Shown piece by piece: positions 1 to 50,250 of a DNA stretch of 50,250 nucleotides; the stretch's first letter is position 1, and every line of letters starts with the position of its first letter. The stretch covers positions 1 to 50,250 of the forward strand of contig CACXKR010000007.1 in the NCBI GenBank assembly GCA_902768335.1, read 5' to 3'. This DNA comes from an uncultured Erysipelotrichaceae bacterium. Lineage in GTDB: Bacteria > Bacillota_I > Bacilli_A > RFN20 > CAG-826. A model generated the notes under the pieces. The model did no database searches, was not told the origin of the DNA, and saw only the letters and a program-made list of their open reading frames with translations. The position numbers were made by a program, and so were the translations under genes.

Positions 1-1
1 C

Positions 2-1390
2 TTATGCATGTGGGCTAAAGATTACAATATCAAAGGTTTCCGTTTCGACCTCATGGGTCTTATCGATTTCCAAACATTAAGAAAAGCACAAACTGAACTT
101 TACAAGATCGATCAATCAATCTATATGTATGGTGAAGGTTGGACCAGCGGTGGCTACCACGGGGAAGGCTCAGATGAATGGAAAGATGAAAATCCTCTCG
201 AAGCCTGGAAAAAAGAATATCCAGATCGTCCAGAAAGCGAATATGCCTACAATTATGGTGGCTTCAAATGGCAAGTTTATAACGAATGTAGCAAACAAAA
301 AGTTCCAAATGGTGTTTATCTTGGTTCCTTCAATGATACAGTTCGTAATCAACTTAGAGGCGAAAATAATGTCGGTGGCTACCCTGGTAAAGGTTTAGTC
401 CAAGGCGGCGATGTTGGCGGTAAATCTGGTTACGATTTAGCTAAGAACGTTTGCGAAGGTCTTTGGGGTGTCGATGTCACAGTCAATACCGACTCTGCTT
501 GTAGCGGAATTCACTCTGAACAAACCGTTAACTATGCTTCTTGTCACGATAACTGGACTGTCTTCGATCAACTTTATAATACCGTTAGCGATGGCGATGT
601 CACTTCCGTTGCAGAAGCGACCACTCGAGCATATAAGATTGTTAGAGAATCTTTAGAAACTCATTCTCTTATCTTCTCAAGTAACTGCCCAGCCTTCATT
701 CAAGGTGGTGAAGAATTACTTAGAAGTAAAGATCTAAAGATTAGATCACAAAATCCAGGTGAATCTTGGGATGACTATTATGCATTTGTTAGTGAAGAAC
801 TCGCAGAACTTAATGTTAAACCAAGCGATTGTGCATATATGTATGGTCGTTGGATATCTCATAACTCCTATAACACTCCAGCTCACGTCAATGCCTTCAA
901 TTGGAATAATAAGAAAAATGTTACCATCACTTATTCTGGTTATTCCTTTACATTTGATGTAACTGACTGGGGTAATGATGACCGCATCAGCGGTGTCAAA
1001 GGTTTAACCGGTGTCTTTGCCGATATGATTAAACTTCATAAAGATATGGCTAAGAAACGCACCGATAATGCGACTTCTTGGGGTGATGTCTTCTATACCA
1101 CAACCCATGGTCATCATATTGATGATGGTAAATGGATTTGGTCGGATTCCACTGATACATATGGTATGCAAATCAATGAAACATTTGTCTATCTAACTCT
1201 CAATGCTAGCGGTGATGTTCCAACTGATTTAGGTACCTATAATGGTAGTTGGACTTGCTATATCAAGAGTGGAATGATGGATGATCCTGTCTATCACGAT
1301 AGTTGGGAAGGCTCAACTCATTATGAATGGGCCACGATCAAACTTAAAGAAGATCACTCTATTACGGTGTATCTTACCGATTGGAATTAG
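2..1390 (+). CDS. Pullulanase-type alpha-glucan debranching enzyme, C-terminal part (5' end outside window)
   Basis: Partial: the frame is open to the left edge and ends in TAG at 1388-1390. The visible part starts just before the GH13 nucleophile motif GFRFDLMGLIDF (the D of RFD is the expected nucleophile), followed by YGEGW with the expected acid/base Glu, and YASCHDNWTVFDQL, which matches the conserved histidine-aspartate region. These three motifs together are typical of type I pullulanases, which hydrolyse alpha-1,6 branches. The remaining ~300 residues hold the end of the barrel and a C-terminal beta domain. It sits 13 bases before a lipoprotein gene and opens a maltodextrin transport operon, so it is likely the exported enzyme feeding that importer; its signal peptide, if any, lies outside the window. 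A second pullulanase is at 38021-40096. Other GH13 debranching enzymes cannot be excluded from this half alone. Confidence 0.85.
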   Translation, partial: LCMWAKDYNIKGFRFDLMGLIDFQTLRKAQTELYKIDQSIYMYGEGWTSGGYHGEGSDEWKDENPLEAWKKEYPDRPESEYAYNYGGFKWQVYNECSKQKVPNGVYLGSFNDTVRNQLRGENNVGGYPGKGLVQGGDVGGKSGYDLAKNVCEGLWGVDVTVNTDSACSGIHSEQTVNYASCHDNWTVFDQLYNTVSDGDVTSVAEATTRAYKIVRESLETHSLIFSSNCPAFIQGGEELLRSKDLKIRSQNPGESWDDYYAFVSEELAELNVKPSDCAYMYGRWISHNSYNTPAHVNAFNWNNKKNVTITYSGYSFTFDVTDWGNDDRISGVKGLTGVFADMIKLHKDMAKKRTDNATSWGDVFYTTTHGHHIDDGKWIWSDSTDTYGMQINETFVYLTLNASGDVPTDLGTYNGSWTCYIKSGMMDDPVYHDSWEGSTHYEWATIKLKEDHSITVYLTDWN

Positions 1391-1403
1391 GAGGTAACGA
1401 AAA

Positions 1404-1781
1404 ATGAAGAAAAAATTATTGTTATCACTCTTAGTCTTACCTCTACTTGCATCTTGTAGTGGTTCGGAAATGTTCAATCCTCGTTTCCCATATCCAGGTG
1501 AAGATCCAAAAGAATTTGATATGACTGTCAATTTCTATTTAGATAATTCTCACTCGGATGAACCTATCTACACGATGAGATGGTACCAATTAGAACCTTT
1601 GGGTGAATGCCCAGAGGAAGCAAAATTAGATAACTCTAAGGCTGCTGATCCACTTTATCCAATATTTATTGGATATTCAGAATATACATCTGCCATTGAC
1701 GAAGATCTTATTTGGAACTTCGCCACCGATTATAAGCAATATAATGTCTTAAATCTTTATGGCATTTGGGTTGCTCAATAA
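1404..1781 (+). CDS. Small lipoprotein in maltodextrin operon
   Basis: A 125-residue protein with a lipoprotein signal: MKKK, hydrophobic stretch, then LLASC with the lipidated Cys near residue 17. Ribosome-binding site GGAGG lies at 1390-1394. The mature part is acidic and aromatic-rich and runs from a beta-strand-like start (MTVNFYLDNS) to a closing LYGIWVAQ. The strand-loop-YGIW layout resembles the InlB/Listeria-Bacteroides (Flg_new) surface repeat, which often ends in LYAKW, but here one degenerate copy would make up the whole protein; this is only a resemblance. Position between the pullulanase and the binding protein suggests a surface accessory of glucan capture. Function is not recognised. 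Confidence 0.7.
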   Translation: MKKKLLLSLLVLPLLASCSGSEMFNPRFPYPGEDPKEFDMTVNFYLDNSHSDEPIYTMRWYQLEPLGECPEEAKLDNSKAADPLYPIFIGYSEYTSAIDEDLIWNFATDYKQYNVLNLYGIWVAQ

Positions 1782-1795
1782 GGAGGCTAAAATAA

Positions 1796-3103
1796 ATGAA
1801 TAAAATATTAAAGAAAACATTAGTGCTCCTTCCAGTAGCTCTTCTTGCTGGTTGTAACTTTAAGTACACCTATAACATCTCTGGCTTAGTTATTAGCGGT
1901 GGTGAACAAGAAGATCTCGATGATATCGAAGATGCAGGTACATACGATATCAAAGTTTGGGTCGACGATAGAATCGTTGAATTAACCAAATCACAAATCG
2001 GACAATTCGTCGCTGCTAATGGTGGAAAATACACGATCAACGCGACAATTGAACCAGTCGGTGAAGAAAAAGCTGCTAGCTCGATGCTTCAAGACGTTCA
2101 AGACGGTGCCGATTTATTCTGCTTCGCTCAAGACCAATTATCCCGTCTAAAAGTGGCAGGCGCCTTATCTAGACTTGGCTCTGGATATGTTAACGCTATG
2201 CAAGAAGAAATGGTTGAAGGTGCTGTAGATGCTGCAAAAATTAATAATGAAGTCTATGCGTTCCCAATCACAGCAGATAATGGATATTTCTTATATTACG
2301 ATAAGAATTTTATCTCCGATGAAGATGCAAAAGATGTTAGTTCAATCATTGCTGCTTGCACCAAGGATCCAAGCAAACCAAGAACATTCAATTTCGAAGC
2401 AAGAAGCAGTGGCTTCTATGCTGCTTCTTATTTCATGGCGACTGGTTGCTATTCAAACTGGGAACTTGATGATGAAAGTGGAAAATTTAAATCATACGAT
2501 GACAACTACGATTCCGGAAATGGCTTAATTGCCGCAAAAGGTCTAAAAGAATTAGACAAAAAAGGTGTTGTTGTTAGTGACTCTCATGCTTCAAAATTAG
2601 GCGAATCCGCTGCCGCAGTAATTTCCGGTATTTGGGAATACGAAGTAAATGCGGTCAAAAAACTCGATGAAGCTGGAATGCTTGGTTGTGCTGCTCTTCC
2701 ATCATTTACTGTTGATGGAAATTCCTATCATTTATCAAGCTTCGATGGATATAAACTTTTAGGTGTCAAACCTCAAGTTGATCCTAAAAAAGCTTCGGTT
2801 TGCCGTAAAATCGCTCGTTTCTTGACTAGTGAAGACTGCCAATACGAGAGATTTGATAAGGCTAAATGGGGTCCAGCTAATAAAGCTGCATCTCAAAAAG
2901 AAGATGTCCAAAATCATAAAGGCTTAAAAGCTCTTAATGAACAACATCAATATGCAAAACCACAAGGTCAATGTCCTGGAAGCTGGTTTACCGCTTTAGC
3001 AACAACTGCTAAAGCAGTTACCGCTAATAGCACCGATGCGCAAATCCAAGAGATTTTAGCGAATTATCGTGCTGGTTTACCAGAATTACTTGATTCTGAT
3101 TAA
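1796..3103 (+). CDS. malE: Extracellular sugar-binding lipoprotein, maltodextrin-type
   Basis: A 435-residue solute-binding protein of the bacterial extracellular family 1 (MalE-like). The signal peptide ends in a lipobox LLAGC (Cys near residue 20), so the protein is anchored on the outside of the membrane. After an acidic linker the fold begins with DIKVWVDDRIVELTKSQI; later come AFPITADNGYFLYYDKNFI and GVKPQVDPKKASVCRKIARF, both characteristic of sugar-binding proteins (hinge strand, and C-terminal lobe). AAGGAGG precedes the next gene by a few bases, and MalF and MalG homologues follow directly, so it is the receptor for that transporter. Substrate (maltose or maltodextrin) is inferred from the pullulanase and MalFGK context; no residue in the sequence proves it. 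Confidence 0.88.
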   Translation: MNKILKKTLVLLPVALLAGCNFKYTYNISGLVISGGEQEDLDDIEDAGTYDIKVWVDDRIVELTKSQIGQFVAANGGKYTINATIEPVGEEKAASSMLQDVQDGADLFCFAQDQLSRLKVAGALSRLGSGYVNAMQEEMVEGAVDAAKINNEVYAFPITADNGYFLYYDKNFISDEDAKDVSSIIAACTKDPSKPRTFNFEARSSGFYAASYFMATGCYSNWELDDESGKFKSYDDNYDSGNGLIAAKGLKELDKKGVVVSDSHASKLGESAAAVISGIWEYEVNAVKKLDEAGMLGCAALPSFTVDGNSYHLSSFDGYKLLGVKPQVDPKKASVCRKIARFLTSEDCQYERFDKAKWGPANKAASQKEDVQNHKGLKALNEQHQYAKPQGQCPGSWFTALATTAKAVTANSTDAQIQEILANYRAGLPELLDSD

Positions 3104-3117
3104 AAGGAGGTGAAACG

Positions 3118-4623
3118 ATGGCTCAACAAATGTCTGATTTAGAATATCTAAAGCTAAATAAGTTCCAACGTTTTGGTCTTAAATTCGTTGCCTTCTTTAA
3201 AGCTATTCCAGGCTGGTTTAAAAACCTTGGCATAAAGATTTGGGCATTCCTCAAGAGATCATTCTGGGGAATCGTCAATTTCTTCAAGAATTTAGGTTTA
3301 ACCTTCTGGTATGGTGATTGGAAGACTAAAGTGTCCTATTTCGTCATGGGTTTTGGCTCAGTGATGAGAGGACAATGGCTAAGAGGTATTCTCTTCTTCC
3401 TATTTGAAGTTATCTTTATTCTTTATCTCGCCTTATTCGGCGGTCACTACCTCGGTAGACTTTATATCTTAGGTACGGTCGAATCGACGATTGGCGATGA
3501 TGGCACCATTGTATATGGTGAAAATTCATTTAACATCTTACTTTATGGTGTTTTATCCCTCTTCTTTATCGTCGCGTTTATTTATACTTGGTATTTAAAT
3601 ATCAAACAAAATCGCATCGGTGAAGAATATGAAAAGGCTCAAAAGAAGCTTGCTACTGCAAGTGATGATGTTAGAGCGTTAGTTGATAAAGATTTTTATA
3701 AGACGCTATTAGCGCTACCGACATTAGGTATTTTAATCTTTACGATCCTACCGATCTTCTTCATGATCTTAGTTGCCTTCACTAACTACGATAAGTCGCA
3801 CTTCCCACCTCAAAACCTCTTTGGTTGGGTTGGATTTGATAACTTCGGTCTACTCTTACAGTGGGGTAATAGTGAAGGTGCATCCTTCTCAATGACCTTT
3901 GGTCAAATCTTACTTTGGACCCTGGTGTGGGCTTTCTTTGCGACCTTTACAAACTATTTCTTAGGTATGTTAGTCGCGATGCTTATTAATAAGAAAGGCA
4001 TCAAACTTAAAAAATTATGGAGAACGGTCCTTGTCTTTTCCATTGCAATCCCACAGTTCATCTCTATCTTATTCGTTTCAAATATGTTCGCTGAAGACGG
4101 TATCATTAACGGTATCCTCGGCGCGATTAGTGGTGGTAAATTATTCATCGACTTCTGGGGTGAAGCTTGGATTGCTCGAATCACCGTTATTGTCATTAAC
4201 ATTTGGATTGGTGTTCCTTACTTAATGCTCGTTGTCACTGGTATTTTAATGAATATTCCTGCTGACCTTTATGAATCAGCAAATATCGATGGTGCTAGTG
4301 CTTGGCAACAATATTCTAAGATCACTCTTCCATATATGTTATTCATAACTGGCCCATATTTACTTACCAGTTTCACTGGTAATATGAATAACTTTAACGT
4401 TATTTACCTCTTGACTGGTGGTGGACCAAAAGTTCAAGAATATTATGGAAACGCAGGTAAGACAGACTTACTTATTACCTGGTTATTCTCACTAGCGGTT
4501 AACGATACAAACTATAAGTTAGCAGCAGTCATTGGCATCATGGTCTTCATTGTTGTCGCTGTCCTTTCACTAGTGATTTATAACATCATTCCATCTACAC
4601 GTAATGAGGAGGAATTCCAATAA
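3118..4623 (+). CDS. malF: Sugar ABC transporter permease, MalF-like
   Basis: A 501-residue inner-membrane permease. Its first ~90 residues are an amphipathic, aromatic, lysine-rich extension (repeated FKAIPGWFKNLG, FLKRSFWGIVNFFKNLG) before the first transmembrane segment; a short exposed loop and further membrane segments follow. The EAA loop that contacts the ATPase is seen near residue 380 as YESANIDGASAWQQYSKITLP, spanning the standard EAA-G pattern. It begins 14 bases after the binding protein with a strong AAGGAGG site at 3103-3109. It pairs with the following MalG to form the membrane channel of the maltodextrin importer. Members from Gram-positives vary in N-terminal length, so the extension is probably real and not a mis-called start. 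Confidence 0.9.
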   Translation: MAQQMSDLEYLKLNKFQRFGLKFVAFFKAIPGWFKNLGIKIWAFLKRSFWGIVNFFKNLGLTFWYGDWKTKVSYFVMGFGSVMRGQWLRGILFFLFEVIFILYLALFGGHYLGRLYILGTVESTIGDDGTIVYGENSFNILLYGVLSLFFIVAFIYTWYLNIKQNRIGEEYEKAQKKLATASDDVRALVDKDFYKTLLALPTLGILIFTILPIFFMILVAFTNYDKSHFPPQNLFGWVGFDNFGLLLQWGNSEGASFSMTFGQILLWTLVWAFFATFTNYFLGMLVAMLINKKGIKLKKLWRTVLVFSIAIPQFISILFVSNMFAEDGIINGILGAISGGKLFIDFWGEAWIARITVIVINIWIGVPYLMLVVTGILMNIPADLYESANIDGASAWQQYSKITLPYMLFITGPYLLTSFTGNMNNFNVIYLLTGGGPKVQEYYGNAGKTDLLITWLFSLAVNDTNYKLAAVIGIMVFIVVAVLSLVIYNIIPSTRNEEEFQ

Positions 4624-4624
4624 T

Positions 4625-5494
4625 ATGGCAACTGAAAAACATGGTATGTCGATGTCAAAGAAGAAGAAAATTGCTAATACCGCTTCTTACATCGCTCTTG
4701 GATTAATCTCAATTATTTGGATTCTTCCGTTTATCTTCTTAGTATTGAAGTCCTTTGATACCGGTAACACTGGTGTTACAAGAGATATTCTTCCATCCGC
4801 TTGGGGATTTGATAATTATTCTTATTTATTCTCCAGCGATTGTAACTTCTTACAGTGGTACTTCAATACCTTTATAATCGCTTTATTCGTATGTGTGATT
4901 CAAACTGCTATGCAGTTTATGATGGCTTACACTTTATCAAGATTCCGTTTCAAACTTCGTAAGCCACTTATGAACATCATGTTAGTTCTTGGCATGTTCC
5001 CAGGCTTCTTAACGATGATTGTTCTATATCAATTATTAAAGACAATCGGACTTACTGGTGACAACGCTGTTCCAGGTTTGATCCTTGTCTATGTTGCTTC
5101 CTCTGGTATGGGTTATTACGTTATCAAAGGCTTCTTAGATACGTTACCTAAATCGCTTGATGAAGCAGCCTTGGTCGACGGAGCGAATAGAATGCAAATC
5201 TTTATTAAGGTCATTCTTCCACTTTGTAAACCAATTCTCATCTATACCGTCTTAACTTCCTTTATGGGACCTTGGGGAGACTTCGTCTTCGCTTATACAG
5301 TCTCGCTTGGAAGCCAAGCTGGTATGAACGTTGCGGCTGGTCTTAACTCTTGGTTATCACCTGCTAATATAGGCGCACATTTCACCCACTTCTGCGCTGG
5401 TGGTGTTATTGTCGCTATTCCAGTAATGGTGCTCTTCATGTTCTTACAGAAATATTATGTTGAAGGCGTTACTGGTGGTGCTGTTAAAGGATAG
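4625..5494 (+). CDS. malG: Sugar ABC transporter permease, MalG-like
   Basis: A 289-residue permease with six predicted membrane segments. The EAA loop is DEAALVDGANRMQIFIKVIL near residues 180-200, followed by the ILPLCKPIL helix typical of MalG. I chose ATG 4625 because AGGAGG at 4607-4612 lies 12 bases upstream and the malF stop is at 4621-4623; an in-frame ATG at 4604 would overlap malF and lie upstream of that site. It forms the second half of the maltodextrin channel together with MalF. Confidence 0.9.
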   Translation: MATEKHGMSMSKKKKIANTASYIALGLISIIWILPFIFLVLKSFDTGNTGVTRDILPSAWGFDNYSYLFSSDCNFLQWYFNTFIIALFVCVIQTAMQFMMAYTLSRFRFKLRKPLMNIMLVLGMFPGFLTMIVLYQLLKTIGLTGDNAVPGLILVYVASSGMGYYVIKGFLDTLPKSLDEAALVDGANRMQIFIKVILPLCKPILIYTVLTSFMGPWGDFVFAYTVSLGSQAGMNVAAGLNSWLSPANIGAHFTHFCAGGVIVAIPVMVLFMFLQKYYVEGVTGGAVKG

Positions 5495-5506
5495 GAGGCT
5501 ATTAAA

Positions 5507-6997
5507 ATGGCTAGAGTTGTATTAAAAGATGTAAAGAAAATTTATCCCGGAAATGTTGAGGTTGTTCATAAATTTAACCTCGATATCAAAGATAAAGAAT
5601 TTATCGTATTTGTTGGACCTTCTGGGTGTGGTAAATCCACAACGTTAAGAATGGTCGCAGGTCTAGAGGAAATATCCGCTGGAACGATTGAAATCGATGG
5701 TGAAGTCGTTAACGACTTACAACCAAAAGATCGTCATATCTCCATGGTTTTCCAAAACTACGCCCTTTATCCACATTTAACAGTCTATGAAAACATGGCT
5801 TTCCCACTTCGTCTTGATAAGAAAGTGAGAGTGGTGGATGGCAAAGAACAAAAAGGTTATACCAATGACCAAATCTATGAAAGAGTCACAAGCGCAGCAA
5901 AGGTTCTTGGTATCACTCAATATTTAACTAGAAAACCAAAAGCTCTATCTGGTGGACAAAGACAACGTGTCGCTATCGGACGTGCGATGGTTAAAGATTG
6001 TAAAGTTTTCTTAATGGACGAACCTTTATCTAACTTGGATGCGAAACTTCGTAACCAAATGAGAGCGGAAATCATCCTCTTAAGAAAACGTATCAATACG
6101 ACATTTATCTATGTTACTCACGATCAAACCGAAGCTATGACTTTAGGTGATAGAATCGTCTGTTTAAAAGATGGTTACATCATGCAAGTAGGTACACCAG
6201 CTGAACTCTTCGATATGCCAGCTAATTTATTCGTCGCTCAATTTATTGGTGCGCCAATGATGAATACAGCTGAATGTGAACTAACCTTAGAAAAAGGTAA
6301 ATATTATGTTAATCCTTTCGGTCATAAACTCGTTGTTGAAGGTGAAAAGGCTAAAGCCTTAAAAGAAAAAGGCATCGAATCCCGTAAAGTTATCTTAGGT
6401 GTTCGTCCAGAACATATTCAACTCGCAAAGAAAGGTGATACAAACTCCATTCCAGTTGAAATCTTAGTTAACGAAATGATGGGTAGTGAATATCATCTCC
6501 ACGTTCAAACCGAAGATGGCACTCAACTCGTCGTTAGAATTCCAACCATCAATTTAAGCGATGAAGAAAGAGCCTCAATGGTGATGGGCTCAAAAATCAA
6601 TGTTGTCTTCGAAGGCAAAGCCATGCACTTCTTTGATCCAGAAAATGAACGTAACCTTTTAGTGGATGAAATTTATGGACCAGAATTAATGAAGATGGAA
6701 CTTGAAGCTGAAGCCAAGGCTAAAGCAGAAGCAGAAGGTAAATCTTCTGAAGAAGTAAAAGAAGAACCAAAGGCTGAAGAAAAATCTGAAGAAGCTAAAC
6801 CAGTTTGCCCAGAATGCGGCGCGGAAGTTAAAGAAGGCGCTAAATTCTGTCCAGAATGTGGAGCTAAGTTAGGTCAAAAAGAAGCTCCAAAGGCCGAAGA
6901 GCCAAAGGAAGACGAACTTGTTAAAACTTTAAAAGAAGAAAAGAAATTTCAACGTGAATTAAAAAAGAAAGACGCTGAAGAAAAAGAAAAAGAATAA
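5507..6997 (+). CDS. malK: Sugar ABC transporter ATPase (MalK/MsmX type) with C-terminal zinc ribbon
   Basis: A 496-residue ATPase. The first ~375 residues match the MalK/UgpC/MsmX family: Walker A GPSGCGKST near residue 39, Q-loop FQNYALYPHLTV, signature LSGGQRQRVAIGRAM, Walker B VFLMDEPLSNLD, switch histidine in THDQTEAMTL, then a TOBE-type domain with LGVRPEHIQLA. MsmX-type ATPases normally stop there. Here an acidic, Ala/Glu/Lys-rich linker follows, then a two-knuckle zinc ribbon at about 434-456 (CPECGAEVKEG, then FCPECGAKLG) and a charged helical tail to the end. It is the last transport gene of the operon (AGGAGG at 5493-5498). It energises import by MalFG; the zinc ribbon could mediate protein or nucleic-acid contacts, which is unknown. 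Confidence 0.9.
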   Translation: MARVVLKDVKKIYPGNVEVVHKFNLDIKDKEFIVFVGPSGCGKSTTLRMVAGLEEISAGTIEIDGEVVNDLQPKDRHISMVFQNYALYPHLTVYENMAFPLRLDKKVRVVDGKEQKGYTNDQIYERVTSAAKVLGITQYLTRKPKALSGGQRQRVAIGRAMVKDCKVFLMDEPLSNLDAKLRNQMRAEIILLRKRINTTFIYVTHDQTEAMTLGDRIVCLKDGYIMQVGTPAELFDMPANLFVAQFIGAPMMNTAECELTLEKGKYYVNPFGHKLVVEGEKAKALKEKGIESRKVILGVRPEHIQLAKKGDTNSIPVEILVNEMMGSEYHLHVQTEDGTQLVVRIPTINLSDEERASMVMGSKINVVFEGKAMHFFDPENERNLLVDEIYGPELMKMELEAEAKAKAEAEGKSSEEVKEEPKAEEKSEEAKPVCPECGAEVKEGAKFCPECGAKLGQKEAPKAEEPKEDELVKTLKEEKKFQRELKKKDAEEKEKE

Positions 6998-7006
6998 GGA
7001 GGGTTT

Positions 7007-7390
7007 ATGAAAAAGCTAAAATTTTCAAAGAAAACGCTTAGAACCCTCGCTTACGTTGGCATCATCGGAGGGTGCGCTGTTTTAGCTCTAACATTCTTCA
7101 CTATCTCCCAATATATGAAAGCTAAATATCAAGCTTCAGTCACCGTTCAATTAACAGCGAAAAGCCATGTTGATAAAGCGACTGAAGAGCAAATAGCTAG
7201 AGAAGGTAGCGAAGCTAACTGGTGGAAAAGTGTCTATGATGATTTTACTGAAATCACCAAAGCTAATTCTGCCGCTTATGTCGGAACAGCTATTCCAGCC
7301 TATACTTTTTCAATGGCAACCTTAGTGGCGTTTGGACTCGTCTTAAAACACGCTGAAAAGACCAAAGAAAAAGAAGAAAAAGAAGTTTAA
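7007..7390 (+). CDS. Small two-helix membrane protein, unknown function
   Basis: A 127-residue protein starting 9 bases after malK with GGAGG at 6998-7002. A basic N-terminus (KKLKFSKKTLR) precedes a membrane helix at about 14-34, an exposed domain of about 60 residues (SVTVQLTAKSHV through WWKSVYDDFTEIT), then a second helix near 92-112 and a charged tail (EKTKEKEEKEV). By the positive-inside rule the middle domain is probably outside. No family recognised. Its place before the terminator at 7411-7435 makes it the last gene of the maltodextrin operon. Confidence 0.7.
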   Translation: MKKLKFSKKTLRTLAYVGIIGGCAVLALTFFTISQYMKAKYQASVTVQLTAKSHVDKATEEQIAREGSEANWWKSVYDDFTEITKANSAAYVGTAIPAYTFSMATLVAFGLVLKHAEKTKEKEEKEV

Positions 7391-7410
7391 TCTCTGCTTA
7401 AACACATAAG

Positions 7411-7435
7411 AGTCGGTTTAGATACCGACTTTTTT
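7411..7435 (+). terminator. Rho-independent terminator of maltodextrin operon
   Basis: Perfect 7-base arms AGTCGGT (7411-7417) and ACCGACT (7424-7430) with a 6-base loop, followed at once by TTTTT. It lies 21 bases after the stop of the last operon gene. Confidence 0.9.
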
Positions 7436-7442
7436 GTTTGTG

Positions 7443-7451
7443 TGTTAAAAT
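7443..7451 (+). promoter_or_regulatory. Extended -10 promoter, leaderless start
   Basis: TGTTAAAAT (TG at 7443-7444, one base, then TAAAAT 7446-7451) directly behind the terminator. The GTG start codon at 7459 is 7 bases after the -10, so transcription would begin at or next to the start codon. The same extended -10 occurs before pnp (28507) and before the nucleoside phosphorylase gene (42529). Confidence 0.6.
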
Positions 7452-7458
7452 CATTATC

Positions 7459-7941
7459 GTGAAAAAAGAAAAGAGCTTATTTCTTATCTTCTCCCTCATC
7501 TTGGTGGGCTTATTTATTTTATGCGGATATTCGCTCATCCAATGCTTTGTCTATGGAAGCAATGAAGGTGAAGTAGGGGGACATGTTTTAGAAATCATTT
7601 ATCTATTCTTCCATCTCATTATGGTCGCGATTGTCTTCTATCTCTCCTTTAGAGCATTTAAGATCAAAGTTTCACTCGCTAATCTACTCATGCTTGACGA
7701 GAAAGGTCAAAGAATTAAAAAACCGCTCATTATTAGCGGCATTTTAACGGGCGTTTTCTTTTTTATTGGAATTTATTCCACTCTTCATTTAATCGGCCTT
7801 AAAACGCCTCCTTTAGATGTCTTTCCATTAGGATTAACGCACGATTTAATGAATGCAGGTTATTTCTTTGGTTCAATCGCTTTAGTTTTGTTCATCTATC
7901 CTTTCATCCATGAAAAGGAAGTTATCAGCCAAGCGGATTAA
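7459..7941 (+). CDS. Four-helix membrane protein, unknown function
   Basis: About 160 residues. I chose GTG 7459 (MKKEKSLFLIF) because an upstream TTG at 7438 lies inside the terminator T-tract and promoter. Four hydrophobic segments are visible: near 6-27, 37-60, 82-105 and 120-150. No ribosome-binding site precedes the GTG and the -10 element ends 7 bases before it, so the mRNA is probably leaderless. The gene ends 4 bases inside the 3' end of the convergent acyltransferase gene. No family recognised. Confidence 0.65.
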   Translation: MKKEKSLFLIFSLILVGLFILCGYSLIQCFVYGSNEGEVGGHVLEIIYLFFHLIMVAIVFYLSFRAFKIKVSLANLLMLDEKGQRIKKPLIISGILTGVFFFIGIYSTLHLIGLKTPPLDVFPLGLTHDLMNAGYFFGSIALVLFIYPFIHEKEVISQAD

Positions 7942-9176
7942 TTATTTTTGGATTTAATTTTATATATTTCTTCGGTCGCTAAAGAGATCTTAGTAACGGA
8001 GAATTTTTCTTTTTCAGGATAGACATATAAGGTGTCTTTTAAGGTGTTAAGATCGACGCAGTCACCAAACTTACCTAAATATTCATATTCGATGTGGACA
8101 CTATAAGCGTCTAAGGCAGGAATATCTAATGAATAATGCTCATCATTTTCTTTATAATATCCTTCTAAATGGAATCCATTTAAATCGTGGATTAATTTGC
8201 CTTTTCCTAGATGAAGGAATTTATCCGCGTTAGGTAAAGCATCGACATGGACTTCACTTTCAAAATAATATTTTCTGTCTTCAACTTCTTTTCTAACGTT
8301 TGCTCTTTCCCATTCATACCAATCGGGGATATGGGAGAATTCGGTTTCACCTTCAAGTGCTTTTAGTTCACCAAGTTCACTATATTCCCATTTCTTTCCG
8401 CACTGTTTACAGAACAAAATGTTATCTTTTGAATCCATTTCATATTCTACTTTGCAGTGTGGGCATTGATATAAAACTTTATGTAATCCTTCCGCTCTTC
8501 CTTTATATTTAACGCGGACACCTTTTTGCTTTTGCCAAGCATATTCATCATAAACATAATTCTTCTGAATTATTTCATTAACTTCTTCATTAGAAAGCTT
8601 TTCAATTTCTTCTTGATTTATGATGCATTTAAGCTCGGCTTCAATGCCTTTAATTTTGCGGTTATGAAGATTCCAAAATGGGGAATTGATGTGGTGACCG
8701 TGCATCATTAACATGACCACCGGGATATTGAGGAATTTCGCTAATTTGGCAAGCGATTCTGGAATGATGGCGTTCGTTCCGCATAATGAATATCTTGCTT
8801 CAGCAAAAATTTGAACGATATCGCCATTATTTTTAACAGTTCTAAGATGCCTAATTAGATTGATATCATTGGTGAATTTTCTTTTACAGATTCCTCCGAC
8901 ATTTCTCAATAATTTTTCTCTTCCGATGAAGCCATCGATCGCAATAACATAGTTAATGCGGTGAGGAAAGGTCGCTAAATTAAGGATATCAACATCCATT
9001 AAAGCATTGTGATTAGCAAGCAAAAGATAGGGAGGTTTAATCCCTTTCATATTGACTTTGGTAATTTTTCCGTGATGTGACCAAAGGACTGGCAAGGCTT
9101 TCAAATAGCCAATAAATCTTAATTTTTGTCTCTTTGGAGACTGCTTCATGTCGAAGCGAGCAACATTATCTAACAT
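7938..9176 (-). CDS. PlsC-like acyltransferase with internal zinc ribbon
   Basis: A 412-residue protein. The N-terminal ~215 residues look like a 1-acylglycerol-3-phosphate acyltransferase: the HX4D motif appears as NHNALMDVDILN near residue 54, followed by FAEARYSLCGTN in the place of the EGTR block (the usual EGTRS is changed to EARYS), and LAKFLNIPVVMLMMHGHH. Residues ~239-270 form a zinc ribbon, CPHCKVEYE then CKQCGKKWE, and the last ~140 residues are a beta-rich domain with no recognised family. The ATG at 9176 is 7 bases after TATAAT on the same strand, with no ribosome-binding site, so the mRNA is probably leaderless. Likely membrane-associated lipid acyltransferase; the substrate is unknown. 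A second, conventional PlsC is at 40406-41230. Confidence 0.7.
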   Translation of the reverse strand: MLDNVARFDMKQSPKRQKLRFIGYLKALPVLWSHHGKITKVNMKGIKPPYLLLANHNALMDVDILNLATFPHRINYVIAIDGFIGREKLLRNVGGICKRKFTNDINLIRHLRTVKNNGDIVQIFAEARYSLCGTNAIIPESLAKLAKFLNIPVVMLMMHGHHINSPFWNLHNRKIKGIEAELKCIINQEEIEKLSNEEVNEIIQKNYVYDEYAWQKQKGVRVKYKGRAEGLHKVLYQCPHCKVEYEMDSKDNILFCKQCGKKWEYSELGELKALEGETEFSHIPDWYEWERANVRKEVEDRKYYFESEVHVDALPNADKFLHLGKGKLIHDLNGFHLEGYYKENDEHYSLDIPALDAYSVHIEYEYLGKFGDCVDLNTLKDTLYVYPEKEKFSVTKISLATEEIYKIKSKNN

Positions 9177-9183
9177 AGTTAAT

Positions 9184-9189
9184 ATTATA
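9184..9189 (-). promoter_or_regulatory. -10 element of leaderless acyltransferase gene
   Basis: Perfect TATAAT on the minus strand (reads 9189 to 9184), ending 7 bases before ATG 9176. No convincing -35 and no Shine-Dalgarno. Confidence 0.6.
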
Positions 9190-9225
9190 GATTAGCTAAG
9201 CTTGATTAGAAAATTAAGACAAAAC

Positions 9226-9298
9226 AAGAATATCGCTAGCAATATTCTTCTTTAAAAATGATAGTCAGACTATCAAAAAACATCTTACATCAATGTAA
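9226..9298. promoter_or_regulatory. Three successive dyads upstream of nuclease promoter
   Basis: Three inverted repeats in 73 bases: AAGAATAT/ATATTCTT (9226-9249, 8-base loop with central GCTAGC), TGATAGTC-A-GACTATCA (9259-9275) and TTACAT-ca-ATGTAA (9285-9298). They lie between the divergent acyltransferase promoter and the nuclease -35 at 9304. None has a T-tract, so they look like binding sites for dimeric regulators; the regulator is unknown. The last dyad shares the ATGTAA/TTACAT core with the hairpin before nagB (16544-16565). Confidence 0.5.
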
Positions 9299-9303
9299 AA
9301 TTA

Positions 9304-9332
9304 TTGACTAATTTTTAAATTTTTTATTTAAT
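9304..9332 (+). promoter_or_regulatory. Promoter of secreted nuclease gene
   Basis: TTGACT (9304-9309), 17-base spacer, TTTAAT (9327-9332). It is followed by AAGAGG as ribosome-binding site about 8 bases before ATG 9358. Confidence 0.7.
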
Positions 9333-9357
9333 AAAGAAACCCGAAGAGGAAATGTAG

Positions 9358-12300
9358 ATGAAAAAAAGTCTTCGATTCATAGCATTAGGTGGAATACTAG
9401 CCTTATCTATTCCAGCTTTTCTTGCTTTATCTCAGAACACCAAGAGTGTCAGCGCATATAACGCCTCGTCATTACCAACGACAATCGATTTAAACGATAC
9501 ATCCGCTTCAAATATTAGAAGTTATTATTCGTCTTTAAACAATTTGTCTCAATCCGAAAGACAAGGCACAAATCTTTTAAAGAACTTAAAAACCATTCTT
9601 AAGGATGAACAAAAATATTTTTCATACGAAAGCGGTGAAAATATCTGGAAGATGTATGAAATCACCGATCGAGATTGGGTTAAATCTCCTGCTTCGGCCA
9701 TTTCTGGATATAATTCATCAACGAACAAAATTACTGGTTATACATATAATACTACTGATCCATATATTCATGCTTTATACATAAATCGTGATGTGAACAA
9801 CCAAACAACAGCCTGGTCTGATCACCAACAAACTCAGTGGGGTATCAACCGTGAACACGTTTGGCCAAAAGCGGAAGGTTTTGACACTAGTGGTGCTGGC
9901 GGTGCTCGTGGTGATCCAATGCACTTAATGGCCGGTAACGGTTATGCTAATAACATTCATAGTAATTACTACTATGGTTATGTAAAGACTTCTAGTTCTT
10001 ACACTGACTGTGGTAGCAAATATTCAAATCAATCTGGTAACCTACGTGGTACATCTAAGACTTTAAATACTGGCACAGTTTTCGAACCTCAAGATTGTGA
10101 TAAGGGCGATATTGCTAGAGCAATTTTCTATATGGTCGCTCGTTATAACTACTATTCTGGTAGCGATAGCGATGGCATTGATACAAATAACCCTAACTTA
10201 GTTTTAACTCAATCAGTTTCTGATTGGTCCAGCACTGGATACACATCTTCCACCAGTAAACAAGGTAAGATGGGCATTATGACCGACCTTTTAGCCTGGC
10301 ATAAAGCTGACCCAGTCGATGAATATGAAATTCATCGTAACAATCTTTTGTATAAAAATTTCACAAATAATAGAAATCCGTTTATCGACTTCCCAGAATG
10401 GGCTAACTTTATTTGGGGATCTGTTAACTATAACGGAAGCACATATGTTTCAAATAGCACGACTCCAACCGGTTATGCTACTCCAAGCACCGATACAATC
10501 AATGGATATAATGGTGGTGGAACAGTCGTTTCTGTCACCGGCGTTTCTTTGAATAAGAATTCAGCGTCTATTTCTGTAGATGGCGCTGAAACTCTTGAAG
10601 CTACGGTTGCTCCTAATAACGCAACAAATCAAAACGTAACTTGGACATCAAGTAACACCAATATTGCAACAGTTACAAACGGAACGGTTAGAGGTGTTGC
10701 CGAAGGCACTGCTATAATTACTGTCACGACATCTGATGGTGGTTTTACCGATACTTGTACTGTGACTGTTACTTCCTCCGGTGGTGGAGGAGGAGATGAC
10801 ACTTATTACCAAAAGTGTACCTCTTTAAGTGAAATCCAAAATGGTGGCAAATATGTGTTACTTGGCTATAAGTCCTCAAGCACACAATATTACGCAATGC
10901 CCGCCTATACAAGTGGCAACAATATACAAGGCGTTACAGTAACCTTGACCGAAAATGGAACAAAACTTCCTGAAGAAAACATGTCTACAGCAAATGTTTG
11001 GACATTAACTTCTACTGGAACAACCAACCAATATTATATTGGTGATGGATCTAGTTATTTATACGCTGCAGGAACCGGAACAAATAATTATCTTAAAGCA
11101 AAAAGCGGAACAGATTCATCTGCCGGCGCATTTACAATTACATATTCAACATTCTTTAGTGTGGTTGCTGCATCAAACAATCGTAATACGATGAGATTTA
11201 ATGCAGGAAACAATCCTCCAATATTCTCTTGCTATGCAAGCAATGACAATCAAACCGAAGTAATGTTCTTTAAAGAAGTTAAAGGAAGCACGCCAGAAAA
11301 GCCGACTTTAACAAGCATCGAACTTGATACTAGCGATGCTCCAACAACATTCAATGTTGGTGATGAATGGAGTTATGAAGGTTTAAGCGTTACTGCTAAT
11401 TATAGCGATGGTTCTAGCGATATTGTTTCGCCAACATATGTTTCTACTCCAAATATGGGTGTAGCAGGAACAAAAACGGTTACAGTCTCTTATACCGAAG
11501 ATGGTGAGACTCAAGAAGCGTCCTATGAAATCACAGTTAATGCTCCAACATTAACTTCCATTGAAGTTAGTAATGCAAAAACATCATACTATGTCGGTGA
11601 TACATTTGTTAAACCGACCGTTACTGCAACTTTCTCAAACGGCTCAACATCCAGCGTTGCCGATAGCTCAACATTTACTGGCTATAATATGTCAACAGCT
11701 GGCAACCAAACCGTCACGGTCTCTTACACCAGCTCTGGCGTTACCAAAACAACTTCATATTCAATTACAGTTACCGCTGTTGCTTTAACATCGATCAGTG
11801 TTAGCGATTATGAAACCTCGTTTGAGGTTGGAGATACATTCTCCTTTGGAGGAACTGTAACTGCGCATTATAACAATGGCTCTACTAGCAATGTAACGTC
11901 CAGTGCCTCATTTAGTGGCTATGATATGTCAACAGCTGGTAACCAAACCGTTACCGTCTCCTATGGAGGACAAACAACTTCATATTCGATTCTTGTTAGT
12001 GAACCAAGTAGCGATGAGACCGCAACCGTGGTCATTCAAGACTATGCAAGCGCACACTCATGGGTCAACGGCACTACGTACGAATCTGTATCTATAGATA
12101 GCGTTGCAACTGCGACAATGGTTGGAACGGGCAATAATGGTAAATACTATACCAGTGGTTATGAATGGAGATTTTATCAAAATGGTTCAGGAGGAATAAC
12201 AATTTCCGTTTTAGAAAACTATGTTATTGATTCTGTAACAATTAATTACAACATAAATAATACTGGTATTTTTATTGATTCTAACTCTAACACCGTTGTA

Positions 12301-13449
12301 TCAGGCGTTGAGCAAACCGTTGACGCCCAAAGCGTTACTTACACGGTAGCAAATAGTGGTGATGCAACTAATGGCCAAGCAAAAATTACTTCTATTTCAA
12401 TCACATATCACTTGGCATCAGCTGATCCAATGACCTCTATCATTGCATCTACCGACAAAACATTTGCTGTTGGTGAAATTATTAGCACAAGCGATATTTC
12501 TGTTAGAGGTGATAATGGCCAAGTAATCACTGATTTTAGCTTTGCTAACACCGGCTATAAATTCTCTTATAGCGATGCTGCAAGCGGCGGTGCTTTCACT
12601 AGTAAAACATTTACAAATGCGGTTACATATGAAACGTTCACTTGCTCGTTAACAGTCAACGTTGCAAGAACTGCATATCAAGAAGTCGTTGATTCGAGCA
12701 ACGAATTTACTGGTGCAGAATTTAAGACTGCCGGTATAGCAAGTTCATATACTGAAGACCAAGATGTTACTGTTGACGGCATTGCATTCAATGTTGATGG
12801 TTATATCTATAGCAATAAGTTATCTTTGAGTTCTAGTCAGACATATGCTCCTGGAAAAGTTGTTAACACAGCGCCTTTCTCTACTGGTATTACTAATGTA
12901 ACAGTTGCAGGCGCAACTCCTGATATTCAACTTTCTACAAACGGAACTTCTTGGGTTGATTTAGATAAAGCAACTCCAAATACTGTAAATTATTATTATT
13001 TACAAATTTACTATAAGACCAAATCTCAAACCGCATATGTCAACATTTCTAGTTTCACCGTAACAACCAAAGGTGTAGAAACGGCGGTTAATGTTGCGAA
13101 CTACGTCATGTTTGAAGACACTACAAATCAATGTGTGACAAAGTTTGATATTGCATCTGGCTATTTCAACAATTTATCCGCATCAGAAAGAGCAACATTT
13201 ATGACCTCTGGTGACTATGTCATTTCAACCGCAAGAGATCGTTTTGAAGCCTGGGCTAGATATCATGGTAAGACAATCTCTTATGAAAATAGTGATTACA
13301 CCATTAAAAATGCTTCACCAGCTTCAATAATGTTAGGGAATAGTTTTGTTAATAACTCACAAACATTAATAATCGTGCTTGTTTCATCTCTTGTTGGAAT
13401 AAGCGTGATTGGTGGTTACTTCTTCCTAAGAAAGAGGAAAGAACAATAA
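9358..13449 (+). CDS. Secreted endonuclease I with Ig-like repeats and C-terminal membrane anchor
   Basis: A 1363-residue surface protein. Order: signal peptide (1-34, cleavage probably after VSA); endonuclease I domain to about 350, with the hallmark NREHVWPKAEGF near 165 and GDPMHLMAGNG near 187, where the His is the expected catalytic base with a metal-binding Asn/Asp environment; one Big_2 Ig-like domain (about 392-473) followed by a Gly-rich linker (SSGGGGGDD); a beta-rich domain of ~150 residues; three Big_3-type Ig-like repeats (about 650-880); further beta-rich segments; and a C-terminal membrane helix (IIVLVSSLVGISVIGGYFF) with a KRKEQ tail. There is no LPXTG before the helix, so anchoring is by the membrane segment. 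It should degrade extracellular DNA or RNA for nucleotide supply. It is a stand-alone gene closed by a terminator. Confidence 0.88.
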   Translation: MKKSLRFIALGGILALSIPAFLALSQNTKSVSAYNASSLPTTIDLNDTSASNIRSYYSSLNNLSQSERQGTNLLKNLKTILKDEQKYFSYESGENIWKMYEITDRDWVKSPASAISGYNSSTNKITGYTYNTTDPYIHALYINRDVNNQTTAWSDHQQTQWGINREHVWPKAEGFDTSGAGGARGDPMHLMAGNGYANNIHSNYYYGYVKTSSSYTDCGSKYSNQSGNLRGTSKTLNTGTVFEPQDCDKGDIARAIFYMVARYNYYSGSDSDGIDTNNPNLVLTQSVSDWSSTGYTSSTSKQGKMGIMTDLLAWHKADPVDEYEIHRNNLLYKNFTNNRNPFIDFPEWANFIWGSVNYNGSTYVSNSTTPTGYATPSTDTINGYNGGGTVVSVTGVSLNKNSASISVDGAETLEATVAPNNATNQNVTWTSSNTNIATVTNGTVRGVAEGTAIITVTTSDGGFTDTCTVTVTSSGGGGGDDTYYQKCTSLSEIQNGGKYVLLGYKSSSTQYYAMPAYTSGNNIQGVTVTLTENGTKLPEENMSTANVWTLTSTGTTNQYYIGDGSSYLYAAGTGTNNYLKAKSGTDSSAGAFTITYSTFFSVVAASNNRNTMRFNAGNNPPIFSCYASNDNQTEVMFFKEVKGSTPEKPTLTSIELDTSDAPTTFNVGDEWSYEGLSVTANYSDGSSDIVSPTYVSTPNMGVAGTKTVTVSYTEDGETQEASYEITVNAPTLTSIEVSNAKTSYYVGDTFVKPTVTATFSNGSTSSVADSSTFTGYNMSTAGNQTVTVSYTSSGVTKTTSYSITVTAVALTSISVSDYETSFEVGDTFSFGGTVTAHYNNGSTSNVTSSASFSGYDMSTAGNQTVTVSYGGQTTSYSILVSEPSSDETATVVIQDYASAHSWVNGTTYESVSIDSVATATMVGTGNNGKYYTSGYEWRFYQNGSGGITISVLENYVIDSVTINYNINNTGIFIDSNSNTVVSGVEQTVDAQSVTYTVANSGDATNGQAKITSISITYHLASADPMTSIIASTDKTFAVGEIISTSDISVRGDNGQVITDFSFANTGYKFSYSDAASGGAFTSKTFTNAVTYETFTCSLTVNVARTAYQEVVDSSNEFTGAEFKTAGIASSYTEDQDVTVDGIAFNVDGYIYSNKLSLSSSQTYAPGKVVNTAPFSTGITNVTVAGATPDIQLSTNGTSWVDLDKATPNTVNYYYLQIYYKTKSQTAYVNISSFTVTTKGVETAVNVANYVMFEDTTNQCVTKFDIASGYFNNLSASERATFMTSGDYVISTARDRFEAWARYHGKTISYENSDYTIKNASPASIMLGNSFVNNSQTLIIVLVSSLVGISVIGGYFFLRKRKEQ
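11680..11964 (+). repeat. Near-identical direct repeats inside nuclease Ig-like domains
   Basis: The 48 bases at 11680-11727 recur at 11917-11964 with only a handful of silent or near-silent changes (shared core ATGTCAACAGCTGG then AACCAAACCGT). The copies are 237 bases, that is 79 codons, apart, so one Big_3 unit could be gained or lost in frame. Confidence 0.75.
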
Positions 13450-13458
13450 TACTTAAAT

Positions 13459-13480
13459 AGGATGCTTAAGCATCCTTTTT
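13459..13480 (+). terminator. Terminator of nuclease gene
   Basis: Palindrome GGATGC-TTAA-GCATCC (13460-13475) followed by TTTTT, ten bases after the nuclease stop codon. Confidence 0.9.
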
Positions 13481-13504
13481 ATTTAACTTTTTTATCAAAT
13501 CGTT

Positions 13505-13532
13505 TTGTATTGTTTTATTAACTATTTAAAAT
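13505..13532 (+). promoter_or_regulatory. Promoter of cysteine synthase gene, leaderless
   Basis: TTGTAT (13505-13510), 16-base spacer, TAAAAT (13527-13532). The ATG at 13540 is only 7 bases after the -10, and no ribosome-binding site fits in between. Confidence 0.65.
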
Positions 13533-13539
13533 AATAGGC

Positions 13540-14451
13540 ATGAAAGAAATAAAAGTAGGCAATACTCCTTTTGTCGAGCTTAAAGGAATAGAAGCCAAAT
13601 ATAATTTAAAAGCTCGTTTATTCGCAAAAGTTGAATCATTTAATCCGGCTGGTTCAGTCAAAGACCGCATCGCCTATAAGATGATTATGGACGCGAAAGA
13701 AAAAGGTTTAGTTAAAGAAGATACAACCTTTATTGAACCAACCTCTGGAAATACTGGTATTGCAATAGCCTATATGGCGAAAGCTTTAGGCTATAAAGCC
13801 GTCATCGTAATGCCAGAATCAATGACAATTGAAAGAAGACAAAAGATTTTATCTTTTGGAGCGAAGCTTGTTCTAACCGAAGCCTCCAAAGGAATGAAAG
13901 GATCCATTGAAAAGGCTAATGAACTTCTTAAAGAGATTCCTAATTCTCTAATCTTAGGTCAATTTGATAATTTAGCGAATCCTAAGGCCCACTATGAAAC
14001 AACTGGTCCAGAAATCTATAAACAAAGCGAAGGTAAAGTCGATATCTTTGTTTCAGGAGTCGGAACTGGCGGAACTATTTCAGGTACTGGAAAATATCTT
14101 AAAGAGAAAAAGAATGTAAAAGTGGTAGCTGTTGAACCCCTTAATAGCGCAGTTTTAAGCGGCTCTAACCCTGGTAAACATAAAATCCAAGGAATTGGAG
14201 CAGGCTTTATTCCAAATACGCTTGATACGTCTATTTACGATGAAATTTATAAAGCAGACGATATGGCCGCCATTGAAATGGCGATGGAAGTTAAAGAAAT
14301 TGAAGGAATCGGAGTTGGAATATCTTCAGGAGCAGCTTTACTTGGCGCGATAAACGAAGCCAAAAAGAAAGAAAATGAAGGTAAATATATCGTTATGATC
14401 TTCCCGGATGGAGAAGATCGATATGATTTCTCAATTTATTCAAATAAATGA
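13540..14451 (+). CDS. cysK: Cysteine synthase (O-acetylserine sulfhydrylase)
   Basis: A 303-residue PLP enzyme that makes L-cysteine from O-acetylserine and sulfide. The PLP lysine lies in FNPAGSVKDRIAYKM near residue 42, the substrate loop is TSGNTGIAIAY, and the phosphate-binding glycine loop is SGVGTGGTISGTGKYL near residue 172. It ends with the usual GISSGAALLGAINEA segment. Length fits the CysK/CysM family. It is monocistronic: a terminator lies upstream and tandem repeats follow. The start is fixed by the promoter, whose -10 ends 7 bases before the ATG, implying a leaderless mRNA. Confidence 0.92.
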   Translation: MKEIKVGNTPFVELKGIEAKYNLKARLFAKVESFNPAGSVKDRIAYKMIMDAKEKGLVKEDTTFIEPTSGNTGIAIAYMAKALGYKAVIVMPESMTIERRQKILSFGAKLVLTEASKGMKGSIEKANELLKEIPNSLILGQFDNLANPKAHYETTGPEIYKQSEGKVDIFVSGVGTGGTISGTGKYLKEKKNVKVVAVEPLNSAVLSGSNPGKHKIQGIGAGFIPNTLDTSIYDEIYKADDMAAIEMAMEVKEIEGIGVGISSGAALLGAINEAKKKENEGKYIVMIFPDGEDRYDFSIYSNK

Positions 14452-14470
14452 TTTTTATTTTTCAATGTTT

Positions 14471-14533
14471 AAAAATCTTCCCAAGTAAAATCTAAAAATC
14501 TTCCCAAGTAAAATCTAAAAATCTTCCCAAGTT
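14471..14533 (+). repeat. 23-base tandem repeat, two full and one partial copy
   Basis: Unit AAAAATCTTCCCAAGTAAAA plus TCT (23 bases) at 14471-14493 and 14494-14516, with a third copy broken off after AAGTT (14517-14533). Copies are exact and have no spacers. They lie directly upstream of the -35 of the DUF4143 ATPase gene. Confidence 0.9.
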
Positions 14534-14596
14534 TATTGACGAAATTAAAAATAAATATTAATATATTTGTTGAAAAAACTTGCCGGGAGATTTTTT
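14517..14596 (+). promoter_or_regulatory. Promoter bracketed by an inverted repeat
   Basis: The promoter is TTGACG (14536-14541), 17-base spacer, TAATAT (14559-14564). It lies between the last tandem-repeat copy (14517-14534) and its near-perfect inverse AAACTTGCCGGGAGATTTTT in the gene leader (14576-14595), which differs from the exact inverse by two inserted bases and one exchange. The leader copy also contains the ribosome-binding site GGGAG at 14585-14589. Only the second arm would be transcribed, so the symmetry acts at DNA level. Confidence 0.7.
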
Positions 14597-15877
14597 ATGG
14601 ATAAAGCACTTTATAAGCCTCGTCTCATAGATAGTGTAATTAAAGAATATTTATTGGTTGCTAAAGCGATTTGCATTGAGGGACCTAAATGGTGTGGAAA
14701 AACGTGGGCATCGTCTTTTCAAGCCTCATCAGAATTTTATGTTGGAGATCCAACTAATAATTTTTCAAATAGAAGACTTGCCGAAATCGATCCTTCTAAA
14801 ATTTTAGAAGGTGATAACCCTCGCTTGATAGATGAATGGCAAGAAGTACCTTACATTTGGGATGCTGTTAGAATGGAAGTTGATAAGTCGGGCAAAAAAG
14901 GTCAATTCATTCTGACAGGTTCTTCGACTCCAATTAGAAAAGGTGTTTTGCATTCTGGCGCTGGAAGAATCGTTAAGTTAAGGATGCACACTATGAGTTT
15001 ATTCGAATCGGGCGATTCAGATGGCAAAGTTTCTCTCAAAGACATTTGTAACAATGTGTTTGAAAAAAATTTTTTAATAGACTCTTTAGACATCGAACAT
15101 TTGGCATATTTAATCGTTAGAGGTGGTTGGCCGGATAATATCAAATGCGTCCCTGGGAAAGAAGGAATTTTGCCAAAAGGTTATCTAGAAAGCGTTATAT
15201 TTGAAGATATACAAAAACTAGATGAAAACGTTAAATATGAAACCCACAAACTCCAACTCCTTTTACGTTCTCTAGCTAGAAACGAATCGACGACAGTTTC
15301 AAGTTTATCTTTAACCAAAGATATTTTGGCTAGTGAGAAAGAAAATGTCAGTGATGAAACGATAACGAAATATATTAATTCCTTTTCTAGACTATTCCTT
15401 TTTGAAAACCAAAGACCTTTTAGCCCGAATGTGCGCTCTTCTCTAAGAGTCAAACAAGCAGAAAAAAGACATTTCTGTGATCCAGCTCTTGCTTGTGCAG
15501 CTTTAAATTTGAATGTAACAAAATTAATAAAAGATTTAGATACTTTTGGTTTCATGTTTGAGGCTTTAGTTGAAAGAGATTTGAGAATTTATGCAGAATC
15601 GTTTGGCGGTGAGCTATATCATTATCAAGACTATAAAGGCAATGAAATTGATGCAGTAGTCGAATTAGAAAATGGAGATTGGTGTGGCATCGAAATCAAA
15701 TTGGGCGCCAACAAGATCGATGAAGCTGCTCAAAAACTGTTGAAAATTAAGAAATCAATAATAGAAAATGGTGGAAAAGGACCAAAATCATTGTGCATTA
15801 TTTGTGGTTTAACAAATGCCGCATATAAACGCCCTGATGGGATTTATGTTATTCCAATAACTTCTCTCAGAGATTAA
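14597..15877 (+). CDS. AAA ATPase with DUF4143 domain
   Basis: About 426 residues from ATG 14597, chosen over a TTG at 14567 because GGGAG at 14585-14589 is 7 bases upstream and the promoter TSS would fall near 14571. Walker A is GPKWCGKTW near residue 26, Walker B PRLIDEWQEVP near 75, and the sensor LTGSSTP follows. The C-terminal DUF4143 region holds GNEIDAVVELENGDW then CGIEIKLG, the D...ExK pattern of PD-(D/E)XK nuclease folds. Proteins of this family are common, often multi-copy and laterally moved; their biological role is not established. The gene stands alone between cysK and an ECF transporter gene. Tandem and inverted repeats mark its promoter. Confidence 0.85.
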   Translation: MDKALYKPRLIDSVIKEYLLVAKAICIEGPKWCGKTWASSFQASSEFYVGDPTNNFSNRRLAEIDPSKILEGDNPRLIDEWQEVPYIWDAVRMEVDKSGKKGQFILTGSSTPIRKGVLHSGAGRIVKLRMHTMSLFESGDSDGKVSLKDICNNVFEKNFLIDSLDIEHLAYLIVRGGWPDNIKCVPGKEGILPKGYLESVIFEDIQKLDENVKYETHKLQLLLRSLARNESTTVSSLSLTKDILASEKENVSDETITKYINSFSRLFLFENQRPFSPNVRSSLRVKQAEKRHFCDPALACAALNLNVTKLIKDLDTFGFMFEALVERDLRIYAESFGGELYHYQDYKGNEIDAVVELENGDWCGIEIKLGANKIDEAAQKLLKIKKSIIENGGKGPKSLCIICGLTNAAYKRPDGIYVIPITSLRD

Positions 15878-15912
15878 TTTATCATTAGCATGGCTATCTT
15901 ATAGAAAAAACA

Positions 15913-15941
15913 TTGCTTTCTTTTCTAAAAAAGAATATATT
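15913..15941 (+). promoter_or_regulatory. Promoter of ECF transporter S component
   Basis: TTGCTT (15913-15918), 17-base spacer, TATATT (15936-15941). Transcription would start about ten bases before ATG 15958, leaving a very short leader without a Shine-Dalgarno. Confidence 0.6.
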
Positions 15942-15957
15942 ACCCAATGTTGATTTT

Positions 15958-16545
15958 ATGAAAAACCCATTTACAGTTCGAAATATGCCTTATATCGCCA
16001 TCTTGATGGCGGTGGAAATAGTCCTTCAATTTATCGGTAACGCGATTGCTTTAGGACCAATTAGCATCAATTTATCATTAGTGCCTATTGCTTTAGGTGC
16101 GATCATGTTTGGACCATGGGTTGGTTTACTTCTTGGTATAATCAACTCCTTATTCGTTTTGATGGCTCCTTCGACTGCGCTATTTTATAACGTCTCGGTT
16201 TTAGGCACTGTTTTAACAGTTTTAATTAAATCATCTGCTGCTGGATTTTTCGGTGGCTTAATTTATCTAATGTTAAATAAACGTAACAACTTAATTGCAA
16301 CAATTGTTACTTCAATTTCTCTACCGCTTATAAATACTGGTTTATTTGTGGTGGGCTGTATCTTATTTTTTAAACCTTTATTAGAATCACTAACCCCAAG
16401 CGGTGGTAACATCTATGAATTTTTATTCATAGCAATGATTGGCTGGAACTTTATTTTTGAACTTTCAACTTCGCTTGTTTTAACTTATCCAATCTATCGA
16501 ATCATCGGCTATTATCAGGCTAAAAAAGTTGCGGTTACAAACTGA
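15958..16545 (+). CDS. ECF transporter S component (folate-type likely)
   Basis: A 195-residue integral membrane protein with about five to six hydrophobic helices. I chose ATG 15958 (MKNPFTVRNMPYIAILMAV); a TTG at 15913 is part of the -35 element. The start ...MPYIAILMAVEIVLQFI, the ISINLSLVPIALGAIMFGPWVGLLLGI stretch and the NxG-type later helices are typical of energy-coupling-factor substrate-specific components, with FolT- or QueT-like proteins the closest in style. Such proteins bind a vitamin or precursor and dock to a shared EcfA/A'/T module, which is not in this window. The substrate cannot be fixed from sequence. A hairpin overlaps its stop codon. Confidence 0.8.
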   Translation: MKNPFTVRNMPYIAILMAVEIVLQFIGNAIALGPISINLSLVPIALGAIMFGPWVGLLLGIINSLFVLMAPSTALFYNVSVLGTVLTVLIKSSAAGFFGGLIYLMLNKRNNLIATIVTSISLPLINTGLFVVGCILFFKPLLESLTPSGGNIYEFLFIAMIGWNFIFELSTSLVLTYPIYRIIGYYQAKKVAVTN

Positions 16546-16565
16546 TGTAAAGAAAAATTTACATC
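16544..16565. promoter_or_regulatory. Perfect 8-base inverted repeat between ECF gene and nagB
   Basis: GATGTAAA (16544-16551) and TTTACATC (16558-16565), overlapping the ECF stop codon and ending 18 bases before the nagB -35. No immediate T-tract follows (a T-run starts about 12 bases later), so it is either a weak terminator or an operator for nagB. Confidence 0.55.
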
Positions 16566-16583
16566 GAAAAATGCAGTTTTTTG

Positions 16584-16612
16584 TTGACTAATATTTTCAT
16601 TATATTTATAAC
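16584..16612 (+). promoter_or_regulatory. nagB promoter
   Basis: TTGACT (16584-16589), 17-base spacer, TATAAC (16607-16612). Confidence 0.7.
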
Positions 16613-16637
16613 TTTTTTATCGAAGGAGAAAATGCAA

Positions 16638-17360
16638 ATGAAAGTTGTTGTTGGTAGTAACGACAAGATTTCAAAGCTCATCGCTGAAGATTTTATTAAT
16701 GTCGTTAACAAAAAAGAAAATGCCGTTTTAGGTCTCGCTACAGGTACATCGCCATTACAGGTGTACGCTAATCTAGTGAAGGCCAACAAAGAAGGACGCG
16801 TTTCATTTAAGAAATGCACAACCTTTAATTTAGATGAATATGTCGGTTTAGAAGGAACCCACAATCAATCATATCGCTATTTCATGAATGAAAATCTCTT
16901 CAATCACATCGATATCGATAAAAAGAACACAAATGTGTTACTTGGTGTTGGAGATTATAAGAAATTCATGAATCAATACGATGATATGATCGCTAAAGCT
17001 GGGGGAATTGATATTCAAATCCTCGGTATTGGTAGCGATGGCCATATCGCCTTTAATGAACCAGGCACTTCTTTTGATTCACTCACCCATGAAACAGAAT
17101 TAACCGAGCAAACTATCAAAGATAATTCGCGTTTATTTAACGATATCAGCGAAGTTCCAACTCGTGCGGTTACCATGGGCTTAAAGTCCATCATGAACGC
17201 GAGAAAGATCGTTCTTATCGCCACAGGTAAAAACAAGGCTAAAGCCGTTTACGGCTTAATCAAAGGTCCAATCAGTGAAGATATGCCTTGTTCCATTCTT
17301 CAAAAACATAAAGACGTCACAGTCTATGTTGATGAAGATGCTTATAGTTTAGTGAAATAA
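16638..17360 (+). CDS. nagB: Glucosamine-6-phosphate deaminase
   Basis: About 240 residues. Converts glucosamine-6-phosphate to fructose-6-phosphate and ammonia, feeding amino sugars into glycolysis. Family motifs: LGLATGTSPLQVYANLV near residue 30, TFNLDEYVGL near 60 with the active-site Asp, and GIGSDGHIAFNEPG near 130 with the catalytic His. I chose ATG 16638 because AAGGAG at 16623-16628 is 9 bases upstream; ATG 16632 is only 3 bases away from it. It is transcribed from its own promoter and closed by a terminator. No nagA is adjacent. Confidence 0.93.
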   Translation: MKVVVGSNDKISKLIAEDFINVVNKKENAVLGLATGTSPLQVYANLVKANKEGRVSFKKCTTFNLDEYVGLEGTHNQSYRYFMNENLFNHIDIDKKNTNVLLGVGDYKKFMNQYDDMIAKAGGIDIQILGIGSDGHIAFNEPGTSFDSLTHETELTEQTIKDNSRLFNDISEVPTRAVTMGLKSIMNARKIVLIATGKNKAKAVYGLIKGPISEDMPCSILQKHKDVTVYVDEDAYSLVK

Positions 17361-17372
17361 ATTGACAACATT

Positions 17373-17401
17373 AACCACCTGATTAATATGGGTGGTTTTT
17401 C
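17373..17401 (+). terminator. Terminator of nagB
   Basis: AACCACC (17373-17379) pairs with GGTGGTT (17391-17397), with a T-run at 17396-17400. Confidence 0.85.
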
Positions 17402-17467
17402 GTTGCCTAAAACATATCAAAATGTTAGTAAAAATATAGAAAAGGTATATTAAAATATCTAAAACAA

Positions 17468-17495
17468 TTGAATTATAGGACAAATTAGGTAGAAT
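17468..17495 (+). promoter_or_regulatory. Promoter of DUF3990/HTH operon, leaderless
   Basis: TTGAAT (17468-17473), 16-base spacer, TAGAAT (17490-17495). ATG 17502 is 6 bases after the -10 and has no ribosome-binding site. A partly symmetric 18-base AT-rich sequence (AGGTATATTAAAATATCT, 17443-17460, 14 of 18 positions symmetric) lies just upstream and could be an operator for the HTH protein; that is conjecture. Confidence 0.65.
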
Positions 17496-17501
17496 ATAGA
17501 T

Positions 17502-18164
17502 ATGAGCTACAAAATCATCTATCACGGCAGTGATCAAGTTATCGAAAAACCAGTTTTTCATTACGAAGGTTCAAACCAACATAATGACTATGGATTAGGC
17601 TTTTATTGCACTCAAAACCTCGATATGGCGAAAGAATGGGCGAATCGAAATACGAGAAGCGGATTTGCAAATAAATATCAAATTAATGAAAGAGGTCTAA
17701 AGATTCTTGATCTAACTGATAAAAATAAATATTCGGTTTTAAATTGGATTGCAATTTTGCTTCATAATCGTGAATTATCCGATATCGATCGCATCGAATA
17801 TAAAGATGTCTTGGATTATATAGAACAATATTACATAGATACATCATTATATGATGTTGTCATCGGATATCGTGCGGACGATGCTTATTTTAGATTCCCT
17901 TTAATGTTTATTCGAAATGTTTTAACTTTTGAAAAATTAGAACAAATTTATTTGCTTGGAAATCTTGGCAAGCAATATGTCTTAATAAGCCAAAAAGCTT
18001 TTGATCACCTACGATTTGTGGACACTATATCGGTCGAACCCATCTATTATGAAAGATATCGTCGCCGCAAAGACGCTGCCGACAATTCATATCGAGAACT
18101 TGAATTATTTGAAAGAAGTAGCCTAGGCAAACGAGCAAGAGATTTAATGAGGGAAAAGAAATGA
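17502..18164 (+). CDS. DUF3990 protein, ADP-ribosyltransferase-like fold; possible toxin
   Basis: A 220-residue protein of the DUF3990 type. The N-terminus IIYHGSDQVIEKPVF followed by NDYGLGFYCTQNLDMAKEWA is the family signature and matches the ADP-ribosyltransferase-like clan (HG near residue 8, then a GFY block near 33). The middle includes DVVIGYRADDAYF near 115-130 and QYVLISQKAF near 160; the last 40 residues are basic and Arg-rich. Its stop overlaps the start of a helix-turn-helix gene by four bases. DUF3990 proteins often sit in toxin-antitoxin-like pairs, so this is a good candidate for the effector half of such a module; ADP-ribosylation has not been shown and the catalytic residues cannot be assigned here. 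The mRNA is probably leaderless. Confidence 0.75.
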   Translation: MSYKIIYHGSDQVIEKPVFHYEGSNQHNDYGLGFYCTQNLDMAKEWANRNTRSGFANKYQINERGLKILDLTDKNKYSVLNWIAILLHNRELSDIDRIEYKDVLDYIEQYYIDTSLYDVVIGYRADDAYFRFPLMFIRNVLTFEKLEQIYLLGNLGKQYVLISQKAFDHLRFVDTISVEPIYYERYRRRKDAADNSYRELELFERSSLGKRARDLMREKK

Positions 18165-19186
18165 TTAAAGCTTTTTATCAAGAAGATATCGTTAATCGCT
18201 TAGGCGCGATCTTCACTTATGGCTTAAATAAGTCATATTCTTTTAAAGCCATCGAAGAAAAAGTTGCAGCGACTTATTTTATAGATAGACTCGAGAATAA
18301 CGAATATGATATCGAATCAAAAATTGAAGAAATTGTTGAAGAAACATTTAATATAAAATTAAATGAAACTGTTGATATTTCTTTTAAAGGCCTCTTTATA
18401 GCAGAGTCATATTTTAAATTGTTTCTCTTTTTTAATCGTAGTTTTGAATATCTATTTTTATATTGGCCATTAGAGGAATTCGTTAATAAATATAGCCTCT
18501 ATCACGAGATGGATTTTTCAAATCTAAGAAAAGATTTTGATTTAAAAAGACAACAAACCTCTTTACTTAAGAAGCTGTGTTTAGAAAGACATATTAAATT
18601 AAGTGAAATTTCCAAATTAACAGGTCTAAATATCAATACTTTAAAACGTTACAACGAATCTGATAAATATTTAAACGTTGCTTCTTATGAAACAATTCAT
18701 CGTTTGTCATCTTTGTTTAAGGTTAAAGAGAATATCTTTTCTTCTAACTTAAATGTCTATCTAGACCAATCAATCTATTTAAGTGACAAATCAAATGATG
18801 ATTATCGAAATTATCTAGGTTTATATTATGCGAATTATTTCGATTCAAGAATAAATGAAAAAGAGGCTACATACGATAAGAAGAATAACTGTTTTATTTT
18901 AAAAGATGCAACCAAGCTAAAAGTAATGGTGGAGGATCCAAATAATTTAAAACTTTCTAGCACCTCCTCTATGGCGGGAAAAGACACTTATTTAGTTATC
19001 ATTCGCTCCAGTTTATACGATGAAAAAATGGGTTTCGAATATCTAAAAGATATTAATGCTATGGAAGTTATGATTATCACTCAAGAAAATGTCTATCTTT
19101 TAAAGAAAGGCCAAAAAAAGGAAATAACCGATACGATAAATCGTTCTTTAATCGTTAGAGCAAAACAATCCAGTTTAAAGAAATAA
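18161..19186 (+). CDS. Helix-turn-helix protein paired with DUF3990; possible antitoxin/regulator
   Basis: A 341-residue protein overlapping the DUF3990 stop by ATGA, implying translational coupling. Residues ~140-200 hold an XRE-like helix-turn-helix (LKKLCLERHIKLSEISKLTG followed by INTLKRYNESD, then YETIHRLSSLFKV). The N-terminal ~135 residues are helical and acidic (EEKVAATYFIDRLENNEYD region) and could wrap the partner protein. The C-terminal ~140 residues are a mixed alpha/beta region with no family recognised (TYLVIIRSSLYDEKMGFEYL, MEVMIITQENVYLLKK). Most antitoxins are much shorter; a three-part protein of this size is unusual. Known facts: HTH antitoxins commonly autorepress their operon. 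Inference: this protein neutralises and regulates the DUF3990 protein. Confidence 0.7.
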   Translation: MIKAFYQEDIVNRLGAIFTYGLNKSYSFKAIEEKVAATYFIDRLENNEYDIESKIEEIVEETFNIKLNETVDISFKGLFIAESYFKLFLFFNRSFEYLFLYWPLEEFVNKYSLYHEMDFSNLRKDFDLKRQQTSLLKKLCLERHIKLSEISKLTGLNINTLKRYNESDKYLNVASYETIHRLSSLFKVKENIFSSNLNVYLDQSIYLSDKSNDDYRNYLGLYYANYFDSRINEKEATYDKKNNCFILKDATKLKVMVEDPNNLKLSSTSSMAGKDTYLVIIRSSLYDEKMGFEYLKDINAMEVMIITQENVYLLKKGQKKEITDTINRSLIVRAKQSSLKK

Positions 19187-19218
19187 TACTTATGATTATT
19201 TCCTCATAAAATGCTTTA

Positions 19219-19247
19219 TTGTATTTTTGAGAACATATTTGTAAAAT
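19219..19247 (+). promoter_or_regulatory. Promoter of membrane protein gene 19274
   Basis: TTGTAT (19219-19224), 17-base spacer, TAAAAT (19242-19247), then AGAGG as ribosome-binding site 9 bases before ATG 19274. Confidence 0.7.
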
Positions 19248-19273
19248 AAATATGTATTAAAGAGGTTAACAAG

Positions 19274-19792
19274 ATGAAAAAATTCCTTAAATGTTTCAAA
19301 AACTTTAAATTAACTGCTTTGATTGAAGCCTGCGCTGGAGTAGTCTCCATCGTTGCATCAATTGTTATTCTCATCCTTCATCAAACAGTTTTCTCTAGAG
19401 ACTTTGGTACTCCTGAAAAACCAAAGATTGTTACTTATACCGGTTTCTATAATCAACCGATTATTGGAATGGTTTTCTTCTTGTCTGCAATATTTGTTAT
19501 CATCTTCGGTATCGTTACCGTCTATACCGCTTATCCTTTCTTATTTAAGAAAGATCAAAAACTTGAACCAAAGAAAATCATCACTTGGTGGGGCGTTACT
19601 ACTGGTGGATTTGGTTTAATTACCGCAATCTTCACCTTCGTTATGGCGTTCAATCAAGCAAGCAATACCAGTATGGTCAAACATCACACTGTTGGTTTAA
19701 TTGTTACCGCAATCTTCTTGCTTCTTGCGACAATCGTTCAATTATTGATGATTGCTCCTCGCCTCATGGTGAGAATTGAAAAAGATAAATAA
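19274..19792 (+). CDS. Four-helix membrane protein, unknown function
   Basis: A 172-residue protein with hydrophobic segments near 14-34, 62-85, 101-122 and 135-160, and a basic N-terminus (MKKFLKCFKNFK). Between the first two segments is an exposed, charged loop (FSRDFGTPEKPKIVTYTG). It is monocistronic, with its own promoter and terminator. It resembles the convergent 146-residue protein at 19961-20401 in size and helix number but not clearly in sequence. No family recognised. Confidence 0.65.
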   Translation: MKKFLKCFKNFKLTALIEACAGVVSIVASIVILILHQTVFSRDFGTPEKPKIVTYTGFYNQPIIGMVFFLSAIFVIIFGIVTVYTAYPFLFKKDQKLEPKKIITWWGVTTGGFGLITAIFTFVMAFNQASNTSMVKHHTVGLIVTAIFLLLATIVQLLMIAPRLMVRIEKDK

Positions 19793-19810
19793 TTAGCACA
19801 ATCAAAAATT

Positions 19811-19834
19811 AGCCTTCCTAGTGAAGGCTTTTTT
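19811..19834 (+). terminator. Terminator of membrane protein gene 19274
   Basis: AGCCTTC (19811-19817), 5-base loop, GAAGGCT (19823-19829), then TTTTT. Confidence 0.88.
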
Positions 19835-19909
19835 GCTCTAGTAAATAGATGTAGAGACATTTATTTATGCGTCTATTCTTACCTATAAATATATAAAGAA
19901 TAAGAGGAT

Positions 19910-19938
19910 AAAAAAAGACCTTCACATAAGTGAAGATC
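19910..19938 (-). terminator. Terminator of minus-strand membrane protein gene
   Basis: On the minus strand, CTTCAC (19935-19930) pairs with GTGAAG (19925-19920) around a 4-base loop, followed by seven T (19916-19910). Confidence 0.85.
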
Positions 19939-19960
19939 ATTTTCTAAATTAATAATTAAG

Positions 19961-20401
19961 TTATTTCTTTTCTGGAAGGAAACCAACGCAGGCACCTAAT
20001 AAATCAAGACCACCTGCAACGAATACTAAGACGATCATTGCGATAAATGAAGAAGTCTTATGATATAAGCTAGCGTTAATACCAGTGTAGACAGATCCTG
20101 GAGTGAGAAGGAACATCACACCAGCACCAATGAACATTAAACCAACTAATGCCATTAAGAATTTTGAGAATCTAAATGGGATTAAAGCTACTAAACCAAA
20201 GAATGCTCCAACGCAGAGTAGGAAGAATCCGACAACACCGATTGTTGAGACACCCTTGATGGTCCAAACGAGTTGATACCAGTTACCGCGTCCAGCAGTT
20301 TCTTGGATAAAATAAACTGCAGAATTAGAACCTAAACCAAAGGTTACACCGACTAAGATTAAAGCGATTAAACCAATGACAGGAAGAATAAATTTTTTCA
20401 T
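19961..20401 (-). CDS. Four-helix membrane protein, unknown function
   Basis: A 146-residue protein, Gly/Phe/Leu-rich, with hydrophobic segments near 4-22, 49-75, 83-100 and 118-140. GGAG lies about 12 bases before the ATG on the minus strand, and a good promoter is upstream. It ends in FLPEKK. The WYQLVWTIKGVSTIG segment near 42-56 is amphipathic. No family recognised. Convergent with the similar-sized membrane protein at 19274. Confidence 0.65.
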   Translation of the reverse strand: MKKFILPVIGLIALILVGVTFGLGSNSAVYFIQETAGRGNWYQLVWTIKGVSTIGVVGFFLLCVGAFFGLVALIPFRFSKFLMALVGLMFIGAGVMFLLTPGSVYTGINASLYHKTSSFIAMIVLVFVAGGLDLLGACVGFLPEKK

Positions 20402-20436
20402 CTTAATTGTTCTCCTTTTCTAGAAAAGCACGATAA

Positions 20437-20465
20437 ATTATAGATAACATTTCTCACTTATGCAA
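20437..20465 (-). promoter_or_regulatory. Promoter of minus-strand membrane protein gene
   Basis: On the minus strand TTGCAT (20465-20460), 17-base spacer, perfect TATAAT (20442-20437). Confidence 0.75.
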
Positions 20466-20492
20466 GATAAGAAAGGAAAATCGTTTGTTTTG

Positions 20493-20557
20493 ATTGAAAA
20501 AATACTTATTTCAATCCAAGAGAATTATTGATTATTATTGACGATTTAAATCGTCAA
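20493..20557. promoter_or_regulatory. Dyads in the 345-base gap before rimP
   Basis: The gap 20402-20746 holds no gene. It contains a dyad GATTGAAA/TTTCAATC around a 9-base loop (20493-20517) and a perfect 20-base palindrome TTGACGATTTAAATCGTCAA (20538-20557), without a T-tract. The palindrome is about 80 bases upstream of the rimP -35 and about 75 bases upstream of the opposite promoter's -35, so it could serve either. I see nothing else in 20560-20635. Confidence 0.55.
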
Positions 20558-20639
20558 ACTCGTTAGTTTTCGTTACTACTTTTTCCTCTCTAATCCCTTC
20601 AGTATTTCCATCTTAAATGCCTAACTTTAGAAAAAATAT

Positions 20640-20668
20640 TTGCACATGTTTGATAAATACTTTATAGT
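20640..20668 (+). promoter_or_regulatory. Promoter of the rimP-nusA-infB-rbfA operon
   Basis: TTGCAC (20640-20645), 17-base spacer, TATAGT (20663-20668). Predicted start is near 20675, giving a leader of about 70 bases. Confidence 0.65.
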
Positions 20669-20692
20669 ATTAATGCTCGACTTGTCGGGCGA

Positions 20693-20726
20693 ACTCTTAT
20701 TCTTAAGAGTGGCGATTGCCACTCTT
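20693..20726 (+). promoter_or_regulatory. Two mutually exclusive hairpins in the rimP leader
   Basis: Hairpin 1 pairs ACTCTTA (20693-20699) with TAAGAGT (20704-20710). Hairpin 2 pairs AAGAGTGGC (20705-20713) with GCCACTCTT (20718-20726), perfect over nine pairs. Both need AAGAGT, so only one can form. Hairpin 2 is followed by a weak T-run (TAGTTTATT) and then the ribosome-binding site AAGGAG at 20736-20741. This resembles an attenuator; NusA autoregulation of its own operon is known in other bacteria, and applying it here is inference. Confidence 0.55.
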
Positions 20727-20746
20727 TAGTTTATTAAGGAGCTTAT

Positions 20747-21208
20747 ATGGGAATTGAAGAAAGCGTTAAAAACTTAGTGGAAAAGCCAATTATGGCTTTA
20801 GGCTACGACAAAATCGAAGTTAAATACGTCAAAGAATTCGGAACTCAATATCTTCGTATCCTCGTCGATAGAGACGATGTTATCGATTTAGAAGATATCG
20901 TTAAAGTTAATGATTTAGTCTCTCCACTTCTTGATGAAGCAGATCTAATTCAAAGCGAATATGTTCTTGACGTCACTAGTTTTGGAGCAGAAAAACCAAT
21001 CGAAGTTTCTAAACTTGAAAAATACGTTGGTAAATACATTAATGTTCATCTTTCTAACCCATATAAAGGACTTAATTATGTTGAAGGCGATTTAGCCGAA
21101 GTAACTAAGGATGAGATCACTCTTCTATTTAAAGATAAGACACGTACAATTAAAGCAATTTTAAATAGAAAAGATATCGACAAAGCGAGACTTGCAATCA
21201 AATTTTAA
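20747..21208 (+). CDS. rimP: Ribosome maturation factor RimP
   Basis: A 153-residue protein needed for 30S subunit maturation. The family signature is seen as LVEKPIMALGYDKIEVKYVKE at the N-terminus, LRILVDRDDVIDLEDIVKVNDLVSPLLDE (the Asp-rich core), and YVLDVTSFGAEKPI, where most members read LEVSSPGLDRPL; the altered residues still fit the loop. The C-terminal half is the SH3-like domain with DEITLLFKDKTRTI. It heads the classical rimP-nusA-infB-rbfA operon; AAGGAG precedes the ATG. Confidence 0.92.
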   Translation: MGIEESVKNLVEKPIMALGYDKIEVKYVKEFGTQYLRILVDRDDVIDLEDIVKVNDLVSPLLDEADLIQSEYVLDVTSFGAEKPIEVSKLEKYVGKYINVHLSNPYKGLNYVEGDLAEVTKDEITLLFKDKTRTIKAILNRKDIDKARLAIKF

Positions 21209-21223
21209 TAAGGAGAATAAGAA

Positions 21224-22879
21224 ATGGATGCAAAAGTATTTATGGAGGCTCTCGATGAAATCGAGGCTACCAAGGGCATTTCTAAGCAATCAGTTTTAGA
21301 AGCCTTAAAAGAAGCACTTCGCAAAGCTCTTGAAAAGAACCTTTTCGGTGGTGCTTATGAAGGAAGCGATATTCGCGTTGAAATTAGCGAAGATCCCGCT
21401 TCAATCGAAATGAAATATGTTCGTAAAATTGTTGAAGGAGAAGTCGAAGACGATTTCTTAGAAATTTCTCTTGAAGACGCTAACAAGAATAAGAAAGGCA
21501 AAAAGTATGTCGCTGGGGACGAATATGTTCAATATATTAAGCCAGAAGAAATGGCACGTTTAACAGCATTAACTGTTAAATCTGTCTTAAGACAAAAATT
21601 AGCCGAAGCCGAAAAACAAAACCTTTATGAAACTCACAAAGACAAAATCGGTGAGATGATCACTGGTACTGTTGAAAAATGTGATGATCGCGGCGCAATT
21701 GTTAATATTGGTCGCTCCTCACTTTATTTAACCCGTAAAGATTTAATCGGCGATGAAATGTTTGATGCTGGTGCATCAGTTAGACTTTATGTTAGCGATG
21801 TTTCAAGCGGTGAACAAGGTAAGAGCCCAATGGTCAAAGTTTCCCGTTCTGATCCTGGATTTTTACGTCGTCTCTTCGAGGAAGAGGTTAGAGAAATCTA
21901 TGATGGCACAGTCATCATCAAATCTTTAGCACGTGAAGCTGGTATTAGATCTAAAGTTGCGGTTTATAGCAACGATCCAAACGTCGACTCTGTCGGTGCC
22001 TGTATCGGTGTCAATGGTTCTGCCATTCAAAAAATCATCGCTCAACTTGGTAATAGCCGCGATAAAGAAAAAATCGATATTATTTCCTATTCTCCTAATG
22101 ATTATTTATTTATTATTGATGCCCTTAGACCTGCAACTGTCTTAAAGATTGGTATCTATGAAAACGAAGAAGGTAAGAAATGTGCTACCGTCATCGTTCC
22201 GGATGGACAATCTTCTTTAGCGGTTGGTCGTAAAGGTGCTAATGTACGTGTCGCCTGTAAATTAACTGGTTATAAGATTGATATCTTAGAAGAAAGCCAC
22301 GAAGCTGAAGCAAGCGTTGCTCTTAAGAGTGTTGAACAAGTTCAACAAGAAGAAAAAGAAAGAGCTCAAAAAGAAAAATACGAAAACTATCTTGCTAAGA
22401 TTAAAGCTAGTAGAGCGGAAGAAGTTTCTAATAGTGCAACGACTGCAGGTGTTGAAAAAGCTAAACCACAAAAGATTCTTGATGAAGAAATTAAAGAAGA
22501 AGTTAAGTCTGAAGAAGTCAAACCTCTTGAAGAAGAGAAAGCTCCTGAAGTGGAAGAAACCCCAGTTGTTAAACCAACCGTGGTTAAGACCACAACAACT
22601 CTTGCTTCTTTAGAAGCATCTCTTGAATCTGATAAGAAGAAAGAAGAATTTAAAGCTACTCAAAAGACTAGCAAACGTCCACGTAAGATTACCGAAGACG
22701 AAGTTAAACACGAGGAAGAAAAAGAAGAAGTCAAGAAACCACTTCAACCTCAAATGGAAATCTACACCAAAGAGGAACTCGAAGAACTCGAAAACGAGGA
22801 ACTCTATGAAGAAGATGACTACGAAGATGAAGAAATCGACTTCGATGATTTCGATAAATATTACGACGACGAAAATTAA
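21224..22879 (+). CDS. nusA: Transcription factor NusA with long acidic C-terminal tail
   Basis: A 551-residue protein. Residues 1-130 form the RNA polymerase-binding domain (MDAKVFMEALDEIEATKG), about 140-205 the S1 domain (GEMITGTVEKCDDRGAIVNI), then KH1 and KH2 (AREAGIRSKVAVYSNDPNVD, GQSSLAVGRKGANVRVACKL). The core ends near residue 370 like Bacillus NusA; beyond it is a ~180-residue Lys/Glu-rich low-complexity tail ending in a Asp/Glu/Tyr block (YEEDDYEDEEIDFDDFDKYY). It controls pausing, termination and antitermination. The tail may mimic nucleic acid or bind ribosomal partners; that is unproven. Genes usually found after nusA in Bacillus (ylxR, ylxQ) are absent. Confidence 0.93.
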   Translation: MDAKVFMEALDEIEATKGISKQSVLEALKEALRKALEKNLFGGAYEGSDIRVEISEDPASIEMKYVRKIVEGEVEDDFLEISLEDANKNKKGKKYVAGDEYVQYIKPEEMARLTALTVKSVLRQKLAEAEKQNLYETHKDKIGEMITGTVEKCDDRGAIVNIGRSSLYLTRKDLIGDEMFDAGASVRLYVSDVSSGEQGKSPMVKVSRSDPGFLRRLFEEEVREIYDGTVIIKSLAREAGIRSKVAVYSNDPNVDSVGACIGVNGSAIQKIIAQLGNSRDKEKIDIISYSPNDYLFIIDALRPATVLKIGIYENEEGKKCATVIVPDGQSSLAVGRKGANVRVACKLTGYKIDILEESHEAEASVALKSVEQVQQEEKERAQKEKYENYLAKIKASRAEEVSNSATTAGVEKAKPQKILDEEIKEEVKSEEVKPLEEEKAPEVEETPVVKPTVVKTTTTLASLEASLESDKKKEEFKATQKTSKRPRKITEDEVKHEEEKEEVKKPLQPQMEIYTKEELEELENEELYEEDDYEDEEIDFDDFDKYYDDEN

Positions 22880-22927
22880 TTATTCTTTATTTATTAATTA
22901 AGGGTTTATCCCTAGAAAGGTGGTTTT

Positions 22928-24760
22928 ATGGGTAAATATAACGATAATAGACGCGCTAACATTCCTAGCAAGAATACAAAGAAAGACGGCCTTAATAAAG
23001 TCAATAATGGTGTCTTTGTTTACACCCGCAATATGAGCGTTGGTGAACTTGCCAAAGAATTAGGCATTAACGTCAATGAAATTATTAAATTTCTTTTCCT
23101 AGAAAAGAAGATGATGGTTACAATCAACCAAACTCTCGATGATGAAGCGATTGGTTTAATCTGCTTACAATTCGGTTATGATTTCAAAAAAGAAAAGATC
23201 GTCAATGAGGAAAACTTTGAAGAAGTCGAAATCGTTGATAAACCTGAAGATTTACTTCCAAGAGCTCCTGTTGTCACCATCATGGGCCATGTCGACCATG
23301 GTAAAACCACCCTCATCGATGCCATTAGAAGTTCCCACCTTGTCGATAGTGAAGTTGGTGGTATTTCCCAAGCCATCGGTGCTTATCAAAAAGAAATCAA
23401 CGGTCAAAAGATCACCTTCTTAGACACTCCAGGACACGAAGCTTTCACTGCGATGCGTTCGCGTGGTGCTTCAGTCACCGATATCGTCGTTTTAGTGGTT
23501 GCTGCCGATGATGGAGTCATGCCTCAAACAATTGAAGCAATTAACCACGCTAAAGCAGCTAAAGTGCCAATAATCGTCGCTATCAATAAAATTGATAAAC
23601 CTGGAGCAGATCCAGAAAGAATCAAGACTGAACTCATGAATTACGATATCATCGCTGAAGAATATGGTGGTTCAAATATCTGTCTCGAAATTTCAGCGAA
23701 GAAAAATATTGGTATTAAAGAACTCCTTGAATCGATCCTTTTAGTAGCGGAAATGCAAGAGCTTAAAGCTAATCCTAATCGCTATGCGATTGGTACTGTT
23801 ATCGAAGCCAATCTAGATAAAGGCGAAGGTCCTAAAGCAACATTACTTGTTGAAAACGGCACACTTAATTTCCAAGACTATGTCGTCGTTGGAACTGCGT
23901 ATGGCAAAATTCGTAGGATGACTAACGAATATAAGAAGATTTTAAAAGAAGCTAAACCTTCTACACCTTGTTCAGTCATCGGTTTAAGTGAAGTTCCAAA
24001 TGCTGGTGATAAATTTATGGCGTTCCCAACTGAAAAACAAGCTAAAGAAATCGCTCAAAAACGTGCTTTAGCTAAGAAAGCCAATGAACAAAGTGAACAA
24101 GCTCAAGCTTCACTTGAGAAAATCTTCTCTAAAATCCATGAATCAAATGGTGAAGTTCAAGAAGTTAATATTATCTTAAAAGCAGATACGACTGGTTCAG
24201 CTGAAGCAGTTAAAGCCTCTTTAGATAAACTTTCAAATGAACAAGTTCATATTAATGTTATCCATTCTAGTGCTGGTGCTATCACTGAAAGTGATATTAT
24301 GTTAGCCCAAGCTTCTGGAGCCATCATTTATGGCTTCAATGTTCGTCCTGCCGCTATCATCAATCAAAAAGCAGAGCAAGCTGGTGTGGAAATCCGCCTC
24401 CATCGCATTATCTATGATTTAATTAATGAAATGGAAGATGCGATTAAAGGTATGTATAAGAAAGAGAAAGTCGAACAAGTTACAGGTCAAGCTGAAGTTC
24501 GCTCTTTAATCAAAATTTCTCATGTCGGTACCGTAGCTGGAAGCTATGTTACTAGTGGAGTTATTAAAGCCGGTGCTTCCGTCCGTGTTTTACGTGATGG
24601 AGTCATCGTCTACGAAGGTAAATTAAATTCTCTAAAGAGATTTAAAGATGACGCTAAAGAAGTTAAAGAAGGCTTTGAATGCGGTATGACAATTGAAAAC
24701 TTTAATGACCTCAAAGAATTAGATATCATCGAAGCCTATGAAATGGTGGAAGCAAAATAA
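22928..24760 (+). CDS. infB: Translation initiation factor IF-2
   Basis: A 610-residue GTPase that places initiator tRNA on the 30S subunit. A short N-terminal region with one IF2N-type segment ([20 protein letters not shown]) precedes the G domain: G1 [15 protein letters not shown] near residue 120, G3 [12 protein letters not shown]4 NKIDKP. Domains II-IV follow, including the C-terminal [20 protein letters not shown]. The N-terminus is short compared with Bacillus IF-2, as in reduced genomes. AAAGGTGG is the ribosome-binding site, 49 bases after nusA. Confidence 0.95.
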
Positions 24761-25120
24761 ATGGCAGATCGAAACGCAAGAATCCAATCTATAATCGCTA
24801 AAAATGTGACGGAAATAATTCAATTTGAATTAAAGAATCCTCGCATCGGTTTTTGTACTGTAAGCGAAGTCTGGGTCAGTAGCGATTTCTCCTACGCTAG
24901 AGTATATGTTTCCTTCCTAGGAGCAAAATATCCTAAGCAAAACCTCGAAGAACTTAATAAAACAAGAGGTTATGTTAGATCTTCTCTTGCTAAAAAATTA
25001 GATATAAGAAAAACTCCTGAAATATCATTCTATTTAGATGAAACTTACGATAAAGTTAATCATCTTGATGAAATTCTTAAAAAAGAAGCGGAAGATTTAA
25101 ATAAAATCAAAAACAAATAA
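24761..25120 (+). CDS. rbfA: Ribosome-binding factor A
   Basis: A 119-residue cold-shock/30S-maturation factor. The ATG follows the infB stop with no gap, implying translational coupling. Family features: start MADRNARIQSIIAKNVTEII, FCTVSEVWVSSDFSYARVYVSF and LAKKLDIRKTPEISFYLDET near the C-terminus. The gene ends at a bidirectional terminator. Confidence 0.93.
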   Translation: MADRNARIQSIIAKNVTEIIQFELKNPRIGFCTVSEVWVSSDFSYARVYVSFLGAKYPKQNLEELNKTRGYVRSSLAKKLDIRKTPEISFYLDETYDKVNHLDEILKKEAEDLNKIKNK

Positions 25121-25140
25121 AAAGGCTAATAGCCTTTTTT
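25118..25140. terminator. Bidirectional terminator between rbfA and the TtcA-like gene
   Basis: AAAGGCT-aat-AGCCTTT (25121-25137) with A-run on the left and TTTTTT on the right, so it can act for both converging genes. It overlaps the 3' end of the minus-strand gene. Confidence 0.85.
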
Positions 25141-26230
25141 ATTTATAATTATTAAATCCTAAGCTTTTATAAAAGTCTTTATATTTGGATTTTTTAATAT
25201 AAATAGTTAATGGGTTAATTAGATGTTCATAATATCTTTTTAGATGCATCATAATATCTTTACGAATAGTTTTATTCTCTCTAATTAATTCTAAATCATG
25301 AATATAGAGTGTATCTTTACCCACCTCAATGGATAACACTCCGACAACCTTGTCTTTCTTATAGATTAAATATCTTTGATATTTATCATCAAAGTTCTCA
25401 CATCCAAGTTTATGACGAATCTCATGTTCTTTACGAGCATCTTTTTCTAATATTACTGGTTTCAAAGATAAATCTTTTCTTTCAATCTTTTCATAAAAAT
25501 CAGAATAATAGAGTTGCTCTTTTTTATAATTTTCAAGCATTGAGAAGAAATTTTTCTTAGCAGATGGATATTTATTATAGATTTCAGCGAGTAGATCCTT
25601 CATCTCTTTACGCATCGTCTGTCCATCGTTAGGGCAATGAGAAGGGAAAACAGGAACATTTTCTTCTTTAGCGCATATAACGATTTCAGATTCATGCACT
25701 AAAATAAGCGGTCTAACAAACTCAATATTTGATCTTTCTAAATACATTTTTGGTTGAAAAGTCGCGACTCTTCCTCCAAATATTTCATTCATGAATAAAG
25801 TTTCGATTGCATCATCACCATGATGAGCAAATGCAACTTTATTGCATCCTAGCTCTTTAGCGGCTTTATTTATCGCTGCTTTCTTCATTCTTGAGCAAAT
25901 GGAGCAGGGGAGATTTTTCGCTTCTTTCTGCTGTAGTTTTAAGATTTTATAAACTTCTTTTGAATCGACAACTTTTAAATCCAAACCAATCGAAGTGAAA
26001 TATTTTTTGATAGGTTTAGCATCGAAACCAGGAAATCCTAAATCTAAAATAGCAGGGACAATTTCAAAATTTGCGCATTTGAACTGTTTATATTGCGAGA
26101 GCGCTAAAGCAAGGACCATTGAGTCTTTGCCACCAGAAACACCGATCATCACTCGGTCTTTTTCGTGGAAAAGGTCAAATTTTTGGTCCGCTTTTCTTAT
26201 TAAGCCTAAAATTCCTCGAAGCGAATTCAT
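25139..26230 (-). CDS. TtcA/TilS-family tRNA thiolase-like protein fused to a GNAT-like domain
   Basis: A 363-residue protein. The N-terminal ~215 residues are an ATP-pyrophosphatase of the TtcA class: SGGKDS loop at 32-37, Cys pair PCSICSRMK (C109, C112), AHHGDDAIET near 135, and a third Cys in SHCPNDGQT (C199). TtcA proteins thiolate C32 of tRNA using these three cysteines to hold a 4Fe-4S cluster. Residues ~250-363 resemble a GNAT acetyltransferase: LSIEVGKDTLYIHDLELI, a helix, and the closing YKDFYKSLGFNNYK, which matches the usual FYEKLGF ending. The gene is inverted within the ribosome/translation cluster. The ATG is 7 bases after a TATTAT -10, with no ribosome-binding site, so it is probably leaderless. 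Whether the acetyltransferase part is active is unknown. Confidence 0.8.
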   Translation of the reverse strand: MNSLRGILGLIRKADQKFDLFHEKDRVMIGVSGGKDSMVLALALSQYKQFKCANFEIVPAILDLGFPGFDAKPIKKYFTSIGLDLKVVDSKEVYKILKLQQKEAKNLPCSICSRMKKAAINKAAKELGCNKVAFAHHGDDAIETLFMNEIFGGRVATFQPKMYLERSNIEFVRPLILVHESEIVICAKEENVPVFPSHCPNDGQTMRKEMKDLLAEIYNKYPSAKKNFFSMLENYKKEQLYYSDFYEKIERKDLSLKPVILEKDARKEHEIRHKLGCENFDDKYQRYLIYKKDKVVGVLSIEVGKDTLYIHDLELIRENKTIRKDIMMHLKRYYEHLINPLTIYIKKSKYKDFYKSLGFNNYK

Positions 26231-26259
26231 AATTTATATAATATAATTATTAAATAAAA
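26231..26259. promoter_or_regulatory. Overlapping divergent promoters in a 29-base gap
   Basis: The whole space between the two start codons is 29 A/T bases. Plus strand: TATAAT 26242-26247, 12 bases before the truB ATG. Minus strand: TATTAT 26243-26238, 7 bases before the TtcA-like ATG. The two -10 elements share two bases, so the promoters are symmetric and should exclude each other. Neither gene has a ribosome-binding site. Confidence 0.65.
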
Positions 26260-27105
26260 ATGATTAGCGGAAGTTTACTTATCGATAAAGAAAAAGGTCT
26301 CACTTCAAGACAAGAAGTGAATAATATTTCCCATCTTTTAAAAGAAAAGAAAGCTGGGCATATTGGCACTCTCGATCCTTTTGCAGACGGTCTTTTAATC
26401 GTTTTATTAGGCAAAGCCACCAAGATATCTCCCTTTTTAGAAGGAATGGATAAAACATATATGGCTACTTTAAAACTCGGAAGTAAAACCGATAGTGGTG
26501 ATTTAACTGGAAATATTACCGAAAATAAGGACATTCCTTCTTTGGATAAAGAAGATTTAGAAAATGTTTTTAAATCATTTTTAGGAAAACAAACTCAAAT
26601 TCCTCCTATGTATTCCGCTTTAAAAGTGAACGGAAAAGCATTATATAAATATGCTCGAGAAGGCAAAGAAATCGAACGTAAAAAGCGTGAGATTACAATA
26701 TATGAACTTAAGCTATTATCATATGAGAATAACGAAATAACTTTTATCAGCAAAGTTTCAAAAGGAACTTATATTCGTACATTAGGTGAAGATATTGCGG
26801 AGAAATTAGGAACTGTTGGTCATCTAACTAAATTAACAAGATTATCAATCGGACCATATTCATTAGATCAAGCCAAAAAGAGTAAGGATGTTAGTGAAAG
26901 CGATCTTATTCCCACTTTAAAAATGCTATCGTTTATGAAATCTTTCGAAGTTGAGGGAGAATTATTAAAGAAAGCCTCAAATGGAATGCATTTCCGCCTC
27001 CCAATTGAAGATGAAATCGTGCTTCTTAAGAATAAGGATGAAGCGATTGCTATATATCAAAGAGAGTCATCTAGAGTATACTCTTGTTTAAGAGGTTTAC
27101 AATGA
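26260..27105 (+). CDS. truB: tRNA pseudouridine-55 synthase
   Basis: A 281-residue enzyme that isomerises U55 in the T-loop of tRNAs. The catalytic Asp is in GTLDPFADGLLIVLLGKATK near residue 40; the family start SGSLLIDKEKGLTSRQEV and the TQIPPMYSALKVNGKALY block near 112 are clear. Shorter than many homologues at the C-terminal PUA-like end but within range. Its last four bases overlap the ribF start (ATGA). Very short leader from the promoter at 26242. Confidence 0.93.
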   Translation: MISGSLLIDKEKGLTSRQEVNNISHLLKEKKAGHIGTLDPFADGLLIVLLGKATKISPFLEGMDKTYMATLKLGSKTDSGDLTGNITENKDIPSLDKEDLENVFKSFLGKQTQIPPMYSALKVNGKALYKYAREGKEIERKKREITIYELKLLSYENNEITFISKVSKGTYIRTLGEDIAEKLGTVGHLTKLTRLSIGPYSLDQAKKSKDVSESDLIPTLKMLSFMKSFEVEGELLKKASNGMHFRLPIEDEIVLLKNKDEAIAIYQRESSRVYSCLRGLQ

Positions 27106-27989
27106 AAGTAGTCCACATCTATTATCAAAATATCTCCGCAAAAGTCGATGATTTGTCGATAATTCTCGGTTATTTTGATGGTGTTCATCTCGGTCATCGT
27201 TACCTCATTAAAGAAGCTAGAAAATATGCAAAGTATCCTTTAGCTATTCTTACTTTTGATAAATCAGTTTCGTCTTTGATTAAAACTGGAAAAACACCTG
27301 AAAATCTCACTAGTTTAGATGACAGATTCAAAATCATTTCGAAATTAGGAGTGGATTATTATTATCTATTTCATATTGATAAAGATTTTTTAAGTCTTAG
27401 CGATCTCGACTTTGTTGAATTATTAAAAAAGCTTAACGTTAGAGAAGTTTTTATTGGAGAAGATTTCCGTTTTGGAAAGAATCGAAAAGGAACTCCAAAT
27501 CTTTTAAAAGATTTCTTTGATGTTAGAGTAGTGGATTTAAAGAAGGAAAACGGAGAAAAAATCTCTTCGCAAGAAATTAAAAATCTTCTTGAGATTGGTA
27601 ATCTAAAAGAAGCGAATAAACTTCTCGGCCAAAATTATTCGATGGTGGGAACACCTATAAGTGGAAAAGGAATAGGCCACACAATTGGCTTCCCAACTTT
27701 AAACGTGAAATTATCTACAAATTATGTGCTTCCTCGTTTTGGTGTCTATAAAACAATTGCCTATTTAGATGGAGTTCCGCATCTATCGATTACAAATGTT
27801 GGGGTAAATCCAACGATTGATGCCGGCAATCTTCCAAGTATTGAAGTGCATCTTAAAGACTATGATGAGAAAGAAATATCTTCAATTTGTGTGGAATTTC
27901 TAGAATTTGTTCGTCCTGAAATCAAGTTTTCTTCTTTAGAAGAACTAAAAGAACAAATTTCCAAGGACGTCAAAGAAGTTTTTAAATGA
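27102..27989 (+). CDS. ribF: Riboflavin kinase / FAD synthetase
   Basis: A 295-residue bifunctional enzyme making FMN and FAD. The nucleotidyltransferase half has ILGYFDGVHLGHRYLI near residue 22 (the HxGH-type motif) and FIGEDFRFGKNRKGTP near 115. The riboflavin kinase half has GTPISGKGIGHTIGFPTLN near 185 and SITNVGVNPTI near 230. Start ATG 27102 overlaps the truB stop; an AGAGG site is about 8 bases upstream. The truB-ribF pair is the usual order. Confidence 0.93.
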   Translation: MKVVHIYYQNISAKVDDLSIILGYFDGVHLGHRYLIKEARKYAKYPLAILTFDKSVSSLIKTGKTPENLTSLDDRFKIISKLGVDYYYLFHIDKDFLSLSDLDFVELLKKLNVREVFIGEDFRFGKNRKGTPNLLKDFFDVRVVDLKKENGEKISSQEIKNLLEIGNLKEANKLLGQNYSMVGTPISGKGIGHTIGFPTLNVKLSTNYVLPRFGVYKTIAYLDGVPHLSITNVGVNPTIDAGNLPSIEVHLKDYDEKEISSICVEFLEFVRPEIKFSSLEELKEQISKDVKEVFK

Positions 27990-28010
27990 CAAAAAACAAC
28001 AAAAATTAGT

Positions 28011-28038
28011 TTGCAATTAGATTGATCTTTATTATAAT
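28011..28038 (+). promoter_or_regulatory. rpsO promoter
   Basis: TTGCAA (28011-28016), 16-base spacer, perfect TATAAT (28033-28038). Transcription would begin near 28045. Confidence 0.7.
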
Positions 28039-28044
28039 AATAAA

Positions 28045-28122
28045 CGCAACTTAGTCTAAGATTAGCGAGCACTCCGACGCTAACCATGGGTTAAGTCAAG
28101 ATTAAAAGTAGGAGGGATAAAA
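28045..28122 (+). promoter_or_regulatory. Structured rpsO leader, likely S15 autoregulatory RNA
   Basis: About 78 transcribed bases upstream of rpsO. A hairpin pairs TTAGCG (28062-28067) with CGCTAA (28078-28083); an outer stem can pair ACTTA (28049-28053) with TAAGT (28092-28096), giving a junction with a second short stem CTTAG/CTAAG. The ribosome-binding site AGGAGG follows at 28109-28114. Folded leaders that bind S15 and repress translation are known for rpsO in several bacterial phyla. The fold is my hand pairing; class assignment is inference. Confidence 0.5.
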
Positions 28123-28389
28123 ATGTTATCCAAAGCTAAAATTGCCGAGATCGTTAAAAAATATGGCAAAGACGAAAAGGATACCGGCTCTGTCGAAGTC
28201 CAAATCGCTCTTCTTACCGAACAAATTAACGAACTCACCAAGCATCTTAAAGAAAACAAAAAAGATGCTTCAGGCAGACGCGGATTATTCGTGTTAGTTG
28301 GTAAACGTCGTGGTTTACTCGATTATCTCAATCGTACCGACCGTGATAGTTACATCAAGCTCTTAACAGAACTTAAGATCCGTAAATAA
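28123..28389 (+). CDS. rpsO: 30S ribosomal protein S15
   Basis: An 88-residue primary 16S rRNA-binding protein. Signature DTGSVEVQIALLTEQINELT near residue 22 and the closing RRGLLDYLNRTDRDSYIKLL are standard, as is the length. AGGAGG is 8 bases before the ATG. It has its own promoter and terminator. Confidence 0.97.
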   Translation: MLSKAKIAEIVKKYGKDEKDTGSVEVQIALLTEQINELTKHLKENKKDASGRRGLFVLVGKRRGLLDYLNRTDRDSYIKLLTELKIRK

Positions 28390-28410
28390 TCAATGTTATA
28401 TTGATAAATT

Positions 28411-28436
28411 AGATACCTATATAGGTATCTTTTTTA
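28411..28436 (+). terminator. Terminator of rpsO
   Basis: Perfect 20-base palindrome AGATACCTATATAGGTATCT (28411-28430) followed by TTTTT. Confidence 0.9.
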
Positions 28437-28506
28437 TTATATTCTTCAAGATTACTTCGAAAAGAAAACTTTTTACATTTTTCACTATATATTCGAGTAA
28501 CATAAA

Positions 28507-28515
28507 TGTTAAAAT
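28507..28515 (+). promoter_or_regulatory. Extended -10 promoter of pnp
   Basis: TGTTAAAAT: TG at 28507-28508, one base, TAAAAT 28510-28515. No good -35. The ribosome-binding site AAGGAG lies at 28531-28536 before ATG 28544, giving a normal short leader. Confidence 0.6.
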
Positions 28516-28543
28516 ATCAATAGTTTTTTAAAGGAGAAAATAA

Positions 28544-30703
28544 ATGAAAAAAACATTCGAATTAGATTTCGATGGCCGCAAGATTGTTGTGGAAGCTGGC
28601 GAAATAGCTAAGCAAACCAAAGCTGCGGTTTTAGTACGCTATGGCGATACTGTCGTTTTAAGTAACGTCACAATGTCAAAGCATACTGTTGATTGGGACT
28701 TTTTCCCACTCAGCGTTGAATACCAAGAAAGAATGTACGCTGCCGGTAAGATTCCTGGCGGATTCCTTAGAAGAGAATCTCGTCCAAGTTCACATGCTAT
28801 CTTAGCAAGTAGAATTACCGATAGAACCATGCGTCCACTCTTCCCAGAAGGATTTAGAAACGAAGTTCAAGTCGTTTCTCAAGTTATGGCGGTTGATTAT
28901 GATAATTCACCTGAAATTACCGCTATGCTCGCAAGCTCATTATGCGTCTGCATCTCCGATGTTCCATTCAATGGTCCTATCGCAGGTGTCTACGTTGGTA
29001 GAGTCGATGGCAAATTAGTCATCAACCCAACCGTCGAACAAAGAGCTAAATCCGATATCGATCTTTGCGTCGCTGGTACCGAAGAAGCTATCAACATGGT
29101 TGAAGCTGGTGCTAACGAAGTTAGCGAAGAAGATATGCTCGATGCTTTAATGTTTGGTCACGAAGCTGTTAAGAAATTATGCCGCTTCGAAAAGGAAATC
29201 ATTAAAGAAATCGGTGTTGAAAAGAACAAAGACATTCAATTCAAGGTTGTCCCAGAAGAATTAAGAGCAGAAGTCACTGCTAAAGTTGATGAAAAGCTCC
29301 GCAAAGCTGTTTCAACCAAAGATAAACTCGAAAGAGAAGAAAAAATCGAAGCAATTGAAAAGGAAACCGAAGCAGAATACGCCGAAAACGGTGCTGATCC
29401 AAAGGTTGTCCAACAAGTTCACGAAATTCAAGAAGACATCGTTCATAACGAAGTTCGTAGACTTATTGCTGAAGATAAGATTAGACCAGATGGTCGTCGT
29501 CCAGATGAACTTCGTCCATTAGATGCTCAAGTTGACATCTTAGGTCGTAGAGTCCATGGTTCCGCAATGTTTACTAGAGGTCAAACCCAAGTTATCTCTG
29601 TTACAACCCTCGGACCATTAAGTGATGAACAAATCATTGATGATTTGACCCCAATTGAAAAGAAACGTTTCATGCATCATTATAATTTCCCACAATGGTG
29701 CGTTGGTGGAACTGGTAAAATCGGCGTCTTAGCACGTCGTGAAATCGGTCATGGTGCTTTAGGTGAAAGAGCTCTTAGCTACGTCATCCCAAGCGAAGAA
29801 GATTTCCCATACACAATTAGAACAGTTTCCGAAGTCGTCGAATCAAATGGTTCCTCTTCACAAGCTAGTATCTGTGCTGGTTGTATGTCCCTTATGGCGG
29901 CAGGTGTTCCAATAAAGAGAATGGTCTCCGGTATCGCTATGGGTCTTATTTCAACTGGTCCATTAGATACAAATCCATATACAATTCTCACCGATATTCA
30001 AGGTCTTGAAGACCACTTCGGCGATATGGACTTCAAGGTTGCAGGTACCGAAGTCGGTATTACTGCCTTACAAATGGATATTAAAATCGCTGGTGTTACT
30101 CGTGAAGTTTTACGTCAAGCTCTTGAACAAGCTCATAAAGCTCGTAAAGAAATCCGCGATGTTATGTCTAAAGCGATCGCTGAACCTCGTCCAGATGTCG
30201 CTGAATTCGCTCCAAAACTCGACAAGATGCAAATCGATGTCGATAAGATTAGAGAAGTTATCGGCACAGGTGGCAAGGTCATCAATGATATCATTGAAAA
30301 ATGCGACAAAGTTCAAATCGATATCGATGATGAAGGACATGTCGTCATCTATCATATGAACCGTGAAATGATCAACAAAGCTAAACAAATGATCGAAGAT
30401 ATCGTTCGTGAAGCCAAAGTTGGTGAAGTTTACGAAGGCGAAGTCACCAGAGTCGAAGATTATGGTGCATTCGTTAAATTATTTGGTAACTGTGAAGGTT
30501 TATGCCACGTTTCAAGATTAGACTGGGGCTTCGTTGCCCGCGCTCAAGACAAAGTCAAAGTTGGCGATGTCTTAAAAGTCAGAGTCTGCGAAATCGATGA
30601 TCATGGCAAAGTCAAAGTTTCACATCGTGAATTCATTGAAAAACCTGCTGGTTACATCGAAAAACCACAAGAAAAGAAACCTTTCAAAGGTCATAAAAAA
30701 TAA
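28544..30703 (+). CDS. pnp: Polyribonucleotide nucleotidyltransferase (PNPase)
   Basis: A 719-residue 3'-5' phosphorolytic exoribonuclease. Two RNase PH domains (GGFLRRESRPSSHAILASR near 65 and RRVHGSAMFTRGQTQVISVT near 330) flank an all-alpha linker; then a KH domain (DKIREVIGTGGKVINDIIEK near 566) and an S1 domain (GEVYEGEVTRVEDYGAFVKL near 630). Catalytic-site residues around DFPYTIRTVSEVVESNGSSS are conserved. It follows rpsO as in Bacillus and forms the core of RNA turnover with RNase J-type enzymes. Two bases separate it from the next gene. Confidence 0.96.
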   Translation: MKKTFELDFDGRKIVVEAGEIAKQTKAAVLVRYGDTVVLSNVTMSKHTVDWDFFPLSVEYQERMYAAGKIPGGFLRRESRPSSHAILASRITDRTMRPLFPEGFRNEVQVVSQVMAVDYDNSPEITAMLASSLCVCISDVPFNGPIAGVYVGRVDGKLVINPTVEQRAKSDIDLCVAGTEEAINMVEAGANEVSEEDMLDALMFGHEAVKKLCRFEKEIIKEIGVEKNKDIQFKVVPEELRAEVTAKVDEKLRKAVSTKDKLEREEKIEAIEKETEAEYAENGADPKVVQQVHEIQEDIVHNEVRRLIAEDKIRPDGRRPDELRPLDAQVDILGRRVHGSAMFTRGQTQVISVTTLGPLSDEQIIDDLTPIEKKRFMHHYNFPQWCVGGTGKIGVLARREIGHGALGERALSYVIPSEEDFPYTIRTVSEVVESNGSSSQASICAGCMSLMAAGVPIKRMVSGIAMGLISTGPLDTNPYTILTDIQGLEDHFGDMDFKVAGTEVGITALQMDIKIAGVTREVLRQALEQAHKARKEIRDVMSKAIAEPRPDVAEFAPKLDKMQIDVDKIREVIGTGGKVINDIIEKCDKVQIDIDDEGHVVIYHMNREMINKAKQMIEDIVREAKVGEVYEGEVTRVEDYGAFVKLFGNCEGLCHVSRLDWGFVARAQDKVKVGDVLKVRVCEIDDHGKVKVSHREFIEKPAGYIEKPQEKKPFKGHKK

Positions 30704-30705
30704 AA

Positions 30706-32145
30706 ATGTTTGATGTTGTAGTTATCGGGGCTGGATGCGTTGGCTCGCTTATAGCGAGAAAACTTTCCAGCTACCAACTCAACGTCGCTGTTATTGAAAA
30801 AGAGAGCGATGTTGGAAATATAGTTACGATGGCCAATTCTGCTATCGTTCATAGCGGCTATGATCCTGTTCCAGGTTCACTTAAAGCAAAGCTTAATGTT
30901 TTAGGTAACGCCATGTTTGATAAAATCAGCGATGAACTCGATGTTGAATTTGAACGTCGTGGTTCACTTACTGTTGCTTTATATGATGAGCAGCTCCCTT
31001 TGCTTGAAGAGCTCGCTAAAAGAAGCAAAGAAAATGGTGTGCCAGTCAAGATTTTAACTTCTAAAGAAGTTCTTGAGATGGAACCTAATATTAATAAAGA
31101 TGTCAAAGCCGCTTTATTTGCGCCAACAGCAGGCTTAGTTAATCCGTTTACGTTAACTGTTCACGCGATGGAAAATGCTTGTGATAATGGCGTGAAACTT
31201 TTCTTACGTGAAAAAGTGGTGGACATTAAAAAAGAAGGCGATATCTACAAAGTTATCTGCGCTTCCAAAAATGTCTATGAAACTAAAGTCATTATCAATG
31301 CCGCTGGCATCTATAGTGAAGAAATTCACAAGATGATTGAGCCAATTTCTTATACATTGACTCCTCGTAAAGGTGAATATTTTATCTTAGATCACTATAG
31401 TGATTCTTTAGTTAAACACACTATTTTCCCACTTCCAACCAGCAAAGGAAAAGGCATTTTAGTCTCTCCAACCACTGGTGGAACTTATTTAGTTGGTCCA
31501 TCCGCGGAAGTGACATTCTCTAAAGATGATGTTTCAACCGATAAAGCTACCCTAGATGATGTTCGTAGACAAGCAAGTGAAATGGTGCCATCCATTCCAT
31601 TTAACCAAGTCATTCGAACTTTCTCAGGAACTAGACCAACTCCATCCACTCACGATTTCATTATTGAATTCGCTAAAAAGGATAATCATTTCATCACATG
31701 TTCAGGTATTGAATCTCCTGGTTTAGCCTCTTCTCCTGCCATCGCAGAATATGTCGTGAATGAATTTGTTAGCAAAGTTCTTTCTTTAAAAAAGAAAGAT
31801 AACTATAATCCATACGTCAGAAAAAGAGTTAACCTCGCTAAGATGAGCGTTGAAGAAAGAAATAAACTCATTAAGGAACGTCCTGAATATGGAGAAATCA
31901 TTTGTAACTGTGAAAAGGTTACATTAGGCGAGATTCTCGATGAATTTAAATCGAGTGTTCCCCCAATGACTATCAAAGCTGTTAGAAAACGTACCAGGGC
32001 AGGCTTTGGTAAATGTCAAGGTGGATTCTGTCAACCTCTCGTCACCAAACTTATTGCGGAGCATTTCAATCTTCCTCTCAATAAAGTTTTATATCAATTC
32101 GAAGACTCCTATGTCGTTCGTTACAAAGTAAAGGATGAAAAATAA
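30706..32145 (+). CDS. FAD-dependent glycerol-3-phosphate dehydrogenase-like protein with BFD-type Fe-S domain
   Basis: A 479-residue flavoprotein of the GlpA/DAO family. The FAD-binding VVIGAGCVGSLIARKL is at residues 4-19, and the substrate region TPRKGEYFILDHY and SGIESPGLASSPAIAEYV lies near 225 and 330. The last ~60 residues are a BFD-like 2Fe-2S domain with four cysteines, IICNCEKVTLG and FGKCQGGFCQPL. It is followed by a GlpB-like flavoprotein and a DUF1667 protein, an arrangement known from anaerobic Bacillota as a glycerol-3-phosphate dehydrogenase-like set. The oxidised substrate is not proven. It starts two bases after pnp, with only a weak ribosome-binding site. Confidence 0.85.
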   Translation: MFDVVVIGAGCVGSLIARKLSSYQLNVAVIEKESDVGNIVTMANSAIVHSGYDPVPGSLKAKLNVLGNAMFDKISDELDVEFERRGSLTVALYDEQLPLLEELAKRSKENGVPVKILTSKEVLEMEPNINKDVKAALFAPTAGLVNPFTLTVHAMENACDNGVKLFLREKVVDIKKEGDIYKVICASKNVYETKVIINAAGIYSEEIHKMIEPISYTLTPRKGEYFILDHYSDSLVKHTIFPLPTSKGKGILVSPTTGGTYLVGPSAEVTFSKDDVSTDKATLDDVRRQASEMVPSIPFNQVIRTFSGTRPTPSTHDFIIEFAKKDNHFITCSGIESPGLASSPAIAEYVVNEFVSKVLSLKKKDNYNPYVRKRVNLAKMSVEERNKLIKERPEYGEIICNCEKVTLGEILDEFKSSVPPMTIKAVRKRTRAGFGKCQGGFCQPLVTKLIAEHFNLPLNKVLYQFEDSYVVRYKVKDEK

Positions 32146-32146
32146 G

Positions 32147-33403
32147 ATGATTAAGAAACGTTTAGTTATCATCGGTGGTGGATCCGCTGGTATGGCCGCT
32201 GCTATAAAAGCCTATGAATTAGGTGAAAGAGATATTTTAATCATCGAAAAGAATGCCTATTTAGGTGGAATCTTAAATCAATGCATTCATAACGGATTTG
32301 GTCTACATGAATTCAAAGAAGAATTAACTGGACCAGAATTCATGACTCGCTTTTCTAAAAAAGTTGAGGAACTCGGTATTCCTTACCGTCTTAATAGCAA
32401 TGTTTTAAATATTTCTAACGACAAAGTCGTTACATATTCAAATTCTCAAGAAGGAATCGTTGAAGTTAAAGCTGATGCGATCATCCTTTCGACTGGTTGC
32501 TATGAAAGGAATGCTGGTGCAATTCAAATTCCTGGTGATCGTCCTAGTGGTGTTTATACCGCTGGTCAAGCTCAATTATTTGTTAATTGCTACGGCTATT
32601 TAGTTGGTAAACGTGTCTTCATTCTCGGTAGTGGAGATATTGGCCTAATTATGGCTAGAAGAATGACTCTTGAAGGCGCTAAAGTTTTAGGGGTCGCTGA
32701 ACTTATGCCATATTCAGCTGGATTAAATCGTAACATCGTTCAATGTCTAAAAGATTTTAATATTCCTTTATATCTTTCTCACACCGTTAAGAAAGTAGAA
32801 GGTTTATCTCACCTTGAAAAGGTGACTATCGCTAAAGTTGATGAAAAGATGAACTTCATCGAAGGCACAGATATCACCTTTGATGTCGATACGCTTCTTT
32901 TATCAGTTGGTTTACTTCCAAACGTCGACTTATTTAATAAACTCCCGATACGTATTTCTCGTACCCGTGGAGCGGTGGTTAATCAAGCGATGGAAAGCGA
33001 TATTAGAGGAATATTTGCCTGTGGCAATGTTCTTCACGTCCACGATTTAGTCGACTATGTCGTTGAAGAAGCTCGCGAAGCTGCTGTTGGAGCGGTTCAA
33101 TATCTTAATGGAGAACTTAAACACGAAGGTCACGTCTATGAAGTTAATCCTGGAAACGGAATTGGCTATGTCGTCCCTCAAATCGTTTATATCGACGACG
33201 TTAAAGATAAACTCTCCTTCAAATTTAGAGTTAGAAAGCCTTACAAAGACGTTGATATTTATATCAAAGAAGGCGACAAAGTCATCAAAAAGATCTTTAA
33301 ACCTGCGATTATTCCATCTGAGATGGAAATTGTTAAATTAGATAAATCGTTATTCCTAAAAGAAGCTAACGAAATATCAGTCTATGTGGAGGAAAGAAAA
33401 TAA
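32147..33403 (+). CDS. FAD-dependent pyridine-nucleotide oxidoreductase, partner of GlpA-like protein
   Basis: A 418-residue flavoprotein. The FAD Rossmann loop is LVIIGGGSAGMAAAIKAY at residues 6-23 and a second NAD(P)-type loop is VFILGSGDIGLIMARRM near 165; GIFACGNVLHVHDLVDYV near 287 is the C-terminal FAD motif. I chose ATG 32147: AAGGA (32131-32135) lies 11 bases upstream, while ATG 32135 overlaps that site and the preceding gene. It probably passes electrons between NAD(P) and the GlpA-like protein. Its stop overlaps the next start by one base (TAATG). Confidence 0.85.
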   Translation: MIKKRLVIIGGGSAGMAAAIKAYELGERDILIIEKNAYLGGILNQCIHNGFGLHEFKEELTGPEFMTRFSKKVEELGIPYRLNSNVLNISNDKVVTYSNSQEGIVEVKADAIILSTGCYERNAGAIQIPGDRPSGVYTAGQAQLFVNCYGYLVGKRVFILGSGDIGLIMARRMTLEGAKVLGVAELMPYSAGLNRNIVQCLKDFNIPLYLSHTVKKVEGLSHLEKVTIAKVDEKMNFIEGTDITFDVDTLLLSVGLLPNVDLFNKLPIRISRTRGAVVNQAMESDIRGIFACGNVLHVHDLVDYVVEEAREAAVGAVQYLNGELKHEGHVYEVNPGNGIGYVVPQIVYIDDVKDKLSFKFRVRKPYKDVDIYIKEGDKVIKKIFKPAIIPSEMEIVKLDKSLFLKEANEISVYVEERK

Positions 33404-33747
33404 TGAAAGAATTAACTTGTATCATTTGTCCACGTGGATGCCATCTTGTCGTGGATGATGAACTTAATGTTAGCGGTAACACCTGTCCTCGTGGTGCGGT
33501 GTATGCTAAACAAGAGCTAACTCACCCGACTAGAACACTAACTACCACAGTTAGAATTGTTTCGGAAAAGGAAGTGTCTTTACCAGTTAAATCTGATAAG
33601 CCTCTTCCAAAAGAAAAAATCTTTGATGCGATGGCTCTTATCAACAAGACATCCGTTAAAGCTCCTATTAAAATAGGAGATGTTGTTATAAAAAATATCT
33701 TTGGTTTAGATGTTAACATCGTCGCGACCAAGGATGTATCAAGGTAA
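33403..33747 (+). CDS. DUF1667 cysteine-rich protein
   Basis: A 114-residue protein. Cysteines at the N-terminus (TCIICPRGCHL near 5-14, then GNTCPRGAVY near 26) are spaced to hold a metal or Fe-S centre. The rest, ELTHPTRTLTTTVRI and SDKPLPKEKIFDAM, is the usual DUF1667 pattern. Members regularly accompany the two flavoproteins encoded just upstream, so it is likely the third subunit of that oxidoreductase. Function within the complex is unknown. Confidence 0.85.
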   Translation: MKELTCIICPRGCHLVVDDELNVSGNTCPRGAVYAKQELTHPTRTLTTTVRIVSEKEVSLPVKSDKPLPKEKIFDAMALINKTSVKAPIKIGDVVIKNIFGLDVNIVATKDVSR

Positions 33748-33751
33748 AAAT

Positions 33752-35428
33752 ATGGATAAAGTTAGAATCGTGTGTCTAGGTGGACTAGACGAATTTTACA
33801 AATCATGCACAGTCGTTGAAATCAATAACGATATTTTCGTCATTGAATGTGGTTTGAAATTCCCAGATATCACTAAGCCAGGAATCGATTACGTTATTCC
33901 TCGCACCGACTATTTAGTGGAGAATAAAGATAGGATAAAAGCTTACTTTTTAACCTTTGGACACGATTCGGTAATAGGTGGGCTTCCTTATGTAATTAAA
34001 AAGGCTCCCGCTCCAGTATATTGTTCAGACATTACCAAAGCCTTTTTGGAGATGTTTGCAAGGCACAACCGCTTAGATATATCTAATATAGATATAAAAG
34101 TGGTTGATACTAACGCTGACTTAAATATTGCAGGCCATAGCATTCATCTATTCTCAACCTGTTCAAATATTGCGAATAGCTTTGGATTATGTCTTGAAAG
34201 TGATCAAGGAAATATTGTCTATATTGGTAATAACGTCTTTGACAATAATAAAGATATCGGCTTTGGTCTAAATTTAAGAAGGATCGCTGAAATAACCGCT
34301 AAACAACAAACTTTAGTAATGCTTCAAGATTCAATCTATGCTGATCGAGCAGGTTACACCAATCCTAATTACCGCATCATGCCAGGCTTTTCAAAGATGG
34401 TAAAAGATGCGCAGGGCCGTGTCCTATTAGCATTAGAAGCCTTCGATGTTTATAACATTATCGCTTCGCTTAAAGAGGCAGTTAGATTAGGCCGCAAAAT
34501 CATCGTCTTCGATGAGTCGAGCCAAGATATCATTGATGTCTTAATAAACACGAAGTGTTTAGACTTAGGTCCTAAAGCATTTTTAGCAATGGGTGAAGTC
34601 AACCGTGCTAGAGCGAGTGAAGTACTAATTGTTTTGATTAGTTTTGGTCCAAAATTATTCCATAAACTTTCTCTTATTGGCGCTCATTTAAATGATGATC
34701 AAATCTTTAGACTTGGTGTAGATGATACCGTCATCATCGGTTCACACGCTGAAAACTCAGCTGAAATTGCTGAGACCAATGCTTTAAATGAACTTTATAA
34801 ATCCGGGGCTAAGATTAACGCAATAAGCGCTAAGACATTTATCAAAATGCATTCAAGTGAAGAAGATCTTAAGACAGCAATCTCGGTCTTCAATCCTCGC
34901 TATTACATTCCAATAATCGGAACATTAGTTAAATTATTTGCTAATGCAAAAGTCGCTCTAAATATGAAAAATAATCTAAATCATAATAGCGTCTTCGTAT
35001 TAGATAATGGCATGGTTGTTGAATTTGAAAATTATATGGCTAAGATTCTTCCAAATAAACTTATTGTTGGCAACATCTATGTCGATGGTAAAGGAGTAGG
35101 GGATATCGATGCTAAATCGTTAGTTGAAAGACAGCAATTCTCCGATGATGGCGTTATCATTTTAGCGGCGACCATCTCTAAAGCAAAACGCGAAATCGTT
35201 TTAGGACCAGATATTCAAACTAGAGGTCTAATATTTGTTAAAGAAAATGACGCTTTAATTAGAGAAATCGAGAAGATTTTCCTTCTTAATATTCGTCAAG
35301 AACTATCCAAAACAAATTATTCGCTTTCTTATATGGAACTTGCGATTAAAGAACAAGTTTTTAAAGCGGTAAGAAGAGCAATTCTAAAATCACCATCCAT
35401 CATTCCAATTATTGTCGAAATCGATTAA
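33752..35428 (+). CDS. RNase J-family protein with degenerate active site
   Basis: A 558-residue RNase J homologue (metallo-beta-lactamase plus beta-CASP and C-terminal domain). I chose ATG 33752, with AAGG at 33741-33744, 4 bases after the DUF1667 stop. The whole fold is recognisable: VIPRTDYLVENKDRIKAYFL, YSLSYMELAIKEQVFKAVRR, RPDIQTRG-like GPDIQTRGLIFV. But the metal-site motif, normally HGHEDH, reads FGHDSV (residues 69-74); the later His is Cys (C137), the TGDF Asp is Asn (IGNN, N160), the SGHA block reads MHSSEED, and the PVHGE His is Ile (IPIIG). It is therefore probably not a nuclease itself but a regulatory or structural paralogue like an extreme RNase J2. A catalytic RNase J must be encoded elsewhere. 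Confidence 0.82.
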   Translation: MDKVRIVCLGGLDEFYKSCTVVEINNDIFVIECGLKFPDITKPGIDYVIPRTDYLVENKDRIKAYFLTFGHDSVIGGLPYVIKKAPAPVYCSDITKAFLEMFARHNRLDISNIDIKVVDTNADLNIAGHSIHLFSTCSNIANSFGLCLESDQGNIVYIGNNVFDNNKDIGFGLNLRRIAEITAKQQTLVMLQDSIYADRAGYTNPNYRIMPGFSKMVKDAQGRVLLALEAFDVYNIIASLKEAVRLGRKIIVFDESSQDIIDVLINTKCLDLGPKAFLAMGEVNRARASEVLIVLISFGPKLFHKLSLIGAHLNDDQIFRLGVDDTVIIGSHAENSAEIAETNALNELYKSGAKINAISAKTFIKMHSSEEDLKTAISVFNPRYYIPIIGTLVKLFANAKVALNMKNNLNHNSVFVLDNGMVVEFENYMAKILPNKLIVGNIYVDGKGVGDIDAKSLVERQQFSDDGVIILAATISKAKREIVLGPDIQTRGLIFVKENDALIREIEKIFLLNIRQELSKTNYSLSYMELAIKEQVFKAVRRAILKSPSIIPIIVEID

Positions 35429-35446
35429 TAAGCGATTAATCGCTTA
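35429..35446. promoter_or_regulatory. 18-base perfect palindrome between RNase J-like gene and ftsK
   Basis: TAAGCGATTAATCGCTTA directly after the upstream stop codon. It is followed by a mixed A/T stretch without a clean T-run, so it is either a weak terminator or a regulator site about 40 bases upstream of the ftsK -10. Confidence 0.5.
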
Positions 35447-35483
35447 AAATTAGATTTATTATTTAATTAATTAAAAATACGTG

Positions 35484-35489
35484 TATAAT
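35484..35489 (+). promoter_or_regulatory. -10 element of ftsK/spoIIIE, leaderless
   Basis: Perfect TATAAT (35484-35489), 7 bases before ATG 35497. No ribosome-binding site in between and no clear -35. Confidence 0.65.
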
Positions 35490-35496
35490 TAAAGCT

Positions 35497-38019
35497 ATGA
35501 AAAAGCATATCGAAAGATCAACGGTTATCTCACTAGCAGGCATTGGCCTATCGCTTCTTTCGCTCGTCATTATTTTTTCGCAAAATACCGTATTTTCCTT
35601 TTTAACCACAATCATTGTTAGACCATTTGGATTCATTGGATTCTGGATCATCCTTCCTTTCCTTTTCATTCTTGGTCTATACATGCTTTTAAAGCAAAAA
35701 TTAGTTAAATTTAAACTCGGTTTATCCCTTTGGGGTGTTTTAATCATCATTTTCTCTCTTTTAATTCTTACTTCCTCTTGGGCTGAACAGAGTTTGGTTC
35801 CTGGCGGAGAACTCAACTTCGGGAACATGTCTCCAACATATGTTGAAGCTTTAGTCGAACTTGGTGATAATCCATATAACACCGCTTATGGTGGTGGTTT
35901 AGTCGGTTATTTTTTAGCTGCTATTTTATATTCAGCAATCACTAAAATCGGCGCTCAAATCGTTTGCTGGCTCCTTATTGTCACTGGTTTATGTTTAGTT
36001 TTTAATCATCAAATTAAGAAACTTTATCTTTTGATAAAAGGAAAGAAAAGTAGTGCAAAAAGTCAACAAGACGGTCTCGAACAAGAAGAAGATGTCTATT
36101 CAACTTCGATGGAAGAGATGAAAGAAGATGATGTAAATAAAAACATTGTTCCTCAAGAAGTCGCTCCTCAACCTATTAAAGAAAATCCAAACGATTTAGC
36201 GATGCGAAATTTCAACAATACTCATTCACTTAAAAAAGTTCAATTTTCTTTTGGTGAAGAAGTCGAGGATGACTTTATTGAAGCGCCACAATTCTCTTCA
36301 TCTGATTCATTTGGCTCACCTTCATTCACTGAAAGTGAAAATTCGCTTGGAGAAGATTTACTTAACGAAAGTGGTATCGAAGACAATATTCCTGAAAATG
36401 TTGACGAACTTCTTTCTAATAATGACGTTAATAATGAAGAAGTCGCTCCTCAAGAAGAGGCACCTATTGAAGTTGATAAATTACATAAACCTCAGCCTAA
36501 GGCTAACCCAATCAAAAACTATGTTTATCCGCCTTTAGATCTCCTTGATTATCACGAAGATAGTGAAGATGCTGATAAAAATACATTAGCTACTCAAACT
36601 ACGATCGAAAAGATTAATTTAACTTATCAACAACTCGGTGTTGGTGCGCAAGTTGTCGGTTATACCGTTGGTCCTAGCGTTACACGCTACGACGTCCAAC
36701 CTAACAGCAATGTTTCGGTTAACTATGTCCAAAGATATACCGACGATATTTCTATGCGTTTAAACGGCGTTCCAATGCGTTTTGAAAAGATCGTTGCTGG
36801 TAAATCCACTTGTGGTCTAGAAATTCCAAATACAGTTCGTACCCCTGTCGGCTTAAGAGAATCGATTGAAAAACTTCCACCAATCTCTCCTAAAACACTT
36901 CGTGTTATTCCTTTTGGTAAAAACATTTCTGGTGACTTATTAAGCGCGGATTTATCCGATTTCCCACATATGCTCGTCTCTGGAACGACTGGTTCAGGTA
37001 AAACAATTTTCATGCATTCGGTCATTCTCTCATTAATAATGAGAAATAAACCAGATGAGATTAAGATTGTTTTAATTGACCCTAAGAAAGTCGAAATGGC
37101 TTATTATGAGAAAATTCCTCATCTGCTATGTCCAAACATATCAGACGCCAAGAAGTCCTATGTTGCAATGACTAAATTAGTGGATGAAATGGAAAGAAGA
37201 TACAATTTATTCGCTGCTAATAGAGTTAGAGATATCAAAGGATTTAATGAACTTGCTAAAACTAAAGGCATTCAAACTCTTCCATATATTGTCGTTTTTA
37301 TCGATGAATATGCTGATTTAGTCGAAGAAGTTAAAGATATTAAAACCCCAGTTGTTAGAATCGCCCAAAAAGCTCGTGCGGCTGGTATTCATCTTGTCAT
37401 CGCTACCCAGCGTCCAAGCGTCAATGTTATCGATGGTGTTATTAAAGCCAACGTTTCAGTGCGTGTCGCTTTAATGGTTGCTTCGCAAGTCGACTCCATT
37501 TCCGTCATCGGTGAAGCTGGGGCAGAAAAACTTCTTGGTTATGGCGATATGATCGTTGATTGCTCTTTAATTTCACGTTCCATGAAACCACGTGTTCAAG
37601 GTTGCTTTGTCGATGTTAATGAAATCGTCCGTGTTTGTGATTTCTTAAGAAATCATTACCCAGAACAATATGATCCAGAATTCCTTGATTTAGAAGAGCA
37701 TAATGAACCTGCTAATGGTGGAGACGCTTCTCTTCCTCAAATTGATAAAGACATGGAAGAAGAAAAACTTTACGAGCTCATTAAAGAAAGCATCGTCGAA
37801 AGAGATTATTGCTCGATTTCCTATATTCAACGCACTTATGGCGTTGGTTTCCCAAAAGCCGGAAGACTCATGAATAAACTCATCAATGATGGCTATGTTG
37901 CTCGCAGCGGTGATGCTAGAGGTTCAAAAGTTTTAATGAAAGCTCCTAAAGAACAACAGATGGGAACTATCGAACAATCGACATTTGTTCCTGATGAAGG
38001 AGATAATTCGAAGCAATAA
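35497..38019 (+). CDS. ftsK: FtsK/SpoIIIE DNA translocase
   Basis: An 840-residue DNA pump that clears chromosomes from the division septum. Four membrane helices fill the first ~180 residues (VISLAGIGLSLLSLVIIFSQ first). A ~180-residue acidic linker follows, then the RecA-like motor from about 360: Walker A SGTTGSGKTIFMHS near 497, Walker B YIVVFIDEYADLVEE near 602, and ATQRPSVNVIDGVIKANV near 640. The C-terminal winged helix (gamma domain) that reads KOPS/SRS-type polar sequences is near 765-825 (CSISYIQRTYGVGFPKAGRL). Its mRNA appears leaderless. One base separates it from the pullulanase gene, with which it probably is co-transcribed. Confidence 0.94.
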   Translation: MKKHIERSTVISLAGIGLSLLSLVIIFSQNTVFSFLTTIIVRPFGFIGFWIILPFLFILGLYMLLKQKLVKFKLGLSLWGVLIIIFSLLILTSSWAEQSLVPGGELNFGNMSPTYVEALVELGDNPYNTAYGGGLVGYFLAAILYSAITKIGAQIVCWLLIVTGLCLVFNHQIKKLYLLIKGKKSSAKSQQDGLEQEEDVYSTSMEEMKEDDVNKNIVPQEVAPQPIKENPNDLAMRNFNNTHSLKKVQFSFGEEVEDDFIEAPQFSSSDSFGSPSFTESENSLGEDLLNESGIEDNIPENVDELLSNNDVNNEEVAPQEEAPIEVDKLHKPQPKANPIKNYVYPPLDLLDYHEDSEDADKNTLATQTTIEKINLTYQQLGVGAQVVGYTVGPSVTRYDVQPNSNVSVNYVQRYTDDISMRLNGVPMRFEKIVAGKSTCGLEIPNTVRTPVGLRESIEKLPPISPKTLRVIPFGKNISGDLLSADLSDFPHMLVSGTTGSGKTIFMHSVILSLIMRNKPDEIKIVLIDPKKVEMAYYEKIPHLLCPNISDAKKSYVAMTKLVDEMERRYNLFAANRVRDIKGFNELAKTKGIQTLPYIVVFIDEYADLVEEVKDIKTPVVRIAQKARAAGIHLVIATQRPSVNVIDGVIKANVSVRVALMVASQVDSISVIGEAGAEKLLGYGDMIVDCSLISRSMKPRVQGCFVDVNEIVRVCDFLRNHYPEQYDPEFLDLEEHNEPANGGDASLPQIDKDMEEEKLYELIKESIVERDYCSISYIQRTYGVGFPKAGRLMNKLINDGYVARSGDARGSKVLMKAPKEQQMGTIEQSTFVPDEGDNSKQ

Positions 38020-38020
38020 T

Positions 38021-40096
38021 ATGTCAATTTTAAAGGCAAAAATGATTTCCTGGAACGAGATCGAAGTGACCGCTTCGTCTTTTTCTATTCCGCCTAAATT
38101 TGACTTATTTTTAGATAACGAAGTTATTTTATATAACTTAATCATGGAGAAAGCTCCTAAATATATTTATCGTTTTAATTATTCTAAAGAAGTTTTAGGA
38201 CATCGTTTCTATTTAAAAAATAAAGATCAAGAAGTTATAGTCGATGTTTTAGGAGCGATCAATTTCCCAAATTTTGATTTTCATTACACTTATTTAGATA
38301 GCGATTTAGGCGCCACTTACGAAAAAGATTACACCAAATTTGTTTTATGGGCTCCTTTAGCAAGTGCAGTCTATCTTCGTATTAAAGGCGAAGAAGTTGC
38401 TTTAAAAAGAGAAGAACACGGTATTTACCGTGGAGTATATTATGGCGATTTAGATGGTGAACTTTACGATTATAGAATTATTCTTAACGATAAAGAAGTT
38501 ATCGCGACTGATCCATACGCCAAATCAACGAATACAAATTCGAAGAAAAGCGCTGTTATTAATCTAAATAAACTTGAAATGGATATGTTTGATGAGCGTC
38601 TTCCGAAGATGCAATCATATTTGGACGCAATCATATATGAACTACATGTCCGCGATATGACAATATCGGATCATTGCTCAATTAAAAATAAAGGCAAGTT
38701 TTTAGGCCTTACTGAGCGAGGAGCAACTTCAGATGGAGGAAATCCCGCTGGAATCGATTACATCGCTTCTTTAGGTGTAACTCATATTCAGTTATTACCA
38801 GTTTTAGATTTCGCTTCAGTCGATGACACTAAAAGTGAACAATATAACTGGGGCTATGACCCATTAAATTTCTTCGCCCTTGAAGGAAGTTATTCGTCTA
38901 ACCCTGAAGATCCTTATTCAAGAATGAAAGAATTTAAAAAAGTAGTGCAAAACTGCCACCGAATGGGAATAAGAGTAAATTTAGATGTAGTTTATAACCA
39001 TGTTTATCAACTAGATCTATTTTCACTTAACCGCATAACACCTAATTATTTCTTTAGATTTGAAGGCGGAAAGCTCGCTAATCACTCCGGATGCGGCAAT
39101 GATTTTGCTAGTGAACGCCCGATGGCAAGAAGAATTATTTTAGATTCTCTAAAATTCTTATTAAAAACCTATGATGTTGATGGCTTTAGATTCGACCTAA
39201 TGGGTTTAATCGATTTAGAGACGATTCAAATTGCCACTAAAGAGCTTCAAGAAATAAAAGGAGACTGCATGATATATGGTGAAGGTTGGAACATGTATCC
39301 AGTTTCAAGATTCACTAAAGAATTTGCAAATATGGATAATTATAAGAAGCTTCCAAATGTTGCATTCTTTAACGATCGTTACCGTAATATCATGAAAGGT
39401 TTAGGCGATAAATCCGAACTCAATGAATCAGGATTTTTAATGGGAAATCCAAATTTCATGTCGGGATTTAAATTTATTTACCGCGCAGGAACTTTGGAAG
39501 GAATTTATCCACCTTTATTTAGTGACTATAAGCAATCTCTCAACTATGTTGAGTGTCACGATAATTCAACAATTGGAGATGTTATTTTAGATACTTTAGA
39601 AAATGAAGATGATTTAGATAGATACATTAAATTATTTAATAAAGTCCTCCTTCTTTCTCCTGGGATAACCTTTATTCATATGGGCCAAGAATTCGGCCAA
39701 TCTAAATTTGGTCAATCAAATACTTATAATCTCGGTGATTACTATAACGCTTTTGATTATGAAGTCATGGATCAAAGGGTAGCATTGGTCGATTCATTTA
39801 GAAATTATGTTAAAATCCGTAAATCAATCCCTTTATTTAAAGAAACTAATACTGAAATAATCAATAATTGCATTAGTTTTGAAAACAATGATGAAGTGAT
39901 TGATATCACCCTTAATTATAGTGGTGTTTATCACGTAGTGATAAATATAGGTAACGAACCCTACAAATTTAATGAAGATAAATATGCGAAATATAATTTG
40001 TTTGGACCTTATAAAATTCGCGGTGAAAACGAACAAATTATTCTTAAAGAGCTCGGTTTAAGCGCGCATAAATGCTCAATTTTTAAAGAAATCTAA
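38021..40096 (+). CDS. pulA: Type I pullulanase, intracellular
   Basis: A 691-residue GH13 enzyme without signal peptide, so it acts in the cytoplasm on glycogen or imported branched dextrins. The type I pullulanase hallmark YNWGYDPLNFF is near residue 285; the barrel motifs are DVVYNHVYQLD near 323, DGFRFDLMGLID near 388 (nucleophile Asp), YGEGWN near 418 (acid/base Glu) and NYVECHDNSTIGD near 507. An N-terminal carbohydrate-binding-like region and a CBM48-type domain (YTKFVLWAPLASAVYLR) precede the barrel. I chose ATG 38021, one base after the ftsK stop; TTG or ATG starts at 37985 and 37994 would overlap ftsK. The AAGGAG at 37997-38002 is further than usual. It is paralogous to the truncated gene at 2-1390. 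Confidence 0.9.
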   Translation: MSILKAKMISWNEIEVTASSFSIPPKFDLFLDNEVILYNLIMEKAPKYIYRFNYSKEVLGHRFYLKNKDQEVIVDVLGAINFPNFDFHYTYLDSDLGATYEKDYTKFVLWAPLASAVYLRIKGEEVALKREEHGIYRGVYYGDLDGELYDYRIILNDKEVIATDPYAKSTNTNSKKSAVINLNKLEMDMFDERLPKMQSYLDAIIYELHVRDMTISDHCSIKNKGKFLGLTERGATSDGGNPAGIDYIASLGVTHIQLLPVLDFASVDDTKSEQYNWGYDPLNFFALEGSYSSNPEDPYSRMKEFKKVVQNCHRMGIRVNLDVVYNHVYQLDLFSLNRITPNYFFRFEGGKLANHSGCGNDFASERPMARRIILDSLKFLLKTYDVDGFRFDLMGLIDLETIQIATKELQEIKGDCMIYGEGWNMYPVSRFTKEFANMDNYKKLPNVAFFNDRYRNIMKGLGDKSELNESGFLMGNPNFMSGFKFIYRAGTLEGIYPPLFSDYKQSLNYVECHDNSTIGDVILDTLENEDDLDRYIKLFNKVLLLSPGITFIHMGQEFGQSKFGQSNTYNLGDYYNAFDYEVMDQRVALVDSFRNYVKIRKSIPLFKETNTEIINNCISFENNDEVIDITLNYSGVYHVVINIGNEPYKFNEDKYAKYNLFGPYKIRGENEQIILKELGLSAHKCSIFKEI

Positions 40097-40143
40097 CCCC
40101 TTTAGCAAACTACGGATGTCAGTTTGAGAAAGGAGGCTTAGTA

Positions 40144-40398
40144 ATGAATTTTGTCTCACTTATCGGTCGCATTCGTGGATATGTTAACGAAACGACAAGA
40201 CTAATTGAAGTCGCAAGACCAGAAATGAGCGATGATATTGAAAATTTGCTCATTCCTTGTAAATATTGGACAAAAGACGCCCATTGTTTACTTACCAAAA
40301 TAAAAGAAGGCACAATGCTCATTATTCGTGGTAGAATAGACAAGGACGACAAAGTCGGTATATTTATTATTGTCGAGCAAATTACAGTCGTTAAATAA
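40144..40398 (+). CDS. Small SSB-like OB-fold protein
   Basis: An 84-residue protein shaped like the core of a single-stranded DNA-binding protein: MNFVSLIGRIRGYVNE matches the first OB strands (usual MNxVxLxGRL), and WTKDAHCLLTKIKEGTMLII then RGRID matches the central WxxxAe..l.KG..v.V.GRL block. It lacks the acidic C-terminal tail of SSB that docks partners. A very strong AAAGGAGG lies 9 bases before the ATG, so it is well expressed. It is followed 7 bases later by plsC. A full-length ssb is expected elsewhere; this may be a specialised paralogue (ssbB- or PriB-like). Moderate confidence in function. Confidence 0.7.
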   Translation: MNFVSLIGRIRGYVNETTRLIEVARPEMSDDIENLLIPCKYWTKDAHCLLTKIKEGTMLIIRGRIDKDDKVGIFIIVEQITVVK

Positions 40399-40405
40399 TT
40401 AAAAT

Positions 40406-41230
40406 ATGAGAAAAATTCTAAGTTATCTAAGATTAGGTCTAACGGCAGGTGTACGTTTAATATATGTAAACCTACGATATTTTCGTCCATTTGCAAGACA
40501 TCCCGAAAAATATCCTTTTGAATATCGCTATAAAATAGTAAGAAAGACGGTTATTTACGTTTTAAAGCATTATCACGTTGACTACAAGATAGAGGGCTTT
40601 GAGAATTTTTTAGATCTGCATGGGAAATGTTTGGTCGTCTCAAACCATCATTCTGATGCAGATCCTTTAGTGATGATTGCTAATCATGAAAAACCAATTA
40701 CTTTTATTTCAAAGCAAGAAGCTTTTGACTTCCCAATTATCGGTAATGGCTTAAGAGCTCTCGAAGGTTTTTCACTCGATAGAGCGAACGTCATGAACCA
40801 AATTACTCAAATTAGAGATATCGTCGCTCATCTAAAAGATGAGAATAAACCAAATATCGTCGTTTATATCGAAGGAACAAGAAATAAAAATCCTGAAGGT
40901 GATTGCTTACCATTTCATGCGGGTACTTTAAAAATTTCCAAGATGGCAGGGGTCCCAATTGTCCCGATGACAATATACGGAACGAGTCGTATTCTTTCAT
41001 CGAAATCCTTCTTAAAACGCTATCCAGTGTTTTTAAACTATTTAAAACCAATCGATTATTCTAAATATGATAATTTCGATTCCAACACCGAAGCGGTTAA
41101 ACTAAAAGAGCTACTTGATAAAACCATAGACGAAACAAGAAAAAAAGACTTTGAATACGTCGTTAATCAGAGATTAAGTAGACGTCGTAAAGCCTTAGAA
41201 ACTATTATTGATATCAAAAAATCTTCTTAA
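40406..41230 (+). CDS. plsC: 1-acyl-sn-glycerol-3-phosphate acyltransferase
   Basis: A 274-residue membrane-associated enzyme of phosphatidic acid synthesis. The HX4D motif is SNHHSDADP near residue 79, the second block FISKQEAFDFPIIGNGLRAL near 100, and the EGTR block VVYIEGTRNKNPEGD near 150, then VPIVPMTIYGTS near 187. No good ribosome-binding site precedes ATG 40406, which is 7 bases after the SSB-like gene; coupling is likely. Its last 36 bases overlap the 3' end of the opposite-strand methyltransferase gene. Confidence 0.9.
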   Translation: MRKILSYLRLGLTAGVRLIYVNLRYFRPFARHPEKYPFEYRYKIVRKTVIYVLKHYHVDYKIEGFENFLDLHGKCLVVSNHHSDADPLVMIANHEKPITFISKQEAFDFPIIGNGLRALEGFSLDRANVMNQITQIRDIVAHLKDENKPNIVVYIEGTRNKNPEGDCLPFHAGTLKISKMAGVPIVPMTIYGTSRILSSKSFLKRYPVFLNYLKPIDYSKYDNFDSNTEAVKLKELLDKTIDETRKKDFEYVVNQRLSRRRKALETIIDIKKSS

Positions 41231-42475
41231 ACCTTTAGGGTAGAGGTTTTTTAAAGTTCCATTTACGTAATGGGCCACCCCGACATTCATTCCTAAATAA
41301 GAAACAAAATAGTAACCTTCCTTGAGGTTATTTTTTATTAATGATTCACCCGCTAAATATTTGATTAGTTCTTCTTTAGTTAAACCAATTGATCTAAGTG
41401 AATTTTCATAGTGAGAATAGTGGTGAGACGGAATAGTTTTATCACCGATTTTTGTTTCTAAAAATAGTCCTGGTCTTAATGCATGTTGAGTAAGTGATTG
41501 TGGAAGATTTTTATGAAGGCGGAAATAGGAGATTTGCGGCGTTTTTCCTTTCGACAATTCTTTCCTAGAGACAAAGAAATTTTCATCATAAGAAGTCTCT
41601 AATTTGCCTGGTTTTTTAATCTTTGCGATATAGTGTCCTTCACCGATGAATTTATGTGGGAATAAATGGATTGTTTCAGGATATTTTTCACTACGATAAA
41701 ACCCTTTAAAATCTTCAATATATTCGAGTTTTGCGGTAGTTTTTGATAATAAATATTCGATAACTTCTTCATCTTCTTCATATGAATATGAGCAAGTCGA
41801 ATACATGAGCGTTCCACCGGGTTTTAGCATGGAATAACACATCAAAATCAAATCCTTTTGAATCGCTGCATTTTTTAGGACTTTTTCATAGGTCCAATCG
41901 TTTTTCATTTCATCCATTTTTCTAAACATGCCAGAACCAGAACATGGCGCATCTAAAATGATTCCATCAAATTTCTCGAATAGCTGAGAATAGATTTGCT
42001 TAAAATCATATGAAGTAACAGCCACATTTCCTAAGCCCATTCTTTCAACATTTTGTAAAAGAATATTAGCCCTTGATTTCGATAGATCATTAGATACTAG
42101 TTGACCGCTATTTTTCATTAATAAAGAGGTCATGACACTTTTCCCTCCAGGAGCAGCACACAAATCTAATATCAATTGTTCAGGTTTGGGTTCTAAATAG
42201 TGAGCGACGAGCATCGCACTTGGGTCTTGAATATAGTACGCGCCGAGTTCGTGATAGACTAGTTTGCCGAGTTTATATTCATCTTGATCAAACAAATAAC
42301 CATTAGGAACGATTGGATGAGGTTTAACGTTAGGAAACAATTCTAAAAGCTTTGCTTTTGAAAGTTTATTATCGTTTAGATAAAAACCTTTATGCTCTTT
42401 TTCAGAAAATGAAGCAATAAGTTTATCAATTTCATCTTCTTTTAGATATTTCCTAAGATGCTCTTTGAAATCCAT
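41195..42475 (-). CDS. rsmF: rRNA (cytosine-5) methyltransferase, RsmF/NOL1-NOP2-sun family
   Basis: A 426-residue SAM-dependent methyltransferase. SAM-binding LILDLCAAPGGKSVMTSLL near residue 105; catalytic cysteines in DAPCSGSGMFRKM near 175 and MYSTCSYSYEEDEEV near 225. The C-terminal ~140 residues resemble the RsmF/YebU RNA-binding and PUA-like part (SYLGMNVGVAHYVNG). It should methylate 16S rRNA; which cytidine is not determinable here. The gene overlaps plsC tail to tail by 36 bases. Start ATG 42475 has only a poor -10 (TAGACT, 6 bases upstream on the minus strand) and no obvious ribosome-binding site. Confidence 0.88.
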   Translation of the reverse strand: MDFKEHLRKYLKEDEIDKLIASFSEKEHKGFYLNDNKLSKAKLLELFPNVKPHPIVPNGYLFDQDEYKLGKLVYHELGAYYIQDPSAMLVAHYLEPKPEQLILDLCAAPGGKSVMTSLLMKNSGQLVSNDLSKSRANILLQNVERMGLGNVAVTSYDFKQIYSQLFEKFDGIILDAPCSGSGMFRKMDEMKNDWTYEKVLKNAAIQKDLILMCYSMLKPGGTLMYSTCSYSYEEDEEVIEYLLSKTTAKLEYIEDFKGFYRSEKYPETIHLFPHKFIGEGHYIAKIKKPGKLETSYDENFFVSRKELSKGKTPQISYFRLHKNLPQSLTQHALRPGLFLETKIGDKTIPSHHYSHYENSLRSIGLTKEELIKYLAGESLIKNNLKEGYYFVSYLGMNVGVAHYVNGTLKNLYPKGLRRFFDINNSF

Positions 42476-42528
42476 GTTTATAGTCTAACATAATATTTCT
42501 AATTTTGATTTAATCAAGTTAACTAATA

Positions 42529-42537
42529 TGTTAAAAT
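42529..42537 (+). promoter_or_regulatory. Extended -10 promoter of nucleoside phosphorylase operon
   Basis: TGTTAAAAT: TG at 42529-42530, one base, TAAAAT 42532-42537. GAGG at 42544-42547 serves as ribosome-binding site before ATG 42557; the leader would be about a dozen bases. Confidence 0.6.
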
Positions 42538-42556
42538 TTGTTCGAGGTATTTTATT

Positions 42557-43858
42557 ATGCGAATGGTAGATATTATTACAAAAAAACGTGATGGTCACGA
42601 ACTTAGCGACAAAGAAATTGAATTCTTTGTAAATGGCTATGTCGATGGCAAGATTCCTGATTATCAGGTCTCTGCTTTATTAATGGCCATCTTATTTAAA
42701 GGAATGAGCGATCGTGAAATCGTCACTTTGACCGATTTAATGGAACATAGTGGTGATGTTATCGATTTAAGTTCTATTCCAGGTAAAAAAGTGGATAAAC
42801 ATTCAACCGGTGGTGTCGGAGATAAGACATCATTAGCCCTTGGACCAATGGTTGCAGCTTGTGGCGCAGTTGTCGCTAAGATGTCGGGCCGTGGTTTAGG
42901 TCATACCGGCGGAACACTTGATAAACTCGAATCAATTCCAGGTATGAATGTCTTCCTTAAAGAAGAACAATTCATTGAGATTTTAAAGAAGAATGGCGTA
43001 GCCATTGCTGGCCAAACTGGAACATTAGTTCCAGCTGATAAAAAGCTTTACGCTTTACGTGACGTTACAGGTACTGTTGAATCAATTCCATTAATCGCAT
43101 CTAGCGTCATGTCAAAGAAGCTCGCTTCTGGCTCTGATTGCATCTTATTAGATGTCAAATTTGGTAATGGTGCATTTATGAAGACTAGAGAAGATGCTAA
43201 AAAGCTCGCTAAAATTATGTGCTCAATCGGCAATTCTTTATATAGAGATACAAGAGCAGTCTTAACTAGCATGGAACAACCATTAGGCTATGCTGTTGGT
43301 AACTCGCTTGAAGTTAAAGAAGCAATCGATACTTTACATGGTAAAGGTCCAAAAGATTTCCAAGATCTTTGCTATCAATCTGGTGCAATTATGCTTGAAC
43401 AAGCTGGAATCGCTAAAAACGAAGAAGAAGGTCTTAAGATGCTTCATAAAGTCGTTGAAGATGGTTCAGCTTTTGAAAAACTACGTCAAATGGTCATTGC
43501 CCAAGGTGGCGATGTATCCTATATTGATCATCCAGAAAAATTCGAAATTTCGAAAAATATTATTGAAGTTAGAGCTTCAAAGGCTGGCTATGTTAGACAA
43601 ATCGAAGCCCTTAGCATCGGTGAAAACGCTATGCGTTTAGGTGCTGGTAGAGAAACATTTGATGATGTTATCGATATGTCTGCAGGCATCGTCTTAGCCA
43701 AGAAAGTTGGCGACAAAGTTAATGTTGGCGATTTACTTTGTACAGCTTACACAAACAAAGACGAATATGCTGATGTAATTGAAAGCATTAAAGAAGCCTT
43801 TGTCATCGTTGATGAATATGTCCCATATCCACCAACTGTTCACGATTATATTCATTAA
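42557..43858 (+). CDS. pdp: Pyrimidine-nucleoside phosphorylase
   Basis: A 433-residue enzyme of the thymidine/pyrimidine-nucleoside phosphorylase family, which splits uridine or thymidine with phosphate in nucleoside salvage. The glycine-rich signature DKHSTGGVGDKTSLALGPM is near residue 80, preceded by VDIITKKRDGHELSDKEIEF at the N-terminus and followed by MSGRGLGHTGGTLDKLES near 112 and SGSDCILLDVKFGNGAFM near 190. The C-terminal biotin-like domain ends the protein. It heads an operon with dtd and mnmA. It complements the secreted nuclease at 9358 as a nucleic-acid scavenging enzyme. Confidence 0.93.
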   Translation: MRMVDIITKKRDGHELSDKEIEFFVNGYVDGKIPDYQVSALLMAILFKGMSDREIVTLTDLMEHSGDVIDLSSIPGKKVDKHSTGGVGDKTSLALGPMVAACGAVVAKMSGRGLGHTGGTLDKLESIPGMNVFLKEEQFIEILKKNGVAIAGQTGTLVPADKKLYALRDVTGTVESIPLIASSVMSKKLASGSDCILLDVKFGNGAFMKTREDAKKLAKIMCSIGNSLYRDTRAVLTSMEQPLGYAVGNSLEVKEAIDTLHGKGPKDFQDLCYQSGAIMLEQAGIAKNEEEGLKMLHKVVEDGSAFEKLRQMVIAQGGDVSYIDHPEKFEISKNIIEVRASKAGYVRQIEALSIGENAMRLGAGRETFDDVIDMSAGIVLAKKVGDKVNVGDLLCTAYTNKDEYADVIESIKEAFVIVDEYVPYPPTVHDYIH

Positions 43859-43860
43859 TA

Positions 43861-44313
43861 ATGAGGTTAATTGTTCAAAATTCATTAAAAGCCTCATGCG
43901 AGGTTAATAACAAGATCGTGGGAGAAATATCCCACGGTTTTGTTGTGTTAGTCGCTTTTACATTAGATGATAATGAAGAAATCGTTGATAAAATGGCTAA
44001 CAAATTACTCACAATGAGAGTCTTTGAAGATGAAAATGGAAAGACCAATCTTTCTTTAAAAGATGTTGATGGAGAAATTCTTTCTATTTCACAATTTACT
44101 TTATACGGTTCTCTTAAAGAGGGAAGAAGACCGAGTTTTGTAAATGCTTTAGAACCTAAAAGAGCAAAAGAATTGTATGAATATTTCAATTTGTTATTAG
44201 AAAAAGCAGGCTATAAAGTTGAAAAAGGAATCTTTGGAGCAGATATGAAGATTTCCTTAATTAATAATGGACCATTTACCACAATCCTTGATTCTAAGGA
44301 GCTATTCTCATGA
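43861..44313 (+). CDS. dtd: D-aminoacyl-tRNA deacylase
   Basis: A 150-residue proofreading enzyme that removes D-amino acids from tRNA. Start MRLIVQNSLKASCEVNNKIV, SQFTLYGSLKEGRRPSFVNA near residue 78 (catalytic SQFTL motif), and NNGPFTTILDS near the end, where most members read GPVT, so Val is Phe here. The ATG lies two bases after the pdp stop with no separate ribosome-binding site, so translation is probably coupled. Its stop overlaps mnmA by four bases. Confidence 0.92.
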   Translation: MRLIVQNSLKASCEVNNKIVGEISHGFVVLVAFTLDDNEEIVDKMANKLLTMRVFEDENGKTNLSLKDVDGEILSISQFTLYGSLKEGRRPSFVNALEPKRAKELYEYFNLLLEKAGYKVEKGIFGADMKISLINNGPFTTILDSKELFS

Positions 44314-45440
44314 AGGTTTTAGTCGGATTAAGCGGTGGTGTTGATAGTGCAGTTGCAGCCTACCTTCTAAAGAAGGATGGTTATGAAGTAACCGGCTGTT
44401 TTATGCGTAACTGGGATGCGATGGCAAACGGGGATTATCTAGGTAATCCAACCATAAATGACGATCGCTGTCCTCAAGAAAAAGACTATCAAGATGCAAT
44501 TAAAGTTGCTGAAAAATTAGGCATTAAATTACTACGTGTCGATTTCATTAAAGAATATTGGGATCATGTTTTCTCTTTCTTTTTAGAAGAATATGAAAAC
44601 GGAAGAACTCCAAATCCAGATATTTTATGTAATAAATACATTAAATTCGACGCTTTTTTAGAATACGCGAAGAACAATGGCTTTGATATGATTGCGATGG
44701 GTCATTACGCCAAAAGAGTGGAAATTGATGGTCATTTTTATCTTTCTAAATGCGCCGATACTTCAAAAGATCAAACTTATTTCTTATCGCAAATTAATGA
44801 AGAACAAATTAAATCATGCCTTTTTCCTTTAGGAGATATAACTAAAGAAGAAGTTAGAAAAATAGCCCACGAATTAAATCTTGAATCTGTCATGGATAAA
44901 AAAGATTCAACAGGAGTCTGTTTTATCGGTGAAAGAAACTTTAAAGAATTTTTACAGAATTATATTCCTGCTCAAAAAGGTAAAATTGTAGATATTGATA
45001 CTGGTAAAGTTATTGGCGAGCATAGAGGAGTCTATTACTATACAATTGGACAACATAAAGGTTTAGGAATAGGTGGTATTTCTGGAGAAACAGCGTCAGG
45101 ATGGTTCATCGTTAAAAAAGACGCTAAAAAGAATATTCTTTATGTCACTCGTGGCGACACACAAAAATACCTAATGTCAAATAAATGTATTGTTAGAAAA
45201 CTTAATTTTATTAATAAAAATGAAAAATTCCCTCAAGAAGTAGGGGTCAAATTTAGATATCGTCAACCAGACCATAAAGCAGTCATCAATAAAATAAATG
45301 ATGAGATTGTGGTTACTTACGATTACTACAAAGCGGTCACGACCGGTCAAGAAGCAGTCTTTTATAATAAGGACGGTTTAATGATTGGCTCAGGCACAAT
45401 CGACGAAGTATATCGAGACGATGTAAGAATAGATAAGTAA
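44310..45440 (+). CDS. mnmA: tRNA-specific 2-thiouridylase
   Basis: A 376-residue enzyme that thiolates U34 of tRNA-Lys, -Glu and -Gln. The PP-loop is VGLSGGVDSAVAAYLL near residue 4; the catalytic cysteines are in NPDILCNKYIKF near 103 and STGVCFIGERNF near 200. The C-terminal beta domains follow, with YYTIGQHKGLGIGG near 245. Start ATG 44310 overlaps the dtd stop; AAGGAG precedes it. The gene ends at a terminator. Confidence 0.95.
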   Translation: MKVLVGLSGGVDSAVAAYLLKKDGYEVTGCFMRNWDAMANGDYLGNPTINDDRCPQEKDYQDAIKVAEKLGIKLLRVDFIKEYWDHVFSFFLEEYENGRTPNPDILCNKYIKFDAFLEYAKNNGFDMIAMGHYAKRVEIDGHFYLSKCADTSKDQTYFLSQINEEQIKSCLFPLGDITKEEVRKIAHELNLESVMDKKDSTGVCFIGERNFKEFLQNYIPAQKGKIVDIDTGKVIGEHRGVYYYTIGQHKGLGIGGISGETASGWFIVKKDAKKNILYVTRGDTQKYLMSNKCIVRKLNFINKNEKFPQEVGVKFRYRQPDHKAVINKINDEIVVTYDYYKAVTTGQEAVFYNKDGLMIGSGTIDEVYRDDVRIDK

Positions 45441-45441
45441 A

Positions 45442-45466
45442 ACGCTCCTTATGGAGCGTCTTTTTA
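45442..45466 (+). terminator. Terminator of pdp-dtd-mnmA operon
   Basis: ACGCTCC (45442-45448), TTAT loop, GGAGCGT (45453-45459), then C and TTTTT. It abuts the end of the opposite-strand ABC ATPase gene. Confidence 0.9.
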
Positions 45467-46468
45467 TTATTTAACTGAATTTCTTTCAGCTTCGTCGAAC
45501 ATCTTAAGTAGTTGCTCAACCGTTAATTTTTTCTTTTCATCGCCCGAAATATCATGGATGATATGACCTTCATAGAACATGATTAATCGATCACCATAAG
45601 TAATCGCGTCTTTCATGTTATGAGTGATCATAAGTGTTGTCATTTGATTCTCGCGAACAATCTTTTCAGTGAGTTCTAAGACTTTTCTAGCGGTCTTTGG
45701 ATCAAGAGCGGCAGTATGTTCGTCAAGTAATAGAATTTGCTTTGTAAGGTCGTATTTACGAACTTTTTCATCAAATTCTTTGTAATATTGCTTTTTAAGA
45801 TTTCTCTTTTCTTTAAATCCAAGACCTTTTTGTTTTGAAATCTCTTTAATTTTGCCTTTATATTCAATAAAAGCATTATTATATGCAGAAGTAACTTCTT
45901 CTCTTGCTTTTTCCTTATCGCCCATCGAGAAAGTTACATAATCTTTAATGATTTGTTTATGAGTTGGCTCTGCTCTGAGGGTCGCCATTAACAAAGTTAA
46001 AGCTTGTCTTTGACCGCCAGATAGAACCCCAGCTTTGGTAGTCATTCTAGTTTCTAATCCTAAACCAAGACTTTTTAGAAGTTCTGCATATTCGGCTTTT
46101 TTATTCTTATTAATATACCAGCTAAAGCCACGTTTTCCGCCTTTTGTGCCAGCAATTGCGAGGTTTTCGATAACTTGCATATTTCCAGCTGTTCCTTTTT
46201 GTGGATCTTGGAAAACACGGGCAAAATATTTAGCCCTCTGATCTTCGCGCATGTTGGTGATATCAACATTATTGAGTAATACGCCTCCGCGATCAGGGTT
46301 TAAAGTGCCCGCTAAGATGTTTAAAGTAGTGGTTTTGCCACTTCCGTTGCCACCAATAATAGTGACAAATTCACCATCATTTATCGTAAAAGAAACATTA
46401 TCAAGAGCGACTTTTTGATCAGAAGTTCCTTGATAGAAGACTTTAGTAACGTTTTTAAAAGATAACAT
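45467..46468 (-). CDS. ABC transporter ATPase of TrpXYZ type with ~75-residue insertion
   Basis: A 333-residue ATPase partnered with the two genes upstream on the minus strand. Walker A GGNGSGKTT at 39-47, Q-loop RVFQDPQKG near 85, signature LSGGQRQALTLLMATL at 149-164, Walker B ILLLDEHTAALDP at 245-257, switch His283 in MITHN. In homologues the signature helix runs directly into Walker B (about 10 residues). Here a highly charged, helical stretch of about 75 residues (167-241, rich in Lys/Glu/Tyr, e.g. KEKAREEVTSAYNNAFIEYK) is inserted in that place. Its one-base overlap with the permease gene shows a single operon. Import function is expected; the insert may contact a partner or regulate turnover. 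Confidence 0.85.
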   Translation of the reverse strand: MLSFKNVTKVFYQGTSDQKVALDNVSFTINDGEFVTIIGGNGSGKTTTLNILAGTLNPDRGGVLLNNVDITNMREDQRAKYFARVFQDPQKGTAGNMQVIENLAIAGTKGGKRGFSWYINKNKKAEYAELLKSLGLGLETRMTTKAGVLSGGQRQALTLLMATLRAEPTHKQIIKDYVTFSMGDKEKAREEVTSAYNNAFIEYKGKIKEISKQKGLGFKEKRNLKKQYYKEFDEKVRKYDLTKQILLLDEHTAALDPKTARKVLELTEKIVRENQMTTLMITHNMKDAITYGDRLIMFYEGHIIHDISGDEKKKLTVEQLLKMFDEAERNSVK

Positions 46469-47379
46469 TATTCCATCTCCTTTGCTCTTTGACGTTTAGC
46501 TTTGGCATTCTTAATATATACATTTTTAATGTATGGTATCGCTAAGAAGATAGCGACAACGATTGCAGAAAGCATCTTTAATAATTCAGGTTCATTTGTA
46601 AAGAAGACAATTAATTGATAGACAAAGAAGTAAATAATTCCACCAGCTAAGACAAATAATAAGGAAACTGCAAAGTTTTTGCTTAATTTAGCCCCGATAG
46701 TACTACCAATTATAATTGCGGCTAAACCAATGACGATTGCGCCTCGACCCATATTAATTTCAGCGCTGCCTTGGAATTGAGCTAATATCGCACCACCAAG
46801 AGCAACGATTCCGTTAGATAACATTAAGGCCACAATTTTACGTGAATTAATGTTAATACCATTGGCTTTTGACATATCTGGATTCGATCCTGTTGAACGG
46901 ATTGATGAACCGAATTTAGTGCCAAAAAACCAATATAAAAGGATAATTATTGCTAAAGCAATACCTAAAACAATAGGAATTGTTGTATATACGCCAGAAG
47001 ACATGTTGAGCGAAATCAAAGAATCTCGATTAGCAACATTTAATATGGCGCGTCCAAGAATCTTAAGATTTATCGACCAAAGCATTAACTGAGTAAGAAT
47101 ACCTGCTAAAATGCCAGGAATTCCTAAATAACAGTGGAGTAAGGCGGTTATTAAACCAGCTAGAGTTCCTGCTAAAAATGCGATGAGAAACGCTGGAGCA
47201 GCAGGAAAGCCTACACTTAGTAATATTGCGTAGGTACATCCACCCGTTGCAAATGAGCCATCAACTGTTAAATCAGCAAAATCTAAAATTCTAAAGGTGA
47301 TGAAAACACCGATGGCCATTATGCCCCAGATTATTCCTTGGTCAAGGACTGAAGGTAATGTTGAGAAAAAACCAGCCAT
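46468..47379 (-). CDS. ABC transporter permease of TrpXYZ type
   Basis: A 303-residue permease of the BPD_transp_2 class with about eight to nine membrane segments. N-terminal LDQGIIWGIMAIGVFITFRILDFADLTVDGSF and the GLITALLHCYLGIPGILAGILTQLML stretch are typical of permeases linked to DUF534-type binding proteins. The C-terminus is basic (KNAKAKRQRAKEME), so cytoplasmic. Fits between the binding protein and the ATPase. The start has GGAAGGATTG upstream as a plausible ribosome-binding site. Confidence 0.88.
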   Translation of the reverse strand: MAGFFSTLPSVLDQGIIWGIMAIGVFITFRILDFADLTVDGSFATGGCTYAILLSVGFPAAPAFLIAFLAGTLAGLITALLHCYLGIPGILAGILTQLMLWSINLKILGRAILNVANRDSLISLNMSSGVYTTIPIVLGIALAIIILLYWFFGTKFGSSIRSTGSNPDMSKANGININSRKIVALMLSNGIVALGGAILAQFQGSAEINMGRGAIVIGLAAIIIGSTIGAKLSKNFAVSLLFVLAGGIIYFFVYQLIVFFTNEPELLKMLSAIVVAIFLAIPYIKNVYIKNAKAKRQRAKEME

Positions 47380-47393
47380 TTAACAATCCTTCC

Positions 47394-48362
47394 TTATAAT
47401 TGTTCGTATCCTTCTGGAACGACGATGCCATAGGCATCACAACGTTCTTTATTATAAAGTTTTTTAACGTCGTTATCATATTGAATAGCGTATTCATCAA
47501 TTTTATTTTTACCAAGTAAAACGTTGAAAGCCATTTCACCGGTTACTTCACCTAAACGATGATAATCAATAGATAAGGTGGCAATACCCGCACCTTCACA
47601 GATGCCAGATTCACCAGCATAAACTGGCTTATGGGCTGGAGCAAAGATTCCATCAATAATTGAAACATTTGATGCAGCGGTATTGTCGGTTGGAATATAG
47701 ATTGCATCATCTTCAGCAGCGGATTTTTGGCAAACGCTTTTTAAATCGCTTGAATCGGTGAATGGTCTAGGAGTAACGGTTTTGCCTAAAGAAACCAAAT
47801 GTTTACTAATTTCATCGACTTGGAATTTGGAATTAGCTTCGCTAGAGCAATATATAATTCCGATTTTATTCGCGCTTGGTAATAGTTTAACCATTTCGTT
47901 TGCTTGTTGATCAAGTGGTGCTAAATCGCTAGTTCCAGAAACGTTTTTACCGGATTTTCCATCTTTAAATTCAATGCCTAAAGCTGCTCCATAATCAGTA
48001 ATTGAAGTTCCTAATATTGGAATATAGGAAGTAGCGGCATAAGCAGCAGTTAAACATGGAGTAGCATTTGCTAAGATAAGATCAACATCTTTTGAAACTA
48101 AATCGGTAGTGATTGTAGGACAAAGTGCGCTATCACCAGCAGCGTTATTTTCAATAAAGCTTACTTCACGTCCTGCTGCTTGTAGTAAAGAAGTTAATTT
48201 TTCTTTAAAACCAGCAGTCGCTGCATCTAGAGCTGGATGAGTTACTAGTTGAGCAATACCGACTTCGTATTTTTGCTTGTCAGGATTGACTTTAATTTTT
48301 CCTGAGCATCCTGATAATGCAATGGCGGATGTTAATCCAAGAAGTGCGAGGATTTTTTTCAT
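47394..48362 (-). CDS. ABC transporter binding lipoprotein of TrpX (DUF534) type
   Basis: A 322-residue substrate-binding lipoprotein. The signal peptide ends in ALSGC (Cys near residue 19). The ABC_sub_bind pattern is clear: VGIAQLVTHPALDAATAGFK near 34, LILANATPCLTAAYAAT near 96, PILGTSITDYGAA near 118, KIGIIYCSSEANS near 165, and DAIYIPTDNTAASNV near 215. Homologues in Gram-positives are thought to import tryptophan or other aromatic amino acids, often under T-box control; no T-box is seen here. Substrate is therefore uncertain. AAGGAG lies 9 bases before the ATG on the minus strand, behind an attenuator-like leader. Confidence 0.87.
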   Translation of the reverse strand: MKKILALLGLTSAIALSGCSGKIKVNPDKQKYEVGIAQLVTHPALDAATAGFKEKLTSLLQAAGREVSFIENNAAGDSALCPTITTDLVSKDVDLILANATPCLTAAYAATSYIPILGTSITDYGAALGIEFKDGKSGKNVSGTSDLAPLDQQANEMVKLLPSANKIGIIYCSSEANSKFQVDEISKHLVSLGKTVTPRPFTDSSDLKSVCQKSAAEDDAIYIPTDNTAASNVSIIDGIFAPAHKPVYAGESGICEGAGIATLSIDYHRLGEVTGEMAFNVLLGKNKIDEYAIQYDNDVKKLYNKERCDAYGIVVPEGYEQL

Positions 48363-48382
48363 TTTTATTTTCTCCTTTTTTC

Positions 48383-48480
48383 AAAAAATAAATCCCGGGA
48401 GCAAACACCGGGTTATCTTTTGCCAGGTGTTTGACTTATGTCTCCCACCTGTCATTTTTAAAGTAGGAAACGATCACCTA
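48383..48480 (-). ncRNA. Attenuator-like RNA leader (possible riboswitch) of TrpX-type operon
   Basis: On the minus strand, about 98 bases before the ribosome-binding site. Terminator: CCCGG (48412-48408) with CCGGG (48398-48394), then ATTTATTTTTT. Upstream hairpin: CAGGTG (48451-48446) with CACCTG (48429-48424). Alternative fold: CAAACACC (48433-48426) with GGTGTTTG (48409-48402), prolonged by GGGAG (48446-48442) with CTCCC (48401-48397). The alternative uses bases of both other stems, so terminator and antiterminator exclude each other. I find no T-box (no AGGGTGG) and no known aptamer core I can name. A 24-codon ORF starting at ATG 48454 with one TGG overlaps this leader and has no ribosome-binding site. 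Confidence 0.65.
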
Positions 48481-48677
48481 AAATAAAAATAACCAAAGTA
48501 AAAATAAGATTTTGAGCTAGAAATTAAATTAATATTTCTATTCATAATTATTTTCGCTTTCTTGTTCTAATAATATTGCAAACCCTTTATAAAAACAAAG
48601 TTTTTTTGAAAAATTCCAAGTTTTTCATATGCCCGCACATAACATTTCTAAAAATAAATATATTATGTGACATACTC

Positions 48678-48699
48678 CCGCCACTTAAAGAAGTGGGGG
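48678..48699 (-). other. Right-end hairpin of IS605 element, likely omega-RNA scaffold
   Basis: CCACTT (48681-48686), AAAG loop, AAGTGG (48691-48696), continued after one mismatch by CC (48678-48679) with GG (48698-48699). It overlaps the tnpB stop codon (48685-48687). In IS605 elements the right end is a subterminal hairpin recognised by TnpA, and the tnpB 3' end plus right end is transcribed as the guide RNA of TnpB; the guide would come from bases left of about 48668. Confidence 0.7.
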
Positions 48700-49842
48700 C
48701 TTCTTGCTCGATGACTCTAATGAGTCAAGCATAAACAAGCTATCCGGATGTGTCCCATCCTTTGTAAGCATTTCAATTCCCTTACTTAGAATATTTTTCG
48801 CAGCGTTACAATCTCTATCATGGACCGATCCACATTCTGGACAAGTCCATTTTCTTATTTTGAGATTTTTCACATCTTTATTTTGATATCCACATAAAGA
48901 ACATAATTGACTAGAAGCGTAATTAGCGGGAACTTTAATAATCATATTCCCATACCAACTAGCCTTATAAATGAGCATAGAAACAAATCTAGACCAGGAC
49001 GCGTCAATGATACTTCTAGCTAGTTTATGGTTTTGTTCCATGTTCTTCACTTTCAAATCTTCGATACAAATGATTTGGTTTTCATCAATGATCTTCTTTG
49101 AAAGTTTATGGAGATAATCATTTCTTTGGTTATTGATGCGACGATGAATTCTTGCGACTTTAATTCTCTGTTTATTTCTATTATTACTACCCTTTTCCAT
49201 ATGGGATAGTTTTCTTTGTTCTTTAGCCAATTTCTTCTGCGATTTACTTAGATATTTACGATTCTTATATTTGTTCCCATTAGAATCAACAATCAAATCC
49301 TTAATGCCTAAATCTAAACCAATCGCATTATCCATAAGATTAATGGATTCAGCTTCTTCTTCAACGAGTAAAGAAATGTAATACTTCCCATCCGTGGTTT
49401 TGCTAACAGTGATAGATTTAATATTACCATAAAAGTCTCTATGTTTCTTTATTCTTATTCTTGAACATTTAGGAATAGAAATATATCTATCATTAGTAGA
49501 GAATTTCACACTTCCCTGATTGTTCGTGGTATAGCTTTGATCATGTCTTTTGCTTTTGTATTTAGGAAAAGCGTTCTGTTTTTTAAAAAATGATTTAAAA
49601 GCCATATTCCTATTTATTTGAGCGTTACATAAAGCCAAAGAATCAACTTCTTTTAAAAAGGGATAATCTTCCTTATATGAAGTGGGAGTGATGTTCTTAT
49701 ATATTCCCTTGTTTTTATATAATTCATTCATATCAGAAAGGGATTTATTATAGAAAAACCTCACACATCCAAAAACCTTAGCAAAGTATTCCCTTTGTGC
49801 TTTATTAGGATAGATACGATATTTATAGGCTTTTCTAATCAT
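48685..49842 (-). CDS. tnpB: TnpB, RNA-guided nuclease of IS605 family
   Basis: A 385-residue protein. N-terminal AYKYRIYPNKAQREYFAKVFG then CVRFFYN is the helix-turn-helix_16 (OrfB) start. RuvC-I Asp is in IGLDLGIKDLIVDSNG near residue 194, RuvC-II Glu in IICIEDLKVKNM near 261, RuvC-III Asp in DRDCNAAKNIL near 349. The zinc finger has four cysteines, SQLCSLCGYQ and WTCPECGSVHD. All catalytic residues are present, so it should be an active RNA-guided DNA nuclease, a Cas12 ancestor. It follows tnpA by 17 bases. Confidence 0.93.
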   Translation of the reverse strand: MIRKAYKYRIYPNKAQREYFAKVFGCVRFFYNKSLSDMNELYKNKGIYKNITPTSYKEDYPFLKEVDSLALCNAQINRNMAFKSFFKKQNAFPKYKSKRHDQSYTTNNQGSVKFSTNDRYISIPKCSRIRIKKHRDFYGNIKSITVSKTTDGKYYISLLVEEEAESINLMDNAIGLDLGIKDLIVDSNGNKYKNRKYLSKSQKKLAKEQRKLSHMEKGSNNRNKQRIKVARIHRRINNQRNDYLHKLSKKIIDENQIICIEDLKVKNMEQNHKLARSIIDASWSRFVSMLIYKASWYGNMIIKVPANYASSQLCSLCGYQNKDVKNLKIRKWTCPECGSVHDRDCNAAKNILSKGIEMLTKDGTHPDSLFMLDSLESSSKKPPLL

Positions 49843-49859
49843 ATTCCCTTTCTTAAGGA

Positions 49860-50250
49860 TTATTCCCCTTGTGATTCGATATATTTTTTAATCGTTTCAA
49901 TGTTCGCTCCACCTGTCGAGATTAAGCAGAATGATTGAGACCAAAATGCTTCTTTATATAATCTAGATTTAATAGAAGGATATTCTTTTTTAATCAGTCT
50001 AGAAGAAGCAGATTTATAAGCATTGATGAATTTAGAAATATTGGAATTTGGTTCACTTCTAAATAGAACATGAACATGGTCGATATCATGATTCCATTCT
50101 TCCAAGACAATATTGTAATTATCTTGGATATATTCAAATATCTCTTTTAGCCTTTCAGATATTTTTTCATCAATCACCTTTTTACGATATTTAACTACCA
50201 AAATAAGGTGAAAATGAATGTTGAATACTGAATGGTTATTCCCTCTCAAT
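49860..50250 (-). CDS. tnpA: TnpA, IS200-type Y1 transposase (5' end at window edge)
   Basis: About 130 residues visible; the reading frame starts at or just outside the right edge (a TTG at 50249 is the first visible start, reading RGNNHSVFNIHFHLILVVKYR, which is nearly the normal N-terminus). HUH motif: DIDHVHVLFRSEPN near residue 58. Catalytic Tyr: GGANIETIKKYIESQ near 122. TnpA cuts and joins single-stranded DNA at the element ends. Appears intact apart from the edge. Confidence 0.9.
   Translation of the reverse strand, partial: LRGNNHSVFNIHFHLILVVKYRKKVIDEKISERLKEIFEYIQDNYNIVLEEWNHDIDHVHVLFRSEPNSNISKFINAYKSASSRLIKKEYPSIKSRLYKEAFWSQSFCLISTGGANIETIKKYIESQGE

Follow-up and report, generated by a model that had tools for sequence, protein, structure and literature searches.

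A likely tyrosine-responsive leader-peptide attenuator preceding an ABC importer operon in an uncultured member of the Bacilli

The window analyzed here, a stretch of 50,250 nucleotides from an uncultured Erysipelotrichaceae bacterium (contig CACXKR010000007.1), carries an importer operon preceded by a leader region, all encoded on the minus strand (Table 1). An IS200/IS605 element (TnpB and TnpA) lies directly upstream of the leader (48685-50249, minus strand). Some 100 bases separate its end from the leader ORF, and the native upstream sequence may have been replaced by the element. A scan of the leader strand for sigma-70-like promoters found none, leaving an upstream promoter guess unsupported.

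Table 1. Predicted elements of the leader and of the importer operon, numbered from the first letter of the window
Feature	Position	Strand	Basis
Leader peptide ORF MNRNINLISSSKSYFYFGYFYFR, stop TGA, 23 codons	48474..48545	-	7/5000 dinucleotide shuffles; same-position peptides in 68/87 leaders
Putative sensing codons TAT TTT TAC TTT GGT TAT TTT TAT TTT (Tyr/Phe block)	48480..48506	-	sequence
Arm 1a AGGUG, overlapping last codon and stop; partner CACCU (48429-48425)	48475..48479	-	MFE fold
Arm 1b GUUUCCUACUU; partner AGGUGGGAGAC (48450-48440)	48461..48471	-	MFE fold
CAGGUG, 5' arm of the alternative anti-antiterminator hairpin (that of the initial annotation)	48446..48451	-	3/6 pairs changed on both sides
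GGGAG; with CUCCC (48401-48397) extends the antiterminator	48442..48446	-	sequence; energy evaluation
Shared arm CAAACACCUG; partner 1a or CAGGUG (off) or GGUGUUUG (on)	48424..48433	-	covariation
Antiterminator 3' arm GGUGUUUG CUCCC, overlapping terminator stem and loop	48397..48409	-	4/8 pairs changed on both sides, 0/500 shuffles
Intrinsic terminator hairpin CCCGG-(9 nt)-CCGGG	48394..48412	-	3/5 pairs changed on both sides
Terminator U-run AUUUAUUUUUU	48383..48393	-	sequence
Ribosome-binding site of the importer gene	48372..48381	-	sequence
Substrate-binding lipoprotein (PF04392; TrpX/CD0873 family), Glu and Tyr at CD0873 E263/Y279 positions	47394..48362	-	
Importer permease (PF02653)	46468..47379	-	
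Importer ATPase (PF00005)	45467..46468	-	

The initial annotation had described a mutually exclusive terminator and antiterminator before a TrpX-type importer, and the elements that it named are present on the minus strand. The GC stem followed by a T-run corresponds to the terminator CCCGG...CCGGG (48412-48394) and the adjoining ATTTATTTTTT (48393-48383). The 8-base alternative pairing joins CAAACACC (48433-48426) to GGTGTTTG (48409-48402), the 5-base pairing joins GGGAG (48446-48442) to CTCCC (48401-48397), and the upstream hairpin is formed by CAGGTG and CACCTG (48451-48446 and 48429-48424). The fold of the 101-nt leader is better than expected by chance (z -3.5, 1/200 shuffles). The annotation had recognised no T-box, TPP, SAM, purine, lysine, cobalamin or fluoride core in the leader. 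An Rfam covariance search of the window found no family at gathering score, no aptamer family of a described class was matched, and the relaxed threshold gave only chance-level matches (best E 0.2). The T-box model (RF00230) has no match at the importer locus at either threshold, but it is present elsewhere in the same genome and before the paralogous importer genes L079, L084, and L086.

A 23-codon aromatic-rich ORF (48545-48474), overlooked in the initial annotation, ends within the first arm of the switch. It reads ATG AAT AGA ... TCT TAT TTT TAC TTT GGT TAT TTT TAT TTT AGG TGA. Seven of eight positions in its block are aromatic, and an ORF with at least 7/8 aromatic residues occurred in 7/5000 dinucleotide shuffles of the 330 bases upstream. 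The ORF is predicted to be translated; it has an ATG start and a position conserved across relatives, and its Shine-Dalgarno sequence is weak. Another ORF (ATGACAGGTGGGAGACAT...) overlaps the hairpin and contains one Trp codon; it was rejected as a Trp leader, since a ribosome stalled at that codon would cover the wrong arm. The aromatic codon pattern has a second match in the same genome (C1:20565). By eye this match resembles part of a coding sequence, and it was not counted as a leader; the reversed control of the pattern gave three matches too.

Of 196 family genomes searched, 81 yielded importer homologues, and the upstream regions of 87 genes were read. An ORF with a Tyr/Phe block was identified in 68 of these 87 leaders, ending about 90-150 bases upstream of the importer gene and usually followed by a terminator, which lies some 20-60 bases before that gene. 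By a stricter count (at least 6/8 aromatic), such an ORF is found in 67/85 leaders, against 0.28 expected from shuffles. Examples of the family peptides are MKQAYKVYAYYYYYYPRSNQ (L019) and MKRAFYYFYSYYYPRGNQ (several leaders). Over 58 distinct leader ORFs, the aromatic block contains 270 Tyr codons, the commonest, together with 133 Phe and 1 Trp. No family peptide has fewer than three Tyr; in seven of them there is at most one Phe, and Trp is found in only 2/68. The peptide is absent from L002-L007, the six importers nearest to that of the window by protein sequence. Among the closest importers in protein sequence, L002-L007 and L031-L034 (59-68% identical) have no peptide, and several of them carry a different conserved hairpin (CTTTCACC...GGTGAA) ahead of the start codon. 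The histories of the leader and of the binding protein seem to differ.

Covariation was assessed in ten leaders of the window type, aligned without structural guidance, and the covariation across relatives that the initial annotation had proposed as a check is present. In the 8-bp antiterminator helix, 92.5% of cells are paired and 4/8 pairs have changed on both sides (0/500 shuffles). For the upstream hairpin and terminator together, 95.5% of cells are paired, with 17 cells doubly changed (0/500 shuffles) and 6 pairs doubly changed (4/500). In leader L059, CACC of the shared arm is replaced by CGCC (an A-to-G change), and both competing partners read GGCG; such a matched change in both partners is expected if both pairings matter. 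Arm 1a, which pairs with CACCU, is conserved over the ten leaders with no covariation, and arm 1b is paired in 89% of cells over the same leaders with covariation not beyond that of shuffles. The roles of arms 1a and 1b given below are inferred, since the helices next to the stop codon are mostly kept but show no such covariation. A covariance model built from the ten leaders and run over the 196 genomes returned the ten training sites, one marginal match, and the site G072:C21:45620-45720 (E 1.9e-8). This last site, absent from the training set, precedes the gene of a DUF534 binding protein that the protein search had not retrieved, and its peptide is MKKLNTINSYGVYFYYYYYTR.

The effect of ribosome position was computed with an equilibrium folding model for 65 leaders. 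Ribosome-covered RNA was removed, with the leading edge set 13 bases from the A-site codon, and 60 spacer shuffles served as control. Averaged over the 65 leaders, the terminator probability is 0.86 for a ribosome at the stop codon and 0.48 for one at the lowest aromatic codon. The mean contrast between the stop codon and the aromatic minimum is 0.38, versus 0.038 +/- 0.021 in the spacer shuffles. For the window, the free RNA gives a terminator probability of 0.73; the value is 0.30 at the aromatic minimum and rises to 0.94 with the ribosome at the stop codon. The stop contrast of the window was reached by 0/60 shuffles. Leaders L008 and L063 show no switching in the equilibrium model. When the full U-run was allowed to pair, the terminator of the window was favoured in every ribosome state tested. 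In cells the antiterminator, being transcribed first, is kinetically advantaged, an effect established for known attenuators and outside the equilibrium model. A measure on truncated RNA, in which the 5' arm of the terminator is scored as pre-occupied, was uninformative because this arm is paired with upstream sequence in almost all states. It was replaced by the terminator probability in full-length RNA, compared with spacer shuffles.

Very likely, the leader acts as a ribosome-mediated transcription attenuator, with tyrosine starvation as its signal and a tyrosine ABC importer as its target. With ample charged tRNA-Tyr, the ribosome would pass the Tyr/Phe block and reach the stop codon. The CACC arm would then be captured by CAGGUG while the ribosome is still at the stop codon or, once the ribosome has gone, by AGGUG together with a GUUUCC:GGGAGAC helix. 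In either case the terminator would form and transcription would stop. When Tyr-tRNA is scarce, the ribosome would stall on the last Tyr codons and mask AGGUG, and CAGGUG would still be hidden in the GUUUCC:GGGAGAC helix during the stall. With CAGGUG hidden and AGGUG masked, CAAACACC would be free to pair with GGUGUUUG, which would block the terminator and allow the importer operon to be transcribed. A bacterium that does not make tyrosine would thus import it when short of it.

The best NCBIfam model for the binding protein is TrpX, with a score of 198.6 against a cut-off of 390, so by that model the protein does not qualify as TrpX. Homologues in complex with their ligands have already been solved, and the best solved relative is 6hni, which we take to be the structure of Clostridioides difficile CD0873. 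CD0873 is a tyrosine-binding protein with a solved structure, in which Glu263 makes contact with the hydroxyl of the tyrosine and Tyr279 keeps Trp out (PMC6816091). The same positions are occupied by Ala and Gln in the Trp binder SP1069 and by Ala and Tyr in the Phe binder VC_1101 (PMC6816091). The window protein has Glu and Tyr at these signature positions. Within the family, all 67 non-permuted peptide-led proteins are acidic at the Glu263 position (59 Glu, 8 Asp). The three T-box-led family proteins (L079, L084, and L086) have Ala or Val there, and their T-box specifier, read by eye, is UGG (Trp). L071, an Ala/Tyr protein, has a T-box-like leader that was not called by Rfam, also with the specifier UGG by eye. 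By the same reading, the paralogous importers L079, L084, L086, L071, L160, and L167 all have T-box or T-box-like leaders with the specifier UGG and a non-acidic pocket. Genomes G109 and G188 each have one peptide-led and one T-box-led importer copy. Outside the order the pocket rule is looser, with several Glu/Tyr proteins under T-boxes that by eye read Phe, and with two Tyr-peptide-led proteins, in G285 and G453, that lack the acid (Ala or Thr). Four importers, L189, L190, L193, and L196, are exceptions to the rule, with a Glu/Tyr pocket and the T-box specifier UUC (Phe, by eye). Based on the pocket comparison with its exceptions, tyrosine is the best reading and phenylalanine its main rival. 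Judging from a Glu/Tyr pocket like that of CD0873, the operon and its leader likely concern the same amino acid, tyrosine. The idea that the switch could reveal the imported substrate held in part: the leader does point to a substrate, but through its codons, which indicate tyrosine, and not through a ligand. Several binding proteins have swapped lobes: L036 and L096 (G108), L093 (G173), L094 (G162), and L095 (G120). In these, one open frame encodes a signal peptide, the C-terminal half (query 166-322), and then the N-terminal half (26-163), a natural circular permutation in which the Glu/Tyr binding residues are kept.

The importer is present in 22/24 genomes of the host genus. Among these 24 draft genomes, chorismate synthase, and prephenate dehydrogenase above the cut-off, were found in G114 only, and this sole member with both enzymes is without the importer. 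Lacking both enzymes, the genus apart from G114 is therefore probably a tyrosine auxotroph, and the complementarity of enzymes and importer fits this picture.

Three other explanations were weighed. The initial annotation had taken the leader for a metabolite-binding riboswitch of an unrecognised aptamer class. The terminator/antiterminator layout is real and the leader folds well, but no Rfam family was matched and the conserved part consists of complementary arms and a Tyr/Phe-rich frame. The region upstream is a conserved reading frame with the same amino-acid bias repeated in 68/87 relatives, and the spacers between the arms differ in length in the alignment of the ten leaders. The switch is thus most likely not a metabolite-binding riboswitch, and we regard a new aptamer class as extremely improbable. 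It is also quite improbable, though somewhat less so, that the nascent peptide itself stalls the ribosome on a free small molecule, with no role for codon starvation, as TnaC does in response to tryptophan. The peptide has a strong bias, and one clade conserves its C-terminal sequence (e.g., YYYPRGNQ); against this, the sequence varies widely between clades, with only the Tyr/Phe content kept, and the PRGNQ-type tail can be explained by the pairing of its RNA with the next arm (e.g., L014).

A closer competitor keeps the same attenuator and replaces the sensed amino acid with phenylalanine, or with Phe and Tyr jointly. The block mixes the two codons (133 Phe to 270 Tyr), some homologous importers of other Bacilli are under T-boxes that by eye read Phe, and a Phe-Tyr-Phe leader in Corynebacterium glutamicum (AroR) responds to Phe and not to Tyr according to the review PMC11802643. 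On the other side stand the presence of at least three Tyr codons in every family leader, the seven leaders with at most one Phe, related leaders with runs of 6-8 Tyr, and a pocket whose acid contacts the tyrosine hydroxyl in CD0873. We therefore consider sensing of phenylalanine, alone or jointly with tyrosine, unlikely and prefer a predicted stall at Tyr codons.

Tyr-run leaders extend beyond the family. Among order-level outgroups, the peptides include SYYYYYYYYL (G200) and GFYYYYYYFY (G216). Similar leaders are found in several other families of the class, e.g., QFYYYYYYPRGYQE in G464, and other members have T-boxes. The Rfam family RF02863 (Enterococcus sRNA 2410), which has no match in the window or in the host genome, matches importer leaders in G285 (above the cut-off) and G305 (below it), and in both the match begins inside the ...FSYFR codons. 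The transporter leaders matching RF02863 are L199 (711-892), L246 (G305), and L247-L249. Weaker matches in G299 and G321 lie before a BrnQ-type carrier, behind a leader similar to MNSNLTTRFYYSYYC. A further weak match in G299 (L249, ~1400-1720) precedes an SNF-type sodium-dependent transporter, behind the ORF MNTFNVQLNNWRNWSY with two Trp codons, which is possibly a Trp version of the switch. Instead of an sRNA that acts in trans, RF02863 is probably an attenuated leader, and we infer the same for Enterococcus itself. On the whole we lean toward the view that unrecognised tyrosine leader-peptide attenuators control importers of aromatic amino acids across the class Bacilli, replacing or coexisting with T-boxes, that RF02863 is one branch of them, and that the sensing codons change with the transporter (e.g., Trp in L249).

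To our knowledge, known tyrosine regulation relies on T-boxes or TyrR-type proteins. No tyrosine-specific leader-peptide attenuator was found in the open-access literature, subscription papers lying mostly outside the scope of the search. The kind of attenuator is known, and its amino acid, its importer target, and its spread through the Bacilli seem to be new. Under the proposed switch, a DUF534 importer family that usually carries the tryptophan label would have tyrosine as its likely substrate, in hosts that are uncultured Bacilli seemingly unable to make aromatic amino acids. Within single genomes, e.g., G109 and G188, two sensors of tRNA charging, a peptide and a T-box, appear to share the work among paralogous importers. 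A possible function is also suggested for RF02863, an Rfam 'sRNA'.

Amino-acid leader-peptide attenuators are well known from the trp, pheA, and pheST operons of Escherichia coli. Histidine leader-peptide attenuators exist in Firmicutes (PMC2965389, PMC9413887). Like these systems, the window leader has a short ORF enriched in codons for the amino acid concerned, whose end overlaps arm 1, mutually exclusive helices, and an intrinsic terminator before the operon. It differs from them in its Tyr codons (with Phe), in preceding an importer operon instead of biosynthesis or synthetase genes, in the two alternative anti-antiterminators that seem possible, and in belonging to hosts that otherwise use T-boxes. 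AroR of C. glutamicum (Neshat 2014, in PMC11802643) shares a Phe/Tyr-codon leader peptide for aromatic metabolism, but in the account given there it belongs to an actinobacterium, has Phe-Tyr-Phe only, responds to Phe and not Tyr, and controls aroF. The Acholeplasma element uORFC-13-1 shares a predicted Phe-containing uORF and a terminator before an aromatic amino-acid gene; it has at least one Phe codon, lies upstream of aroF, and is a prediction only (PMC8632094). RF02863 is found in leaders of importers of the same family but is annotated as an sRNA, has other arm sequences, and does not match the window. The Trp T-box of Streptococcus suis trpXYZ controls a homologous importer operon that is likewise induced at amino-acid scarcity, but its RNA senses tRNA directly with no leader peptide (PMC9382623), whereas the window locus carries a leader peptide ORF and no T-box.
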